Assembly (NCBI RefSeq): GCF_014126615.1
Contig: NZ_CP059896.1
Location: 1,994,501 to 2,058,500, forward strand
Direction: 5' to 3'
Source: Ciceribacter thiooxidans
GTDB taxonomy: Bacteria; Pseudomonadota; Alphaproteobacteria; Rhizobiales; Rhizobiaceae
DNA length: 64,000 nt
This document shows, in pieces, positions 1-64,000 of the stretch (the stretch's first letter is position 1; every line of letters starts with the position of its first letter). Below the pieces are notes generated by a model, which saw only the letters and a program-made list of their open reading frames with translations, was not told the DNA's origin and did no database searches. The translations under genes and the position numbers were made by a program.

Positions 1-122
1 TGGAGCTCTTGTCATGCTTGGGATTTCTGACCCCGTTGGGTAGAGCAAATGGCGCTGCGGCGCAAGGCTCGACACGGTGGCGCGGATGGTTATGTCACGC
101 CTCGCGCCAACCGTCGGCGATG

Positions 123-632
123 TCAGAATTCCTGGCCGTATCCGACCGGCTCCGGTGCGACGAAAGCCTTGGCGAGGCCGACCGTCTGGATGTCGCGGTC
201 GAGCTTGGGGTTGTAGGCGACCGTCAGCCAGTGCACGGAATAGCCGTGCTTCTCGAAGAAATGCAGACCTTCGCGGTTCATCGCGTGTGTCTCGAGGGTC
301 GCCTTCTCGAAGCCCAGATGGCGGATTTCGCCTTCGACGGCTGCCAGCAGGGCCGTGCCGAGGCCCTGCCCCTGGAAAACCGGGTCGATCCAGAAATCCG
401 TGATGTCCTCGTCGAGGTTTTCGCGCGCTGCCCAGCCGGCGACGTCGCCGTTCTGCTCGATCACCGTGATCGTAAGCCATTCGGAGCTGACGAAGTTCCA
501 GAAGGCAAGGCGCGCGTTCTCGACCATGGCTTTCGTTTCGCCGACGGGGATCATCGCCTTCTCCCAGGCGCGCAGCCCGACATCGGCGAGGATCGCCGCC
601 TCATCCTGCCGTGCACTGCGGATCGTGATCAT
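123..632 (-). CDS. GNAT family N-acetyltransferase
   Basis: A 169-residue protein with the GCN5-related acetyltransferase fold. It probably moves an acetyl group from acetyl-CoA to an unknown amine. The acetyl-CoA loop is visible as QGQGLGTALL near residue 90, followed by a helix and the family-typical FFEKHGY segment near residue 125. The ATG start is preceded by a G-rich stretch about 12 bases upstream. It stands alone, with no operon partner in the window, so the substrate cannot be guessed. Confidence 0.85.
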   Translation of the reverse strand: MITIRSARQDEAAILADVGLRAWEKAMIPVGETKAMVENARLAFWNFVSSEWLTITVIEQNGDVAGWAARENLDEDITDFWIDPVFQGQGLGTALLAAVEGEIRHLGFEKATLETHAMNREGLHFFEKHGYSVHWLTVAYNPKLDRDIQTVGLAKAFVAPEPVGYGQEF

Positions 633-1039
633 GAAGTGCCCCCCGCTTTGCGTCAGTAGAACACCGGCGATGGCGATTTACCAGCCCATCGCGACCTGCG
701 CCCGTGTGACGATGGTAATCTCAACATTTCCAGTGTCTTGTAGATCATTCTGCATCTCGACATCACGTTACGGAAGTTGCGACGGGGCGCGCCCCTGATT
801 CGCCGGAGGATTTAGAGGCGTTTCCTCCTGCGCTTGACGCGCGCCGAGGCATGCGGCAAAAACAGCTCCGCACGATGGAGTGTTGATGTACGGATTGTCA
901 CAGACCCGGTGAAGGCCCTGCCCGCGATCGATACGATCCGCGCGCATGGGCCCGACGAGAACAGAACCCCGATGCCTGACCGGCAACGGATACGTTTTCG
1001 TGCGTCCTTTCGAAGGACGCGAATACCGGATCAACGACA
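633..1039. other. Intergenic region, no gene seen
   Basis: About 400 bases separate the divergent acetyltransferase and YjhX-like genes. Open frames here are short and have no recognisable protein character. The only clear structure is the palindrome at 1002-1020, just before the yjhX-like start, which is listed separately. Confidence 0.5.
1002..1020. promoter_or_regulatory. Perfect dyad upstream of yjhX-like gene
   Basis: The arms GCGTCCTT and AAGGACGC surround a 3-base centre. The dyad ends 19 bases before the yjhX-like start codon, where an operator or a hairpin in the mRNA leader would lie. No protein binding is proven; the regulatory role is inferred from symmetry and position. Confidence 0.4.
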
Positions 1040-1297
1040 ATGGACATCTCGCGCAACGAACAGCGCATCCTTCACCTGCTCGCCCAGGGCGGGCGGATCG
1101 AAATCTATCGCAATGACAGACGCAAGATCGAGAACGCCCGGTGCTTCTCGCGCGACGGCTGGCTCTATCCCGGCTTCGACCTTCTCCTCTTCCGAAAACT
1201 GAAGCGGCTGAAGGCGATCAGCTCGAAGGCCGGACACCCTTACCGGATCACCGAAAGGGGGCTGCGGCTCGTCAGGGCGGAACTGGACAACAGGTAA
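1040..1297 (+). CDS. yjhX: YjhX family toxin-like protein (UPF0386)
   Basis: An 85-residue protein that matches the small YjhX/UPF0386 family along its whole length: an N-terminal NEQRILHLLAQGGRI segment, a central CFSRDGW, then a lysine-rich helix and a C-terminal RAELDNR. In E. coli, YjhX is described as the toxin of the YjhX-YjhQ pair, where YjhQ is a GNAT-type protein. Here a GNAT gene ends 35 bases downstream on the opposite strand and another lies upstream, but neither is co-transcribed with it. The fold looks like a winged helix. A perfect dyad precedes the start. Function as a toxin is inferred only from the family. Confidence 0.75.
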   Translation: MDISRNEQRILHLLAQGGRIEIYRNDRRKIENARCFSRDGWLYPGFDLLLFRKLKRLKAISSKAGHPYRITERGLRLVRAELDNR

Positions 1298-1304
1298 CGA
1301 CGAC

Positions 1305-1329
1305 GCCGGCCTTCCTCGTGAAGGCCGGC
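1305..1329. terminator. Bidirectional hairpin between convergent genes
   Basis: A GC-rich stem (GCCGGCCTTC with GAAGGCCGGC around a short loop) lies between the convergent yjhX-like and acetyltransferase genes. It lacks a clear run of T on either strand, so it is an imperfect intrinsic terminator that could serve both genes. Confidence 0.5.
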
Positions 1330-1331
1330 AG

Positions 1332-1817
1332 CTACAGTGCCTTTTCCAGGTGGACCTTTTCGACGTCCATCTGCATCGCCGCAGAACGCTCCATGCCACG
1401 CCAGACGAGGACGAAGCCGCAGCGCTCGTACAATCGGATGGCGCCGGCATTGCGGGCGTGGGTGGCGATGCGTGCGCGTTCTATTCCCTCGCCCCGCATC
1501 AGGGAGAAAACGTGTTCGAGAAGCGCCCTGCCGGCGCCCCTTCCCTGATGATCGGGATGAACCCACAGGTCCGAGACATAGTCGGCATCGCCCTCGCGGG
1601 CGGTCCAGCCGACGATCTCGCCGGCGCGTTCGGCGACGAGAATGACCGGTGAACCGGTCGCCGCGAAATCGCAGAAGGCGCGGTGCACACACTCCGGCAT
1701 CTCAGTGCCGAAGTCATTCAGGACGGGGTTCGCCGCCCAGGCGGCAAAGCCGACTTCGCCGACGCTTTCGGCGTCGGCCTCGGTCATCGGTCGGATCAGA
1801 ACCCGGCTTACCACCAC
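1332..1817 (-). CDS. GNAT family N-acetyltransferase
   Basis: A 161-residue acetyltransferase. The acetyl-CoA-binding motif appears as [13 protein letters not shown] near residue 90, with the strand-helix pattern [20 protein letters not shown] that follows in GNAT proteins. It starts with GTG and overlaps the end of gatA by 10 bases, so it is probably translationally coupled to gatA. The link to gatA may be only organisational; the substrate is unknown. Confidence 0.85.
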
Positions 1818-3286
1818 TTCGCCGGGCGGAAGGTGCCGGCGGCCTGTTCGATGACGTGCGCGGCCTTGAAGAGCGTGCTCTCCTCGAACGGCCGGCCGAT
1901 GAGCTGCAGGCCGAGCGGCAGGCCCTTGGCGTCGAGGCCGGCGGGAACGGAAAGGCCCGGAAGCCCGGCCATGTTCACCGTCACCGTGAAGACGTCCTGC
2001 AGGTACATCTTGACCGGATCGGCGGCGAGTTCCTTGTCGCCGATGGCAAAGGCAGACGACGGCGTGATCGGCGCGAGCACGGTATCGACATCGTTGAAGG
2101 CGAGCTCGAAATCGCGCTTGATCAGCGTGCGGACCTTCTGGGCTCTCAGGTAATAAGCGTCGTAATAGCCGGCCGACAGCACGTATGTGCCGATGAGGAT
2201 ACGCCGCTTGACCTCGGTGCCGAAGCCCGCGGCGCGGGTCTTCTCGTACATGTCGGCAATGTCCTTGCCGTCGACCCGCAGGCCGTAGCGGACACCGTCA
2301 TAGCGGGCGAGGTTCGACGAGGCTTCCGCCGGTGCCACGATATAGTAGGCGGGCAGCGCGTATTTGGTGTGCGGCAAGGAAATGTCGACGACCTCGGCAC
2401 CGGCGTCCTTCAGCCAGGCCACGCCCTGCGCCCAGAGTTTTTCGATCTCTTCCGGCATGCCCTCGACGCGGTATTCCTTCGGGATGCCGATCCGCATGCC
2501 CTTGAGCGACTGGCCGAGCGCCGCCTCATAGTCCGGAACCGGAATGTCGACCGAGGTCGTGTCCTTGGCGTCGACGCTCGCCATCGACTTCAAGAGGATC
2601 GCGGCGTCGCGAACGTCGCGGGCGATCGGGCCGGCCTGATCGAGGGAGGACGCATAGGCGACGATGCCCCAGCGCGAGCAGCGGCCATAGGTGGGCTTGA
2701 TGCCGACGGTGCCGGTGAACGCGGCCGGCTGGCGGATCGAGCCGCCGGTGTCGGTCGCCGTCGCACCGGCGCAGAGATGGGCTGCGACCGCAGCCGCCGA
2801 GCCGCCCGACGAACCGCCGGGCACGAGGCGCTGATCGGAGCCGCTCGCCTTCCACGGGTTCGTCACCGGACCGTAATGGGAGCTTTCGTTCGACGAGCCC
2901 ATGGCAAACTCGTCCATGTTGAGCTTGCCGAGCATGACGGCGCCGTCGTCCCAGAGGTTCTGGGTGACGGTCGATTCGTATTTCGGCTTGAACCGGCTGA
3001 GGACCGCACTGCAGGCCTGGGTGTGGACGTCGCGGGTCGCAAACAGGTCCTTTACACCGAGCGGAATGCCCTCGAGCGCGCCGGCCTTGCCGGCGGCGAT
3101 GCGCGCGTCGGAGGCCTTGGCCATCTCCAGCGCCTTCTCCGGCGTGACCGTCACAAAGGCGTTGATCGCATCGTTCGCGGTCTCGATCGCCTGCAGATAG
3201 GCTTCGGTCAGCTCGACGGCTTTGAATTCCTTCGCCGCCAGTTTGGCGCGGGCTTCGGCAATGGTCAGGCTGGTCAGTTCGCTCAT
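1808..3286 (-). CDS. gatA: Asp-tRNA(Asn)/Glu-tRNA(Gln) amidotransferase subunit A
   Basis: GatA (492 residues) is the amidase subunit of GatCAB. It releases ammonia from glutamine so that mischarged Glu-tRNA(Gln) or Asp-tRNA(Asn) becomes correctly aminoacylated. The amidase-signature triad is visible: Lys79 in GVKDL, the cis-serine in the GGSSGGS loop (157-163) and the nucleophile Ser183 in DTGGSIRQ. The length is normal. gatC lies 92 bases upstream on the same strand; gatB is not in the window. Confidence 0.97.
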
Positions 3287-3378
3287 GATCGGTTCACTTC
3301 AAAATGAAAGGCGCCTTGGCAGCGCATCAATGCTGGATACGGCCCGGAGACGGCCGTCACGCACGGAATAGGCGACGG

Positions 3379-3666
3379 TTATTCGACAACCTTCGGCACG
3401 AGGAAGAAATTGCGATCGGTCTCCGGCGCATTGGCGACGATATCGTCCGCCTTGCTGCCGTCGGTGACCTCGTCCTTGCGCTTCTTCATCGCCATCGGCG
3501 TGACCGACGTCATCGGCTCGACGCCGGTGACATCGACCTCGGAGAGCTGCTCGACGAAGCCGAGAATGCCGTTCAGCTCACCCATCATCCGCTCCGCATC
3601 CTCTTCATTGAGGGCAATGCGGGCAAGATGCGCAACACGCTTCACGGTGGCGAGATCAACGGACAT
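3379..3666 (-). CDS. gatC: Asp-tRNA(Asn)/Glu-tRNA(Gln) amidotransferase subunit C
   Basis: GatC (95 residues) is the small structural subunit that wraps around GatA and helps to fold it in GatCAB. The family pattern is seen in [12 protein letters not shown] at the N terminus, the central [12 protein letters not shown] helix and the C-terminal LRxD-like tail replaced here by [13 protein letters not shown]. It sits directly upstream of gatA in the usual alphaproteobacterial gatC-gatA order. Confidence 0.96.
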
Positions 3667-3736
3667 GGGTATTCTCCAGACAGACTGTTTCCCCCGCTAT
3701 AATGGCCGCGGGACGCATGCGCAACGGGGGAAATCG

Positions 3737-4441
3737 TCAGAGGTCGAGGCTCTCGCCGGGCTTCGGCGTGGCGACCTTCGTCTTCGTTCCCTCCATGCCG
3801 GCGACGAACTTCTCCGGCGTCTGGTCGATGATCGGGAAGGAGCCGTAATGGCAGGGTAGCGCAACCTCGAAATTGAAGAAACGCTGGCAGGCGAGCGCGG
3901 CGACGGCACCGCCCATCGTAAAGCGGTCGCCGATCGGAACGATGCCGATGTCGGGGCGATGCAACTCGTTGATCAGCGCCATGTCGGAGAAGATATCTGT
4001 GTCGCCCATGTGGAGCAGCGAGGCGCCGTCGTCGAAATGCAGCATCAGGCCGTTCGGATTGCCGAGCGAGTGGGAAACACCATCCTCGGTGATCGAGGCG
4101 GAGGAATGCAGCGCATTTGTGAAGGTGACGGTGAAGCTATCCATGTCGATGGTGCCGCCGGTATTGCCCGGCGAATAGTTTTCCAGCCCCTTGTGGGCGA
4201 GCCACATGCAGAGGTCGAAATTGGCGACGACCGTCGCACCGCTTTCCTTCGCGATCGCAAGCGTATCGCCGACATGGTCGCCATGGCCGTGGGTCAGCAG
4301 GATGTGGGTGACGTCGGCAGCCGCTTCTTTGAGGTCGAGACCCTCGAAGCCCGGATTGCCGGTGAAGAAGGGATCGATGAGAATGCGGGCCTTGCCGGTT
4401 TCGATGCGGAAGGCGGAATGCCCGAGCCAGGTGATTTTCAT
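3737..4441 (-). CDS. UPF0173 metal-dependent hydrolase
   Basis: A 234-residue metallo-beta-lactamase-fold hydrolase of the UPF0173 family. The metal-binding motif is seen as [11 protein letters not shown] near residue 55, and later ligands in LHMGDTDIF and PCHYGSFPI. The ATG at 4441 was chosen because AAGGAAGAG stands just upstream and the family begins [11 protein letters not shown]; the reading frame extends upstream but has no family similarity there. Its substrate is unknown. It is transcribed divergently from the phnA-like gene. Confidence 0.9.
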
Positions 4442-4661
4442 TGTCGTCTCTTCCTTTCGAATCTTCTGCCGTGCGGCCACGATCTCATTAGAGTATTTTG
4501 GCCGACAGCGGCAGCAGGGCAAGTGCGCAGACACCGTCTGCGCTCGTATTGCGCTACCCTGCCCGGTAGGATATGCGACGTCATCCCCTCGATGGACGGA
4601 GTTTGCGGCGCACGCGGCGTCATTCATCGGGTTTTCGAGTGACGGCCGCAAGGAGGCAAGA

Positions 4662-4958
4662 ATGTCCGACGATGATTATGTATACGACGAAGTAACCGGC
4701 GAATGGCGGCCGGCCTCCGAAATGGCAGCGCAGGCCGCAGCAGCGGCCGAGGTTCGCGACAGCGCCGGCAACGTGCTCGCCGACGGTGATTCCGTCACCC
4801 TCATCAAGGACTTGAAGGTCAAGGGCACCAGCACGACCCTGAAGCAGGGGACCGTCATCAAGTCGATCCGCCTCACGGAGAATCCGGAGGAGGTCGACTG
4901 CCGCCACGACGCCATCAAGGGCCTGGTGCTGCGCACCGAATTCTTGCGCAAGCGGTAA
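4662..4958 (+). CDS. phnA: PhnA-domain protein
   Basis: A 98-residue protein that matches the C-terminal PhnA domain: [21 protein letters not shown], then [11 protein letters not shown], an SH3-like barrel. The zinc-ribbon half found in longer PhnA proteins is missing. The N terminus has an acidic segment ([13 protein letters not shown]). The start was placed at the ATG after a strong AAGGAGG site. Despite the name, the family has no proven role in phosphonate breakdown. It is followed 8 bases later by ruvX, so the two are probably co-transcribed. Confidence 0.85.
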
Positions 4959-4966
4959 GGAACGGC

Positions 4967-5464
4967 ATGGCCACGCTGACGATCGAGCAACTCGCAGGCT
5001 TCCTGAAGCCCGGCCAGGCGATTGCCGGTCTCGATCTCGGCACCAAGACGATCGGGGTCGCGATGTCGGACCTCGGTCGCCGCTTTTCCACCCCCCGCCC
5101 GGTCATCAAGCGCGTCAAGTTCACCAAGGACGCCGAGGTGTTGCTCGATTTCGCGGCACGGGAGAAGGTCGCCGCCTTCGTCATCGGCCTGCCGATGAAC
5201 ATGGACGGCTCGTCAGGACCACGCGTCCAGGCGACGCGGGCCTTCGTGCGCACGATGTCCGACAAAACCGATATTCCCTTCATCCTGTGGGACGAGCGGC
5301 TTTCGACGGTCGCAGCGGAACGCGCACTTCTCGAAATGGACGTGTCACGGGCCAAGCGTGCCGAACGCATCGACTCGGCGGCCGCGGCCTTTATCCTTCA
5401 GGGTGCCCTCGACAGGCTTTCCGCGCTATCGAGAATGGGCGCTTCCGACACGGACGTGCCCTGA
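4967..5464 (+). CDS. ruvX: Putative pre-16S rRNA nuclease / Holliday junction resolvase-like RuvX (YqgF)
   Basis: A 165-residue RNase H-fold protein of the YqgF/RuvX family, involved in 16S rRNA 5'-end maturation and possibly DNA junction processing. Asp23 in [11 protein letters not shown] begins the active-site motif; GLPMNMDGS near 85-93 and the [13 protein letters not shown] segment near 110 are typical. The last acidic residue lies in the [12 protein letters not shown] helix. The 3' end overlaps the convergent DUF6105 gene by 67 bases. Confidence 0.93.
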
Positions 5465-5733
5465 CGCGTCCGCCACCAGGCGGCAATCGCACGGCGCTTG
5501 CGCAAGGCGATGATCGCGAAGACGAACAGGCTGTCGAACACGATGGCGCGTGCGACCAGCGGCGGAATGGTGTCCGGCGGGATGCCGAGAATATCCCCGT
5601 AGATCTGGAAGACCATGTCATGCGCCTGTCGGGTCAGCATGAAATAGCCGAAACTGATGTCGTTGTAGGAAAGGCCGTACCAGCCTCCGAGCAGCACGAT
5701 CGGCGTCGCCCAAAAAATCAGGAACGTCTTCAT
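5398..5733 (-). CDS. DUF6105-type small membrane protein
   Basis: A 111-residue protein with two hydrophobic segments ([18 protein letters not shown] near the N terminus and a second one around [14 protein letters not shown]) and a basic cytoplasmic tail. It resembles small rhizobial proteins classed as DUF6105; the function is unknown. The start at 5733 was preferred because GGGGAGGG precedes it. It overlaps the stop of the upstream 56-residue gene by 4 bases (ATGA), and its 3' end runs 67 bases into ruvX on the other strand. Confidence 0.7.
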
Positions 5734-5900
5734 GCCGCCCTCCCCTTCCATTCTTGTGACGGCGTCCAGTTGCGGACGAGCCATGTCGCCAGAGCCATCG
5801 CGCTGAGCACGACGGCAGGCACGGCGATGTCGAGCGCCAGGCCGGCGAAGAACATCATCACCATGAGCATTCTCGCGATCCGTGCGGCGTTGTTAACCAT
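5730..5900 (-). CDS. Hypothetical 56-residue membrane protein
   Basis: A small frame that begins MVNNAARIARML and has one long hydrophobic stretch (about residues 11-45, rich in Met, Leu, Ala and Val), ending in a basic tail. Its stop overlaps the start of the DUF6105 gene as ATGA, the usual sign of translational coupling, which supports it as a real gene. No ribosome site is obvious, so the start is tentative. Function unknown; it may work with its downstream partner. Confidence 0.55.
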   Translation of the reverse strand: MVNNAARIARMLMVMMFFAGLALDIAVPAVVLSAMALATWLVRNWTPSQEWKGRAA

Positions 5901-6122
5901 CTTGCCATCGGCTCCGGCATCAACCGGTCCGAAACTCGCGCGTTAACCGACCTCGCGCAACGTAAACCATTTATTAAGGTTAACGCGCCCTGGGGATAAC
6001 CGGCACACCGCCCACCCCCTTCGAGATCACGGTAGTAGACGGATAGTTATTTAGCTTGAGAGCTAACCATCGACTCAGGAGGGAAAGCTGTCGCTCAGCG
6101 GTCCGGATATCGTGCGGCCCGC

Positions 6123-7775
6123 CTACCCTGCCGCCGGATAAAGGAGATCGAGGACGTAGCGGGCGTCGAAGCGGGCGTCGATGGCGCCGTAGGTGTGGCG
6201 CCAGCCGCCGGCGAGGCGCGTCTCGAGGAACGCATCGGCGATTTTGCCGGCACCGAGGCGATAGAGTTCCGCCGCGGCGGCGGCGAGCGCCAGTTGCTCG
6301 ACGAGGAGCCTTGATGCCGCCTCGTCGCGCTCGGCAAGGGCCGTCGCCGCCCTCAGGACCTCGACGGTCTTCCTGCCGGAGACGCCGAGGTCGCGTTCGA
6401 GCCCTGCAAAGATCGTCTCGAAGAGATCCTTGCCGCGGTTCAGCACCCTGAGCACGTCGAGCGCCATGACGTTGCCCGACCCTTCCCAGATCGCATTGAC
6501 CGGCGCTTCCCGGTAGTGGCGGGCGATTGCCCGCTCCTCGATGTAGCCGCTGCCGCCGATGCATTCCATCGCCTCGTAGATCAGCGCGGGCGCCATCTTG
6601 CAGACCCAGTATTTGACGACCGGCGTCATCACCCGCGCAAAGGCGGCATCGGCGGGGTTGTCGCGCGCCTGGTCGAAGGACTGCGCGAGCCGGAAGACGA
6701 GTGCGGTCGCGCCGGCGACGTCGAGCGCCATGTCGGCGAGCACGCGGGTCATGATCGGCTGGTCGATCAGCATCTTGCCGAAAACGCTGCGGCCACGAAC
6801 ATGGTGGACGGCTTCCGCCATCGAGGCGCGCATGATGCCGGCAGACGCGACGGCGCAGTCGAGCCGGGTCAGCGTCACCATGTCGAGGATCGTGCGGATG
6901 CCGTCGCCGGGCTGGCCGAGGATATAGCCGAACGTGCCGTCGAACTCGACTTCCGAGGAGGCGTTGGAACGGTTGCCGAGCTTGTCCTTCAGTCGCTGGA
7001 ACTGCAGCCCGTTGGCCGATCCGTCTTCGAGGAGCCGCGGCACGAGGAAGCACCCGATTCCCTCCGGCGTCTGGGCGAGCATCACGAAGGCGTCGCTCAT
7101 CGGCGCCGACATGAACCACTTGTGGCCGGAGAGACGGTAGATGCCCTCGCCCACCCGCTCGGCGCGGGAGATATTGGCGCGAACGTCTGTACCGCCCTGC
7201 TTCTCCGTCATGCCCATGCCGAGCGTTATTCCCGTCTTCTGCATCGGCGGCTTGTTGGAGGAGTCGTATTTGCGAGAAAGGATTTTCGGCACCCACTCCT
7301 TCTGCACCTGCGGCGAAGCCATCAGCGCAGCGACGGACGCGCTCGTCATCGTCAGCGGGCAGAGATGACCGCATTCGAGCTGGGCGGTCAGGAAGAAGCG
7401 GACCGCGCGGGCCCTGTGCTCGTAGCCGCGGGTGTCGGGATGGTTTTCCCAGGCGGACGAATGCAGCCCGTTCGCCATCGAGCGGCGCATCAGCGCGTGC
7501 CAGGCCGGATGGAATTCGACGACGTCCAGCCGTTCGCCGCGCACGCCGTGGGTCCGCAACTGCGGCACGTTCTGGTTCGCCATGCGCGCCAGTTCCTGCG
7601 CCTCCGGCGAGGTCACGTAGCGGCCGAGCGCGTCATATTCCTCCCGCAGCGAGCGGTGAAGTCCGGAGCTCAGATCGACGATCAGCGGATCCGACCGGTA
7701 GGCATTGACGCCGGACCAGGGTTTCGGCTGATTCAGTTCGGCGAGTTTGTCTTCTGTCCGGCTCATTTCGCTCAT
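6123..7775 (-). CDS. aidB: Acyl-CoA dehydrogenase, AidB-like
   Basis: A 550-residue flavoprotein of the acyl-CoA dehydrogenase superfamily, AidB branch. It probably oxidises a branched or unusual acyl-CoA with FAD, or acts like E. coli AidB in alkylation protection. The middle domain shows GMGMTEKQGGTDVR and SGHKWFMSAPMSDAF; the C-terminal domain shows YEAMECIGGSGYIEE and an extra helical tail typical of the AidB type. An ATG three codons inside (7766) is an alternative start. It is transcribed divergently from pyrB. Confidence 0.85.
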   Translation of the reverse strand: MSEMSRTEDKLAELNQPKPWSGVNAYRSDPLIVDLSSGLHRSLREEYDALGRYVTSPEAQELARMANQNVPQLRTHGVRGERLDVVEFHPAWHALMRRSMANGLHSSAWENHPDTRGYEHRARAVRFFLTAQLECGHLCPLTMTSASVAALMASPQVQKEWVPKILSRKYDSSNKPPMQKTGITLGMGMTEKQGGTDVRANISRAERVGEGIYRLSGHKWFMSAPMSDAFVMLAQTPEGIGCFLVPRLLEDGSANGLQFQRLKDKLGNRSNASSEVEFDGTFGYILGQPGDGIRTILDMVTLTRLDCAVASAGIMRASMAEAVHHVRGRSVFGKMLIDQPIMTRVLADMALDVAGATALVFRLAQSFDQARDNPADAAFARVMTPVVKYWVCKMAPALIYEAMECIGGSGYIEERAIARHYREAPVNAIWEGSGNVMALDVLRVLNRGKDLFETIFAGLERDLGVSGRKTVEVLRAATALAERDEAASRLLVEQLALAAAAAELYRLGAGKIADAFLETRLAGGWRHTYGAIDARFDARYVLDLLYPAAG

Positions 7776-7899
7776 TTTTGTCTTTTGAAGGATCTGATTC
7801 GTTTAACATGGGGAACAAAGTCCAATCCACATAGCACATGCTTGCCCCCCCGGCTGGCAATCTTTATAGACCGCGTGACTATCTCAGGAGGACAGTCCC

Positions 7900-8856
7900 A
7901 TGGTCTTCTTTCCCCACCGCCACCTCCTCGGCATAAAGGGCCTCACCGAACAGGACATCACCTTCCTGCTCGACAAGGCCGACGAGGCCGTCAAGATCAG
8001 CCGCCAGAGGGAAAAGAAGACCTCGACGTTGCGTGGTCTCACCCAGATCAATCTCTTCTTCGAAGCCTCGACGCGAACGCAGTCCTCGTTCGAGCTCGCC
8101 GGCAAGCGGCTCGGCGCGGACGTCATGAACATGTCCGTCGGGAACTCCTCGGTGAAGAAAGGCGAAACGCTGATCGACACGGCGATGACGCTGAACGCCA
8201 TGCGGCCGGACGTGCTGGTCATACGGCATTCCTCCGCGGGCGCCGCCGCCCTCCTCTCCCAGAAGGTCGCATGCTCGGTGGTCAATGCCGGTGACGGCCA
8301 GCACGAGCATCCGACGCAGGCGCTCCTCGATGCGCTGACGATCCGTCGCGCCAAGGGCAAGCTCTCGCGCATCATCGTCGCGATCTGCGGGGACGTCCTG
8401 CATTCGCGCGTCGCCCGTTCGAACATCCTGCTGCTGAACGCCATGGGCGCCCGCGTCCGGGTCGTGGCGCCGGCAACGCTGTTGCCCGCAGGCATCGCCC
8501 AGATGGGCGTCGAAGTCTTCCACGACATGAAGGAGGGCCTCAAGGACGCCGACGTCGTGATGATGCTGCGCCTGCAACGCGAGCGCATGTCGGGCGCCTT
8601 CGTGCCTTCGATCCGTGAATATTTCCACTTCTACGGCCTCGATGCAGAAAAGCTGAAGGCGGCGAAGGAAGACGCGCTCGTCATGCACCCCGGACCGATG
8701 AACCGCGGGGTCGAGATCGCCTCGGAAGTCGCCGACGGCCCCCAGAGCGTCATTGAGCAGCAGGTGGAAATGGGTGTCGCTGTGCGCATGGCGGTCATGG
8801 AGGCCCTGCTCGTCTCCGGCAACCAGGGTCCGAGAACGGAAGGAATGGGCGCATGA
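7900..8856 (+). CDS. pyrB: Aspartate carbamoyltransferase catalytic subunit
   Basis: PyrB (318 residues) joins carbamoyl phosphate and aspartate, the first committed step of pyrimidine synthesis. The carbamoyl-phosphate motif FEASTRT ends at residue 60 and HPTQALLD near residue 135 is conserved; RLQRERM near residue 225 belongs to the aspartate domain. AGGAGGAC precedes the ATG. No pyrI regulatory subunit is nearby; instead a dihydroorotase-like gene overlaps its end by 4 bases, as in class A ATCase assemblies. Confidence 0.97.
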
Positions 8857-10151
8857 GCACGACCACGCCCCTCGTCTTGAAGAATGTCCGCATCGTCGAT
8901 CCGTCGCGCAGCATCGACGAGGTCGGAACGATCGTCGTCGGGGCTGACGGCCGCATCGCCGCAGCCGGCGCCGACGCACTCAACCAGGGTGCACCCGACG
9001 GCGCAGAGGTGCGCGACTGCCGCGGGCTGACCGCAGTGCCGGGTCTCGTCGACGCGCGCGTCTTTACCGGCGAACCGGGCGCGGAACACCGCGAGACCAT
9101 AGCCTCGGCGAGCCGGGCTGCGGCAGCCGGCGGCGTCACTTCCTTCATCGTGATGCCGGACACCGACCCGGTGATCGACGACATCGCGCTGGTTGAATTC
9201 GTGCGCAAGACCGCCCGCGACACCGCCCTCGTCAACGTCTATCCGGCGGCGGCCCTGACGAAGGGGCTCGATGGCGTCGAGATGACCGAGATGGGGCTTC
9301 TCCAGGAAGCGGGAGCCGTCGCCTTCACCAACGGCCGTCACGGCCTCCACGACACGCAGGTCCTGCGCCGCGCGATGACCTATGCACGGGAATTTTCCGC
9401 CGTCATCGCGCTTGAGGCGAAGGACAAGTATCTCGGCGCCAACGGCGTGATGAACGAGGGCCTGCTTGCCGGTTGGCTCGGACTTTCCGGCGTTCCCAAG
9501 GAGGCCGAGATCATCCCGCTCGAACGCGACCTAAGAATCGCGACGCTCACCCGCGCGAAGTATCACGCCGCAAAGATCTCGGTGCCGGAATCTGCCGAGG
9601 CGATCCGCGTCGCCCGCGAACGCGGCGCGAACGTCACCTGCGCCGTCTCGATCAACCACCTGTCGCTCAACGAGAACGACATCGGCGAATACCGCACCTT
9701 CTTCAAGCTGTCGCCGCCGCTGCGCTCGGAGGACGACCGCATGGCCATGGTCGAGGCGATCGCCGACGGCACCATCGACATCATTGTTTCCTCGCATGAT
9801 CCGCAGGACGTCGACACCAAGCGCCTGCCCTTCTCCGATGCCGCGGACGGTGCGATCGGGCTCGAGACGATGCTTTCAGCCGCCCTTCGCCTGCACCACA
9901 GCGGCCAGGTGTCGCTGATGCGTCTCATCGATGCCATGTCGACGCGGCCGGCCCACATCTTCGGCCTCGACGCCGGGACGCTGAAGCCGGGCGCTGCGGC
10001 CGACATCACGCTCATCGACCTCGACGAGCCGTGGCTCGTCTCCAAGGAGGCGATTGTCTCCCGCTCGAAGAACACGCCGTTCGAGGATGCGCGTTTTTCC
10101 GGACGGGCGGTGTCGACCTATGTCCGCGGACGGTGCGTGCATTCGCTATAA
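8853..10151 (+). CDS. pyrX: Dihydroorotase-like protein, probably catalytically inactive (PyrX/PyrC' type)
   Basis: A 432-residue amidohydrolase-fold protein matching dihydroorotase in length and layout, but the catalytic positions are altered. The metal-binding HxH expected after PGLVD reads ARVFTGEPG. The usual (T/S)DHAPH segment reads SSHDPQD, and the PHHL motif is INHL. In pseudomonads such a dead homologue (PyrC') is an obligate scaffold of ATCase. The overlap with pyrB (ATGA) fits the same role here. A separate active dihydroorotase would then be needed elsewhere in the genome. Databases will usually label it pyrC. Confidence 0.85.
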
Positions 10152-10172
10152 GATAAATAACGGGGGGACACA

Positions 10173-10790
10173 GTGGCGAACGTCAATTTCCTGCAAATCG
10201 GCCTGCCGGCTCTGATCGCGGTGCTGAGTCTGGGCTATCTCCTGGGCTCCATCCCCTTCGGCCTCCTGCTCACCCGTATGGCCGGCCACGGCGACCTGCG
10301 GCAGATCGGCTCCGGCAATATCGGCGCCACCAACGTGCTCAGGACCGGCAACAAGAAGCTCGCGGCCGCAACCCTGCTGCTCGACGCACTGAAGGCGACG
10401 GCCGCTGCGGTGGCCGCACAGGCGGTGTTCGGTGCCAATGCCGGCCTTCTCGCCGGGTTTGCCGCTTTTATCGGACACCTCTTTCCGGTCTGGCTCGGCT
10501 TCAAGGGCGGCAAGGGCGTCGCGACCTATATCGGCACCCTGCTCGGGGTTACGCCGCTGATGGTGCTCGTATTCGCAGCCGTCTGGCTGTCGATCGCCTT
10601 CATCACCCGCTACTCCTCGTTGTCTGCACTGATCGCGACTCTTGTCATTCCGGTTGTATTGTGGATTACTGGCGCCGAGGAAGCCGCCATCGTGACGGCG
10701 ATCATGACCGTCGTTTCCTGGTGGCGGCACAAGGCCAATATCGAGCGCCTGATCGCGGGAACGGAAAGCCGGATCGGACAAAAGGGATAG
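10173..10790 (+). CDS. plsY: Glycerol-3-phosphate acyltransferase PlsY
   Basis: PlsY (205 residues) is an inner-membrane enzyme that transfers an acyl group from acyl phosphate to glycerol-3-phosphate, starting phospholipid synthesis. The three family motifs are visible: [10 protein letters not shown] and [12 protein letters not shown] in the first half, and [13 protein letters not shown] in the middle. Four to five hydrophobic helices are evident. The start is GTG with CGGGGGGA upstream. It follows the pyr genes by 21 bases and precedes dprA by 4 bases. Confidence 0.96.
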
Positions 10791-10794
10791 GCGC

Positions 10795-11949
10795 ATGCCC
10801 GAGCGCAGCGCAAGACGGAACGGGATTGCGCTGACGGAAAGACAACGGATCGCCTGGCTGCGGCTGATCCGAAGCGACAATGTGGGGCCGGCGACCTTTC
10901 GCGACCTCATCAACCATTTCGGAAATGCCGAAGCGGCGCTCGCCGCCCTGCCGGAGCTGTCGCGGCGCGGCGGCTCGACGCGGCCTATCCGCATCGCCAG
11001 CGAGGCCGATGCCGTCCGCGAACTCGAAACAGCCCGGCGCCTCGGCGCAACCTTCATCGGCATCGGCGAACCGGACTATCCGCCGGCCCTGCGACAAATC
11101 GACGGCGCACCGCCCCTCCTTGCAGCCCGCGGCGACCTTTCGGCGACACGGCTTGCCCATGTCGGCATCGTCGGCTCCCGCAATGCCTCGATTGCCGGCG
11201 TCAAGTTCGCGAGCCTCATTGCACGTGAACTCGGCAGGGCCGGCTATGGCATCATTTCCGGACTGGCGCGCGGCATCGACACCGCCGCCCATCGTGCGAG
11301 CCTCGAAACGGGGACGATCGCCGCCATGGCCGGGGGGCTCGACCGTCCCTACCCTCCCGAGAACATCGGGCTTCTCGAAGAAATCTGCAGCGGCCGCGGG
11401 CTCGCCATCAGCGAAATGCCGTTCGGTTGGGAGGCGCGGGCGCGCGACTTCCCGCGCCGCAACCGCCTGATTGCCGGCGCGGCCCTCGGCGTCGTCGTCA
11501 TCGAGGCGGCGAGCCGCTCCGGTTCACTGATCACCGCACGCCTTGCCGGCGAGTTCGGGCGGCTCGTCTTCGCGGTGCCGGGCTCCCCTCTCGATCCCCG
11601 ATGCCACGGCACCAACGGACTTCTCAAGGACGGGGCGATCGTCACCACCGGACCCGAGGACATCCTGCAGGCGCTGGCGCCGATAGCAGGCGTGGCAAAC
11701 CTCGCGCCACGGCAGGCCGAGGAACCGGATGGAGACGGAGAGGAGAAGGCGTTGGAGCCGCCACCGACCGCAAACGAACGGACGCGCATCATCGACGCCC
11801 TGGGACCGACGCCCGTGGAGATCGACGACATCATCCGTCATACCGGCCTGTCCGCGTCAGCGGTCTATTTGGTCTTGCTGGAGCTCGATATCGCCGGGCG
11901 CCTTCACCGCCACGCCGGCGGCCTAGTCTCCCTGGCCATGGCGGACTGA
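10795..11949 (+). CDS. dprA: DNA-processing protein DprA (Smf)
   Basis: DprA (384 residues) binds single-stranded DNA and loads RecA during natural transformation. The Rossmann-like core is clear: [38 protein letters not shown] and [14 protein letters not shown]. The N-terminal segment resembles a helix-hairpin-helix/SAM region, and the C-terminal residues (about 325-384) form the winged-helix domain. It follows plsY by 4 bases. Competence is not established for this lineage, so its role may be in recombination generally. Confidence 0.95.
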
Positions 11950-12135
11950 AAGGCCGCGGCGCCCCGCCTGGATGTCCCCCGCCTCCAGGTAGGCCATCTC
12001 GATGAGGTAGCAGAGCATGTCCGCACCTTCCCGCTGCGCCACGTTGCGCAGCTCGCCGAGTATCTGGCGGACGTAAGCGATGTTCTCGCGCACCCGCAAG
12101 CCGTCTCCATTACCGTCAAGAAAATTCGGAACCAT
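11923..12135 (-). CDS. Hypothetical 70-residue protein
   Basis: A small soluble protein beginning [12 protein letters not shown] with predicted helices ([16 protein letters not shown] and [17 protein letters not shown]). It resembles short conserved rhizobial proteins of unknown function. The ATG at 12135 was chosen over a TTG seven codons upstream. The 3' end overlaps dprA on the opposite strand by 27 bases. Nothing in the context suggests a role. Confidence 0.65.
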
Positions 12136-12392
12136 CGTCCAAGCCCCCAGATCCAAAATTGCCCGGTCACGCCGGACGGCTGCACATCAATGGAGTCGAG
12201 GATAGACAATTTATCTAGAATTGCAACTTTAACGATTGCTCCCTTTAGTTGTATTGCGTTGAACTTGAGAAAATGACGGCTCCCCCTTGACCGGAAGCGA
12301 ATCCCTGTCCATGTCGGGAGGCCTGTAACGCAACGTACCCCTCTCAGCCGTGCTGAAGATCAAAGGTCCGCTGGCTTGTACCGAGAAAAAGT

Positions 12393-15053
12393 ATGAATGT
12401 CGTAGTCGTTGAATCTCCAGCCAAAGCCAAGACGATCAACAAGTATCTCGGATCGGGATACAAGGTCCTCGCATCGTTCGGTCACGTTCGTGACCTGCCG
12501 GCGAAGGACGGCTCGGTGCGGCCGGACGACGATTTCGAGATGGTCTGGGAGGTCGACGGCGCCTCCGCGAAGCGGATGAAGGACATCGCCGACGCGGTCA
12601 AGGACTCCGACGGCCTCTTTCTCGCGACCGACCCGGATCGCGAAGGTGAAGCGATCTCCTGGCACGTTCTCGATCTCTTGAAGAAGAAGAAGGTGCTGAA
12701 CGGCAAGCCGGTCAAGCGGGTGGTCTTCAACGCGATCACGAAGAAGGCTGTTCTCGATGCGATGGCGCAGCCGCGCGACATCGACGAGGCACTGGTCGAC
12801 GCCTATCTCGCCCGCCGGGCGCTGGACTATCTCGTCGGCTTCAACCTGTCGCCGGTCCTCTGGCGCAAGCTTCCGGGTGCGCGTTCGGCCGGCCGCGTGC
12901 AGTCGGTAGCGCTTCGCCTCGTCTGCGACCGCGAAACGGAAATCGAACGCTTCGTCGCCGAGGAATACTGGCAGATCTCCGCGCTTCTGAAGACGCCGCG
13001 CGGCGACGAGTTCGAGGCGCGTCTCGTCTCGGCCGACGGCAAGCGCATCCAGAAGAACTCGATCAAGAACGGCGAGTCCGCCCACCGCATCAAGGACCTG
13101 CTGGAAGGCGCCCGCTACGTCGTCGAAAGCGTCGAGGCAAAGCCCGTCAAGCGCAATCCGGGCCCGCCCTTCACCACCTCGACGCTGCAGCAGGCGGCGT
13201 CCTCGCAGCTCGGCTTCTCCGCCTCCCGCACCATGCAGATCGCCCAGAGGCTCTACGAGGGCATCGACATCGGTGGCGAGACAGTCGGTCTCATTACTTA
13301 TATGCGTACCGACGGCGTGCAGATGGCGCCGGAAGCGATTGACGCGGCGCGGCATGCGATCGGCGACCAGTTCGGCCCCCGCTACCTGCCGGAGAAGGCC
13401 CGCTTCTATTCCACAAAGGCGAAGAACGCGCAGGAAGCCCACGAAGCGATCCGCCCGACCGATTTCAACCGGATCCCGGCCAAGGTCCGCAGCCACCTCG
13501 ATTCCGACCAGCTGCGGCTTTATGAACTGATCTGGAAGCGCGGCATTGCCAGCCAGATGGCTTCGGCCGAGATCGAGCGCACGACGGCCGAAATCCTCGC
13601 CGATCGCGACGGCGAGAAGGCGGGCCTGCGCGCTGTCGGCTCGGTCGTCCGCTTCGACGGCTTCCTCGCCGCCTATACCGATCAGCGCGACGAGAACGAA
13701 AGCGGTGAGGACGACGACGAAAGCGGTCGCCTGCCGGAAATCAACGCCCGCGAAATGCTGGAAAAGCGCAAGGTGAATGCCAGCCAGCACTTCACCGAGC
13801 CGCCGCCGCGCTATTCGGAAGCCTCGCTGATCAAGAAGATGGAAGAGCTCGGCATCGGCCGTCCGTCGACGTATGCGGCGACGCTCGCGACGCTCCGCGA
13901 CCGCGACTATGTGACGATCGACAAGCGCAAGCTCATTCCGCAGGCGAAGGGCCGTCTGGTGACGGCCTTCCTCGAAAGCTTCTTTACCAAGTATGTCGAG
14001 TACGACTTCACCGCCGACCTCGAAGAGAAGCTCGACCAGGTCTCCGCCGGCGAGCTGAACTGGAAGGACGTGCTGCGGGACTTCTGGCGCGATTTCTTCT
14101 CGCAGATCGAGGATACCAAGGAGCTGCGCGTCACCAATGTGCTCGACGCGTTGAACGAGGCGCTCGCACCGCTGGTCTTCCCGAAGCGCGAGGACGGCTC
14201 GGATCCGCGCATCTGCCAGGTCTGCGGCACCGGGCAGCTGTCGCTGAAGCTCGGCAAGTACGGCGCCTTCGTCGGCTGTTCCAACTATCCAGAGTGCAAC
14301 TATACCCGCCAGCTGTCCTCGGAGGGCGGTGCCGATGCCGAGGCATCCGGCGTGCCCGAGACCAAGAACCTCGGCAAGGATCCCGTCACCGGCGAGGAGA
14401 TCACTCTTCGCAGCGGCCGCTTCGGGCCTTATGTCCAGCGCGGCGAAGGCAAGGAGGCCAAGCGTTCCTCCCTGCCCAAGGGCTGGACGCCGGCGACCGT
14501 CGACTATGAAAAGGCGCAGGCGCTGTTGTCGCTCCCGCGCGACGTCGGCAAGCATCCCGAGAGCGGTAAGATGATCTCCGCCGGTCTCGGTCGCTACGGG
14601 CCGTTCGTCCTGCATGACGGCACCTACGCCAATCTCGACAGCATCGAGGATGTGTTCTCGATCGGCCTCAACCGCGCGGTCACAGTTTTGGCGGAAAAGC
14701 AGAGCAAGGGACCCGGAGCCCGCGGGCGTACCGCCGCGGCGGCGCTGAAGGAGCTCGGAGACCATCCCGACGGCGGCGCGATCACCGTTCGCGACGGACG
14801 CTATGGTCCCTACGTCAACTGGGGCAAGGTGAATGCCACCCTGCCGAAGGGCAAGGACCCGCAGTCCGTGACCGTCGAGGAGGCGCTGGCGCTGATCGCG
14901 GAGAAGGCCGGCAAGTCCGGCGGCAAGGCGGGCACGAAGGCGAAGAAGCCCTCGGCCAAGACGACGAAGGCCGAAGGTGGCAGCAAGACCACCAAGGCGA
15001 AGACGGCAGCGAAACCGAAGGCCAAGACGGCCACGAAAGCGAAAAAGAGCTGA
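12393..15053 (+). CDS. topA: DNA topoisomerase I
   Basis: TopA (886 residues) relaxes negative supercoils by cutting one strand. The TOPRIM domain starts at VVVESPAKAKT with the DPDREGEAISWH acidic motif; the active-site tyrosine is Tyr303 in LITYMRTDG. After the core come one C4 zinc ribbon (CQVC ... CSNYPEC), three GR(F/Y)GP(Y/F)V repeats and a lysine/alanine-rich tail that probably binds DNA without order. rnr begins 3 bases after its stop, so the two are co-transcribed. Confidence 0.98.
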   Translation: MNVVVVESPAKAKTINKYLGSGYKVLASFGHVRDLPAKDGSVRPDDDFEMVWEVDGASAKRMKDIADAVKDSDGLFLATDPDREGEAISWHVLDLLKKKKVLNGKPVKRVVFNAITKKAVLDAMAQPRDIDEALVDAYLARRALDYLVGFNLSPVLWRKLPGARSAGRVQSVALRLVCDRETEIERFVAEEYWQISALLKTPRGDEFEARLVSADGKRIQKNSIKNGESAHRIKDLLEGARYVVESVEAKPVKRNPGPPFTTSTLQQAASSQLGFSASRTMQIAQRLYEGIDIGGETVGLITYMRTDGVQMAPEAIDAARHAIGDQFGPRYLPEKARFYSTKAKNAQEAHEAIRPTDFNRIPAKVRSHLDSDQLRLYELIWKRGIASQMASAEIERTTAEILADRDGEKAGLRAVGSVVRFDGFLAAYTDQRDENESGEDDDESGRLPEINAREMLEKRKVNASQHFTEPPPRYSEASLIKKMEELGIGRPSTYAATLATLRDRDYVTIDKRKLIPQAKGRLVTAFLESFFTKYVEYDFTADLEEKLDQVSAGELNWKDVLRDFWRDFFSQIEDTKELRVTNVLDALNEALAPLVFPKREDGSDPRICQVCGTGQLSLKLGKYGAFVGCSNYPECNYTRQLSSEGGADAEASGVPETKNLGKDPVTGEEITLRSGRFGPYVQRGEGKEAKRSSLPKGWTPATVDYEKAQALLSLPRDVGKHPESGKMISAGLGRYGPFVLHDGTYANLDSIEDVFSIGLNRAVTVLAEKQSKGPGARGRTAAAALKELGDHPDGGAITVRDGRYGPYVNWGKVNATLPKGKDPQSVTVEEALALIAEKAGKSGGKAGTKAKKPSAKTTKAEGGSKTTKAKTAAKPKAKTATKAKKS

Positions 15054-15056
15054 CGA

Positions 15057-17408
15057 TTGAAGAAGCCATCGCGCGATACGAGCCGCCCCGCAGACACCCG
15101 CAAAGGCAAGCCCCTGCGGGGAGAAGCTGATACGGCAGGCGATGACCTGCCGATCATCCACGGCGCGGTTCCCTCGCGCGAAGTGCTTTTGCGATTCATC
15201 GCGGAAAATCCGGACCGTGCCTCCAAGCGCGAGATCGCCAAGGCCTTCGGCCTCAAGGGCGAGGCGCGCGTCGAGCTCAAGGACGTACTGCGCGCGCTCG
15301 AAGACGACGGTCTCGTGCAGAAGAGCCGCAAGACATTGACGCGCCCCGGCGCCCTGCCCTCGGTCGCAGTCCTCGACATCACCACCCGCGACAAGGATGG
15401 CGAGCTGATCGCGCGACCCGCCGAATGGGCGGACGAGCTCGGTGTCGCGCCTGCCGTCGCGATCCGCCAGTCGAGTTCGGACCGCGCGAAGGGCAAGGCG
15501 CCCGTCGGCGGGCTCGGCGACCGCGTTCTCGCCAAGATTTTCGTTGCCAAAGATCGCGCAGGGCCTGCCTATACCGCTCGCGTCATCAAGATTCTCGACA
15601 AGCGTCGGAACGCCATGCTCGGCGTCTTCCGCGAAACGCCGGGCGGCGGCGGACGGCTGATGCCGATCGACCGGCGCGACGAGGAATTGTTGATCGACAG
15701 CGCCGACCTGGGCGAGGCAAAGGACGGCGATCTCGTAGAGGTGGAAATCGCCCGCAGCGGCCGCTTCGGCCTGTCGCGGGGGCGTGTGCTTTCGGTGATC
15801 GGCTCCGTCGCATCGGAAAAGGCGATCTCGATGATCGCGATCCACGCGCACGGCATTCCGCATATATTCCCGCAGGCCGTGATCGCCGAGAGCGAAACCG
15901 TGAAGCTTGCCGGCATGTCGCATCGGGAGGACTGGCGCGACCTGCCGCTGATCACCATCGACCCGGCGGATGCGAAGGACCACGACGACGCGGTCTATGC
16001 CGAACCCGATACGTCTCCCGACAATCCGGACGGCGTGATCGTTACCGTCGCGATCGCCGACGTCTCCTGGTACGTGCGGCCGAAATCGCAGCTCGATCGC
16101 GAGGCGGTGAAGCGCGGCAATTCGGTCTACTTCCCCGACCGCGTGGTGCCGATGCTGCCCGAGCGTATCTCGAACGATCTCTGCTCGCTGCGGGAAGGCG
16201 TCGACCGGCCCGCGCTCGCGGTCCGAATGGTCTTCTCGAAGGAAGGCCGCAAGGCCGGCCACACCTTCCACCGGGTCATGATGAAGAGTGCGGCCAAACT
16301 CTCCTATGCGCAGGCGCAGGCGGCGATCGACGGCGCACCGGATGACAAGACCGGACCGCTTCTCGACACGATCCTGAAGCCGCTCTGGCACGCCTACGCG
16401 GTGCTGAAGCGCGGGCGCGACCGCCGCCAGCCGCTCGAACTCGACATGCCCGAGCGCAAAATCCTGCTGAAGCCCGACGGCACCGTCGACCGGGTCTTCA
16501 TCCCCGAACGGCTCGATGCGCACAAACTCATCGAGGAGATGATGATCCAGGCGAACGTCGCAGCCGCCGAGACGCTCGAAAAGAAGCGGCAGCCGCTCGT
16601 CTACCGCATCCACGACGCGCCGGCGCTTTCCAAGCAGGAGGCGCTTCGCGAGTTCCTTGCGACCATCGGCATCAACATGGCGAAGGGCGGGCAGCTGCGT
16701 TCCAACAGCTTCAACGGCATCCTGGCGAGCGCCCTCGATACGCCGCACCAGACCATGGTCAACGAGATGGTCCTGCGCTCGCAGAGCCAGGCGATCTACA
16801 GCCCGGAAAACATCGGCCATTTCGGCCTCAACCTCTTGAAATATGCCCACTTCACCTCGCCCATCCGGCGCTATGCCGACCTCATCGTGCACCGGGCGCT
16901 GATCGGCTCGCTCGGCCTCGGCGAAGGCGGCATCACCCCGGACGAAGAGGCGACGCTCGACGATATCGCCGCCGAAATCTCGACCTTCGAGCGGCGGGCG
17001 ATGGCGGCGGAGCGCGACACCGTGAACCGGTTGATTGCCCATCATCTCGCCGGACGCATCGGTGAGGAGTTCGACGGACGCATTTCGGGCGTCACCAAGG
17101 CGGGCCTATTTGTCGCATTGCCGCAGTTCGGTGCGGATGGTTTCGTCCCCGTGTCAACGCTGGGGCGGGATTACTATATCTATGACGAGGCGCACCAGGC
17201 ACTCTCCGGCGAGAAGACCGGCCTCGGTTACCGGCTCGGAGACGCGGTCCTGGTGAAGCTCGTCGAGGCGGTGCCGCTCGCCGGCGCGCTGCGATTCGAA
17301 ATGCTGAGCGAGGGCCGCGAGATGCCGACGGCGATCCGCTCGTTCCACAAGACCACCCGTCGCGGCAAGAAGCTGCCGGGCACACGGGCACGGCGCGGGC
17401 GACGCTGA
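15057..17408 (+). CDS. rnr: Ribonuclease R
   Basis: RNase R (783 residues) degrades structured RNA from the 3' end. An N-terminal winged-helix region (about 40-110) precedes cold-shock domains, then the RNB domain with TIDPADAKDHDDAVY and its catalytic aspartates, and a C-terminal S1 domain (GRISGVTKAGLFVAL) with a basic tail. The start is TTG, 3 bases after the topA stop, which suggests translation coupled to topA. Confidence 0.96.
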   Translation: MKKPSRDTSRPADTRKGKPLRGEADTAGDDLPIIHGAVPSREVLLRFIAENPDRASKREIAKAFGLKGEARVELKDVLRALEDDGLVQKSRKTLTRPGALPSVAVLDITTRDKDGELIARPAEWADELGVAPAVAIRQSSSDRAKGKAPVGGLGDRVLAKIFVAKDRAGPAYTARVIKILDKRRNAMLGVFRETPGGGGRLMPIDRRDEELLIDSADLGEAKDGDLVEVEIARSGRFGLSRGRVLSVIGSVASEKAISMIAIHAHGIPHIFPQAVIAESETVKLAGMSHREDWRDLPLITIDPADAKDHDDAVYAEPDTSPDNPDGVIVTVAIADVSWYVRPKSQLDREAVKRGNSVYFPDRVVPMLPERISNDLCSLREGVDRPALAVRMVFSKEGRKAGHTFHRVMMKSAAKLSYAQAQAAIDGAPDDKTGPLLDTILKPLWHAYAVLKRGRDRRQPLELDMPERKILLKPDGTVDRVFIPERLDAHKLIEEMMIQANVAAAETLEKKRQPLVYRIHDAPALSKQEALREFLATIGINMAKGGQLRSNSFNGILASALDTPHQTMVNEMVLRSQSQAIYSPENIGHFGLNLLKYAHFTSPIRRYADLIVHRALIGSLGLGEGGITPDEEATLDDIAAEISTFERRAMAAERDTVNRLIAHHLAGRIGEEFDGRISGVTKAGLFVALPQFGADGFVPVSTLGRDYYIYDEAHQALSGEKTGLGYRLGDAVLVKLVEAVPLAGALRFEMLSEGREMPTAIRSFHKTTRRGKKLPGTRARRGRR

Positions 17409-17438
17409 GCGCGCGCCCGACGAGAAAGGAAGTTCGAC

Positions 17439-17891
17439 ATGCAAGACAACACGGCCGATACGGTGCTTCATCTCGGCGGACAGGAAGCGAACCGCCCCGT
17501 CGGGCGATCGATCATGCGTGGCATGCTGAACACCTGCCCCGCCTGTGGCGGCGGCAAGCTCTTCCGCGCCTTCCTGAAGCCTGTCGACCACTGCGCTGTC
17601 TGCCAGGAGGAAATGTTCCATCACCGCGCCGACGACCTGCCGCCCTATCTGGCGATCCTCGTTCTCGGCCACGTGCTGCTCGGCGGCTTCATGATGACGG
17701 ACCTCATCTTCCCCGCCTCGGACTGGGTTCACCTCGCCATCTGGGCGCCTCTCGGCGTCATCACCACCCTGCTTGCGATCCAGCCCATCAAGGGTGGTGT
17801 CATCGGCCTGCAATGGGCCTTGCGCATGCACGGTTTCGGCGGCGAGAGCGACGATCCGGCCGAATACGATCCGTTGCCGAAGGATCAATGA
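17439..17891 (+). CDS. DUF983 family membrane protein
   Basis: A 150-residue protein with an N-terminal zinc-ribbon-like segment (CPACGGGKLFRAFLKPVDHCAVC) followed by two transmembrane helices (about residues 68-90 and 95-118). This is the DUF983 pattern, common in alphaproteobacteria and of unknown function. It follows rnr by 30 bases and its stop overlaps the NUDIX start (ATGA), so it belongs to the topA-rnr-DUF983-NUDIX-MFS run. Confidence 0.88.
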   Translation: MQDNTADTVLHLGGQEANRPVGRSIMRGMLNTCPACGGGKLFRAFLKPVDHCAVCQEEMFHHRADDLPPYLAILVLGHVLLGGFMMTDLIFPASDWVHLAIWAPLGVITTLLAIQPIKGGVIGLQWALRMHGFGGESDDPAEYDPLPKDQ

Positions 17892-18574
17892 GCCGCTCCG
17901 CATTTCCTGACCCGACTGCTACCGCTTCGCCGACGACGCGCCTGACGCCGAAGGACGCGGCGACGCTGATCGTGATCGACCGCAGCGACGGGCGCCTGCG
18001 CGTGCTCTTCGGCAAACGCGGCGAGCGCCACGTCTTCATGCCGAATCTCTACGTCTTTCCGGGCGGCCGGCGGGACCGCGGCGATCACGCCCTGCCCTAT
18101 CTGCGCGATCTTCATCCACAGGTCCTCGCAAGGCTCGCCGCTGGCAGGAGCGATCCCACGGCCCTGCGGCGTGGTCGCGCACTGGCGCTTGCCGCCATAC
18201 GGGAGCTTTACGAAGAAACTGGCCTCTTCATCGGACGACCGGCAGACGGCGCGGCCGCCGATCTCGCGAGCCTGCGCTACGTCGCCCGTGCCATTACGCC
18301 ACCCGGCAATGTCCGCCGTTTCGACACCCGCTTCTTTCTCACCTTCACCGACGAGGCAGGTATCGATCCGACCAACATCCGTGATTCGGCGGAGCTACAT
18401 GATCTTACATGGCTTGACATTGACGCGGCGTCGGGTCTGAACATGCCGCTGATTACCAGGACCATTCTCGAAGACGTCATCGACCGGATGAAGGCCGATC
18501 CGTCACTGCCATTCGGAAGCCCGGGTCCCTTCTACTACAGCCGTCGCGGACGAACGTTCCGTGGCGACATCTGA
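17888..18574 (+). CDS. NUDIX hydrolase family protein
   Basis: A 228-residue NUDIX-fold protein. The core helix IRELYEETGLFIG carries the RExxEExG half of the Nudix box, while the glycine and first glutamate expected before it are not at the normal spacing, so the box is partly degenerate. The MPNLYVFPGGRRD strand is typical of the NUDT19-like branch, which often hydrolyses CoA derivatives. The start was chosen at the ATG overlapping the DUF983 stop. Substrate uncertain. Confidence 0.82.
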   Translation: MSRSAFPDPTATASPTTRLTPKDAATLIVIDRSDGRLRVLFGKRGERHVFMPNLYVFPGGRRDRGDHALPYLRDLHPQVLARLAAGRSDPTALRRGRALALAAIRELYEETGLFIGRPADGAAADLASLRYVARAITPPGNVRRFDTRFFLTFTDEAGIDPTNIRDSAELHDLTWLDIDAASGLNMPLITRTILEDVIDRMKADPSLPFGSPGPFYYSRRGRTFRGDI

Positions 18575-18585
18575 GGAACCGTCCC

Positions 18586-19770
18586 ATGTCCAAGCCGAAG
18601 AACGGCGCCAACGGTCACCGCGAAGACATCCACTGGCCCTCGCTGGTCGCCGCCATTTCGGCTATCACCGCGGTCGGTATTGCGATCGGCCTCGGTCTGC
18701 CGCTCCTCAGCATCATCCTGGAGAAACGGGGTATCCCCTCGACGCTGATCGGCCTCAACTCCGCCATGGCCGGCATCGCCGCCATGGCTGCGGCCCCAGT
18801 GACGACCAAGCTCGCCCATGATGTCGGGGTCGCCCGCACCATGCTCTGGGCTGTCGTGCTTTCGGCGGCAAGTGCTCTCGGCTTCTATTATGCCGAAGCA
18901 TTCTGGATGTGGTTTCCCCTGCGGCTCGTCTTCCACGGCGCGACGACGACACTCTTCATCCTTTCGGAATTCTGGATCAACGCGGCAGCCCCGCCTTCCC
19001 GCCGCGGTCTCGTCCTCGGGATCTATGCAACGGTGCTTTCGGTGGGCTTCGCCTGCGGTCCCCTGCTCTTCTCCGTCCTCGGCAGTGACGGCGTCTTACC
19101 CTTCCTCGTCGGCGCGCTTGCGATCCTCGTCGCCGCCGTGCCGATCTTCATCGCCCGGCGGGAAAGCCCGGTTCTCGACAGCAAGCCGGAGCAACACTTC
19201 CTCCGCTATATCTTTCTCGTCCCGACGGCGACGGTCGCGGTCTTCGTCTTCGGTGCAGTGGAAGCGGGTGGCCTGTCGCTCTTTCCGATCTACGCGACGC
19301 GTACCGGCTTTACAGAGGCGCAGGCGGCGCTGCTGCTGACGGTGATGGGGATCGGCAACATGGTGTTCCAGATCCCGCTCGGAATGCTCTCCGACAAGCT
19401 GAAGGACCGCCGGCTGCTGCTCTCGATCATGGCGGTCATCGGCCTCTGCGGATCGCTGGCGCTGCCCTGGCTGTCACAGAACTGGGCGCTGATGGCGCTC
19501 GTACTGCTCTTCTGGGGTGGCTGTGTCTCCGGTCTCTACACCGTCGGCCTGAGCCATCTCGGCTCGCGACTCACCGGAGCGGACCTCGCCGCCGCCAATG
19601 CCGCCTTCGTCTTCTGTTACGCCGTCGGCACGGTCGCGGGGCCACAGGGGATCGGTGCCGCGATCGACATCGCCGGAAATCATGGTTTTGCCTGGGCAAT
19701 TGCGGGCTTCTTCGGCCTCTACGTCCTGGTTTCGATGGCGAGACTGCTTTTTAAACCGAAACAGGCTTGA
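18586..19770 (+). CDS. MFS transporter
   Basis: A 394-residue protein with about 12 hydrophobic segments, typical of the major facilitator superfamily. The cytoplasmic loop between the halves contains the LGMLSDKLKDRR motif near residue 265, the superfamily's loop signature. It resembles the YcaD-like efflux group. It lies 11 bases after the NUDIX gene, in the same run. The substrate is unknown. Confidence 0.88.
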   Translation: MSKPKNGANGHREDIHWPSLVAAISAITAVGIAIGLGLPLLSIILEKRGIPSTLIGLNSAMAGIAAMAAAPVTTKLAHDVGVARTMLWAVVLSAASALGFYYAEAFWMWFPLRLVFHGATTTLFILSEFWINAAAPPSRRGLVLGIYATVLSVGFACGPLLFSVLGSDGVLPFLVGALAILVAAVPIFIARRESPVLDSKPEQHFLRYIFLVPTATVAVFVFGAVEAGGLSLFPIYATRTGFTEAQAALLLTVMGIGNMVFQIPLGMLSDKLKDRRLLLSIMAVIGLCGSLALPWLSQNWALMALVLLFWGGCVSGLYTVGLSHLGSRLTGADLAAANAAFVFCYAVGTVAGPQGIGAAIDIAGNHGFAWAIAGFFGLYVLVSMARLLFKPKQA

Positions 19771-19862
19771 CTTTTTGGGCGTGATTTGTAGTTTCGCGCC
19801 AGAATTTGCCGTGGGCTGCTCTGGTCGTCCACGGCTTGATTGTTATTAAAGGCAGGACGACC

Positions 19863-20030
19863 ATGGCGAAAGCGACCACGATCAAGATCAAGCTGCTGTC
19901 GACAGCCGACACCGGTTTCTTCTACGTTACCAAGAAGAACAGCCGCACGATGACCGACAAGATGACGAAGACGAAGTACGATCCGATCGTCAAGAAGCAC
20001 GTCGAATTCAAGGAAGCCAAGATCAAGTAA
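19863..20030 (+). CDS. rpmG: 50S ribosomal protein L33
   Basis: L33 (55 residues) is a small protein of the large ribosomal subunit near the E site. It begins [20 protein letters not shown] and ends with the basic [18 protein letters not shown]. It lacks the zinc-binding CxxC pairs, so it is the zinc-free paralogue type. GGCAGGACG precedes the ATG. It has its own intrinsic terminator and follows the MFS gene by 92 bases. Confidence 0.97.
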
Positions 20031-20052
20031 GGCTTGATCTCTTCCTTTCTTT

Positions 20053-20085
20053 AAAGGCGCGTGGCTCCGGCTCCGCGCCTTTTTC
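20053..20085 (+). terminator. Intrinsic terminator of rpmG
   Basis: The arms AAAGGCGCG (20053-20061) and CGCGCCTTT (20074-20082) form a perfect 9-bp stem with a 12-base loop, followed by T residues to 20084. It stands 23 bases after the rpmG stop. Confidence 0.9.
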
Positions 20086-20116
20086 GTTTTCGGCGGCTCC
20101 GACATTCCCCTAGGCC

Positions 20117-20409
20117 CAACAAAAAAGCACCGCTCCGGAACCGGATGGCGGTGCTTATTTGCTCGAATGGGGGTCGGTCGGCATGCCTGCGGTACGAGGA
20201 ACCGCGTTTACAGCATGCCAACCGACCGACCCCACGACCCAGGAGATGCGGCGGACCTGAGCATCATGGGGTATATCCGGCCTCCCCGGAGGCCTTCTTT
20301 CTCGGTGACGTCAAACTTGCGCAACTGGAGAGAAAAATCAACAATTTCTTAACCGTTTCATTCTTTGTCCTGAACTATGGTTAAGATCCGCAAATTCACG
20401 CGGGCAAAT
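20117..20409 (-). ncRNA. Candidate small RNA between rpmG and pleD
   Basis: On the minus strand, TTGTTG (20444-20439) and TATAGT (20421-20416), 17 bases apart, would start a transcript near 20409. It would pass a hairpin with 7-bp arms at 20279-20294 and a long stem-loop at 20170-20233 (12-bp base GGGGTCGGTTGG-type arms with a nested GCGGT/ACCGC hairpin). It would end at a strong terminator: AAGCACCG/CGGTGCTT arms, 20125-20156, then six U. No open frame here looks coding. The strand call rests on the terminator; the hairpin at 20279 could also stop plus-strand transcripts. Confidence 0.5.
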
Positions 20410-20415
20410 AATAGC

Positions 20416-20444
20416 ACTATACAAATTGTTGGACAGAACAACAA
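20416..20444 (-). promoter_or_regulatory. Putative sigma-70-type promoter of the candidate sRNA
   Basis: A -35 hexamer TTGTTG and a -10 hexamer TATAGT with the standard 17-base spacing, in an AT-rich patch within otherwise GC-rich DNA. It points away from pleD toward the structured region. Sequence resemblance only. Confidence 0.4.
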
Positions 20445-20591
20445 AACGCGAATACTTCCACCCACTTGTCCCGCTCGTGAACAAGAGATGACAGTCGGTC
20501 GATGGCAATATTTTGCAGCTGACGCGTCTACGGCGTCGCCGGCCGTCGGCGCGGCCGCCGTGCCTCGTCCGCGGTTTTCTCAGCGAAACGG

Positions 20592-21965
20592 TCAGGCTGC
20601 TGCGGCAACGACCCGGTTACGGCCGGCGCTCTTTGCCTGGTAGAGCGCGCGGTCGGCCTGCTTCAGCAGTTGCTCCGGTGTCTCGATATCCGGCGTCAGC
20701 GTCGCGATGCCCATCGAGGCGGTAACGTCGAGCGAGGACGCGCTGGCCTTCAGAGCGAACGGACGATGTTCGATCATGCCGCGAAGGCGCTCGGCGATGA
20801 CCGCAGCCGCCTCTGCCGTCGTATCCGGCATCACAACGACGAATTCCTCGCCACCATAGCGGCAAGCGAGGTCGGCTCCGCGCACCGTCGAGCGGATACG
20901 GGTGGCGAACTCGCGGATGACGTCGTCGCCGGCGTCATGGCCGTAGGTGTCGTTCACCAGTTTGAAGCGATCGATGTCGGTGATGCAGATCGAGAGCGGG
21001 CGGCCCCTCGCCTGCGCGCGATTGAAGAGCACCTTGAGATGGTTGTCGAGGTAGCGGCGATTGTGGAGGCCGGTGAGCCCGTCGGTGACGGCGAGCTCTA
21101 TGCTCTCCTTCACGCTGAGGCGAAGGCGGTCGTTGTAGCGCTTGCGGCGGATCTGCGTCAGCGTGCGTGCGACCAGTTCGTTCGGATCGATCGGGCGCGC
21201 GAGATAGTCGTTCACGCCGAGATCGAGCGCACGGATGATCATCGGCTCGTCGCCGTTGTCCGTCACGAGCAGGACCGGAATGAAGCGCGTGCGTTCGAGG
21301 GAACGCAGCTGCGAGCAGAGACGCAGCGGATCGTAATCATCGAAATTCGCGTTGACGATCACCAGGTCGAAACTGTTTTCTGCCGCCTCGAACAGGGCCG
21401 CCTGCGGATCGGAGCTCGCGGTGACCGCTGCCACCGGCTTCAGCGCCTTGACGATGCGTTCCTGGCTGTTGGCCCGGCCGTCGACGAGCAGGACCTGGGC
21501 AATCTCGTCGAGTCGTCCGTCCCCTACCCGCAACATGTCCTCAACGCCCATATTGCGCGCCGCTTCCGTGCGGATACGCAGTTCGTCGGTCAGCGTCTTG
21601 AGACGCACGAGGCTCTTCACGCGCGATATGAGTTGCAGATCGTTGACCGGCTTCGTCAGAAAGTCGTCCGCACCCGCCTTCAGGCCGCGTACGCGATCGG
21701 AGGGCTGGTCGAGCGCGGTCACCATCACGACGGGGATGTGCGACGTCCTCGGATTGGCCTTCAGCCGCTCGCAGACCTCGAATCCATCCATGCCCGGCAT
21801 CATGACGTCGAGCAGGATGACGTCGACGTTTGTCTTGTCGCAGATTTCGAGGGCGACAAAGCCGTTCTCGGCCGTGAGTACGTCGAAGTACTCGGCGAGC
21901 AGCCGCGCTTCGAGCAGCTTCACATTGGCTGGAATATCATCGACGACAAGAATTCTGGCGGTCAT
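20592..21965 (-). CDS. pleD: Response regulator and diguanylate cyclase PleD
   Basis: PleD (457 residues) makes cyclic di-GMP when phosphorylated and directs polar development. Order: a REC domain (1-120) with phosphorylation site Asp53, a second degenerate REC (about 155-275) whose equivalent position is Asn205, and a GGDEF domain (about 290-455) with active site GGEEF at 371-375. The inhibitory site RGAD (362-365) lies five residues before it, so product inhibition is expected. It follows divK by 18 bases in one operon, as in Caulobacter. Confidence 0.97.
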   Translation of the reverse strand: MTARILVVDDIPANVKLLEARLLAEYFDVLTAENGFVALEICDKTNVDVILLDVMMPGMDGFEVCERLKANPRTSHIPVVMVTALDQPSDRVRGLKAGADDFLTKPVNDLQLISRVKSLVRLKTLTDELRIRTEAARNMGVEDMLRVGDGRLDEIAQVLLVDGRANSQERIVKALKPVAAVTASSDPQAALFEAAENSFDLVIVNANFDDYDPLRLCSQLRSLERTRFIPVLLVTDNGDEPMIIRALDLGVNDYLARPIDPNELVARTLTQIRRKRYNDRLRLSVKESIELAVTDGLTGLHNRRYLDNHLKVLFNRAQARGRPLSICITDIDRFKLVNDTYGHDAGDDVIREFATRIRSTVRGADLACRYGGEEFVVVMPDTTAEAAAVIAERLRGMIEHRPFALKASASSLDVTASMGIATLTPDIETPEQLLKQADRALYQAKSAGRNRVVAAAA

Positions 21966-21983
21966 GACAATTTGTCCGGTGTT

Positions 21984-22355
21984 TCAGGCATCACCGAGAT
22001 AGATTTTGATCGTCTCGATAAATTTTGGCACAGAAATGGGTTTCGATACATAGGCTTCGCAGCCGCCCTGGCGAATGCGTTCCTCGTCGCCCTTCATCGC
22101 GAACGCAGTAACAGCGATGACGGGAATGACATGCAGCTCCGGGTCGTCCTTGAGCCACTTTGTGACTTCGAGGCCGGAGACCTCGGGCAGCTGGATATCC
22201 ATCAGGATGAGGTCGGGCCGGTAGCGGCGCGCGAGATCGAGCGCTTCCATGCCGTTGCGCGTCTGAATGGTCTCGTACCCACAAGCCTCGATGAGATCGC
22301 GGAAGAGCTTCATGTTGAGCTCGTTGTCTTCGACGATCATGACCTTCTTCGGCAT
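21984..22355 (-). CDS. divK: Cell-cycle response regulator DivK
   Basis: DivK (123 residues) is a single-domain response regulator that controls the PleC/DivJ-DivL-CckA-CtrA cell-cycle circuit. It consists only of a receiver domain, with acidic residues at ED9-10, phosphorylation site Asp53 (LILMDIQLP), Thr in VTAFAMKG and Lys in YVSKPI. The start was placed at the [14 protein letters not shown] methionine; upstream in-frame residues have no similarity. It is the first gene of the divK-pleD operon and diverges from the DUF3572 gene. Confidence 0.97.
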
Positions 22356-22479
22356 ACGATACGATCCTTCAGCCCCGGCGTTCCAAGCCGCCGCGGCAAG
22401 TTGCGGTTGGCTGTTGCACCTTCCTCTCGATGGAATATTAAGTTCATTTGGTTGAGAAAAAGGTAACTCGGAACACAAC

Positions 22480-22773
22480 ATGAAACCTCTCGAACTACCT
22501 CCCGGTCCGGAAGAAACCGCGATTGCCGTGCTCACATGGCTTGCAGGTGAGCCGGAAATGCTCGGTCGCTTCCTGGCTTTGACCGGCACCCGGGCCGATC
22601 AACTCCGTCAGGCGATCAACGATCCCGGCTTTCTCGCCGGCATGCTCGACTTCCTCATGGGCCACGAGCCCACGCTCATCGCATTCTGTGACGCCTCCGG
22701 CATCGCACCGGAGACGGTCGTGAAGGCCTGGCGGCATTATTCCGGCCCGGGACTTGATTCGGGCGAATATTGA
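22480..22773 (+). CDS. DUF3572 family protein
   Basis: A 97-residue, mostly helical protein matching DUF3572, a small alphaproteobacterial family of unknown function ([16 protein letters not shown] near the N terminus, [13 protein letters not shown] near residue 58). It diverges from divK across 124 bases. The conserved link to divK suggests co-inheritance but not a known role. Confidence 0.85.
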
Positions 22774-22793
22774 GGCGGCACTGGTCTCGCGAC

Positions 22794-23375
22794 TCAGAGC
22801 ACCAGACGCACCAGGGGCCTGCCCTCCTTTCTCGACGCGACTTCGGAAAATCCGGCCGCTTCGAAAATTCGTCTCGATCCGACATAAAGCCCGACTGACT
22901 TCGATTGTTTCGTCCGTTCGATCGGACAGGCGTCGATGACGCGCGCGCCGGCGGTGCGGGCATGGGCGACGGCAGCGTCGAGCATCCGATGGCTCAATCC
23001 CTTGCCGCGCTCCTTCGACACGATGAAGAAGCAGCTCACCGCCCATACTGCCGGGTCGCCGGCATCCGCCTCCTCGAGCGGCCGTGATACGGTACGCGGC
23101 GAATTCCAGTTCGGCACATCGGCGCGAGGGCCCACCTGCACCCAACCGACGGGCCGCTCGCCGAGGTAGCCGATGAGGCCGGGAGGCGGTCCCTCGTTCA
23201 CGCGCTGACGCATGAAATCCTTCTTTTCGCTGCCGGTGAAGCTCTTGCGCTCGGCAGGCACCAGCCGGAAATAGGTACACCAGCAGTCGTAGCAGGCGCC
23301 GCGCGGGCCCATCACGGCTTCGAAGTCGCCCCAGCGGTCGGCCGAGAGAGGCTGGGCATGAAATCCGTCGTTCAT
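22794..23375 (-). CDS. GNAT family N-acetyltransferase
   Basis: A 193-residue acetyltransferase. The N-terminal GACYDCWCTYFRL segment, rich in cysteine and tryptophan, and the SKERGKGLSHRMLDAAVAHA acetyl-CoA loop are typical of a group of small GNAT enzymes. The ATG at 23375 follows AAGGGAA and fits better than the upstream start. It diverges from dinB; the LexA box between the two genes lies 53 bases upstream of this start, so SOS control of this gene is possible but unproven. Confidence 0.82.
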   Translation of the reverse strand: MNDGFHAQPLSADRWGDFEAVMGPRGACYDCWCTYFRLVPAERKSFTGSEKKDFMRQRVNEGPPPGLIGYLGERPVGWVQVGPRADVPNWNSPRTVSRPLEEADAGDPAVWAVSCFFIVSKERGKGLSHRMLDAAVAHARTAGARVIDACPIERTKQSKSVGLYVGSRRIFEAAGFSEVASRKEGRPLVRLVL

Positions 23376-23427
23376 CGCATTTCCCTTGCCACCCGAGTCG
23401 AGCAAGAGTAACGCTAAGCGTGCGAAT

Positions 23428-23442
23428 GTTCAACATTTGTTC
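23428..23442. promoter_or_regulatory. LexA (SOS) box of dinB
   Basis: GTTC-AACATTT-GTTC is an exact match to the alphaproteobacterial SOS box GTTC-N7-GTTC, five bases before the dinB ATG. A tentative promoter, TTGCCA (23386) with TAACGC (23409), would put the box just downstream of the transcription start, where LexA could block elongation. The box match is seen; binding is inferred from the family. Confidence 0.85.
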
Positions 23443-23447
23443 CAGCG

Positions 23448-24731
23448 ATGACAACCGACCTGACCGCGTATCCAGCCTTCTGCCGCGACTGCCTCAGAGG
23501 CCAGCCGCAAGGCAACCGTCGCTGCAGCAGCTGCGGCAGTCCCCGGCTCGTCTATCATACGGAACTCTACGGGCTCACGCTTGCCCACATCGATTGTGAC
23601 GCCTTCTACGCCTCGATCGAGAAGAGGGACAATCCGGAACTCGCCGACAAGCCGGTGATCGTCGGTGGCGGCAAGCGTGGTGTGGTCTCGACCGCCTGCT
23701 ACATCGCCCGCATTCACGGCGTCCGCTCCGCGATGCCCATGTTCAAGGCGCTGGAGGCCTGCCCCGACGCCGTCGTCATCAAGCCGGACATGCAGAAATA
23801 CGTACGCGTCGGACGCGAGGTGCGGGCGATGATGGAGGAACTGACGCCACTCGTGCAGCCACTCTCGATCGACGAGGCGTTCCTCGAGCTTTCCGGCACC
23901 GATCGGCTGCACCATGATCCGCCGGCACGCGTGCTCGCACGCTTCGCCCGCCGCGTCGAACAGGAAATCGGCATCACGGTCTCCGTCGGCCTTTCCTACT
24001 GCAAGTTTCTGGCGAAGGTCGCCTCCGACCTGCAGAAGCCGCGCGGCTTTTCGGTGATCGGCGAGGCAGAGGCGCTGGATTTTCTCGCCCCGCGCCCGGT
24101 GACGACGATCTGGGGCGTCGGAAAGGCGTTTGCGGCGACGCTCGAAAGCGACGGCATCCGTACCGTCGGGCAGCTGCAGACCATGGAGGAAGCCGATCTC
24201 ATGCGCCGTTACGGCTCGATCGGCCAGCGGCTCTACCGTCTTTCCCGCGGGATCGACGATCGCGACGTCCACCCGAACGAAGCGGCGAAGAGCGTTTCCG
24301 CCGAGACGACCTTCTTCGAAGACATCAGCCGCCGGGAGGATCTCATCATCCACCTGCGGGCTCTGTCGGAAAAGGTCGCCTGGCGGCTGAAGAAGCACGG
24401 GATTTCGGGGCAAACCGTCGTCCTGAAGCTCAAGACGGCGGATTTCAAGGGACGGACGCGCAACCGTCGCCTAGAGGACCCGACGCAGCTTGCCGACCGC
24501 ATCTTCCGTACCGGGCTGGCGCTCATGGAAAAGGAGGCTGACGGTACGCGTTTCCGGCTGATCGGGATCGGCGTGACCGACCTCAAGGAAGCCTCGGTCG
24601 CCGATCCGCCGGATCTGGTCGACCAGCAGGCCGGCCGACGCGCCGCCGCTGAAGCCGCGATGGACAAGCTGCGCGACAAGTTCGGCAAGTCGACGGTGGA
24701 GACCGGCTACACCTTCGGGCGGCGGAAATAG
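23448..24731 (+). CDS. dinB: DNA polymerase IV with N-terminal zinc-ribbon
   Basis: A 427-residue Y-family polymerase for translesion synthesis. The catalytic acidic residues are Asp49 and Asp51 ([12 protein letters not shown]) and Asp142-Glu143 ([10 protein letters not shown]). A helix-hairpin-helix follows ([10 protein letters not shown]) and then the little-finger domain. Unlike E. coli DinB, the first 30 residues carry Cys12-Cys15 and Cys26-Cys29, a likely zinc ribbon. No beta-clamp motif was identified with certainty; the C terminus ends [10 protein letters not shown] LexA box sits directly before the start, so SOS induction is expected. Confidence 0.95.
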
Positions 24732-24950
24732 CGCTCGGACGACGGTCCGATCTTGAAGTGGTTTGCCGTCCGTCTGTGATGGTGATGCTGTCGCACCCAC
24801 GGCAAGAAGGTCACGTCGCGCAAATGCAGCGATACACCGACTCGTGATTGCAGTGCTTGCCCGAGAAAACCTTCCTTAAACTTCGCGCGATATTTTAACG
24901 ACCAGCACAAGCACTCGCCCGGTCAGTTTTGCGTTGAGGACGATAATAGC

Positions 24951-26195
24951 ATGCTGAAGTTCCTGCACGTCGCGTGTCTGCTTTCCGCGACAGCGCTTGC
25001 CTCTCAGAGCTTCGCCGGAGACGGCGGCGCGCTGCAAATCTATGTTTCGAAGGCCGAGCAGAGCCTGACGGTCTATGATGGCGACCAGGTCGTCGCCACC
25101 TCCCGCGTCTCGACCGGCAAGCCGGGCCACTCCACGCCGTCGGGAATCTTCTCCATCCTCGAGAAGCGCAAGTATCACGAGTCCAATCTCTATTCGAACG
25201 CGCCGATGCCCTGGATGCAGCGGCTCACATGGTCAGGCGTGGCGCTGCACGAATCGAACAGCGTGCCAAGCTATCCGGCGTCCCACGGCTGCGTCCGCCT
25301 GCCGCGCGCCTTCGCCAAAGCGCTCTATCAGATGACCGAGCGCGGCGCCCACGTCATCATCACCGACGAACCGGTCGTTCCGGCACCTGTGCGCCATGCG
25401 GCACTCTTTCAGCCGCGGCAGCCGGTCGCCGAAGGACAGCTCCTCTCGGATGCAGAACTGCGGCCGTCCACCATCGAGGCGGGACGGAAGCCGGTTCAGG
25501 TCGCGATGGTCGAAAAGGAAGCGACGAGCCCGGTCCAGTCGGCCGAGGCCTTCGCCGACATTCCGCCCGTGCGCATTCTGATCACAAGACGCGGTCAGCG
25601 CGAGACCCTGATGGACGTGCAGGCGATGCTCACCGATCTCGGTTTCGACGCCGGCATCATCGACGGCTATCTCGGCCGCCAGACCATCTCGGCCGTCAAC
25701 GGCTACAAGCGGTGGAAGGGGCTCGCAACCAAAGGTGAAATCCTGACGCCCGAATTTCTGGCGCAGCTCTATGCGAGCGCCGGCAAGGGCGAGCCGCCGC
25801 TCGGTCAGATCATGGTGCGGCAGAAGTTCAAGCCCGTCTTCGAGGCTGCAATCGCGATTGCCGATCCGCAGAAGCCGCTCGGCACCCATTTCGTCGAGGC
25901 GACGCATGTCGACATGCTCGCCGGCAGCGCCGAATGGCGCGGCGTCACGCTGGAGAACAACCTCTCCAACGCGACGATGAAGCGCCTCGGCATCGAAGCG
26001 CCGACGGCCGGCGAGACCGCGCCGACGCTTGCGCAGGCGCTCGACCGCATCTCCATCCCGGATGCCGTGCGCCGGAAGATCGAGCCCATGCTCGGGGAAG
26101 GCAGCTCGATCACCATTTCGGATTCGGGGATCGGGCCGGAAACCGGCGACGGGACCGACTTCATCACCGTGACCCGCAAGGTGCCGCGCGGCTGA
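24951..26195 (+). CDS. L,D-transpeptidase (YkuD) with peptidoglycan-binding domain
   Basis: A 414-residue exported cell-wall enzyme. A signal peptide (cleavage near ASQSFA-GDG, residue 22-23) is followed by the YkuD catalytic domain (about 27-140), with the motif SHGCVR and nucleophile Cys114, and His100. A putative peptidoglycan-binding repeat lies at about 215-260 (VQAMLTDLGFDAGIIDGYLG). It would form 3-3 crosslinks or attach proteins to peptidoglycan, as these enzymes do in Rhizobiaceae. Monocistronic, with 219 bases upstream. Confidence 0.92.
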   Translation: MLKFLHVACLLSATALASQSFAGDGGALQIYVSKAEQSLTVYDGDQVVATSRVSTGKPGHSTPSGIFSILEKRKYHESNLYSNAPMPWMQRLTWSGVALHESNSVPSYPASHGCVRLPRAFAKALYQMTERGAHVIITDEPVVPAPVRHAALFQPRQPVAEGQLLSDAELRPSTIEAGRKPVQVAMVEKEATSPVQSAEAFADIPPVRILITRRGQRETLMDVQAMLTDLGFDAGIIDGYLGRQTISAVNGYKRWKGLATKGEILTPEFLAQLYASAGKGEPPLGQIMVRQKFKPVFEAAIAIADPQKPLGTHFVEATHVDMLAGSAEWRGVTLENNLSNATMKRLGIEAPTAGETAPTLAQALDRISIPDAVRRKIEPMLGEGSSITISDSGIGPETGDGTDFITVTRKVPRG

Positions 26196-26225
26196 CGCGG
26201 GCAACCCGCCGGCATCCACCAGCGG

Positions 26226-29200
26226 TTACACCAGCTCGACGTCGACGATCCCAGGCGCCGACCGCAGCGCTGCCGCGATCTCCGGCGAGATGCGGTACTT
26301 TTCCGAAAGCTCGACCTCGATCTCGCGCTGGCCGTCTTCCTTGATGACGACGAAGGAGACGAGGCCGTCGCCCCTGGTGTTGAGGTGGGCGCCGACCGCC
26401 TTCAGCGGACCGGAATCGCGAACATAGACGCGTAGCGCCTTCTGCATCTGCAGCGATTTTTCTTCGAGCGACTGGGCCGTCTGGATCCTGAGCCCGATGC
26501 CCTCCGGCCGCTCTTCCGCAGCAACGGTGATCACCACGGATTTGCCGGACTCCAGAAGGTCGCGATACTGGTTCAGGCCTTCGGAAAACAGGACCGCCTC
26601 GAACTGCCCGGAGGAATCCGAAAAGGTGACGATGCCCATCTTGTTGCCGGTGCGGGTCTTGCGTTCCTGACGCCCCGTCACCGTGCCGGCGAGACGCCCG
26701 GCCGTCGCGCCCTGCTTCACCGCGGCGGAAAAATCGGCAAAGGTCTGGACGCGCATCTTTTCGAGGAGCGAGCGATAGGTGTCGAGCGGATGCGCGGAGA
26801 GATAGAAGCCCAGCACCTGGAATTCGCGGTGCAGCTTCTCCGAGGCGAGCCACGGCGTGTACGTCGGGAAGGCGATCTTCTCCGGCCCGGAGGCGCCGCC
26901 GGCACCGAACATGTCCGACTGGCCGCTGACGGCATTTTCCTGCGCGCGCTGCGCATAGCCGAGAATGCGGTCCAGCCCGCCGATCAGTTCGGCACGGTCG
27001 TGGCCGAAGCAATCGAAGGCGCCGGCACAGATCAGGCTTTCGAAGACACGGCGGTTGATCTGCTTCGGATCGATGCGCAGACAGAAATCCTCGAGGCTCT
27101 CGAAGGGCTTGTCGCCACGAACTTCGACGATGTGGTCGACGGCCGACTCGCCGACGCCCTTGATCGCAGCGAGCGCATAGTAGATGCAGCGATCGCCGGT
27201 CTGAAAGTGGCGGAACGAGGTCTGCACCGACGGTGGGATGACCTTGATGCCGAGACGCCCCGCATCCTGGCGGAAGTCGTTGAGCTTCTCGCTGTTGGCC
27301 ATATCGTAGGTCATCGTGGCGGCGAGGAACTCGACCGGATAATGCGCCTTCATGTAGGCCGTCTGGTAGGAGACGATCGCGTAGGCCGCAGCGTGTGACT
27401 TGTTGAAGCCGTAGTTGGCGAACTTGGCCAAGAGTTCGAAGATGTTCTCGGCCTGAGGCTTGGACACGCCGTTCTTCATCGCACCATCGACGAAGCGGGC
27501 GCTCTGCTGGTCCATCTCGGCCTTGATCTTCTTGCCCATGGCGCGGCGCAGAAGGTCGGCTTCGCCGAGCGAATAGCCCGACAGGACCTGGGCGATCTGC
27601 ATCACCTGTTCCTGGTAGACGATAACCCCTTGCGTCTCCTTCAACAGGTAGTCGATCTGCGGGTGGATGGAGGCAATTTCCTCCTCGCCATGCTTGCGGG
27701 CATTGTAGACCGGGATGTTCTCCATCGGACCCGGACGGTAGAGCGCCACCAGCGCGATGATGTCCTCGATACAGTCCGGTCGCATGCCGATCAGCGCCTT
27801 GCGCATGCCGGCACTTTCAACCTGGAACACGCCGACGGTTTCGCCGCGGGAGAGCATTTCGTAGGTCAGCTTGTCGTCGAGCGGAATCGCTGCCAGGTCG
27901 ACGTCGACGCCTCTCTGCTCCTTGACGAAATCGACAGCCGTCTTCAGCACCGTCAGCGTCTTCAGGCCGAGAAAGTCGAACTTGACCAGCCCCGCCTGCT
28001 CGACCCATTTCATGTTGAACTGGGTCACCGGCATGTCGGAACGCGGATCGCGATACATCGGCACCAGCTTCGACAACGGGCGGTCGCCGATGACGATACC
28101 GGCGGCGTGGGTCGAGGCGTGGCGGTAGAGGCCCTCGATCTTCTGGGCGATGTCGAGAAGACGGGCGACGACCGGCTCCGCTTCCGCCTCCTCGCGGAGC
28201 TTCGGTTCCTCCTCGATCGCCTTGGAAAGCGGCGTCGGGTTCGCCGGGTTGTTCGGCACCAGCTTGCAGATCTTGTCGACCTGGCCGTAGGGCATCTCCA
28301 GCACGCGGCCGACATCGCGCAGGGCCGCACGCGCCTGCAGCGAACCGAAGGTGATGATCTGCGCCACCTGCTCACGGCCGTACTTCTGCTGGACGTAGCG
28401 GATCACCTCTTCGCGCCGGTCCTGGCAGAAGTCGATGTCGAAGTCGGGCATCGACACGCGTTCCGGATTGAGGAAGCGTTCGAAGAGCAGCGAGAAGCGC
28501 AAGGGGTCGACGTCGGTGATGGTGAGCGCATAGGCGACCAGCGAGCCCGCGCCCGAACCGCGGCCCGGACCGACGGGAATGTCGTGCTGCTTCGCCCACT
28601 TGATGAAGTCGGAAACGATCAGGAAGTAGCCGGGAAACTTCATCCGCTCGATGATCGAGAGCTCGAATTCGAGCCGTTCGCGGTAATCCTTCTCCTCGTA
28701 GCCCGCCGCCATTCCGAGCGCGGCGAGCCTCCGGTCGAGCCCCTCGACCGCCTGCCGCCGCAATTCCTCCGCCTCGGCTTTCTCCGCCTCCTCCGGATCG
28801 GCGCCGACGCCGGCAAAGCGCGGCAGGATCGGTTTGCGCGTGTTGAGCACGAAGGAGCACCGCATGGCGATCTCGACGGTGTTCTCGATCGCCTCCGGCA
28901 AGTCGGCGAAGAGCGCCTGCATCTCGGCCCGGCTCTTCAGATAATGGTCGGGCGTCAGGCGGAAGCGGTTGTCGTCGGAAACGATCGCATTGTGGGCGAC
29001 GGCCATCAGCGCGTCATGCGCGTCGTAGTCCTCCCGGGTGAGAAAGAACGCTTCGTTGGTCGCAACCAGCGGCAGGTCGTACTGATAGGCGAGCTGCACC
29101 ATCTTCGTCTCGTGGCGACGATCGTAGTCGCCGTGACGCTGCAACTCGACATAAAGCCGGTCGCCGAAGAGCCGCTTCAGCGTCGAAAGCCGCGCCTCGG

Positions 29201-29714
29201 CCTGCGCCCCGTGCCCTTCCTGAAGGGCGACATCGACCGGTCCGCCCGAAGCCCCGGTCAATGCGATCAGCCCGTCCGTGCCGCGTTCTTCCAGCCACGA
29301 CGTGGTGACATGCACCGCCTGGTGCCCCTCTCCTTCGAGGTAGGCACGGCTGACGAGATCCACGAGCCGCTCGTAGCCGGCGGCATCCGCCGCAAGCAAC
29401 ACGATCGCAGGGTATCTGGCGGGCGCATGCGACGAACGTTTATCGTCCCGCGCATCCTCCATATCGATCGACAACTGGCAGCCGATGATCGGTTGCAGCC
29501 CGTCACCGACGGCATATTGCGAAAACTCGAGCGCGACGAAGAGATTGTTGGTGTCAGTGATGGCGACCGCCGGCTGGCCGTCGGCGGCGGCCTTGCGGAG
29601 AATCTTCTTCAGCGGCAATGCGCCTTCGAGCAGCGAATAGGCCGAATGGAGGCGCAAATGCACAAAACCCGGCGACCCTGCCTCGTGCACACCTTCGCCA
29701 ACTGCTTCGCCCAT
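26226..29714 (-). CDS. dnaE: DNA polymerase III subunit alpha
   Basis: DnaE (1162 residues) is the replicative polymerase subunit. The PHP domain starts at FVHLRLHSAYSLLEGALP; the catalytic aspartates lie in PDFDIDFCQDRR near residue 425; a helix-hairpin-helix and OB-fold region follow, ending with a normal C terminus (about 1160). It is the chromosomal DnaE1 type, not the shorter ImuC/DnaE2 type. A 28-residue SOS-controlled frame lies 111 bases upstream on the same strand. Confidence 0.97.
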   Translation of the reverse strand: MGEAVGEGVHEAGSPGFVHLRLHSAYSLLEGALPLKKILRKAAADGQPAVAITDTNNLFVALEFSQYAVGDGLQPIIGCQLSIDMEDARDDKRSSHAPARYPAIVLLAADAAGYERLVDLVSRAYLEGEGHQAVHVTTSWLEERGTDGLIALTGASGGPVDVALQEGHGAQAEARLSTLKRLFGDRLYVELQRHGDYDRRHETKMVQLAYQYDLPLVATNEAFFLTREDYDAHDALMAVAHNAIVSDDNRFRLTPDHYLKSRAEMQALFADLPEAIENTVEIAMRCSFVLNTRKPILPRFAGVGADPEEAEKAEAEELRRQAVEGLDRRLAALGMAAGYEEKDYRERLEFELSIIERMKFPGYFLIVSDFIKWAKQHDIPVGPGRGSGAGSLVAYALTITDVDPLRFSLLFERFLNPERVSMPDFDIDFCQDRREEVIRYVQQKYGREQVAQIITFGSLQARAALRDVGRVLEMPYGQVDKICKLVPNNPANPTPLSKAIEEEPKLREEAEAEPVVARLLDIAQKIEGLYRHASTHAAGIVIGDRPLSKLVPMYRDPRSDMPVTQFNMKWVEQAGLVKFDFLGLKTLTVLKTAVDFVKEQRGVDVDLAAIPLDDKLTYEMLSRGETVGVFQVESAGMRKALIGMRPDCIEDIIALVALYRPGPMENIPVYNARKHGEEEIASIHPQIDYLLKETQGVIVYQEQVMQIAQVLSGYSLGEADLLRRAMGKKIKAEMDQQSARFVDGAMKNGVSKPQAENIFELLAKFANYGFNKSHAAAYAIVSYQTAYMKAHYPVEFLAATMTYDMANSEKLNDFRQDAGRLGIKVIPPSVQTSFRHFQTGDRCIYYALAAIKGVGESAVDHIVEVRGDKPFESLEDFCLRIDPKQINRRVFESLICAGAFDCFGHDRAELIGGLDRILGYAQRAQENAVSGQSDMFGAGGASGPEKIAFPTYTPWLASEKLHREFQVLGFYLSAHPLDTYRSLLEKMRVQTFADFSAAVKQGATAGRLAGTVTGRQERKTRTGNKMGIVTFSDSSGQFEAVLFSEGLNQYRDLLESGKSVVITVAAEERPEGIGLRIQTAQSLEEKSLQMQKALRVYVRDSGPLKAVGAHLNTRGDGLVSFVVIKEDGQREIEVELSEKYRISPEIAAALRSAPGIVDVELV

Positions 29715-29825
29715 ATCCGTCTACCCGCATCCGATGAATCGGTGCGATTTTCGGTCGCCCCGACAGGGAAGTCCAGCCTTCGCGACCGGACACGGGTCAC
29801 TCTCTACAGGATAGGTGCGAGAACC

Positions 29826-29912
29826 TCAAATCGCGGAGACGATCACCGAGAAACCGGTGAGGAACATGAGGATCGAGGCGAATGCGGCGACATCACGGAA
29901 AACATCAGTCAT
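29826..29912 (-). CDS. 28-residue membrane peptide under SOS control (SidA-like candidate)
   Basis: A frame too short for most gene callers: MTDVFRDVAAFASILMFLTG and then FSVIVSAI, one transmembrane helix from about residue 9 to 28 with a short acidic-basic N terminus. Its ATG is preceded by AAGGAGTGA at ideal spacing. Upstream, TTGACA and CAAAAT 17 bases apart form a promoter whose spacer is filled by a perfect LexA box. In Caulobacter, SidA is a 29-residue SOS-induced membrane peptide that blocks division; size, topology and regulation match, but homology to SidA could not be tested here. Confidence 0.8.
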   Translation of the reverse strand: MTDVFRDVAAFASILMFLTGFSVIVSAI

Positions 29913-30171
29913 GGCTCACTCCTTACTCTTTATGTTTTTATTTTGTTCCGTGTTTGTTCTCTTGTCAACCCAAAAAGGGTCATATACTTCCATTCACGAT
30001 GCGAATGCGCTGGAACATAGAGGAAACGCAGCAGACGGTGCGGTCGGCCGCATCGCTTTGCCCGGCGCCGCAGAGTTCAGACAGGATAGATGAGGGTGGT
30101 AACCGTCAGAGCCCGGTGCGCCGCATGACATGCATCGGCCGGGGCCTTCGTCAGATCTCGGCCCGAAGTCG
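29913..30171. other. Intergenic region between the SOS peptide and lolD
   Basis: Apart from the SOS promoter at 29940-29968, nothing with gene character was seen. The short frames here lack ribosome sites and coding bias. Confidence 0.5.
29940..29968 (-). promoter_or_regulatory. SOS promoter of the 28-residue peptide, with LexA box
   Basis: -35 TTGACA (29968-29963), 17-base spacer, -10 CAAAAT (29945-29940). The LexA box GAAC-AAACACG-GAAC (29959-29945) occupies the spacer and touches the -10, the classic position for repression. Transcription would start near 29933, leaving a 20-base leader with a strong ribosome site. Confidence 0.85.
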
Positions 30172-30873
<702 letters not shown>

Positions 30874-30875
30874 CC

Positions 30876-32183
30876 TTATTCGTATCGGAGGGCTTGCACG
30901 GGGTCGAGCCGCGAGGCGCGCCAGGCAGGGAAGAGCGTCGCAATGAAGGAGAGCGTCAGCGCCATGATGACGACGGACATCGTCTCGCCGACGTTCATGT
31001 CCGCCGGAAGCTGGCTGAGGAAATAGAGTTCGGGATCGAAGAGCACCGTGCCGCTCACCCAGGAGAAGAAGCTGCGGATCGATTCGATGTTGAGACAGAC
31101 GACGACGCCCAGCGCCACGCCGGCGAAGGTGCCGGTGACGCCGATCGCGGCACCCGTCATGAAGAAGATGCGCATGATCGAGCCGGAGGTTGCACCCATG
31201 GTGCGCAGGATCGCGATGTCGCTCCCCTTGTCCTTCACCAGCATGATGAGGCCCGAGATGATGTTGAGCGCCGCGACCAGCACGATCAGCGTCAGGATCA
31301 TGAACATGACGTTGCGCTCCACCTGCAGGGCGGAAAAGAAGGTCTGGTTGCGCTGGCGCCAGTCGGTGATGAAGATCTGCCGGCCGGCCGCTTCCTCGAC
31401 CTTTGGCCGCAGTTCGTCGACCATGTCCGGGTCGTCGACGAAGAGTTCGATCGACTGAACGATGCCTTCGGCATTGAAATAGAGCTGCGCCTCCTCGAGC
31501 GGCATGTAGATGATCGAGGCATCGTATTCCGACATGCCGATCTCGAAGATGCCGGAGACGGTGTAGGACTTCACCCGCGGATTGACACCGAGCGGTGTCA
31601 CGTCCCCCTCGGGCGAGACGAGCGTGATGGAATCGCCGGCGGTGAGTCCGAGTTCGTTCGCCATGCGCGAACCGATCAGAACGCCCTGCCCCGCGGCAAA
31701 GCCGACCATGTCGCCGGCGCGGATGTTGTTCGAGACGGTCTTGAGCTTGGTGAGGTCGTCGGCGCGGATGCCGCGCACCAGCGCGCCGGTGCCTGCCCCG
31801 CCGCGGCCCGACGCAAGGGTCTGCCCCTCGACGAGCGGCAGCGCCATCGTCACCCCGGCGATGCCGGAGAACTTGTCGGCGAGCTCCGCATAGTTGTCGA
31901 GCGGCCCGTCGACGGGCTGAATGATCATGTGACCGTTGATGCCGAGGATGCGCGAGATGAGCTCGGTGCGGAAGCCGTTCATCACCGCCATGACGATGAT
32001 GAGTGTTGCGACACCCAGCATGATGCCGATGAAGGAGAAGCCGGCGATCACCGAAATGAAGGCCTCCTTCCGCCGGGCGCGCAGGTAGCGCCAGGCGACG
32101 ATGCGCTCGAAGGCGGAGAACGGCCGCGCCGACGGGCTCGGGGTGACCTTGTCCGCCTCGCGGCCTTCGACTGCGCTTGTCAT
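30876..32183 (-). CDS. lolE: Lipoprotein-releasing ABC transporter permease LolC/LolE
   Basis: A 435-residue inner-membrane permease with the MacB/FtsX layout: one N-terminal transmembrane helix (about residues 38-62), a large periplasmic domain, and three C-terminal helices (starting near 290, 340 and 400). Alphaproteobacteria usually carry one such permease acting as a homodimer, so LolC and LolE cannot be told apart here. It lies directly upstream of lolD and 20 bases after proS. Confidence 0.93.
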
Positions 32184-32203
32184 CTCGCCTCCTCGACCGG
32201 CAA

Positions 32204-33526
32204 TCAGCCGACCAGCTTGTTGATGGCTGCCTCGACCGTCATCGTTTCACGCGCGCCGGTCTTGCGGTCCTTGAGCTCGACCTCGCCGTTGGCGACCGAA
32301 CGTGGGCCGGCAATGACCTGAACGGGAACGCCGATGAGATCCGCCGTGGCGAACTTGGTGCCGGCGCGATCGTCGGTGTCATCGAGCAGCACGTCCTTGC
32401 CGGCGTTCGAAAGCGCAGCGTAGATCGCGTCACAGGTGGCGTCGCAGGCCGCATCGCCGGCCTTCATGTTGATCACGACGGCATCAAAGGGCGCGACCGA
32501 GGCCGGCCAGATGATGCCGGTGTCGTCGTGCGAGGCTTCGATGATCGCCGGAACGAGGCGGGTCGGGCCGATGCCGTAGGATCCCATGTGAACGGTATGC
32601 TCCTTGCCGTCGGGGCCCTGAACCTTGGCGCCCATCGGCTCGGAATACTTGGTACCGAAGTAGAAAATATGGCCGACCTCGATACCGCGGGCGGAAAGGC
32701 GCTCACCTTCCGGAACGGCGGCAAAGGCCGCCTCGTCATGCATTTCGGAGGTGGCGGCGTAGAGCGAGGTCCACTTGTCGAAGATCGCCTGCAGGCCCCG
32801 CACATCGTCGAAGTCAGTGTCGGCGCCGGGAATGTCGAAGTCGACGAAATCCTTGTGGCAGAAGACCTCCGACTCGCCGGTCTCGGCGAGGATGATGAAT
32901 TCGTGGCTGTGATTGCCGCCGATCGGGCCGGTATCGGCGCGCATCGGGATCGCCCGCAGCCCGAGCCGGTCGAAGGTGCGCAGATAGGCCGCGAACATCT
33001 TGTTGTAGGAGTGCACCGCCGCTTCCATGGTGAGGTCGAAGGAATAGGCGTCCTTCATCATGAACTCGCGCGAGCGCATGGTCCCGAAGCGAGGACGGAT
33101 CTCGTCGCGGAACTTCAACTGGATATGGTAGAGGTTCAGCGGCAGGTCCTTGTAGGACTTGACGTAGGAGCGGAAGATATCGGTGACCATCTCCTCATTC
33201 GTCGGGCCATAGAGCATCGGCCGGTCCTGGCGGTCCTTGATGCGCAACATCTCCTTGCCGTAGTCGTCATAACGGCCGCTCTCCTGCCAGAGCTCTGCCG
33301 ACTGCAGCGTCGGCATCAGGATTTCGATGGCGCCGGCGCGGTTCTGCTCCTCGCGGATGATCTTGTTGACCTTGTCGAGCACGCGCTTGCCCAGCGGCAG
33401 CCAGGAATAGATCCCCTGGCTCTGCTGGCGGACCATGCCCGCGCGCAGCATCAGGCGATGCGAGACGATCTCCGCTTCCTTGGGATTTTCCTTGAGGATG
33501 GGCATGAAGTAGCGTGACAGACGCAT
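32204..33526 (-). CDS. proS: Prolyl-tRNA synthetase, short type
   Basis: ProRS (440 residues) is a class II synthetase charging tRNA-Pro. Motif 2 ([21 protein letters not shown]) and motif 3 ([14 protein letters not shown]) are seen. It is the alphaproteobacterial form that lacks the editing (INS) domain of the 570-residue E. coli enzyme, so it cannot clear Ala-tRNA-Pro itself. The anticodon-binding domain occupies the last 100 residues. It leads the proS-lolE-lolD run. Confidence 0.96.
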
Positions 33527-33803
33527 AACGAATTCCAGACAGGTAATGGCGCCCGCGCATTTTTCGCGGAATCAGCCGTGACAACGGTTGGTGTGGCTGC
33601 GTTCATAGCTGTTTCCGCAGGGGAAGAAAACCCGCAACCCGCCAGCCGCCCGACGTGCTTGCCGACAGGCACCCTCGCCCGTCACAGGCCCCGCCCGCGA
33701 GGCTTGCGCCGGTCGTCGCGAGGCCGATTTGGGGCTCTCGGCCTGCGACATTTGGACATCATCAAATTTTTTCGCGAACTGTAGCAAAAATACAAAAATT
33801 CGG
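33527..33803. other. Intergenic region upstream of proS
   Basis: The proS leader. No coding frame or clear hairpin was recognised. The stretch at 33760-33800 is markedly AT-rich compared with its surroundings and adjoins the promoter of the candidate sRNA. Confidence 0.4.
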
Positions 33804-33832
33804 CGTGACAACGTTTAAACTTTGGGCTAGCG
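33804..33832 (+). promoter_or_regulatory. Putative promoter of candidate sRNA
   Basis: CGTGAC (33804) and CTAGCG (33827), 17 bases apart, resemble the rhizobial sigma-70 pattern CTTGAC-N17-CTATAT. Transcription would start near 33839 and read into the terminator at 33961. Confidence 0.4.
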
Positions 33833-33838
33833 TGAGCC

Positions 33839-33987
33839 CACAAAACAGGCAGGGAGCTTAAATTCTTGCCGTACTCGCGGTTAAATCTTGGGAGGATCAG
33901 ATCTTTGGCGCGCTCGTTCGCTGCCCCGTAACAGGTTAAGGATCACGCGATACTTTCAAACAAGGTCATACGACCTTGTTTTTTTTT
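33839..33987 (+). ncRNA. Candidate orphan small RNA
   Basis: An intergenic plus-strand transcript of about 150 bases is suggested by a promoter-like pair at one end and a textbook terminator at the other (arms CAAGGTC and GACCTTG around ATAC, then nine T; 33961-33987). No protein-coding gene precedes the terminator on this strand: proS points away and DUF1467 is on the other strand. It contains GGGAGGATC, a purine-rich stretch. No known RNA family was recognised. Confidence 0.55.
33961..33987 (+). terminator. Strong intrinsic terminator
   Basis: A perfect 7-bp stem with tetraloop ATAC and a run of nine T. It has no upstream coding gene on the plus strand, which is the main evidence for an RNA gene here. 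Confidence 0.9.
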
Positions 33988-34071
33988 GCTTTCAGCACAG
34001 CAAGATCGAGTCGGGCACGGCCGAAAGCCTGCCCACGGCGGGTGTCAAGATCACCTCGGACGGACGTCCCC

Positions 34072-34341
34072 TCACTCGAAGCGCGGCATGATCTGCGGCA
34101 GGCTGTCGACACTGATGCCGAAATAGGTCGAGGCGATGAACCAGGCCGCATAAATAGCACCCGAGATGACCGTCGTCAGCAGGACGACCCGCCCCCCGCG
34201 GAACCGCGCCGGCGCGCTGCCGACGCTGCCCGGCACCACGTCCTTCTCCTCGTCCTGCGTCTTCAGACCGATCGGCAAAACGGCGAACAGGGTGATCCAC
34301 CAGATGATGAAGTAGACGGCAAAGGACGAGAGAAAGGGCAT
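34072..34341 (-). CDS. DUF1467 family membrane protein
   Basis: An 89-residue protein with two transmembrane helices (about 7-25 and 53-73), joined by a loop containing LPIGLKTQDEEKDVVPGSV. This is the DUF1467 pattern, a small alphaproteobacterial family of unknown function often found next to the methylmalonyl-CoA epimerase and proS genes, as here. Confidence 0.88.
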   Translation of the reverse strand: MPFLSSFAVYFIIWWITLFAVLPIGLKTQDEEKDVVPGSVGSAPARFRGGRVVLLTTVISGAIYAAWFIASTYFGISVDSLPQIMPRFE

Positions 34342-34496
34342 GTCGAGAACTCCGGGACACCCGCCCGGGTGTCGTCATTTTTCCAGCCGCGGCACGCCGC
34401 GTCGGCACCTTATAGCCGAACCGGCAGCGTGCACAAACCCCGCCCCCGACGATCGCCGAAACAAGCCGCTCTCGCCGTCCCGCGACGATGCAGGGA

Positions 34497-34901
34497 TCAG
34501 AGCTGTTCGAGCTCGATCAGCGTTCCGTTGAAATCCTTGGGATGCAGGAAGAGCACCGGCTTGCCGTGTGCGCCGGTCTTCGGCTCGCCGCTGCCGAGCA
34601 CGCGCGCACCCTTTTCCGTCAGCCGGTCGCGAGCGACGAGAATGTCATCGACCTCGTAGCAGATGTGGTGCATGCCGCCGGAAGGGTTCTTGGCGAGGAA
34701 GGCCGCGATCGGCGAGTCGGTGCCGAGCGGTTCGAGAAGCTCGATCTTGGTGTTCGGCAGTTTCACGAAGACGACCGTGACGCCATGCTCCGGCAGCGAT
34801 TGAGGCGCAGAGACGGCGGCGCCCAGCGTATCGCGATAGGAAGCCGTCGCGGCCTCAAGATCCGGTACGGCGATGGCGACATGATTGACCCGTCCAAGCA
34901 T
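34497..34901 (-). CDS. mce: Methylmalonyl-CoA epimerase
   Basis: A 134-residue vicinal-oxygen-chelate protein that interconverts (S)- and (R)-methylmalonyl-CoA, feeding propionyl-CoA carbon into succinyl-CoA. Metal ligands fit His in RVNHVAIAVPDL, His in GMHHICYEVDD and Glu in GTLIELEQL at the C terminus. The length is normal. The mutase and propionyl-CoA carboxylase genes are not in the window. Confidence 0.93.
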   Translation of the reverse strand: MLGRVNHVAIAVPDLEAATASYRDTLGAAVSAPQSLPEHGVTVVFVKLPNTKIELLEPLGTDSPIAAFLAKNPSGGMHHICYEVDDILVARDRLTEKGARVLGSGEPKTGAHGKPVLFLHPKDFNGTLIELEQL

Positions 34902-34980
34902 GGAACACTCCCCTAGCGGCCGAACGACACAACGGGTTCGAATGCGGCGGACCCTATACCGAGAACCGCTCGTCCGTCAC

Positions 34981-36648
34981 TCAGACTTTCGTCACGAAAA
35001 CCGTCACCACCGGCTTCTTGCCCCAGGCCTCGTTGGCGGCGGCACGGACGGCGCGACGGATACTCTCGCGCACGAGTTCCAGGTCCTTGCGCCGCACCCG
35101 CGGAATGCTCTCGACCGCACCGAGAATGGCGTCATAGAGGGCGTCCTCCATGTCCTCGCCCTCCTCGTCGACTTCCGGCAGCCCGCAGGCGACGACATCC
35201 GGATCGCCAAGGAAATCGTAACGGCTGTCGAGCAGCACATTGACCGAGACATGGCCGACATAGGAGAGCTTGCGGCGCTCGCCGATCCCCATCTCCTCGA
35301 AATCGCCGACGAGCTTGCCGTCCTTGTAGACGCGGCCGAACGGCGCACGGTCGATCACCTCGGCCGGACCGGGTGCCAGGCGCAGGATGTCGCCGTTGCG
35401 CACCTTCGGAACGGTGTTGACGCCGGCCTGCTGCGCGAGTTCCGCCTGCGCGGTCAGATGTGCCGCCTCTCCGTGCACCGGCACGACCATTTGCGGCCGC
35501 GTCCATTCGTACATCTGCAGAAGCTCGTTGCGCCGCGGATGGCCGGAGACATGCACCAGCGCCTCGCTGTCGGTGACGATATGCAGGCCCTGGTCGACCA
35601 GGCCGTTCTTGATGTCCTGGATCGCCTTCTCGTTGCCCGGGATCGTGCGCGAGGAAAAGACGACCGTGTCACCTGCTGCGAAGGCGACGTTGCGCATCTC
35701 GTCACGGGCGATCTTGGCGAGCGCTGCCCGCGGTTCGCCCTGACTGCCGGTCAGGATAACGACCACCTTGTCGCGCGGAATGTAGCCGAACTCGTCTTCT
35801 GCGATGAACGGCTTCACACCTTCCATCAGCCCGACATCGGCAGCGACGGCAACGACGCGCTTCAGCGAACTGCCGAGCAGGAGAACCTCGCGGCCGGCCG
35901 CCTCCGCGGCCTGCGCAATCGAGCGGATGCGCCCGACATTCGACGAGAAGGTGGTGATCGCGACACGGCCTTCCGCCGTCTCGATAATCTGGCGCAGACC
36001 GTCGGACACCTGCTGCTCGGACGGAGACACGCCATCACGCATGGCGTTGGTGCTGTCGCACATCAGCGCCAGCACGCCCTCGTCGCCAAGCTCGCGGAAA
36101 CGCGTTTCGTCGGTCAGCGGCCCGAGCGAGGGCGCATGGTCGATCTTCCAGTCGCCGGTGTGGATCACGTTGCCGAGCGGCGTGCGGATCACCAGCGACA
36201 TCGGTTCGGGAATGGAGTGGTTGACGCCGACCGCCTCGATGCTGAACGGCCCGACATTGATCCGGTCGCCCGCCTTGAACGGGGTCACCGGAATGTCGGC
36301 GCGCCCACCCTCGTAGTCGCGCTTGGCTTCCAGCATACCGGCGGTGAAGCCCGAGGCGTAGACCGGAACGTTGAGGCCCGGCCAGACGTCGTTCAGACCG
36401 CCGTAGTGGTCCTCATGGGCATGGGTGATGATGATGGCCTTGAGATTGCGCTTCTGCGCCTCGACAAAGCGGATGTCGGGCAGCACGAGGTCGACGCCCG
36501 GCAGATCCGGCCCGGGGAAGGTCACCCCGCAGTCGACCATGATCCATTGGCGGTTCGACGGCGTTCCATAGCCGTATAGTGCGAGGTTCATGCCGATCTC
36601 GCCGACGCCGCCGAGCGGCAGGAACACCAATTCTTCTTTCTTTGCCAT
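34981..36648 (-). CDS. rnj: Ribonuclease J
   Basis: RNase J (555 residues) is a metallo-beta-lactamase/beta-CASP nuclease with 5'-exonuclease and endonuclease activity in RNA processing. The zinc motif THAHEDHYGG lies near residue 75, and beta-CASP motifs appear as CDSTNAMRDG and the HVSGHPRR histidines. The start at 36648 follows AAGGGAAG; a TTG seven codons upstream is less likely. It follows birA closely. Confidence 0.95.
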   Translation of the reverse strand: MAKKEELVFLPLGGVGEIGMNLALYGYGTPSNRQWIMVDCGVTFPGPDLPGVDLVLPDIRFVEAQKRNLKAIIITHAHEDHYGGLNDVWPGLNVPVYASGFTAGMLEAKRDYEGGRADIPVTPFKAGDRINVGPFSIEAVGVNHSIPEPMSLVIRTPLGNVIHTGDWKIDHAPSLGPLTDETRFRELGDEGVLALMCDSTNAMRDGVSPSEQQVSDGLRQIIETAEGRVAITTFSSNVGRIRSIAQAAEAAGREVLLLGSSLKRVVAVAADVGLMEGVKPFIAEDEFGYIPRDKVVVILTGSQGEPRAALAKIARDEMRNVAFAAGDTVVFSSRTIPGNEKAIQDIKNGLVDQGLHIVTDSEALVHVSGHPRRNELLQMYEWTRPQMVVPVHGEAAHLTAQAELAQQAGVNTVPKVRNGDILRLAPGPAEVIDRAPFGRVYKDGKLVGDFEEMGIGERRKLSYVGHVSVNVLLDSRYDFLGDPDVVACGLPEVDEEGEDMEDALYDAILGAVESIPRVRRKDLELVRESIRRAVRAAANEAWGKKPVVTVFVTKV

Positions 36649-36665
36649 TCTTCCCTTGTACCAGT

Positions 36666-37433
36666 TCAACCAAAGAACACATCACCGGCCGCGATCGCCA
36701 TCTGCCCTTCCGGGCCGCGATCGAGCAGGAGATAGCCTTTATCATCAATTCCTGCAAAGTAACCGGAAATCGACCGGTCCGGCAGGTTGACCGTTATTTT
36801 TTCGCCGATGCCGCAGGCGTGCCGGCGCCAGCGTTCGACGACCGCTGCCGTTCCTCGCCCCGCGTCCCAGAGGTTCAGCACCGCGGCCATGGACGAGAAC
36901 AATCTGGCGAAGAGTTCTTCCGGCGAACCCGACACGCCGTGCTCCGAAAGCGAGGTGACGGGATAGGCCGTACCCTCCGGTTTCCGGATCATGTTGATGC
37001 CGATGCCGATCGCAATGGCGTGCCGGCCGTCCGGCATCGCCTCCCCTTCCAGAAGGATGCCGCAGGTCTTCGCCCGGCCGATCAGGATGTCGTTCGGCCA
37101 CTTGATCTCGAGCGGCGGCGCGTCGCTCGGCAGTACGGCGCGGATCGCGTCGTGCACGGCAAGCGCAACGGCGAGCGGCAGCGAGGAGATGTGCTCCATC
37201 GGCGCCGCATCGACCAGCAGCAGCGACGCGTAGAGGTTTCCTGGTTCGGAGACCCATGCCCTGCCGCGGCGGCCGCGACCGCCCGTCTGGCTTTCGGCCG
37301 TCAGCCACAGAAAACCGGAATCGCCCGCGCGAGCGCGGGCGAGACATTCACTGTTGGTGGAGGCGAGGACGCGATGCGCCTCGTGCCGGAAGTCGTCGAC
37401 CGACAACCGGCGGCCCGTGCCGCGGCCGCTCAA
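36666..37433 (-). CDS. birA: Biotin--[acetyl-CoA-carboxylase] ligase
   Basis: A 255-residue biotin protein ligase that attaches biotin to carboxylases via biotinyl-AMP. The nucleotide-binding loop is [15 protein letters not shown] near residue 65, and the KWPNDI motif near 125 is conserved. It lacks the N-terminal helix-turn-helix of E. coli BirA, so it is not expected to repress biotin genes. The start is TTG and overlaps the nuoN stop (TTGA), which ties it to the nuo operon. Confidence 0.94.
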
Positions 37434-38875
37434 TAGAAGAGGGTCTTGGCTGCGGCCTCGGCCATGACGTCGAGCGGACCACCGACCAGCAGATAGCCGA
37501 CGACGAAGAGGCCGGACAGACCGAAGACCAGGCGAAGTTCGCCGGCGATGCGGGTGAACTCGACCTTCGCGTCATCGAACCACATGACCTTCACGACGCG
37601 CAGGTAATAGTAGGCACCGACGACCGACGAGAGCACGCCGATGATGGCGAGGCCGTAGAGCTGCGCCTCGACGGCTGCGACGAAGACGAAGTACTTCGCG
37701 AAGAAGCCGGCGAGCGGCGGGATGCCGGCGAGCGAGAACATCAGCGCACTCAGCACCACGGCCATGAACGGCTTGGTGGTGGAAAGGCCGGCGAGATCGT
37801 CGACGTTCTCGACATTGCCGCCTTCCTTGACGCGCATCGCCATGATGCAGGCGAAGGTGCCGAGCGTGGTGATCAGATAGATCGCCAGGTAGATGATGAC
37901 GCCCGTGACGCCCGTCTTCGAACCGGCAGCAAGGCCGACGAGCGCGTAGCCCATGTGGCCGATCGAGGAATAGGCCATCAGTCGCTTGATGTTGCGCTGG
38001 CCGATCGCGGCGAACGAGCCGAGCAGCATCGAGGCGATCGAGATGAAGACGACAACCTGCTGCCATTCGACGAAGATCGGCTGGAAGGCGCCGATCACGA
38101 GGCGGACGAAGATCGCCATCGCACCGATCTTCGGGGCGGCGGCGAGGAAGGCGGTGACCGGTGTCGGCGCACCTTCGTAGACGTCCGGCGTCCACATGTG
38201 GAACGGAACGGCGGAAATCTTGAACGCGAGTCCGGCGAGGATGAAGACGAGGCCGAAGATAAGGCCGAGCTGCGGCTTGCCCGCCATCAGGACCTTGGCG
38301 ATCTCGTCGAAGCCGGTGTTGCCGGTGAAACCGTAGACGAGCGACATGCCGTAGAGCAGCATGCCGGACGACAGTGCGCCGAGAACGAAGTACTTCAGAC
38401 CGGCTTCCGTGGAACGCAGGCTGTCACGGTTGATCGCGGCGACGACGTAGAGTGCCAGCGACTGCAGTTCCAGCGACAGATAGAGCGAGATGAGATCGTT
38501 TGCCGAAATCATCAGCATGATGCCCAGCGTCGCCAGCACCAAGAGGACCGGGAATTCGAAACGATCGAGGTGGTCGAAGCGGGCATGGCCGACCGCCATG
38601 ATCATCGCCGTCACCGAACCGATCAGCGCGAGAACCTTCATGAAGCGGGCATAGCCATCCGCCAGATAGGCACCGCCGAAGGCGGAACCTTCCCCGGGTA
38701 TCAGCACCATCCACAGGCCCGAGGCGATCAGCAGCGCCACGGCAAGTCCGGTCACCGTCGGCGTGGACTTGTCTCCGGAGAATACGCCAACCATCAGCAG
38801 CACCAGGGCACCGACCGCGAGGATCAGTTCCGGTGTGACGAGATGCAGGCTTGCAACGAGTGTTTCAGCGTTCAT
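37430..38875 (-). CDS. nuoN: NADH-quinone oxidoreductase subunit N
   Basis: NuoN (481 residues) is one of three antiporter-like proton-pumping subunits in the membrane arm of complex I, with about 14 transmembrane helices. Conserved lysine and glutamate residues of the proton half-channels are placed in typical contexts such as [13 protein letters not shown] and [19 protein letters not shown]. The ATG at 38875 was preferred to a TTG two codons upstream. It is the last nuo gene; birA overlaps its stop. Confidence 0.96.
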
Positions 38876-38893
38876 GTCCAAAGGGTCCTGTCG

Positions 38894-40405
38894 TCAATTC
38901 ACCGTGAGCGCAACGTTTTGCGCCGCCTGCAATGCAGCCGAATAGTTGTTCACCAGAAGCTCGACCGAAGCGGCCGTGGCATCGAAGATCGGAGCCGGAT
39001 AGACGCCGAAGAAGATGGTGAGCGCAATCAGCGGATAGAGAATGAACTTCTCGCGGAGCGAGAGGTCGAGCATGGCCTTCAGGCTTTCCTTCTCGAGCGC
39101 GCCGAACACGACCCGGCGATAGAGCCAGAGCGCGTAGGCGGCCGAGAGGATGACGCCGGTCGCGGCGAAGAGCGCAACCCAGGTATTGGCGCGGAAGACG
39201 CCGATCAGGGTCAGGAACTCGCCGATGAAGCCGGATGTGCCCGGAAGGCCGACATTCGCCATGGTGAAGACCATGAAGGCGACGGCGTATTTCGGCATGT
39301 TGTTCACAAGGCCACCATAGGCCGCGATCTCGCGGGTATGCAGGCGGTCGTAGATCACGCCGACGCAGAAGAAGAGAGCGGCCGACACGAAGCCGTGGCT
39401 CAGCATCTGGAAGATCGCGCCCTGCACGCCCTGCATGTTCGCCGCAAACGTACCCATGGTGACATAGCCCATGTGCGCGATCGACGAGTATGCGATCAGC
39501 TTCTTCATGTCCTCCTGCATCATCGCCACCAGCGAGGTGTAAATGATCGCGATCACCGACATGGTGTAGACGAGCGGCGCAAAATAGTCGGACGCCAGCG
39601 GGAACATCGGCAGCGAGAAGCGCAGGAGACCGTAGCCGCCGAGCTTCAGCAGGATGCCCGCAAGGATCATCGAGCCGGCCGTCGGTGCCTGCACGTGCGC
39701 ATCCGGAAGCCATGTGTGAACCGGCCACATCGGCATCTTCACCGCGAAGGAGGCGAAGAAGGCGAGCCATAGCCAGGTTTGCATCTGCGCCGGGAACTTG
39801 TGGGCGAGGAGCTGCGGGATGTCGGTCGTGCCGGCATCCCAGTACATCGCCATGATGGCGATCAGCATCAGCACCGAGCCGGCGAGCGTGTAGAGGAAGA
39901 ACTTGTAGGACGCGTAGACGCGATCCTTGCCACCCCAGACGCCGATGATGATGAACATCGGGATCAGGCCTGCCTCGAAGTAGACGTAGAACAGCACGAT
40001 GTCGAGCGCCACGAAAACCCCGATCATCAGGGTTTCGAGGAGCAGGAACGCAATCATGTAGTCCTTCAGGCGCTTCTCGACCGAGACCCAGCTCGCAAGG
40101 ATGCAGAAGGGCATGAGCAGCGTCGTCAGGATGACGAACAGCATCGAGATGCCGTCGACGCCGACGTGATACGAGATGCCGGTTCCGAGCCAGGCGTGCT
40201 TTTCCACCATCTGGAAGCCGGGGTTCGAGTTGTCGAAGCCGATCCAGATGAAGAGCGAGACGACGAAGGTGAAGACCGTCGTCAGCAGCGCCACGTTACG
40301 GATATTGCGGCGGCCGAGCGCCGTATCCTCCCGGGTCAGCAGGAGAAGCGCCACGCCGACCAGCGGCAGGAAGGTGACCGTTGTAAGAATGGGCCAATCG
40401 GTCAT
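38894..40405 (-). CDS. nuoM: NADH-quinone oxidoreductase subunit M
   Basis: NuoM (503 residues) is the middle antiporter-like subunit of complex I. About 14 hydrophobic helices and the family signatures [13 protein letters not shown] and [20 protein letters not shown] are visible, the former including the key glutamate. It starts where nuoL ends (1-base overlap) and lies 18 bases before nuoN. Confidence 0.97.
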
Positions 40406-42396
40406 CAGAAGGAACTCCCGAGCATCATCCAGGTAATGAGGGCCGCAACGCCGATCAGCATCGCGAAGGCATAGTGATAGAGGTAGCCAGACTGCAGGCG
40501 GACGACCTTCTGGGTCACGTCGACGACGGCCGCGGCGACGCCGTTCGGGCCGTAGGTATCGATGACGCCGACGTCACCCTTCTTCCACAGGAAGCGGCCG
40601 AGGGTCTTGGCCGAGCGGACGAAGAGAAGATCGTGGAGCTCGTCGAAGTACCACTTGTTGAGCAGGAACTGGTAGAGCACACGGTGCTGTTCGGCCAGGA
40701 CCTTCGGGGTCGAGGGCGACTTGATGTACATGTACCAGGCCGTCACGAAACCGGTCAGCATCGCAACGAACGGGCTCCACTTCACCCAGGTCGGGACGCC
40801 ATGGAACTGTTCAAGGATCTCGTTCTCCGGCAGGGTGAAGAGCGCACCCTTCCAGAACTCGCCGTATTCGTGGCCGAAGAAGTAGCCTTCGAAGGCGAGA
40901 CCGGCGAAGACCGCACCGATCGCCAGAAGCGCGAGCGGCACCAGCATCACCATCGGTGATTCATGCACATGGTGCATGACGTCGGCGGATGCCCGCGGCT
41001 TGCCGAAGAAGGTGAGGAAGGCAAGACGCCAGGAATAGAAGCTGGTGAACAGCGCCGCGATAACGAGCAGCGTGAAGGCGAAGCCCGAGATCGCCGAATG
41101 CGAGGCATAGGCCGACTCGATGATGACATCCTTCGAGAAGAAGCCGGCGAAACCGATCATCGTTCCCGGGATGCCGACGCCGGTCAGCGCCAGCGTACCG
41201 ATGGTCATCGCCCAGAAGGTGAGCGGAATGTGCTTCCGGAGGCCGCCCATGTAGCGCATGTCCTGCTCGCCGTCGACGGCATGGATGACCGAGCCGGCGC
41301 CGAGGAAGAGCAGTGCCTTGAAGAAGGCGTGCGTGAACAGGTGGAAGATCGCCGCGCCATAGGCGCCGACGCCGAGCGCCACGAACATGTAGCCGAGCTG
41401 CGAACAGGTCGAATAGGCGATGACGCGTTTGATATCGTTCTGCACGAGGCCGACGGTCGCCGCGAAGAAGGCGGTGATCGCACCGATCAGCGTGACGAAG
41501 GTCAGCGCGTCCGGCGAGAGTTCGAAGAGCGGCGACATGCGGGCGACGAGGAAGACGCCGGCGGTGACCATGGTGGCCGCGTGGATGAGGGCCGAAACCG
41601 GGGTCGGGCCTTCCATCGCGTCCGGCAGCCAGGTGTGCAGCAGGAACTGCGCCGACTTGCCCATCGCGCCCATGAAGAGCAGCAGGCAGACGGCGGTCAT
41701 CGCATTTGCCTTGTCGAGGCTCATGCCGAAGAGATTGATGACGGCGTCGCCTTCCGCACCCTCGGCCGGCAGATAGCTCTGCGCAGCGGCGAAGATGGTC
41801 TCGAAGTTGATCGAGCCGAAGAGCACGAAGATGCCGGCGATGCCGAGGATGAAGCCGAAGTCACCGACGCGGTTGACGATGAAGGCCTTCATGGCCGCGG
41901 CGCAGGCCGACGGCTTCTTGAACCAGAAGCCGATGAGCAGGTAGGAGGCAAGACCGACGCCTTCCCAGCCGAAGAACATCTGCAGGAGGTTGTCGGAGGT
42001 CACCAGCATCAGCATGGCGAAGGTGAACAGCGACAGATAGGAGAAGAAGCGCGGCCGGTCCGGATCGTGGTGCATGTAGCCGATCGAGTAGACGTGGACC
42101 AGCGTCGAGACGCTGTTGACGACGACCAGCATGACCGCGGTCAGCGTGTCGATCCTGAGCGACCATTCGACGTCGATGCCGCCGGACTGGATCCAGCGCA
42201 GCACCGAGACCTTGATGACCTCGTGCCCCTCGCCGAAGCCGACGTTGACGAAGACGACCCACGACAGAACCGCCGTGACGATCATCAGGCCGCTGGTGAT
42301 GTATTCGGAGGCCTTGGCGCCGATCTGGCGACCGAGCAGGCCGGCGATCAGGGCGCCGATCAGCGGAAGAAAGACGATAGCCTTATATAAAATCAT
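40405..42396 (-). CDS. nuoL: NADH-quinone oxidoreductase subunit L
   Basis: NuoL (663 residues) is the distal proton-pumping subunit. It has about 16 hydrophobic segments, the signature [18 protein letters not shown] and [29 protein letters not shown] with key Lys/His/Glu positions, and a C-terminal extension that corresponds to the long lateral helix running along the membrane arm. It begins 7 bases after nuoK. Confidence 0.97.
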
Positions 42397-42403
42397 AGCC
42401 TTA

Positions 42404-42712
42404 TCAGCCCTTCATCATATTGATGTCTTCAACGGCGATGGAGCCGCGATTGCGGTAGAAGACAACGAGAATAGCAAGACCGATCGCCGCTTCCGCCGCA
42501 GCGACGGTCAGGATGAACAGGGCGAAGACCTGGCCGACCATGTCGTTGAGGAAGGCGGAGAACGCCACCATGTTCAGGTTGACCGCGAGCAGGATGAGCT
42601 CGATCGACATGAGAATGACGATGACGTTCTTGCGGTTGAGGAAGATGCCAAACACGCCGAGGGTGAAGAGAATGGCACTGACCGTCAGGTAATGGGAAAG
42701 ACCGATTTCCAT
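42404..42712 (-). CDS. nuoK: NADH-quinone oxidoreductase subunit K
   Basis: NuoK (102 residues, the usual length) has three transmembrane helices and the two conserved membrane glutamates: one in [13 protein letters not shown] and one in [11 protein letters not shown]. The start was set at MEIGLSHY, the family N terminus, rather than the longer upstream frame. Confidence 0.97.
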
Positions 42713-42740
42713 ATTTTCTGTTCCTTGACCTCGTGCTGCC

Positions 42741-43355
42741 TCAGACGCCCTGCCCCGGCTTGACCTTGACCACCTTGACGGCGGTCGCGGGCGTGCGGGC
42801 AACCTGTCTGGAAATATCCTGCCGCTTGATGTTGGTGCGGTGGCGCAGCGTCAGCACGATTGCGCCGATCATCGCCACCAGCAGCACCAGGCCGGCGATC
42901 TGGAAGAAGTAGACGTAATTCGTATAGAGCACATCGCCGAGGGCCGCGGTGTTCTGGCGTTCGGCAAGGGCCGGGATCGGCATGGTCACCGCGTTCATCG
43001 CTTCCGGCGAGATGACGCTGCCGCCGATGACGAACACCAGTTCCGCCGCCACGACCACACCGATGAGCGTGGCGATCGGCGCATATTTCAGCGCTCCGGA
43101 CCTGAGCTCGGCGAAGTCGATGTCGAGCATCATGACGACGAAGAGGAAGAGCACCGCCACGGCGCCGACATAAACCACCAGCAGGATCATCGCCAGGAAT
43201 TCCGCGCCCGTCAGGAGGAACAGGCCGGCGGCGTTAACGAAGGTCAGGATGAGGAACAGAACCGAGTGGACCGGGTTCCTCGCCGAGATCACCATGAACG
43301 CCGAAGCCACGGCGACAAAGGCAAAGAGATAGAAAAAAAGAGCCTGAAGACCCAT
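42741..43355 (-). CDS. nuoJ: NADH-quinone oxidoreductase subunit J
   Basis: NuoJ (204 residues) has five transmembrane helices. The conserved helix 3 segment [18 protein letters not shown] carries the pi-bulge that flips during turnover. The C-terminal 35 residues after helix 5 are hydrophilic and basic. It lies 28 bases before nuoK and 156 bases after nuoI; that gap holds no gene. Confidence 0.96.
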
Positions 43356-43511
43356 GTTGGTGCCTTTTCATCTTCCCCGGGACGCGCGTCCGCGCCGCCG
43401 TCCGATGGGACGCTGCCGGTAATCCCCTACCGGCTGGACGCCCCTGTTCAAAACTCATGTGCCGTGGCGGCCCCGCTTGCCGGCGCCGCCTTCGGTCGAT
43501 GTCCCCGCCGA

Positions 43512-44003
43512 TCAGCGGTACGGAGCATCCAGCGCGATGTTGCGCGCGATTTCCCGTTCCCAGCGATCGCCGTTGTCCAGCAGTCGCGCCTTGTCGAAAT
43601 AGAGTTCTTCGCGCGTCTCGGTGGCGAACTCGAAGTTCGGCCCCTCGACGATCGCCTCGACCGGGCACGCTTCCTGACAGAAGCCGCAATAGATGCACTT
43701 CACCATGTCGATGTCGTAGCGCACCGTGCGGCGGGTGCCGTCATTGCGGCGCGGGCCGGCCTCGATGGTGATTGCCTGGGCCGGACAGATCGCCTCGCAG
43801 AGCTTGCAGGCGATGCAGCGTTCTTCGCCGTTCGGGTAGCGGCGCAGCGCATGCTCGCCACGGAAGCGCGGCGACAGCGGCCCCTTCTCGAAGGGATAGT
43901 TGATCGTGGCCTTGGGTGCGAAGAAGTAGCGCATCGACAGGAAGAAGGCGCCGACGAACTCCTTCAGGAACAGGGAATTGATAGCCTGGGAGAGACCAGC
44001 CAT
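43512..44003 (-). CDS. nuoI: NADH-quinone oxidoreductase subunit I
   Basis: NuoI (163 residues) holds the iron-sulfur clusters N6a and N6b that pass electrons toward NuoB. Two 8Fe ferredoxin motifs are clear: [12 protein letters not shown] and [12 protein letters not shown]. The ATG at 44003 follows GGAGG; a TTG four codons upstream lies within that ribosome site and is rejected. Confidence 0.97.
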
Positions 44004-44042
44004 CTTAACCTCCAAATCTGCCGAGGGACGGAACGGACATCA

Positions 44043-45086
44043 TCATGCCCATCCCATCAGCTTCAGCACGAATGCAACGATGACGACCATGGCGAGCGAG
44101 AGCGGCAGGAACACCTTCCAGCCGAGACGCATCAGTTGGTCGTAGCGGTAGCGCGGCACGAAGGCCTTCACCATCGCGAACATGAAGAACACCATCGACG
44201 CCTTGAGCACGAACCAGACGATGCCGGGCACCCAGTTGAGGATGGCGATATCGACCGGCGGCAGCCAGCCACCGAGGAACAGGATCGTCGTCAGCGCACA
44301 CATCAGGACGATGGCGGCATATTCGCCGAGCATGAACATCATGTACGGGGTCGAGCCGTATTCGACCATGAAGCCGGCGACCAGTTCCGATTCCGCTTCC
44401 GGCAGGTCGAAGGGCGGGCGGTTCGTCTCGGCGAGCGCCGAGATGAAGAAGACGATGAACATCGGGAACAGCGCCAGCCAGTGCCAGTCGAGGAAGGAGC
44501 TCGGCATGCCGAGCATGGTGCCAATACCGTCCTTCTGGGCATAGACGATGTCCGAGAGATTGAGCGAACCGACGCAAAGCAGGACGGTGACGATCACGAA
44601 GCCGATCGAGACTTCATAAGACACCATCTGCGCTGCCGAGCGCAGCGCGCCGAGGAACGGATACTTCGAGTTCGAAGCCCAGCCGCCCATGATGATGCCG
44701 TAGACTTCGAGCGAGGAGATCGCGAAGACGTAGAGGATGCCGACATTGATGTTGGCGATCACCCAGCCGTCGGCGAGCGGCACGACCGCCCAGGTGGCGA
44801 GTGCCAGCATCACGGCAACGAGCGGCGCGAGTAGGAAAACGCCCTTGTTGGAGCCGGCCGGAATGACCGGTTCCTTGAAGACGAATTTCAGCAGGTCGGC
44901 GAAGGACTGGAAGAGACCCCACGGACCGACGACGTTCGGACCGCGGCGCATCTGCACGGCTGCCCAGATCTTGCGGTCGGCAAGCAGGACATAGGCAATG
45001 AACAGCAGCAGGGCGACCAGCAGCAGCAGCGACTGGGCGATCATGATGGCCGCCGGCCAGACATAGGTTGAAACGAAAGAATCCAT
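44043..45086 (-). CDS. nuoH: NADH-quinone oxidoreductase subunit H
   Basis: NuoH (347 residues) links the quinone pocket to the membrane arm, with eight transmembrane helices. The loops near the quinone site show [31 protein letters not shown] with its conserved acidic and glycine residues, and [20 protein letters not shown]. Normal length; it lies 12 bases after nuoG. Confidence 0.97.
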
Positions 45087-45098
45087 GTTCCCCTGCCC

Positions 45099-47180
45099 TT
45101 ACTCTGCCGCAGCCTTGAAATTGTTGCGGGCCAATGCCGAGCATTCGGCCATCACGGCCGAAGCACGCGCGATCGGGTTCGTCAAATAGAAGTCTTTGAT
45201 CGGTGACGCAAACCCGGATTTGGTCATCTGCCCGGCTTTTTTCGCAAGCGCGGCAATTTCGTCACCCGAACCTGTCGCGATCTCGTCAATCTCGGCGAAA
45301 TGCGGGTAAGCGGCATGGAGCTTGGCGCGAAGGGCCTGCAGTGAGTCGAACGGCAGCTTCTTGCCGAGCACGTCGGAAAGGGCGCGGATGATGGCCCAGT
45401 CCTCGCGGGCCTCGCCCGGCGCGAAGCCGGCGCGGTTGCCCATTTGGACGCGACCCTCGGTGTTGACCCAGATGCCGGACTTTTCCGTATAGGCGGCACC
45501 CGGCAGGATGACGTCGGCGCTGTGTGCACCGGCATCGCCGTGGCTGCCGATATAGACGGTGAACGTCGACCCCTTCTTGCCGAAGTCGAGCTCGTCGGCG
45601 CCGAGCAGGAAGAGCACGTCCATCGAGCCCAGCATGGCGACGGCGGACGTACCGTTCGCACCCGGCACGAAGCCGAGGTCGAGGCCACCGACGCGAGCGG
45701 CAGCGGTGTGCAGGACGGAAAGGCCGTTCCATTCCGGCGAGACGGCTCCGACGGCGGTCGCGAGCTTTGCGACGTTTGCGAGGACGGCGGCACCGTCTTC
45801 ACCGGCGAGAGCCCCCTGCCCTACGATGATCATCGGGGCCTTGGCATTTTTCAGCGCATCGACGAAGGCGCCCTTGCCGGCGACGAGGTCGGCGAGCGTC
45901 TCGGAGCCTGCACCGAGGTAGTCGTACTGGTAGCGCAGTTCGCCGGCTTCCCCGATCACGCCAATCGGGAAGCCGCCGCGGCGCCAGCGCTTGCGGATGC
46001 GGGCGTTGAGGACAGCCGCTTCGAAGCGCGGATTGGCGCCGACGATGAGCAGCGCGTCAGCAGCTTCGATGCCTTCGATCGTCGGGTTGAAGATATAGGT
46101 TGAGCGGCCGAGCGACGGATCGAGGGCGGCACCGTCCTGGCGACAATCGAGATTGGTCGAGCCGAGAGAGGTAACGAGCTCCTTCAACGCGTACATTTCC
46201 TCGACCGATGCGAGATCGCCGGCGATCGCGCCGATCTTGTCGGCGGTGGTCGCGGCAACGGCGGCCTTGACAGCGGCAAATGCCTCGCTCCAGGTCGCCA
46301 GCTGAAGGCGGCCGTCACGGCGGACATAGGGCCGGTCGAGGCGCTGGGTCTTCAGGCCGTCCCAGATGAAGCGGCTCTTGTCGGAAATCCACTCTTCGTT
46401 GATCGCCTCGTTGACGCGCGGCATGATGCGCATGACTTCGCGACCGCGGGTGTCGACGCGGATGGCCGAGCCGAGCGCGTCCATGACGTCGATCGATTCG
46501 GTCTTGCCGAGTTCCCACGGACGGGCGGTGAAGGAGAACGGCTTCGAGGTCAGTGCGCCGACCGGGCAGAGATCAATGACGTTGCCCTGCAACTCAGAGG
46601 TCATCGCCTGCTCGAGATAGGTGGTGATCTCGGCATCCTCGCCACGGCCGATCAGGCCGAGTTCGGCGATGCCGGCGACTTCGGTGGTGAAGCGGACGCA
46701 GCGCGTGCAGTGGATGCAGCGGTTCATCACGGTCTTGACGAGCGGGCCGATATACTTGTCCTCGACGGCGCGCTTGTTTTCCGTATAGCGCGAGCTGTCG
46801 ACGCCGAAGGCCATCGCCTGGTCCTGCAGGTCGCATTCGCCGCCCTGGTCGCAGATCGGGCAATCGAGCGGATGGTTGATCAGCAGGAACTCCATCACGC
46901 CTTCGCGGGCCTTCTTGACCATCGGCGTGTTGGTGAAGACTTCCGGCAGCTCGCCGTTCGGGCCGCCGCGGATATCGCGCACGCCCATGGCGCAGGAGGC
47001 CGCCGGCTTCGGCGGGCCGCCCTTCACCTCGACGAGGCACATACGGCAATTGCCGGCAACCGACAGCCGTTCATGGAAACAAAAGCGCGGGACTTCGGCG
47101 CCGGCTTCCTCGCACGCCTGCAGCAGCGTGAAATGATCCGGGACTTCGATCTCTTTACCGTCGACTTTCAGCTTTGCCAT
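45099..47180 (-). CDS. nuoG: NADH-quinone oxidoreductase subunit G
   Basis: NuoG (693 residues) is the 75-kDa-type subunit of the peripheral arm. Cluster ligands appear in order: an N-terminal 2Fe-2S set (CFHERLSVAGNCRMC), the His/Cys N5 region (HPLDCPICDQGGECDLQDQ) and the N4 set (CIHCTRCVRF). The remainder is a molybdopterin-oxidoreductase-like domain without cofactor. A gap of 182 bases separates it from the upstream helix-hairpin-helix gene. Confidence 0.97.
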   Translation of the reverse strand: MAKLKVDGKEIEVPDHFTLLQACEEAGAEVPRFCFHERLSVAGNCRMCLVEVKGGPPKPAASCAMGVRDIRGGPNGELPEVFTNTPMVKKAREGVMEFLLINHPLDCPICDQGGECDLQDQAMAFGVDSSRYTENKRAVEDKYIGPLVKTVMNRCIHCTRCVRFTTEVAGIAELGLIGRGEDAEITTYLEQAMTSELQGNVIDLCPVGALTSKPFSFTARPWELGKTESIDVMDALGSAIRVDTRGREVMRIMPRVNEAINEEWISDKSRFIWDGLKTQRLDRPYVRRDGRLQLATWSEAFAAVKAAVAATTADKIGAIAGDLASVEEMYALKELVTSLGSTNLDCRQDGAALDPSLGRSTYIFNPTIEGIEAADALLIVGANPRFEAAVLNARIRKRWRRGGFPIGVIGEAGELRYQYDYLGAGSETLADLVAGKGAFVDALKNAKAPMIIVGQGALAGEDGAAVLANVAKLATAVGAVSPEWNGLSVLHTAAARVGGLDLGFVPGANGTSAVAMLGSMDVLFLLGADELDFGKKGSTFTVYIGSHGDAGAHSADVILPGAAYTEKSGIWVNTEGRVQMGNRAGFAPGEAREDWAIIRALSDVLGKKLPFDSLQALRAKLHAAYPHFAEIDEIATGSGDEIAALAKKAGQMTKSGFASPIKDFYLTNPIARASAVMAECSALARNNFKAAAE

Positions 47181-47362
47181 ATTCGCCTTCCTGCCTCACG
47201 CATAGTGCGCATTGCACCGCAGCTTTCGCAGCGGCAAGCGGAACCGGCCAACCTGCATTGGCTCGTCCCCGCCGTTTAATTCCTCTCCCCGACTCCGCTT
47301 GACGAAGCCGAAGATATTGACCTTCGCAAACCGCGGACCGCCCTGCAGGGTCGTCCCGATTC

Positions 47363-48067
47363 CTATTTCCTGCCCCGCGCCAACTTGCGGGCTTGACCTG
47401 CCCAGTCGTCGCGGACGGCGCGGCCGTCCAGACCGATCGCCTGATCGAGCGCTTCGAGATCCGCAGCATCGAGCGCTGCGAGATCCGCAAAAAGCCGAAT
47501 GCCGCGACCGTTCAGCACCTGCTCGAGCTTCGGGCCGATGCCTTCGATCCGCTTCAGGTCGTCGACCTTGCCCTTCGCCTTTGTCGGCCTTGCGGCCGCC
47601 GCCGGCTTCTCCGCAGCCGCCACCTTGCCGGTGTCGGAGGACTTAACCGCCGTCGCCTTGCGCGCAGCAGGCCTCGCCTGTGTGGTTCCAGTCTTTGCCG
47701 ACGCAGTCGTGGGCCGCGGCGCACGCTTCGGCACGGCACCCTGTGCGGCGGTCGCGGGCTCGAGCGGGGCATCCGCAACTGCGGCACCGCCGGAGACTTC
47801 GTCGGCCCCCGCCTTTTCTTCATCGAGCCGACGCGCCAGCTTGTCGGTCACCTCCAGAGCGCCCTGCAGCGAACCGAGGAATGCGCTCGCCATCTGGGTC
47901 GCGAAACCGAAGCCGACCGCCGTCATCGCGGCAAGTGTTGCGGCGGGATGGGCCATCAGCGGGTGTAGCGGCAGACCGGATGCTTCCGGCGCGGCATCGA
48001 ATGCACGGCCGAAGTCGGCCGGCTTCGCCGCAACTCCCTCCCGTGTCTGGTCCTTTGCCTTCGCCAT
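47363..48067 (-). CDS. Helix-hairpin-helix protein inside the nuo operon
   Basis: A 234-residue protein with three parts: a helical N-terminal region (about 1-90) that includes a hydrophobic AAMTAVGFGFATQMASAFLG, a low-complexity Ala/Lys/Pro/Thr linker (about 90-170), and a C-terminal helix-hairpin-helix (LKRIEGIGPKLEQVLNGRGI, then RDDWAGQARKLA). The same C-terminal domain ends NuoE two genes upstream. The position between nuoF and nuoG is typical of rhizobia. Function unknown; an accessory role in complex I assembly is an inference. Confidence 0.8.
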   Translation of the reverse strand: MAKAKDQTREGVAAKPADFGRAFDAAPEASGLPLHPLMAHPAATLAAMTAVGFGFATQMASAFLGSLQGALEVTDKLARRLDEEKAGADEVSGGAAVADAPLEPATAAQGAVPKRAPRPTTASAKTGTTQARPAARKATAVKSSDTGKVAAAEKPAAAARPTKAKGKVDDLKRIEGIGPKLEQVLNGRGIRLFADLAALDAADLEALDQAIGLDGRAVRDDWAGQARKLARGRK

Positions 48068-48080
48068 CGTCCGGTTGTCC

Positions 48081-49385
48081 TTACTCGGCGGCTTCCATCA
48101 CGACGCCATGCGCCATGGCGTTGCGGGTGTACTGGTCGATGCGGGCTTCCATTTCCGGGCGGAAATGCTTGATGAGGCCCTGGATCGGCCAGGCGGCGGC
48201 GTCGCCGAGCGCACAGATGGTGTGCCCCTCGACCTGCTTGGTCACCTGGAAGAGCATGTCGATCTCGCGCTTCTGCGCGTTGCCCTTCACCATGCGTTCC
48301 ATGACGCGCATCATCCAGCCGGTGCCTTCGCGGCAGGGCGTGCACTGGCCGCAGCTCTCGTGCTTGTAGAAGGCCGAGAGACGCCAGATGGCCTTCACGA
48401 TGTCGGTCGACTTGTCCATGACGATGACCGCTGCCGTGCCGAGCGAGGAGCCGACTTCGCGCAGGCCGTCATAGTCCATGATGGCGTCCTTCATCTGGGC
48501 GCCCGGTACGCAAGGTACCGAGGAACCGCCCGGGATGACGGCGAGAAGATTGTCCCAGCCGCCGCGGATGCCGCCGCAATGCTTCTCGATCAGCTCGTGG
48601 AACGGGATCGACATCGAGTCCTCGACCGTGCACGGCTTGTTGACGTGACCGGAGATCGAATAGAGCTTGGTGCCGGTATTGTTCGGACGGCCGAAGCTGG
48701 AATACCAACCCGCGCCACGGCGCAGGATGGTCGGCGTCACGGCGATCGACTCGACGTTGTTGACCGTCGTCGGACAGCCGTACAAACCCATGTTCGCCGG
48801 GAACGGCGGCTTCAGGCGCGGCTGGCCCTTCTTGCCTTCCAGGCTTTCGAGCAGCGCGGTTTCCTCGCCGCAGATATAGGCGCCGGCGCCGTGATGGACG
48901 ACGATGTCGATGTCGTAGCCGAGCTTGTTGTTCTTGCCGAGCAACCCGTATTCATAGCACTCGTCGATCGCCGCCTGCAGCGCCTCACGCTCGCGCATGA
49001 ACTCGCCACGGACGTAGATGAACGCATGGTGGGCGCCCATGGCAAAGGAGGCGACAACGCAGCCTTCGATCAGCGTATGCGGATCGTGGCGCATGATGTC
49101 GCGGTCCTTGCAGGTGCCGGGCTCCGATTCGTCGGCATTGACCACGAGGTAATGCGGGCGGCCGTCGCTTTCCTTCGGCATGAAGGACCACTTGAGGCCG
49201 GTCGGGAAGCCCGCACCGCCGCGGCCGCGCAAGCCGGACGCCTTCACCTCGTTGATGATCCAGTCACGGCCCTTTTCGAGCAGCTGCTTGGTGCCATCCC
49301 AATGGCCACGGCTCATGGCGCCCTTCAGGGACTTGTCCTTGAGGCCGTAGATGTTGGTAAAGATGCGATCCTGATCCTTCAACAT
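48081..49385 (-). CDS. nuoF: NADH-quinone oxidoreductase subunit F
   Basis: NuoF (434 residues) binds NADH and FMN and holds cluster N3. The nucleotide loop [16 protein letters not shown] lies near residue 55, the FMN region includes [16 protein letters not shown], and the cluster motif [12 protein letters not shown] lies near residue 355. Normal length; 11 bases after nuoE. Confidence 0.98.
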
Positions 49386-49396
49386 ATTCTAACCTC

Positions 49397-50563
49397 TTAC
49401 CGCGGCTTCTTGCCGAAGACCTTGATGTATTCGGCCTCGCCACCCTTGGCGAGCGCCTTGGCCTGCTTGACCCAGTCGTCCCGCTCGATGCGGCCGCCGA
49501 ACTTCAGATAGCCGTCGACCCATTCGCGTTCTGCTTTCTTCCATGAGGCGATCTGCGCGAACGTGTAGATGCCGAGCTCGTGGAGAAGGGCCTCGATCTT
49601 CGGTCCGACGCCGGAGATCATCTTCAGATCATCCGGCGTGGCCGGCTTCTCGATGCCGGACGGACGGTTCTTGTCGTCCCGGGAGATCTCATCGACTGGT
49701 CCCTTGCCGGCGGCATCGGCCGCGGCAGTTTCGGAGATGACTTCCTTGATCTCGTCGCTCGCCGGCGTTGCGCGCTTGCGGGCCGGTTTCACTTCCGGAC
49801 CGCCCGGAACCGCAGTCTTGCCGTTGGCGGGCGTACGGGCCGCCGGATTGGTCTCGTCAGCCGACTCGTCCACCCTGCCGGCATTCGCCGGCGGAACGTA
49901 AACGGTCTCTTCGCCGGCAGGCGCCGCCTTCGCCGTCGTCTTCTTGGCGGAGGACGCGTCGACCAGCGTGGTCGGGCCGCCGACCGGCGCCGAGTAGATG
50001 CGGTCGACTTGAGGGCCCGGCGTCACCTCGGCACCCCTGCCCGCCTCGAAGCGGTCGATGATGTCTTCGAGCTGCTCCGGCGTCAGGTCCTCGTAGCTGT
50101 CCTTGAAGATCATCACCATCGGTGCGTTGACGCAGGCGCCCTGACACTCGACCTCTTCCCACGACAGCGTGCCGTCGGCGTTGAGCTCGAAGGGATCGTG
50201 ATGGATCTTGTGCTTGCAGACCTCGATCAGGCCCTCGGCGCCGCGCAGCATGCAGGGCGTCGTGCCGCAGACCTGGATGTGGGCGCGGGTACCGACCGGC
50301 TTCAGCTGGAACTGGGTGTAGAAGGTCGCCACTTCCAGCACGCGGATATAAGGCATCGCGAGCATGTCGGCGACGTGTTCGATCGCCGCGCGCGTCACCC
50401 ATCCTTCCTGTTCCTGCGCCCGCATGAGCAGCGGGATGACCGCCGATTGCTGGCGGCCTTCAGGATATTTGCGAATGGTCTTCCCGGCCCAGGCCGCATT
50501 CTCCTCGTTGAAGGAGAAGCTGGCGGGCTGGACGCGATCTTCGGCTAGTCGACGAACGGACAT
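49397..50563 (-). CDS. nuoE: NADH-quinone oxidoreductase subunit E with C-terminal HhH extension
   Basis: NuoE (388 residues) carries cluster N1a. The thioredoxin-like core (about 20-185) has the ligands in VCGTTPCML and [10 protein letters not shown]. After it, about 200 extra residues are present compared with E. coli NuoE (166): a Pro/Ala/Glu-rich linker, then a helix-hairpin-helix ([20 protein letters not shown], with [15 protein letters not shown]). The extension resembles the end of the protein at 47363-48067. GAGGAAG precedes the ATG. Confidence 0.96.
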
Positions 50564-50581
50564 TCTTCCTCACGCCTTGTC

Positions 50582-50824
50582 TCAGTTTATGGATCCACAC
50601 CTGGAATTCTGCAGAGATGCGAATTCACAGGCATAGGCCGAGTTCTCTTTCTGCAGGAACACGATGAACTTGGAGCCGTTTGGGACGGCTGTCTTGATCT
50701 CGTATCCCTGCTTGATGAGTTCCGCCATGGTCGTCGACGAGCCCTTCGACGAGACGGCCGCATCCTGGGCGAAGACGCCCGGAGCAACGGCCAGAAGAGC
50801 AAGCGTCAACAAACCGCGGCGCAT
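50582..50824 (-). CDS. Small secreted protein between nuoD and nuoE
   Basis: An 80-residue protein with a signal peptide ([20 protein letters not shown], cleavage after residue 19) and a 60-residue mature part with two cysteines (ENSAYACEF and SRCGSIN), likely a disulfide. It starts inside the nuoD stop (TAATG), so translation is coupled. No family name recognised. A role in complex I is not evident, since mature complex I has no periplasmic subunit of this kind. Confidence 0.75.
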   Translation of the reverse strand: MRRGLLTLALLAVAPGVFAQDAAVSSKGSSTTMAELIKQGYEIKTAVPNGSKFIVFLQKENSAYACEFASLQNSRCGSIN

Positions 50825-52014
50825 TACCGGTCCACCTCTCCGAACACGATGTCGAGCGAGCCGAGGACCGCCGAAACGTCGGCGAGCTGGTGGCCACGGC
50901 AAATGAAATCCATCGCCTGCAGGTGGGCATAACCCGGAGCGCGGATCTTGCAGCGGTACGGCTTGTTGGAGCCGTCGGAGACGAGATAGACGCCGAACTC
51001 GCCCTTCGGCGCTTCGACCGCGGCGTAAACCTCGCCTTCCGGAACGTGGTAGCCTTCGGTGTAGAGCTTGAAATGGTGGATGAGGGCTTCCATCGACCGC
51101 TTCATCTCGCCGCGCTTCGGCGGCACGACCTTGCCGTCGAGCGAGGAGACCGGGCCGGTCTTGGCGTCGCCAAGCAGGCGATTGACGCACTGCTTCATGA
51201 TCTTCACCGATTCACGCATCTCGAACATGCGGATCAGGTAACGGTCGTAGCAGTCGCCGTTCTTGCCGACCATCAGGTCGAAGTCGAGATCGGCGTAGCA
51301 CTCGTAGGGCTGCGACTTGCGCAGGTCCCAGGCGGCACCGGAGCCGCGGACCATGACGCCGGAGAAGCCCCAGGCCCATGCATCCTCGAGGCTGACGACG
51401 CCGATGTCGACGTTACGCTGCTTGAAGATGCGGTTGTCGGTCAGCAGGCCTTCGATGTCGTCGCAAACTTTCAGGAACGGATCGCACCAGGCGCCGATGT
51501 CCTCGACGAGCTTCTGCGGCAGGTCCTGATGAACGCCGCCGGGACGGAAATAGGCGGCGTGCATGCGCGAGCCCGAAGCGCGCTCGTAGAACACCATCAG
51601 CTTCTCGCGTTCCTCGAAGCCCCAGAGCGGAGGCGTCAGCGCGCCGACGTCCATCGCCTGCGTCGTGACGTTCAGCAGGTGCGACAGGATACGACCGATT
51701 TCCGAGTAGAGGACGCGGATCAGCTGGCCGCGGATCGGAATCTCGAGGCCGAGCAGCTTTTCGACCGCCAGCGAATAGGCATGCTCCTGATTCATCGGCG
51801 CGACGTAATCGAGCCGGTCGAAATAGGGCAGCGCCTGCAGGTAGGTCTTGGTCTCGATCAGCTTCTCGGTGCCGCGATGCAGGAGGCCGATATGCGGGTC
51901 GACGCGCTCGACGATTTCACCGTCGAGCTCGAGAACCAGGCGCAGAACGCCGTGCGCGGCCGGATGCTGCGGGCCGAAGTTGATGTTGAAGTTGCGGACG
52001 TTGTGTTCAGTCAT
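50824..52014 (-). CDS. nuoD: NADH-quinone oxidoreductase subunit D
   Basis: NuoD (396 residues) is the 49-kDa-type subunit that forms the quinone-binding pocket with NuoB. It starts [20 protein letters not shown] and shows [11 protein letters not shown] and the C-terminal FGEVDR. The ATG at 52014 matches the family N terminus; the frame extends nine codons upstream. The expected neighbour nuoC is separated by a four-helix-bundle gene and two heptamer repeat arrays. Confidence 0.97.
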
Positions 52015-52040
52015 TGCGATTCGCTCCGCGCATCGAGGCA

Positions 52041-52068
52041 CTAGCCAATAGGCAGTAGCCAGTAGGGC
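52041..52068. repeat. Heptamer array, left of the four-helix-bundle gene
   Basis: Four 7-base units of the form NTAGSCA (CTAGCCA, ATAGGCA, GTAGCCA, GTAGGGC) in a row, 26 bases upstream of the nuoD start. The same heptamer, inverted, lies on the other side of the four-helix-bundle gene. Confidence 0.85.
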
Positions 52069-52070
52069 GT

Positions 52071-52424
52071 CTATTCACTCGTGCGACCATTCCGTTCATC
52101 CTGCAAGCTGCGGATCAGCGACCTCAGCATTTTCCCGACCTCTTCGCTGATTGCCATCGCCTTCGACACCCGGTCTTGCGACGTCAACCCGATACGCGAG
52201 CTCAGAAGAATATGCGTTTCCAACTCCTTGAGCGATCCTTGAGCGATTTTCAGGTGCTGGACGTAAGAGCCTGCACCATCCCGACCGTATCCTTCCGCTA
52301 TGTTGGCGGGCACCGAGGCGGCAGCCCTCCTCACCTGCGACGTCAGTCCGTAAACCTCTTCGCGCGGAAAATACTTCGTCAGCTCATAGCTCTCTACCGC
52401 CAGATCCATGGCGCGTTGCCACAC
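52071..52424 (-). CDS. Four-helix-bundle protein (IVS/S23 type) inserted in nuo
   Basis: A 117-residue helical protein of the family first seen encoded in 23S rRNA intervening sequences (TIGR02436-like): [40 protein letters not shown], then two more helices. Related Avd proteins assist diversity-generating retroelements, but no reverse transcriptase is nearby. The family usually begins with SYxDLxVWQ; that segment is encoded in frame just upstream, yet no ATG, GTG or TTG precedes it after the last stop, so GTG 52424 is the first usual start and the N terminus may be lost or use a rare start. It lies between nuoC and nuoD. Confidence 0.8.
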
Positions 52425-52470
52425 CTTCAGATCCTGGTAGGAGTTGATAGCCGTCTGATGTCTCCCTTTC

Positions 52471-52512
52471 CTACTGCCTAGTGGCTATTGCCTACTGCCT
52501 CATTCCTACTGT
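52471..52512. repeat. Heptamer array, right of the four-helix-bundle gene
   Basis: Six consecutive 7-base units (on the minus strand ACAGTAG, GAATGAG, GCAGTAG, GCAATAG, CCACTAG, GCAGTAG). The array runs through the last codon and stop of nuoC (stop at 52506-52508). It is inverted relative to the array at 52041-52068. Confidence 0.85.
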
Positions 52513-53108
52513 TTCGCCTTCTCATCACCGGGCAGCACGTAGTCGGCGCCTTCCCACGGCGAGAGGAAGTCGAAATTGCGGAATTCCTGCTTGAGTTCGA
52601 CCGGCTCGTAGATCACGCGCTTGGCCTCGTCGTCGTAGCGCACTTCGACGAACCCGGTGGTCGGGAAGTCCTTGCGCAGCGGATGGCCTTCGAAACCGTA
52701 GTCGGTCAGGATGCGGCGGAGGTCCGGATGGCCGGTGAACATCACGCCGTACATGTCCCAGGCTTCGCGCTCGAACCAGTCGGCGCCCGGGAAGACCGGA
52801 CAGGCCGACGGCACCGGCTCGAATTCGCCGGTCGCGACCTTGATGCGCACGCGCAGGTTCTGGCGCGGCGACAGCAGATGGTAGACCACGTCGAAACGCT
52901 TCTCGCGCTTCGGATAGTCGACCCCGCAGATATCCGTCAGGTTGACGAAACCGCACTGCACGTCGTCGCGCAGGAAGGTCAGGAGCGGAATCAGGTTCTC
53001 GGGCGTCGCCGTCAGCGTCAGCTCGCCGAACTTGACCTCGCTGGACGCGATCAGCGTGCGGCAGACCTCGCCGAGATGGGATGCAAGCTCGTCCAGGGCT
53101 TCACTCAT
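52506..53108 (-). CDS. nuoC: NADH-quinone oxidoreductase subunit C
   Basis: NuoC (200 residues) is the 30-kDa-type subunit of the peripheral arm. The signature [19 protein letters not shown] region and ERFAWDMYG-like [22 protein letters not shown] are present, and it is separate from NuoD as in most alphaproteobacteria. Its last codon and stop lie in the heptamer array, suggesting the insertion rewrote the exact end of the gene. Confidence 0.96.
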
Positions 53109-53126
53109 TTGTCTCGTCCCTCGCCG

Positions 53127-53708
53127 TTACCGTTCAATCGTGCCGGTGCGGCGGATCTTCTTCTGCAGCAGGAGCACGCCGTAGAGCAGCGCTTCGGCCG
53201 TGGGCGGACAGCCCGGTACGTAGATATCCACCGGTACGACGCGGTCACAGCCGCGCACCACCGAGTAGGAATAGTGATAGTAACCGCCGCCGTTGGCGCA
53301 CGAGCCCATCGAGATCACGTAGCGCGGCTCGGGCATCTGATCGTAGACCTTGCGCAGCGCCGGCGCCATCTTGTTGGTGAGCGTGCCAGCGACGATCATC
53401 ACGTCGGACTGGCGCGGAGACGCGCGCGGCGCAAACCCGAAACGTTCGGCGTCGTAGCGCGGCATGGAAAGCTGCATCATTTCGACGGCGCAGCAGGCGA
53501 GACCGAAGGTCATCCACATCAGCGAGCCGGTACGGGCCCAGTTGATCAGATCATCCGTCGAGGTGACGAGAAAGCCCTTGTCGGCGAGTTCGTTGTTGAT
53601 CTCGCCGAAGAACGCATCGTCGCTGCCGATCGGCTTGCCGGTATTGGGATCGATGATCCCCTTGGGCTGCGGCGCGATCAGGGTCGAATTGCCTTGGGTC
53701 ATTCCCAT
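53127..53708 (-). CDS. nuoB: NADH-quinone oxidoreductase subunit B
   Basis: NuoB (193 residues) holds cluster N2, the last electron carrier before quinone. The ligands are visible in [11 protein letters not shown], the GSCANGGG loop and [12 protein letters not shown]. The ATG at 53708 follows AAGGGGG at good spacing; ATG 53702, overlapping the nuoA stop, is an alternative. Confidence 0.97.
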
Positions 53709-54064
53709 TCCAGCGCCCCCTTCTTCCATTCATAGATAAAGCCGACGGTGAGAACGGCGAGGAATACCATCATCGACCAGAACCCGAACCAGCCGAGGTC
53801 GCCGAAGGACACCGCCCAGGGAAACAGGAAGGCGACTTCGAGGTCGAAGATGATGAAGAGGATCGACACCAGGTAGAAGCGGATGTCGAACTTCATGCGG
53901 GCGTCGTCGAAGGCGTTGAAGCCGCATTCGTAGGCGGAGAGTTTTTCCGAGTCGGGCGCCTTGAAGGCTACGGCGAACGGCGCGATCAACAGCGCCAGGC
54001 CGATGACGAGGGCGATACCGATAAAGATTGCGATCGGAACGTAGGAACTGAGCAGTTCAGTCAT
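53699..54064 (-). CDS. nuoA: NADH-quinone oxidoreductase subunit A
   Basis: NuoA (121 residues, the family length) has three transmembrane helices and the loop [22 protein letters not shown] with its conserved cysteine and acidic residues near the quinone entrance. ATG 54067 directly before it is equally possible. It is the first gene of the 14-gene nuo operon; the promoter must lie in the 54065-54297 gap, where no confident pair of hexamers was chosen. Confidence 0.97.
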
Positions 54065-54297
54065 CATATCCATCCCTGCTTGCTGTGAAATGCCGGGAGG
54101 CACCGTGCCCGGAGGCGGACAAGCCGAAAAGAGAGTTGTAACGCGCCGTGGTTAGCGCAGGTGCCGCCCCAGCGCAAGACCGCAAAGGCCTTTTCACGCG
54201 CCGCATCCCGACTTTCTCAGCCGACTTTAGGACGACAAAACCAAACGCCGGATCACACCTTCGTGTTTCCGGCAAACTCGCTTCTGGAAGAAAAAAG

Positions 54298-54374
54298 TGG
54301 CGCGAGTGACGGGGCTCGAACCCGCGACCTCCGGCGTGACAGGCCGGCACTCTAACCGACTGAGCTACACCCGC
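54298..54374 (-). tRNA. tRNA-Asp (GTC)
   Basis: A 77-base cloverleaf with acceptor stem GCGGGTG/CACTCGC, discriminator G, encoded CCA, T-arm GGTTCGAGCC and anticodon loop with GTC. It is nearly identical to the copy at 54461-54537. Confidence 0.97.
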
Positions 54375-54460
54375 GCATAGTGTTCCGCATTGAAGCGGAA
54401 CCTGACTTCTCGACGGGGTATGTTACCACATCGCGACGTCATCAGAAACATGTCCAGGAA

Positions 54461-54537
54461 TGGCGCGAGTGACGGGGCTCGAACCCGCGACCTCCGGCGT
54501 GACAGGCCGGCACTCTAACCGACTGAGCTACACCCGC
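54461..54537 (-). tRNA. tRNA-Asp (GTC), second copy
   Basis: A 77-base tRNA with the same sequence in its stems, loops and CCA end as the copy 86 bases away. The spacer between them is unrelated. A tandem pair, probably transcribed together. Confidence 0.97.
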
Positions 54538-54879
54538 ACTTCCTGACCGAAACCGGCGAACCGGCCCGACCGAGCGGCCTCGGCCGTTCGATGAGCGGCT
54601 AACTAAGGGGTTCGCGAATGGGTGTCAAGCACGTTCGAAGACAAAACAATGACGGAACGAAAATTGTTCGGCCCGCCGGTCGGAGCGTCCAAATCCACAG
54701 CCGCGCGCGCCGCGCGCCCTCCCCCGTCACAGGCCTGCAAATCCGGGCATTTTTCCGGGACGCACCGGGAGCGGCAGAAAAAAAGACAAAAAAACTTCTA
54801 AAATCCTCTTGCGGATTTTCTGCGATCCGCATAGATCACGGCCACCGACGCGGCGGGCACCTGACCCGCTTCCGCGAAA
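54538..54879. other. Intergenic region before tRNA-Val
   Basis: About 340 bases without a gene. It contains the upstream region of the tRNA-Asp pair (minus) and of tRNA-Val (plus). At 54800-54819, AAAATCC and GGATTTT around TCTTGC form a small hairpin following an A-rich run, a possible terminator on the minus strand. Nothing else was recognised. Confidence 0.5.
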
Positions 54880-54955
54880 GGGCGATTAGCTCAGTTGGTA
54901 GAGCGCCTCGTTTACACCGAGGATGTCGGGAGTTCGAGTCTCTCATCGCCCACCA
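54880..54955 (+). tRNA. tRNA-Val (TAC)
   Basis: A 76-base cloverleaf: acceptor GGGCGAT/ATCGCCC, discriminator A, encoded CCA, T-loop GTTCGAG, anticodon loop TTTACAC with TAC. An integrase gene begins 93 bases after its 3' end and points the same way, so its 3' half is the likely integration target. Confidence 0.97.
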
Positions 54956-55048
54956 TTCCATCCCTTTGATTTCATTGAGACCACTTGCGCCGTAAGGCGT
55001 TTCGCCCATATTGACGTCACAAATCGCGTCACAAAAAATGGGTTTCGA

Positions 55049-56614
55049 ATGGCTGGCAAACTCCGGCACTGGAAAGAGCGCAATGGTCGGTTCTCGGCCC
55101 GGCTCGTTATTCCTCCCCACCTTCGGCCATACCTCGACAACAAAGCGGAACTGGAAATCCAACTAGGCGGCGACCGCCGCACGGCTCTTCGGAACCACGC
55201 AGCCGCCGTCGCTTCGATCCAAAGACAGATTGGAATCGCTCGGCAGAAGCATGAGGCCGCTACCGAGCAACAGGCGAAGCCAGCCCCCTATCCGCTCACG
55301 GCCCAACAGATCGCTTTGCGCGATTATGAAAGCCAAATCACCTTTGATGCAGAGATACGGGCGCACGATCCCCGCTATTCGCAGATGGGTATAGATGCCG
55401 CCGAAGGCCGCAGGTTCCGGGACGGATTTGCGGGGAAGCTCACAGACGAAGAGCTAGACGATCTTGTCGGCGCGCGGGTAGAGCGCGCCCGGCTCGCCGG
55501 TAACACCGATGCCGTCCGGGGGACGCCAGCTTGGCGCGCACTGGCACAAGCCCTTTGCGTGGCAACATATGAGGCGATGCTTCGGCAGGACGAACGGGAC
55601 GAAGGCAACTTCACCGGCTCGCCGGTCCATCCCCTGCTTGCCGAAGCGCCGCCCTTATATAATGACGAGCCGGACCCGATCACGTTCGATTCGACCATTG
55701 ACGACGAAGTGAAGCGCCGGGCGCGCGGGAAGAACGCTAAGCCCCTACCAGATCGCACAGTGAAGAAGTATCGCGACCATTGCGCGGCCTTTGCCAAATG
55801 GCGCAAGAGCGATAACGCCCTGACTGTCACCGCCGCCGAAGGCAAGGGGTGGATCGAATCATTGCAGGACGTTGGCGAACTCAGCAACCGCACCGTCAAA
55901 GCGATGCTTCAGAACCTCCGCACGGTCATGAATTGGGGAAGGCAGAACGACCCCGAAACGTTCTTCCCGGCTGGCAATCCGCTGAACGGCATCAAGGCCC
56001 CGGACTACACCACCCTTCCCTCATATCTCCGCGCCTTCACCATGGACGAAGCCAAGCTTGTGCTTTCCGCCGCCCGGAAAGAAGAGAAGGCCATGTTCCG
56101 TTGGATACCCTGGCTATGTGCCTATTCAGGGATGCGCGTTAGCGAAGCCGGAAACCTTCGCAAGGAAGACTTCTTCGAACTCAATGGCCGTTGGTATTGG
56201 AAGGTCACGACCGTTGGCGCACGCTCTTTGAAGACAGCCAGCAGTGAGCGGCGCATTCCGGTTCACAAGGCCCTGTCCGACGAGGGCTTGATTGAATTCG
56301 TCAGTGCCGCGGAGCCGGGTCGCCTGTTCAAGGGCGACACCAAAGACGCCGTTCTTATCCAGCCAAGAATCAGCACATGGGTTCGCGGCCTTATCCCCTT
56401 CGACAAACGCCCCGAGCTATCCCCAAATCATGGCTGGCGTCACCTGTTCGAAGACCTTTGCCGCCGTGACCATGTCCCGGAAGACGCCCGGAACTACATC
56501 ACCGGGCGCACCGATGGCGGTTCACAAGAGCTTTACGGTCGCAGCGAGGTAATGCTCCCCGGACTGGCAAACGCGATTGATCGAATCGCGCCCCTGCCGA
56601 TAGACAACAAATAA
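55049..56614 (+). CDS. int: Tyrosine recombinase (integrase)
   Basis: A 521-residue site-specific recombinase. The catalytic set fits Arg363 (YSGMRVSEAGNL), His461 and Arg464 (HGWRHLF), and nucleophile Tyr496 (QELYG); the second histidine position of the family appears as Arg487. The N-terminal region (1-70) resembles the arm-binding/DUF6538-like head of integrases that act at tRNAs, and a SAM-like core-binding domain lies at about 230-320. ATG 55049 was chosen; in-frame codons upstream run back into tRNA-Val. Confidence 0.92.
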   Translation: MAGKLRHWKERNGRFSARLVIPPHLRPYLDNKAELEIQLGGDRRTALRNHAAAVASIQRQIGIARQKHEAATEQQAKPAPYPLTAQQIALRDYESQITFDAEIRAHDPRYSQMGIDAAEGRRFRDGFAGKLTDEELDDLVGARVERARLAGNTDAVRGTPAWRALAQALCVATYEAMLRQDERDEGNFTGSPVHPLLAEAPPLYNDEPDPITFDSTIDDEVKRRARGKNAKPLPDRTVKKYRDHCAAFAKWRKSDNALTVTAAEGKGWIESLQDVGELSNRTVKAMLQNLRTVMNWGRQNDPETFFPAGNPLNGIKAPDYTTLPSYLRAFTMDEAKLVLSAARKEEKAMFRWIPWLCAYSGMRVSEAGNLRKEDFFELNGRWYWKVTTVGARSLKTASSERRIPVHKALSDEGLIEFVSAAEPGRLFKGDTKDAVLIQPRISTWVRGLIPFDKRPELSPNHGWRHLFEDLCRRDHVPEDARNYITGRTDGGSQELYGRSEVMLPGLANAIDRIAPLPIDNK

Positions 56615-56717
56615 TCATTGGTTTTCGAAATTCATCACTTTTTGTGATTTACGGGATTCACACCCGAATCTTCATATGAGACAATATTCCTAGATCGAAA
56701 TAGGAATAACGTCCCAT
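56615..56717. promoter_or_regulatory. Regulatory gap with three dyads between int and portal
   Basis: This AT-rich gap holds ATCAC-N5-GTGAT (56634-56648), GATTC-N6-GAATC (56655-56670) and ATTCCTA-N8-TAGGAAT (56686-56707), then CCCATATGGG spanning the portal start. Several adjacent dyads before the structural genes look like operators. No repressor gene is visible nearby. Confidence 0.5.
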
Positions 56718-57950
56718 ATGGGTTTTCTTGACGACGTGAAGCGGAAGATTGGCTGGACGGAAAGCAAAGCCCTCGCCCTTTCCGATCCCGGCATTTCCGA
56801 CCTCTTCGGCATTCGCTCGACTGTTAGCGGCGTGAACGTCGGCGGCATGTCGGCACTCAACATTCCCGCCGTTCTTCAGGCCGTCCGGTTGATTTCCGAA
56901 AGCGTCGGCTCCTTGCCGATCAAGCTTTACCGCGACGGCAAGGACGGCAAAGAAGTCGCCAAGGCACACACGGCCTACAAGATCGTCCGTAAGCGCGCGA
57001 ACGAATGGACCGGCGCGGGCAAGCTCCGCACCGAACTTACCGCCGACGCCCTGATTTACGGTAACGGCTTTGCCCGTGTCGCCCGGTATCCTGATGGACG
57101 CCCGTTCGAATTGATCCGGCTGAAGCCCGGCACCGTGTCCGTTGTCGAAGACCTCTATGCCGCAGCGCCGCCGATCTACCGCGTTTCGGAAAATGGCGGC
57201 TCGACCGACTACCCCCACACCGAAATTCTTCACATTCCGTCCTTCCTTGGCCGTTCGCCCGTTGCCTTCGGCAGGGAAGCCATCGGCCTTACAGCCGTTC
57301 TTGAACGTGACGCCGCGCAACTGTTCGGCAGCGGGCGGCGACCGTCTGGCGTGATCTCGAATGAGAAAGCCCAGATGGGCGAAGCTGGCGCAAACGCCAT
57401 CACCAACATTCGCAAGAGCTTCCGGGAGTGGCAGCGCAGCGCCTCCGGCGATCCGCTGATTATGGATAGCGGGTGGAAGTATGACACCCCAGCAATGACC
57501 TCGACCGATGCCCAATTCCTTGAGCATCGCCTTGAGCAGGTTCGGGAAATCGCCCGCGTCTTTGGCGTCCCGCCGACCATGCTTTTCGAGCTTACGCGCG
57601 GCACATGGTCGAACACCGAACAGATGGGCGCGCAATTCCTTCAGCTTTGCCTTCGCCCGTGGCTGGACACATGGCAGGACGCCCTTGCGACTGTCCTTCT
57701 CAGCGAAGACGAACAGGATGCCCATTACTTCGAATTCGTGACGGACGATCTCATGCGCGCCGACGCGGCAAGCCGCACCGCGAACATGACGGCGCTTGTT
57801 GCCGCCCGTGTCCTTTCCCCAAACGAAGCCCGCGCGATCCTCAACCTTCCGCCGCTTCCCGGTGGCGATGAACTGATCAACCCCCACACCACCAGCAGCG
57901 CCGCGCCTGTCCAAAATCTGGACACGGCCCCGGCGAAGGAACCCGCATGA
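56718..57950 (+). CDS. Phage portal protein, HK97 family
   Basis: A 410-residue portal, the dodecameric ring through which DNA enters the head. It shows the family pattern NIPAVLQAVRLISESVGSLP in the first 60 residues, ADALIYGNGFARV, and the VFGVPPTMLFELTRGTWSNTEQM region near residue 285. Normal length for HK97-type portals. It is the first head gene, followed by a 4-base overlap with the next frame. Confidence 0.95.
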   Translation: MGFLDDVKRKIGWTESKALALSDPGISDLFGIRSTVSGVNVGGMSALNIPAVLQAVRLISESVGSLPIKLYRDGKDGKEVAKAHTAYKIVRKRANEWTGAGKLRTELTADALIYGNGFARVARYPDGRPFELIRLKPGTVSVVEDLYAAAPPIYRVSENGGSTDYPHTEILHIPSFLGRSPVAFGREAIGLTAVLERDAAQLFGSGRRPSGVISNEKAQMGEAGANAITNIRKSFREWQRSASGDPLIMDSGWKYDTPAMTSTDAQFLEHRLEQVREIARVFGVPPTMLFELTRGTWSNTEQMGAQFLQLCLRPWLDTWQDALATVLLSEDEQDAHYFEFVTDDLMRADAASRTANMTALVAARVLSPNEARAILNLPPLPGGDELINPHTTSSAAPVQNLDTAPAKEPA

Positions 57951-58354
57951 TCGAACACCGCGCATTTTTCGGCGACGGGGAAAAGGTCTTCGCCTTCCCG
58001 ACCCTCGAAATCATCCGGGAGCTTGAAGCCGCGACCGGCCACGGCATCGGCGCACTTCATCGCCGCTTCCACTTCGAAGACTTCAGCCTGTCCGACATTG
58101 AACACGTCATCCGGCTTGGCCTGATCGGCGGCGGCACCCCGCCCGCCGACGCCGCCCGCCTTGTCACCATTTACCTTGTCGGTCGCCCGTTGCGCGAAAC
58201 CCTGGACCTCGCCAGCGACGTGATTTCTGTCCTGTTCTACGGCAACGAACCCGACGACACGACCGACCAGACAACCGACGCCGTCAAGGATGCCGCCAAG
58301 ACCGGCGACCTCGCCGCCGCGATCAACGCAGCGTATCGGGACGTGGCCGAATGA
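57947..58354 (+). CDS. GTA-gp10-like protein (tail-tube chaperone type)
   Basis: A 135-residue protein whose first 90 residues resemble the gene-transfer-agent gp10 / tail assembly chaperone family: FAFPTLEIIRELEAATGHGIGALHRRF, then FSLSDIEHVIRLGLIGGGT. Such proteins normally lie among tail genes, just before the tape measure; here it is wedged between portal and protease with 4-base overlaps on both sides. The C-terminal 30 residues are threonine/alanine-rich. Function by family only. Confidence 0.75.
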   Translation: MIEHRAFFGDGEKVFAFPTLEIIRELEAATGHGIGALHRRFHFEDFSLSDIEHVIRLGLIGGGTPPADAARLVTIYLVGRPLRETLDLASDVISVLFYGNEPDDTTDQTTDAVKDAAKTGDLAAAINAAYRDVAE

Positions 58355-59925
58355 GCGAAGCCGCCGCCCTCCCGGAAGTCGAAAACCGCGAAATCAAAGC
58401 GGAAGTCTCGATTGACGACACCGGCACCGTGACCGGCATCGCGTGGCCGTTCGGTAAGCCGGACAGCATCGGCGATCTTATCGAGCCGTCCGCTTTCAAC
58501 TTCGCACCGGAAGTCCCGATGCTCATGGAGCATGACGGGCGGAAGGTTGTCGGCATCTGGAATTCCTATGCCGTCACGGACAAGGGCCTTGAGGTGAAGG
58601 GCCGCTTGTTTGTCGAAGGCGTGGACCCCGCCAAGCAGGCCCGCCGCCACATGAAGGCGGGCGTCATGTCTGGCCTGTCCATCGGCTACCGGCTCCACGA
58701 ACACAAAGCCCGACCTGAAGGCGGGCGCGTTCTGACCAGCCTGACCATCACCGAAATCAGCCTTTGCCGCCGCCCGGTCCACCCGGACGCTCGGACCATC
58801 GAAGTCAAATCCATCATTGAAGGAAACAGTATGGAAAACGAACTGCAGAACGAGCCGGAACAGAAGTCCGACCCGGTTGTGAGCGCCGACGAAATCAAGG
58901 CCCTCAAGGACGAAATCGCCACCATCAAGGCGAAGATGAACCGCCGCCCCGTTGCCGCCAACAACAATCACCCGGACGCCAGCAACGACAACGACGAGCG
59001 CAAGGCGTTCGTTTCCTATCTTCGCCGTGGCGTCGAACGCATCGCCCCGGAAGAAGCCAAGGCACTCACCGTCTCGACCGACGCTAACGGCGGATACCTG
59101 GCACCGGAAGAATTCGGCAGCGAACTGATCAAGTTGCTGAACGAATATTCGCCGATCCGCAACTATGCCCGCGTTGTCAGCATCTCTTCGCCGTCGATCA
59201 AGTATCCGCGCCGCGTGACCGGCACCGCCGCAACGTGGGTGGATGAAACCAGCGCGCGCACCGCTTCCGGCATGACCTTCGAACAGGTCACGTTGACCCC
59301 GTTCGAACTGGCGACCTTCACCGACGTTTCGAACCAGCTTCTCGAAGACAACGCCTATGGCCTTGAGGGCGAACTTCTCGCCGACTTCGCCGAAAGCTTT
59401 GGCAGGACGGAGGGCGTTGCCTTTGTGAAGGGCACGGGCGTCGGCCAGCCGAACGGCATCATGACGGCGACCGGCATCAAGGAAGTGAAGACCGGCCTTG
59501 CCGCCGCCTTCCCGGCCACGAACCCGGCTGACGTGATCATCGGCATGTATCACCAGATCGCCACGTCGCACGCTCAGAACGGCGCATGGCTCATGAACCG
59601 CAACACCCTGTCCGTCATCCGGCAGTGGAAGGACAGCACGGGCCGCTATCTCGTTCTCGACCCGATCACCGCAGGCGGCGTCATGACCCTGCTTGGCCGT
59701 CCGATTGTCGAAATGCCCGACATGGACGACATCGGCGCTGGCAAGTTCCCGATCCTGTTCGGCGACCTGTCCGGGTATCGCATCATCGACCGCGTGGGCC
59801 TTTCGACCCTTCGCGACCCCTACAGCCTCGCCGCAAACGGACAGGTCCGCTTCCATGCGCGCAAGCGCGTCGGCGCTGACCTGACGCATCCCGACCGTTT
59901 CGTGAAGCTGAAGGTTTCGGCCTAA
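58351..59925 (+). CDS. Fused prohead protease and major capsid protein, HK97 type
   Basis: One 524-residue frame. Residues 1-155 match HK97 prohead proteases, with probable catalytic His61 (LMEHDG) and Ser110 (SGLSIGYR). Residues 161-524 match HK97 major capsid proteins: a helical scaffold-like delta region (EIKALKDEIATIKAKM), then STDANGGYLAPEEFGSELI and the capsid core. An internal ATG at 58831 (Met161) with GAAGGA upstream could make capsid alone, 364 residues. No lysine-asparagine crosslink was identified. Its start overlaps the preceding gene by 4 bases. Confidence 0.93.
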   Translation: MSEAAALPEVENREIKAEVSIDDTGTVTGIAWPFGKPDSIGDLIEPSAFNFAPEVPMLMEHDGRKVVGIWNSYAVTDKGLEVKGRLFVEGVDPAKQARRHMKAGVMSGLSIGYRLHEHKARPEGGRVLTSLTITEISLCRRPVHPDARTIEVKSIIEGNSMENELQNEPEQKSDPVVSADEIKALKDEIATIKAKMNRRPVAANNNHPDASNDNDERKAFVSYLRRGVERIAPEEAKALTVSTDANGGYLAPEEFGSELIKLLNEYSPIRNYARVVSISSPSIKYPRRVTGTAATWVDETSARTASGMTFEQVTLTPFELATFTDVSNQLLEDNAYGLEGELLADFAESFGRTEGVAFVKGTGVGQPNGIMTATGIKEVKTGLAAAFPATNPADVIIGMYHQIATSHAQNGAWLMNRNTLSVIRQWKDSTGRYLVLDPITAGGVMTLLGRPIVEMPDMDDIGAGKFPILFGDLSGYRIIDRVGLSTLRDPYSLAANGQVRFHARKRVGADLTHPDRFVKLKVSA

Positions 59926-59928
59926 GCC

Positions 59929-60540
59929 ATGAACAAGCGGCGCGCATACGAAGAGGTTACGATTGTGCACGGCGACCACGCCGTGACGCTTCGCCCTTCC
60001 TTGCGCGCCGCCACCATCCTTGAAGAGCGTCACGGCCTCCCGAACCTGTTCCGGGCGCTGGACGATCTCAGCCTTACGATCATTTCCGAAATCATTCTGG
60101 TATCCTTTAGCAGTGGCAACCAGAATGCAGCGGCCTTCCTGTCTTCACTCCGTGGAAGGCCGCTTCTCCCCTTTTTCCTGTCCGTTCGCGCCCCGCTCGC
60201 CGAACTCGTTTCCATGCTCACCCCGGCACCCGATCCGAAGGCGAAGCACAAGCCGACCACCGCCAAGCCCATGACATGGGCCGAAGTGTTCGCCGCTCTC
60301 TATGAGCGCGCGACCGGCTGGCTTGGCTGGACACCCGAACAGGCATGGAACGCCACCCCGACCGAAATCGACCGGGCCTATAGGGCGCACCTCGAAAAGC
60401 TGAAGGCCATCAACGGCGGCACCGACGAAGACAAGGAACCGGACCCCGAACAGGTTGAGCGCAACATTGCCGCTGGCCTCGATCCCGAATTTGACCGTGC
60501 CGCTCTTCACGCCCTCAAAGGCAAGGGAAAGGACGCATGA
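59929..60540 (+). CDS. Tail-assembly-chaperone-like protein
   Basis: A 203-residue protein. The first 90 residues (VTLRPSLRAATILEERHGLPNLFRALDDLS) resemble GTA gp10-like chaperones, and the middle segment WLGWTPEQAWNATPTEIDRAYRAH resembles the small phage chaperones (DUF2376-like) that follow gp10 in gene-transfer agents. It could therefore be a fusion of two chaperones. It lies three bases after the capsid gene, an unusual place for tail-assembly functions. The C-terminal end is charged. Confidence 0.65.
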   Translation: MNKRRAYEEVTIVHGDHAVTLRPSLRAATILEERHGLPNLFRALDDLSLTIISEIILVSFSSGNQNAAAFLSSLRGRPLLPFFLSVRAPLAELVSMLTPAPDPKAKHKPTTAKPMTWAEVFAALYERATGWLGWTPEQAWNATPTEIDRAYRAHLEKLKAINGGTDEDKEPDPEQVERNIAAGLDPEFDRAALHALKGKGKDA

Positions 60541-60923
60541 TCAAGCCGCCCCGCCTTTGCGCTTGTGGCGCAATCGTTCCCCATGGCCTGCTTTGCGAAT
60601 GCCAGCAGAAGGCCAAGCGCGAACGTAGCGCCCGCCACGACGCCCGCCGCCCTTCAACCCGTGCGCGCGGCTATGATCATGAGTGGCGCAAAGCCCGCCT
60701 CGAATACCTTCAGGCGCACCCTTTTTGCCGCATGTGCGGGAGGCCCGCTTCGGTGGTTGACCATGTCATTCCGCACCGTGGCGACAAGCGCTTGTTCTGG
60801 CATCGGGCGAACTGGCAACCGCTTTGCCAGCCCTGCCACGACAGCGTCAAACAGCGGCATGAGCACGGGATCTACATCCAGCCGCTGTGTCTCGATTCCG
60901 GGATCGGAGTGGCAGAGAATTGA
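60537..60923 (+). CDS. HNH endonuclease
   Basis: A 128-residue nuclease of the phage HNH type that assists terminase in DNA packaging. An N-terminal zinc-like CxC...CxC segment is followed by the HNH core: CRMCGRPASVVDHVIPH, then NWQPLCQPCHDSVK. Usually such genes stand directly upstream of terS; here about 2 kb of other genes intervene. It overlaps the upstream gene by 4 bases, and its last 52 bases overlap the reverse-strand gene. Confidence 0.93.
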   Translation: MIKPPRLCACGAIVPHGLLCECQQKAKRERSARHDARRPSTRARGYDHEWRKARLEYLQAHPFCRMCGRPASVVDHVIPHRGDKRLFWHRANWQPLCQPCHDSVKQRHEHGIYIQPLCLDSGIGVAEN

Positions 60924-61366
60924 AACAGGTGGTTCGTATCGGATTGGCACCTTTTATAATCACCGGTTCCTTGCAAGTAGCTGATGAGCCGATCTCTGTT
61001 CAAGCAGACCGGACAGATGAAGTGTGCGGGCTGTCCATTCGCCATTTCCTCCTTAAGCTTCAAAACGATATCGCCTTCTGGGGTTTGGTAGAGCTCGTAT
61101 CTGGCCTTCTCCCGTTCGAACTCGTCTTGACGCTGCAGTTCTCCGCTCAGAGTTTTCAGTCCTTGACTAAGCTGAACGTTTGTCATGTTCGCCATAGTCA
61201 GTTCGGTGGCGAGTTCATTGAGCAGCTTCGTTGCCTCGTTGTTGTCGGGCGACTTCCCTCCATCGAACAGCCCTTTGATGACCGAAATGGTAGAAGCAGC
61301 TTTGCCAGTCAGCCCTACGGCGCTCGACGCAAGGCCAAGGGCTTCATTCATCGTCGTGAGGTCCAT
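60872..61366 (-). CDS. Reverse-strand cargo protein with C-terminal zinc ribbon
   Basis: A 164-residue protein, the only gene of the element on the minus strand. An amphipathic, small-residue-rich helix region (1-35: EALGLASSAVGLTGKAASTI) is followed by a coiled-coil-like segment (45-90), and a C-terminal domain with Cys118, Cys121, Cys140 and His146 (FICPVCLNRD), a likely zinc ribbon. The start at ATG 61366 follows GGAGAA. It has its own promoter-like hexamers, and its base composition is more AT-rich than its neighbours. No function recognised; placement is that of a lysogeny-expressed cargo gene, where defence or exclusion genes are common. Confidence 0.75.
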   Translation of the reverse strand: MDLTTMNEALGLASSAVGLTGKAASTISVIKGLFDGGKSPDNNEATKLLNELATELTMANMTNVQLSQGLKTLSGELQRQDEFEREKARYELYQTPEGDIVLKLKEEMANGQPAHFICPVCLNRDRLISYLQGTGDYKRCQSDTNHLFQFSATPIPESRHSGWM

Positions 61367-61386
61367 TTCGCAGTTCTCCGCGCGCA

Positions 61387-61536
61387 CCCGCCTGAACTTA
61401 AATCCTACTCAGGTTCGCGTGAAAGACACAAGAACCCCGGCGGGGTGGTCCTCAATTATCCCCTTTCAAAGGGGACCGGCGCGGGGAGCACTGCACAAGA
61501 GACACCGAATTTAGAATTTTCAAAGGAAGCAGCCGA
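61387..61536. promoter_or_regulatory. Divergent promoter region of the cargo gene and connector genes
   Basis: On the minus strand TTGTGT and TAGGAT, 18 bases apart, could drive the cargo gene (-10 near 61405). Two hairpins are present: ACCCCGGCGGGGT near 61434-61446, and CCCCTTT-C-AAAGGGG near 61461-61475. The plus-strand connector gene is preceded by AAAGGAAG. The break in the otherwise overlapping gene run marks this as an insertion point. Confidence 0.45.
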
Positions 61537-61839
61537 ATGACAGGCATCACGCCGGAACTGGCGAAGCAGCACATGCGTATTGATCACGGCGACGAAGACG
61601 CCTTGATCATGCTCTACATCGAAGCCGCCGAACAATATGTCGCGAACTACATCGGCAAGCCGCTCGCCGACCTCGACCCGTTCCCGGCAGACCTGAAGCT
61701 GGCCATTCTCCGGCTTGTCGCCTTCTATTATGAGTGCCGGAACATCGCCACCTTCGGCCTGTCTTCCCAGATCGCGCCGCAGGGCGTGGCCGTCACCCTC
61801 GATAGCTACCGTGAGAAGTGGTTTCACGATGGCGAATGA
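61537..61839 (+). CDS. Head-tail connector protein (gp6-like)
   Basis: A 100-residue helical protein matching phage connector families (HK97 gp6/YqbG-like): ITPELAKQHMRIDHGDEDALI, then YIEAAEQYVANYIGKPL. It forms a ring under the portal. It starts the second run of overlapping genes after the cargo-gene interruption. Confidence 0.88.
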   Translation: MTGITPELAKQHMRIDHGDEDALIMLYIEAAEQYVANYIGKPLADLDPFPADLKLAILRLVAFYYECRNIATFGLSSQIAPQGVAVTLDSYREKWFHDGE

Positions 61840-62254
61840 CGGCCTCGACAACGTCATGGCGGCGTTTGATCGCGTGAAGGCAGCACCCCGGAAGGGCATC
61901 AACAAGGCGCTTATGTCGGTGGCGGAAGACCTTGCCTCGATGCAACGGCACCTTGCGCCCGACGATCCGGCGACCAGCGCGCCCGACCTCAAGACGTCAA
62001 TCACCGTCACCGGCCCCGGCGAACAGACCCCGCCTTATAGCCAGCCGGGTGGCTCCCGCGTGGCCGGTGAACATGAGGTGATCGTTACCGCTGGCAATAC
62101 GGAAGTTCGATATCCGCACCTTGTCGAATACGGGACCAGCAAGACCGAAGCGCAGCCGTTCTTTTGGCCCGCCGTTCGCCTTCTCCGCAAAAGCCTTCAG
62201 CAGCGCATTGACCGTGCCGGGCGCAAAGCCGTCCGGGACGCATGGAAAGGATAG
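61829..62254 (+). CDS. HK97 gp10 family head-tail joining protein
   Basis: A 141-residue protein with the HK97 gp10 layout: an N-terminal helix (VMAAFDRVKAAPRKGINKAL), a central YSQPGGSRVAGEHEVIVTAG and the C-terminal YPHLVEYGTSKTEAQPFFWPAVR motif. It helps to connect head and tail. ATG 61829 overlaps the previous gene by 11 bases. Confidence 0.92.
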   Translation: MANDGLDNVMAAFDRVKAAPRKGINKALMSVAEDLASMQRHLAPDDPATSAPDLKTSITVTGPGEQTPPYSQPGGSRVAGEHEVIVTAGNTEVRYPHLVEYGTSKTEAQPFFWPAVRLLRKSLQQRIDRAGRKAVRDAWKG

Positions 62255-62257
62255 CCC

Positions 62258-62671
62258 ATGGAACCCGTCACCGCCCTTCAGACTGCCATTCGCGCCCGGC
62301 TTCTCAGCAAGCCGGAAGTCACGGCGCTTGTGCCTGCCGATCATATCCGCGCCGGTTCCACCCGGCCCGACAAGACCCCGTGCATCATCATGAGCGACGG
62401 CAACACGACCCTTCACGGCAACGACTACCGTGCGCAGAGCGCTGCGTGGGTTTACCTCGACCTTCACGTTTGGACGCTGGACGCCGGACAGGATGCCGCC
62501 AAGGAAATCGCCGGAACCGTCGCCGCCGCCCTGTCCAAATACAATCTGCCAATCGACGGCGGCTATTGCGACCATTTCAAAGTGACCGGAACCCGGTTCC
62601 CGCGCGACCCGGACCCGGCCTATGGGCATGGCGTCCTGTCCGTCGAAGCGCTCATTCGTTGGGTGGCCTGA
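62258..62671 (+). CDS. DUF3168 family tail-completion protein
   Basis: A 137-residue protein of DUF3168 (tail terminator/gp17-like): ALQTAIRARLLSKPEVTALVPA at the start and the DLHVWTLDAG strand in the middle. Such proteins cap the tail end facing the head. Its stop overlaps the next start by one base (TGATG). Confidence 0.9.
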   Translation: MEPVTALQTAIRARLLSKPEVTALVPADHIRAGSTRPDKTPCIIMSDGNTTLHGNDYRAQSAAWVYLDLHVWTLDAGQDAAKEIAGTVAAALSKYNLPIDGGYCDHFKVTGTRFPRDPDPAYGHGVLSVEALIRWVA

Positions 62672-62988
62672 TGCTCAACATCGGGAACATGGATCGCCGC
62701 ATCACCATCGAGCGGGAAACCGAAACAGTGAAACCATCCGGCGACGTATCCAAAGTTTGGACGCCCGTCGCGGTGGTATGGGCCGAAGTGCTTCAGCAGA
62801 CGGCAACCGAATTCTTCACCGGCTACGGCGAGGCCGAAACCGGGACCATGATTTTCCGCGTCCGTTATCGCCCTGGCATCACGACCGCCGACCGTGTCAC
62901 CTACAACGGGACGGCCTACGGCCTGAAGGAAATCAAGGAACTCGGCAGGTTTGAAGCCCTTGAGCTTCGCGGCGAGACCCTGAAATGA
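62671..62988 (+). CDS. Phage head-tail adaptor protein
   Basis: A 105-residue protein of the SPP1 gp16/HK97 gp7 head-closure family: LNIGNMDRRITIERETET, VWAEVLQQTATEFF, then FRVRYRPGITTADRVTYNGTAY. It starts inside the stop of the DUF3168 gene and overlaps terS by 4 bases. Confidence 0.92.
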   Translation: MLNIGNMDRRITIERETETVKPSGDVSKVWTPVAVVWAEVLQQTATEFFTGYGEAETGTMIFRVRYRPGITTADRVTYNGTAYGLKEIKELGRFEALELRGETLK

Positions 62989-63380
62989 CGCACCTTCGCG
63001 GCGTGAAGCCAGCCGTCCAACCCGCCGCCGACCCGCTGAAGAAGGCACCGGCAGCACCGAAGCACTTTTCGGAATACGCCCGTGCGGAATGGAAGCGCAT
63101 CATCCCGGAGGTAATCGCCCGTGGCATCGTGACGAAGGCCGATCTTGGCGGCATCGAAGAACTTTGCATGGCGCGCGGCCTTGCCCGTGAACTGGAAACG
63201 AAGCTTCGCGACCCGGCAACCGGCGACATTGACCTGAAGATTGCCCGTGCGCAGGACAAGGCCGTCCAGACAGCCCGGCAGCTTGCGGCGGAATTCGGTT
63301 TGTCGCCCGTGTCCCGTTCGCGTGTTGCCAGTGCCGGACCCGCCGATGATGACGACGACAACCCGCTTATGGTGCGCTGA
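62985..63380 (+). CDS. terS: Terminase small subunit, P27 family
   Basis: A 131-residue protein of the P27-like small terminases that recognise packaging sites. It shows the HFSEYARAEWKRIIPEVIARGIVTKAD segment, a helical core, and an acidic, low-complexity tail (DDDDDNP). It overlaps the adaptor gene and terL. Small terminases usually open the head module; here the gene closes the connector run. Confidence 0.9.
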   Translation: MTHLRGVKPAVQPAADPLKKAPAAPKHFSEYARAEWKRIIPEVIARGIVTKADLGGIEELCMARGLARELETKLRDPATGDIDLKIARAQDKAVQTARQLAAEFGLSPVSRSRVASAGPADDDDDNPLMVR

Positions 63381-64000
63381 TGAAAAGCGCGTTTCCGGCA
63401 TGGGTTTTTGACGACAGCCCGATTGACGATCCGCTTGGTTATGGTGACAGGGCCGTGCGTTTTCTTCGCGCCTTGCGTCACCCGGCCAGCACCGCACCGA
63501 AGCACGCTTTCCAGCTTTACACGCCCTTTGAGAGGATGACGAAGCGCATTTACGGGCCGCGCAACCCCGACGGCACCCGCGTCGTGAAGAAGGCATTCGT
63601 CATGCTTGGCCGTGGCAATCGGAAGACCAGCCACGCCGCCGCGTGGTCGCTCTTGCATTTGCTTGGCCCTGAAGCCGTGCCGGCCGGACAGGTGATCTTT
63701 GCCGCGTGCGACCGCGAACAGGCCGGTATCGGTTTTCGCGAGGCGGCGAATATTGTTCGCATGGATCGCCGGCTTGTTGCCGCGACGAAGATCAACGACG
63801 CTTTCAATTCCGCCAAGCAGATTTTGAACCGCCAGACCGGCGCGACCCTGAAGGCGATTTCCAGCGACGGAAGGGCGCAGCACGGCACCACGCCGAATTT
63901 CATCCTCATGGACGAAATTCACCAGTGGCCGAACCGCGATCTTTTCGAGGCTCTGGACTCTGGCACGACGAAGGTGGCCGACCCGCTCACGATCATCTGC
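63380..64000 (+). CDS. terL: Terminase large subunit (cut by window end)
   Basis: The first 207 residues of a large terminase, the DNA-packaging motor with ATPase and nuclease domains. A Walker A variant (MLGRGNRKTS, near residue 75) and Walker B (ILMDEIHQW, near residue 177) are seen; the nuclease domain lies beyond the window. The frame is open to position 64000. It starts on the terS stop (TGATG-type overlap). Confidence 0.92.
   Translation, partial: MKSAFPAWVFDDSPIDDPLGYGDRAVRFLRALRHPASTAPKHAFQLYTPFERMTKRIYGPRNPDGTRVVKKAFVMLGRGNRKTSHAAAWSLLHLLGPEAVPAGQVIFAACDREQAGIGFREAANIVRMDRRLVAATKINDAFNSAKQILNRQTGATLKAISSDGRAQHGTTPNFILMDEIHQWPNRDLFEALDSGTTKVADPLTIIC

Follow-up and report, generated by a model that had tools for sequence, protein, structure and literature searches.

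A putatively LexA-controlled gene for a predicted 28-residue membrane peptide before dnaE1 of Ciceribacter thiooxidans, a probable rhizobial orthologue of the division inhibitor gene sidA

The window, as we call the whole stretch of 64,000 nucleotides of the Ciceribacter thiooxidans genome that was analysed, carries a very small gene on the minus strand between dnaE1 and a lolD-like gene. Its 28 codons run from ATG to TGA (29826..29912, minus strand) and encode the peptide MTDVFRDVAAFASILMFLTGFSVIVSAI, which has 28 amino acids and one predicted hydrophobic transmembrane helix; the 19-residue hydropathy maximum of 2.19 is reached by only 3 of the 222 open reading frames of 24 to 45 amino acids in the window, the peptide itself included. 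A Shine-Dalgarno sequence, AAGGAG (29919..29924, minus strand), stands 6 nt before the ATG, and its AGGAG is conserved in the genus alignment. Further upstream lies a promoter, TTGACA-N17-CAAAAT, with the −35 hexamer TTGACA at 29963..29968 (minus strand; sigma70 scan, TTGAC conserved in the genus alignment) and the −10 hexamer CAAAAT at 29940..29945 (minus strand; sigma70 scan and genus alignment). It is the sole promoter-like site that the sigma70 scan found on either strand of 29650-30200, a region for which shuffled sequences gave a mean of 0.3. The spacer is filled by a LexA box (29945..29959, minus strand), GTTC-N7-GTTC on the plus strand and GAACAAACACGGAAC in the sense of the gene (GAAC-N7-GAAC); its letters, GTTCCGTGTTTGTTC, make a perfect box, of which the proximal half overlaps the −10 hexamer by one base. 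The downstream neighbour is dnaE1, encoding the DNA polymerase III alpha subunit (26226..29714, minus strand; NCBIfam NF004226 above its cut-off). The upstream neighbour (30172..30873, minus strand), given here as context only, has TIGR02211 LolD as its best NCBIfam match, below the cut-off of that family. An earlier, sequence-only reading of this DNA had proposed the 28-codon frame with one helix, the TTGACA-N17-CAAAAT promoter, the perfect LexA box inside its spacer and the strong AAGGAG site, and all of these were recovered.

Any lone LexA box is weak evidence. The box motif by itself occurs four times in the window versus 2.5 expected, which 23 of 100 shuffles attain, and 184 times in the genome versus 97 for the reversed pattern. 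The combination TTGAC-N4-GAAC-N7-GAAC occurs exactly once in the 5.04-Mb genome, and at least one match to it is present in 50 of 60 congeneric genomes (the window's own included, and counting some matches at other loci), and the reversed pattern is present in 1 of the 60; the whole promoter-box arrangement is well above chance. From the 184 box regions we chose 17 for a look at the regulon and classified the neighbours for those at lexA, ssb/uvrA, dinB and one further locus (L215). A box of the same type ends 46 nt before the lexA match (C1:1705266), roughly 40 nt ahead of the start codon, another lies between ssb and uvrA, and a second LexA-type box of the window, GTTCAACATTTGTTC (23428-23442, plus strand), ends 5 nt before a gene for a dinB-type DNA polymerase IV with a cysteine-rich N-terminus (23448-24731, plus strand). 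The GAAC-N7-GAAC motif fits the operator predicted to be used here, although some of its copies may not be operators. Elsewhere in the window, at 60328-60351 (plus strand), TGGACA stands 3 nt ahead of a perfect GAAC-N7-GAAC box, and a small open reading frame (L218, 1638-2024) lies roughly 185 nt further downstream; the site is possibly a further LexA-controlled promoter. At L215 (1431-1445; genome C1:1571430), a LexA-type box with an AT-rich spacer lies between two divergent open reading frames (838-1344, minus; 1495-2205, plus) for which no NCBIfam family match was found; they are candidates for further SOS genes.

The peptide was found in 34 of the 60 genomes searched (the window's own included), that is, in 34 of 36 genomes of the genus and in none of the 24 taken from the order's other families; one of the two genomes of the genus that were missed (G011) was recovered by a later profile search. 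At the 30 genus loci compared, the length of 28 codons and the ATG start are kept without exception. Among the 28 distinct coding sequences, variation affects 17 of 28 columns at codon position 1, 6 of 28 at position 2 and 25 of 28 at position 3. A usable dS was obtained for 356 of the 378 pairs; none of these has a dN/dS of 1 or more, and the median is 0.21. By these codon statistics, the 28-codon frame is a real gene. The sequence-only reading had named loss of the frame in close relatives as the observation that would speak against it, and no such loss was seen at the 30 loci; of the conservation that it proposed to look for, that of the frame holds throughout and that of the perfect LexA box at 23 loci, the distal half-box having decayed at the other 7. 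These seven (L003, L004, L017 and L026-L029) retain the promoter and the intact frame, and repression may be weaker there or may act via a shifted repeat.

Beyond the genus, a profile of 18 peptides had matches at E ≤ 0.05 in 142 of 297 genomes of the rhizobial family, belonging to 56 of its 109 genera, a count in which the weakest matches may be due to chance. Closer inspection of the 29 best-scoring new loci of these 142, three of which belong to the genus of the window, revealed dnaE as the next gene after the peptide in 29 of 29; the box was perfect in 22 and had one mismatch in 6, and one locus (L047) was left unscored. No Pfam or NCBIfam family of note matched the peptide, and a Pfam search with the 18 members at E ≤ 1 returned DUFs alone (0.09-0.16).

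In the class as a whole, a DnaE match was obtained in 367 of 385 genomes, from which 82 upstream stretches were fetched, a non-random sample taken mostly best-scoring first and then in listed order, with two picked because they are Caulobacteraceae. We recognised the DnaE start in 72 of them and dropped the remaining 10. Within 650 nt upstream of dnaE1, 22 of 72 loci have a box in the sense of the gene and 5 have one in the reverse sense; a control motif was seen at none of the 72. All 22 box-bearing loci have a hydrophobic open reading frame of 24 to 60 amino acids within 130 nt of the box, so that box, peptide and dnaE1 occur together at 22 of the 72 loci; counted per box, such a small hydrophobic frame follows 26 of 26 boxes versus 164 of 1,300 same-distance positions in the 50 box-less loci. 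At those 50 of the 72 scored loci, where no gene-sense box was found before dnaE1, the arrangement was either lost or never present, or the boxes are weaker.

SidA of Caulobacter crescentus is an inner-membrane peptide of 29 residues that is reported to act on FtsW (PMC4211646), and the filamentation of a lexA deletion strain is ascribed to sidA, lexA sidA double mutants being reported to filament less (PMC12700426). Caulobacteraceae genomes were recognised by a beta-clamp identity of 76-82% to PDB 5wce, which we take to be the C. crescentus beta-clamp. A DnaE query from the family so identified led to 80 named dnaE1 loci, of which 62 were counted as Caulobacteraceae-type by rank and title, and the region before dnaE1 was scored for the peptide pattern M-x-[RQ]-x-x-[RKQ]-[DE], with a box window of 110 nt. 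A membrane peptide of 29 to 31 amino acids precedes dnaE1 in 57 of the 62 loci (43 peptides of 29, 2 of 30 and 12 of 31 amino acids), with a LexA box that is perfect in 45 and at best a one-mismatch box in 12. Examples are MVRIARESLALVSVAGFVWMMCSVAQLVT, the 29-residue peptide of Caulobacter zeae (L175), and MARWVRDLLSLASCGGFVWMVWQAAFLVT from Brevundimonas (L147), both without a perfect box; among seven inspected loci with Caulobacter in their title, two boxes are perfect and five have one mismatch. By the same pattern no such peptide was found in 5 of the 62 loci, namely, three of Asticcacaulis, L188, and L174, a Brevundimonas locus with an abnormal frame. In the three Asticcacaulis loci (L167, L171 and L194), the SidA-type peptide may have been lost, have moved or have diverged. 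With the C. zeae peptide as the query, matches were obtained in 82 of 99 genomes of the Caulobacteraceae-type family; 28 of the best 30 could be parsed, and in 28 of 28 a DnaE start follows; the box is perfect at 21 of these and has one mismatch at the other 7. At three Caulobacteraceae loci (L278, L280 and L284), three adjacent GAAC-type boxes stand before the peptide, one of them perfect and two with one mismatch. The order of sidA before dnaE1 agrees with the literature tags, which are given as CC1926 for C. crescentus dnaE (PMC1839093) and as CCNA_02004 for sidA (PMC10769358).

In the comparison of the peptides themselves, related Caulobacteraceae peptides stood in for SidA of C. crescentus NA1000. 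Rhizobial and Caulobacteraceae peptides have in common the motif [R/K/Q][D/E]xx[A/S][L/F]xS, which lies equally far from the start codon in both. The columns that agree are 6-7 (a basic-acidic pair), 10-11 (A/S-L/F), S13 and F17. In hhalign, residues 1-18 of 43 rhizobial and 56 Caulobacteraceae sequences, one of the latter being a junk row, align unshifted (Prob 59, E 9.2e-5), and column-permuted controls attain the real score in 8 and 20 of 200 cases. Because some of the permutation values were aberrant, an ungapped register score and a slide control were added. With the junk row taken out, the register score was attained by 2 of 20,000 column permutations and, with residues 2-8 and 9-28 permuted apart, by 53 of 20,000. 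Of the 13 shifts from −6 to +6, shift 0 was best, with −0.30 bits per column versus −0.83 to −2.09, although even this best score lies below zero, since the two groups disagree in many columns. The C-terminal halves differ, and the FVWM stretch of the Caulobacteraceae is absent from the rhizobial peptides. Conservation showed no helical periodicity in permutation tests (6,751 and 8,673 of 20,000 permutations attain the observed values), and the 19-residue hydropathy maximum is 2.19 here versus 1.47-2.06 in three Caulobacteraceae peptides.

Judged by sequence statistics alone, the case for homology is modest. Taken together with synteny and operator, however, orthology to SidA is the simplest reading, and the peptide gene is probably a SidA orthologue, beyond being merely SidA-like; the sequence evidence gives good support both to orthology and to LexA control. 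The suggestion of the sequence-only reading, argued from size and regulation only, that this is a rhizobial SidA equivalent thus gains from the conserved frame, from the dnaE1 synteny in 57 of 62 Caulobacteraceae-type loci and from the N-terminal motif in register, which the comparison with SidA that it had called for brought out (2 of 20,000 permutations). We consider it likely that the gene is a LexA-repressed rhizobial sidA orthologue whose product inhibits division by stalling the late divisome (FtsW/FtsI/FtsN). The gene, its constraint, the box, the synteny and the motif can be read from the DNA; induction, membrane insertion, FtsW as the target and division arrest are what we infer from them.

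In our model, LexA would occupy the direct-repeat box in the −35/−10 spacer of the undamaged cell and keep the promoter shut. DNA damage would lead to RecA-driven self-cleavage of LexA and open the promoter, and the well-initiated 28-residue peptide would then enter the inner membrane. There it may block the activity of the late septal wall complex (FtsW/FtsI/FtsN), and the cell would elongate without dividing until repair is complete. Low-confidence AlphaFold 3 models published in 2026 place SidA on TM7 of FtsW (PMC13396833). On the scale of the class, we think it fairly likely that SidA is an old alphaproteobacterial SOS checkpoint, which many lineages keep immediately ahead of dnaE1 and others have lost, and that LexA sites of the class that are credited to dnaE are really sidA operators.

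The peptide gene adjoins dnaE1 at each family locus read, and it could instead encode a leader peptide (as a uORF) for the tuning of dnaE1 expression, with the LexA promoter raising the replicative polymerase during the SOS response and the product being incidental. Some published statements can be read in this direction. A comparison of alphaproteobacterial LexA regulons counts dnaE among the genes already reported to be SOS-regulated in C. crescentus (PMC3323433), and Ribo-seq of Sinorhizobium meliloti is described as revealing a translated, previously unannotated sORF25 in the 5′-UTR of dnaE1, one of a class of open reading frames for which uORF roles were suggested (PMC10117765). By its published description, sORF25 is probably this peptide; if so, its translation without added damage is an uneasy fit with tight repression. 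No terminator was found between the peptide gene and dnaE1 in the window, and therefore read-through into dnaE1 is possible; the stretch between them folds no better than shuffles (z = 0.5), and a strong hairpin is seen in two relatives (L024 and L025). In a sub-clade (L016 and L019-L025), an inverted repeat like GGGCGGCAAAGC...GCTTTGCCGCCC lies between the peptide stop and dnaE1, without a T-run; it may be a terminator or an RNA element.

Against such a leader function stand the purifying selection on the amino acids, which goes beyond what mere translation would call for, and the small hydrophobic frame after all 26 boxes across the class. The distance from the peptide stop codon to the DnaE start motif also varies, from 165 to 438 nt across the genus. 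Furthermore, past the peptide gene the intergenic alignment of the genus shows another conserved element that resembles a promoter, marked by CTGGAC and cGA..AAaT: TGGACT (29775-29770), 17 nt and GAAAAT (29752-29747) form a possible separate dnaE1 promoter (29747..29775, minus strand), seen by eye in the alignment and not picked up by the sigma70 scan of 29650-30200. dnaE1 may thus be transcribed independently, in which case the peptide gene would form a separate SOS unit. The LexA promoter and the ribosome-binding site are fitted to the peptide, and the listing of dnaE as LexA-regulated probably rests on the site of the peptide gene. In Caulobacter, it is the peptide itself that is reported to act (PMC4211646, PMC12700426). 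On balance we regard a leader peptide for dnaE1 as improbable.

A second alternative is an SOS toxin of the TisB type, that is, a LexA-controlled small membrane peptide that would depolarise the inner membrane and favour dormancy, without acting on the divisome. TisB belongs to the same size class as the 28-residue peptide, and a short hydrophobic helix alone fits SidA and TisB equally. SOS control would fit as well; a published abstract describes TisB as SOS-induced and as depolarising the inner membrane. However, no Pfam toxin family matched any of the 18 members at E ≤ 1, and synteny and motif favour SidA. There is also no sign of an antisense antitoxin, because crude scans confined to the window found no promoter-like site on the opposite strand of 29650-30200 and no credible Rfam match. 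Two microRNA matches that the Rfam search did return (E 0.55-0.99) are far under their gathering scores and were discarded. Such a toxin is a reading to which we give little credence.

The peptide might also be a SidA homologue with a changed target, for example, another inner-membrane protein, since the alignment covers only about the first 18 residues and the rhizobial C-terminal half has diverged. The tail of the peptide, however, varies even inside the Caulobacteraceae, and the N-terminal motif and the operator are retained; we regard a change of target as very unlikely. That a random frame merely happens to follow a random LexA box can be dismissed with near certainty: box motifs alone are frequent in window and genome, but frame, length, codon-position pattern, box and gene order are all kept together.

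Rhizobia probably rely on the same SOS division brake as Caulobacter. SulA is out as a candidate: a search for Pfam SulA gave no match in any of 40 genomes (the window's own and 39 relatives), with a positive E. coli control, and the peptide itself has no Pfam SulA match, in line with the remark of the sequence-only reading that rhizobia have no obvious SulA. In the literature searched, whose coverage was partial, no gene is assigned to a rhizobial SOS division stop without SulA, and the peptide offers one concrete gene per genome. The earlier view that it had been overlooked stands only in part: sORF25, probably the same peptide, and the LexA listing of dnaE were already in print, and the main text of the sORF25 article (PMC10117765) contains neither LexA nor SOS. 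A rhizobial SidA homologue is not announced among the matches listed, from a literature covered in part and with most subscription papers outside it. With the rhizobial peptides, SidA would grow from a single-genus case to a family, and dozens of aligned sequences could point to the residues that meet FtsW. The regulon entry under dnaE may also need correcting; the box probably serves the peptide, and the replicative polymerase would then not have to count among the SOS genes.

Among known systems, SulA of the gamma-proteobacteria is also described as an SOS division inhibitor, but it acts on FtsZ. TisB of E. coli is a toxin with an antisense RNA partner. It is likewise said to be SOS-induced and membrane-acting, whereas the searches found no toxin family match for this peptide and the scan of 29650-30200 no antisense promoter. 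YneA of Bacillus subtilis, SosA of Staphylococcus aureus and ChiZ of Mycobacterium tuberculosis are longer than the 28-residue peptide or unrelated to it. In published descriptions they are, like DidA of C. crescentus, damage-induced membrane proteins of late division; DidA differs in having 71 amino acids and in being SOS-independent. SidA is the system that the peptide resembles in length (28 versus 29 residues), in its one hydrophobic helix, in the LexA box in the promoter, in the gene position directly before dnaE1 and in the [R/K/Q][D/E]xx[A/S][L/F]xS motif at an equal distance from the start. The peptide differs from it in the diverged C-terminal half, and its gene in the number of boxes: a single one fills the −35/−10 spacer here, whereas Caulobacteraceae promoters often carry at least two in tandem, perfect or nearly so.
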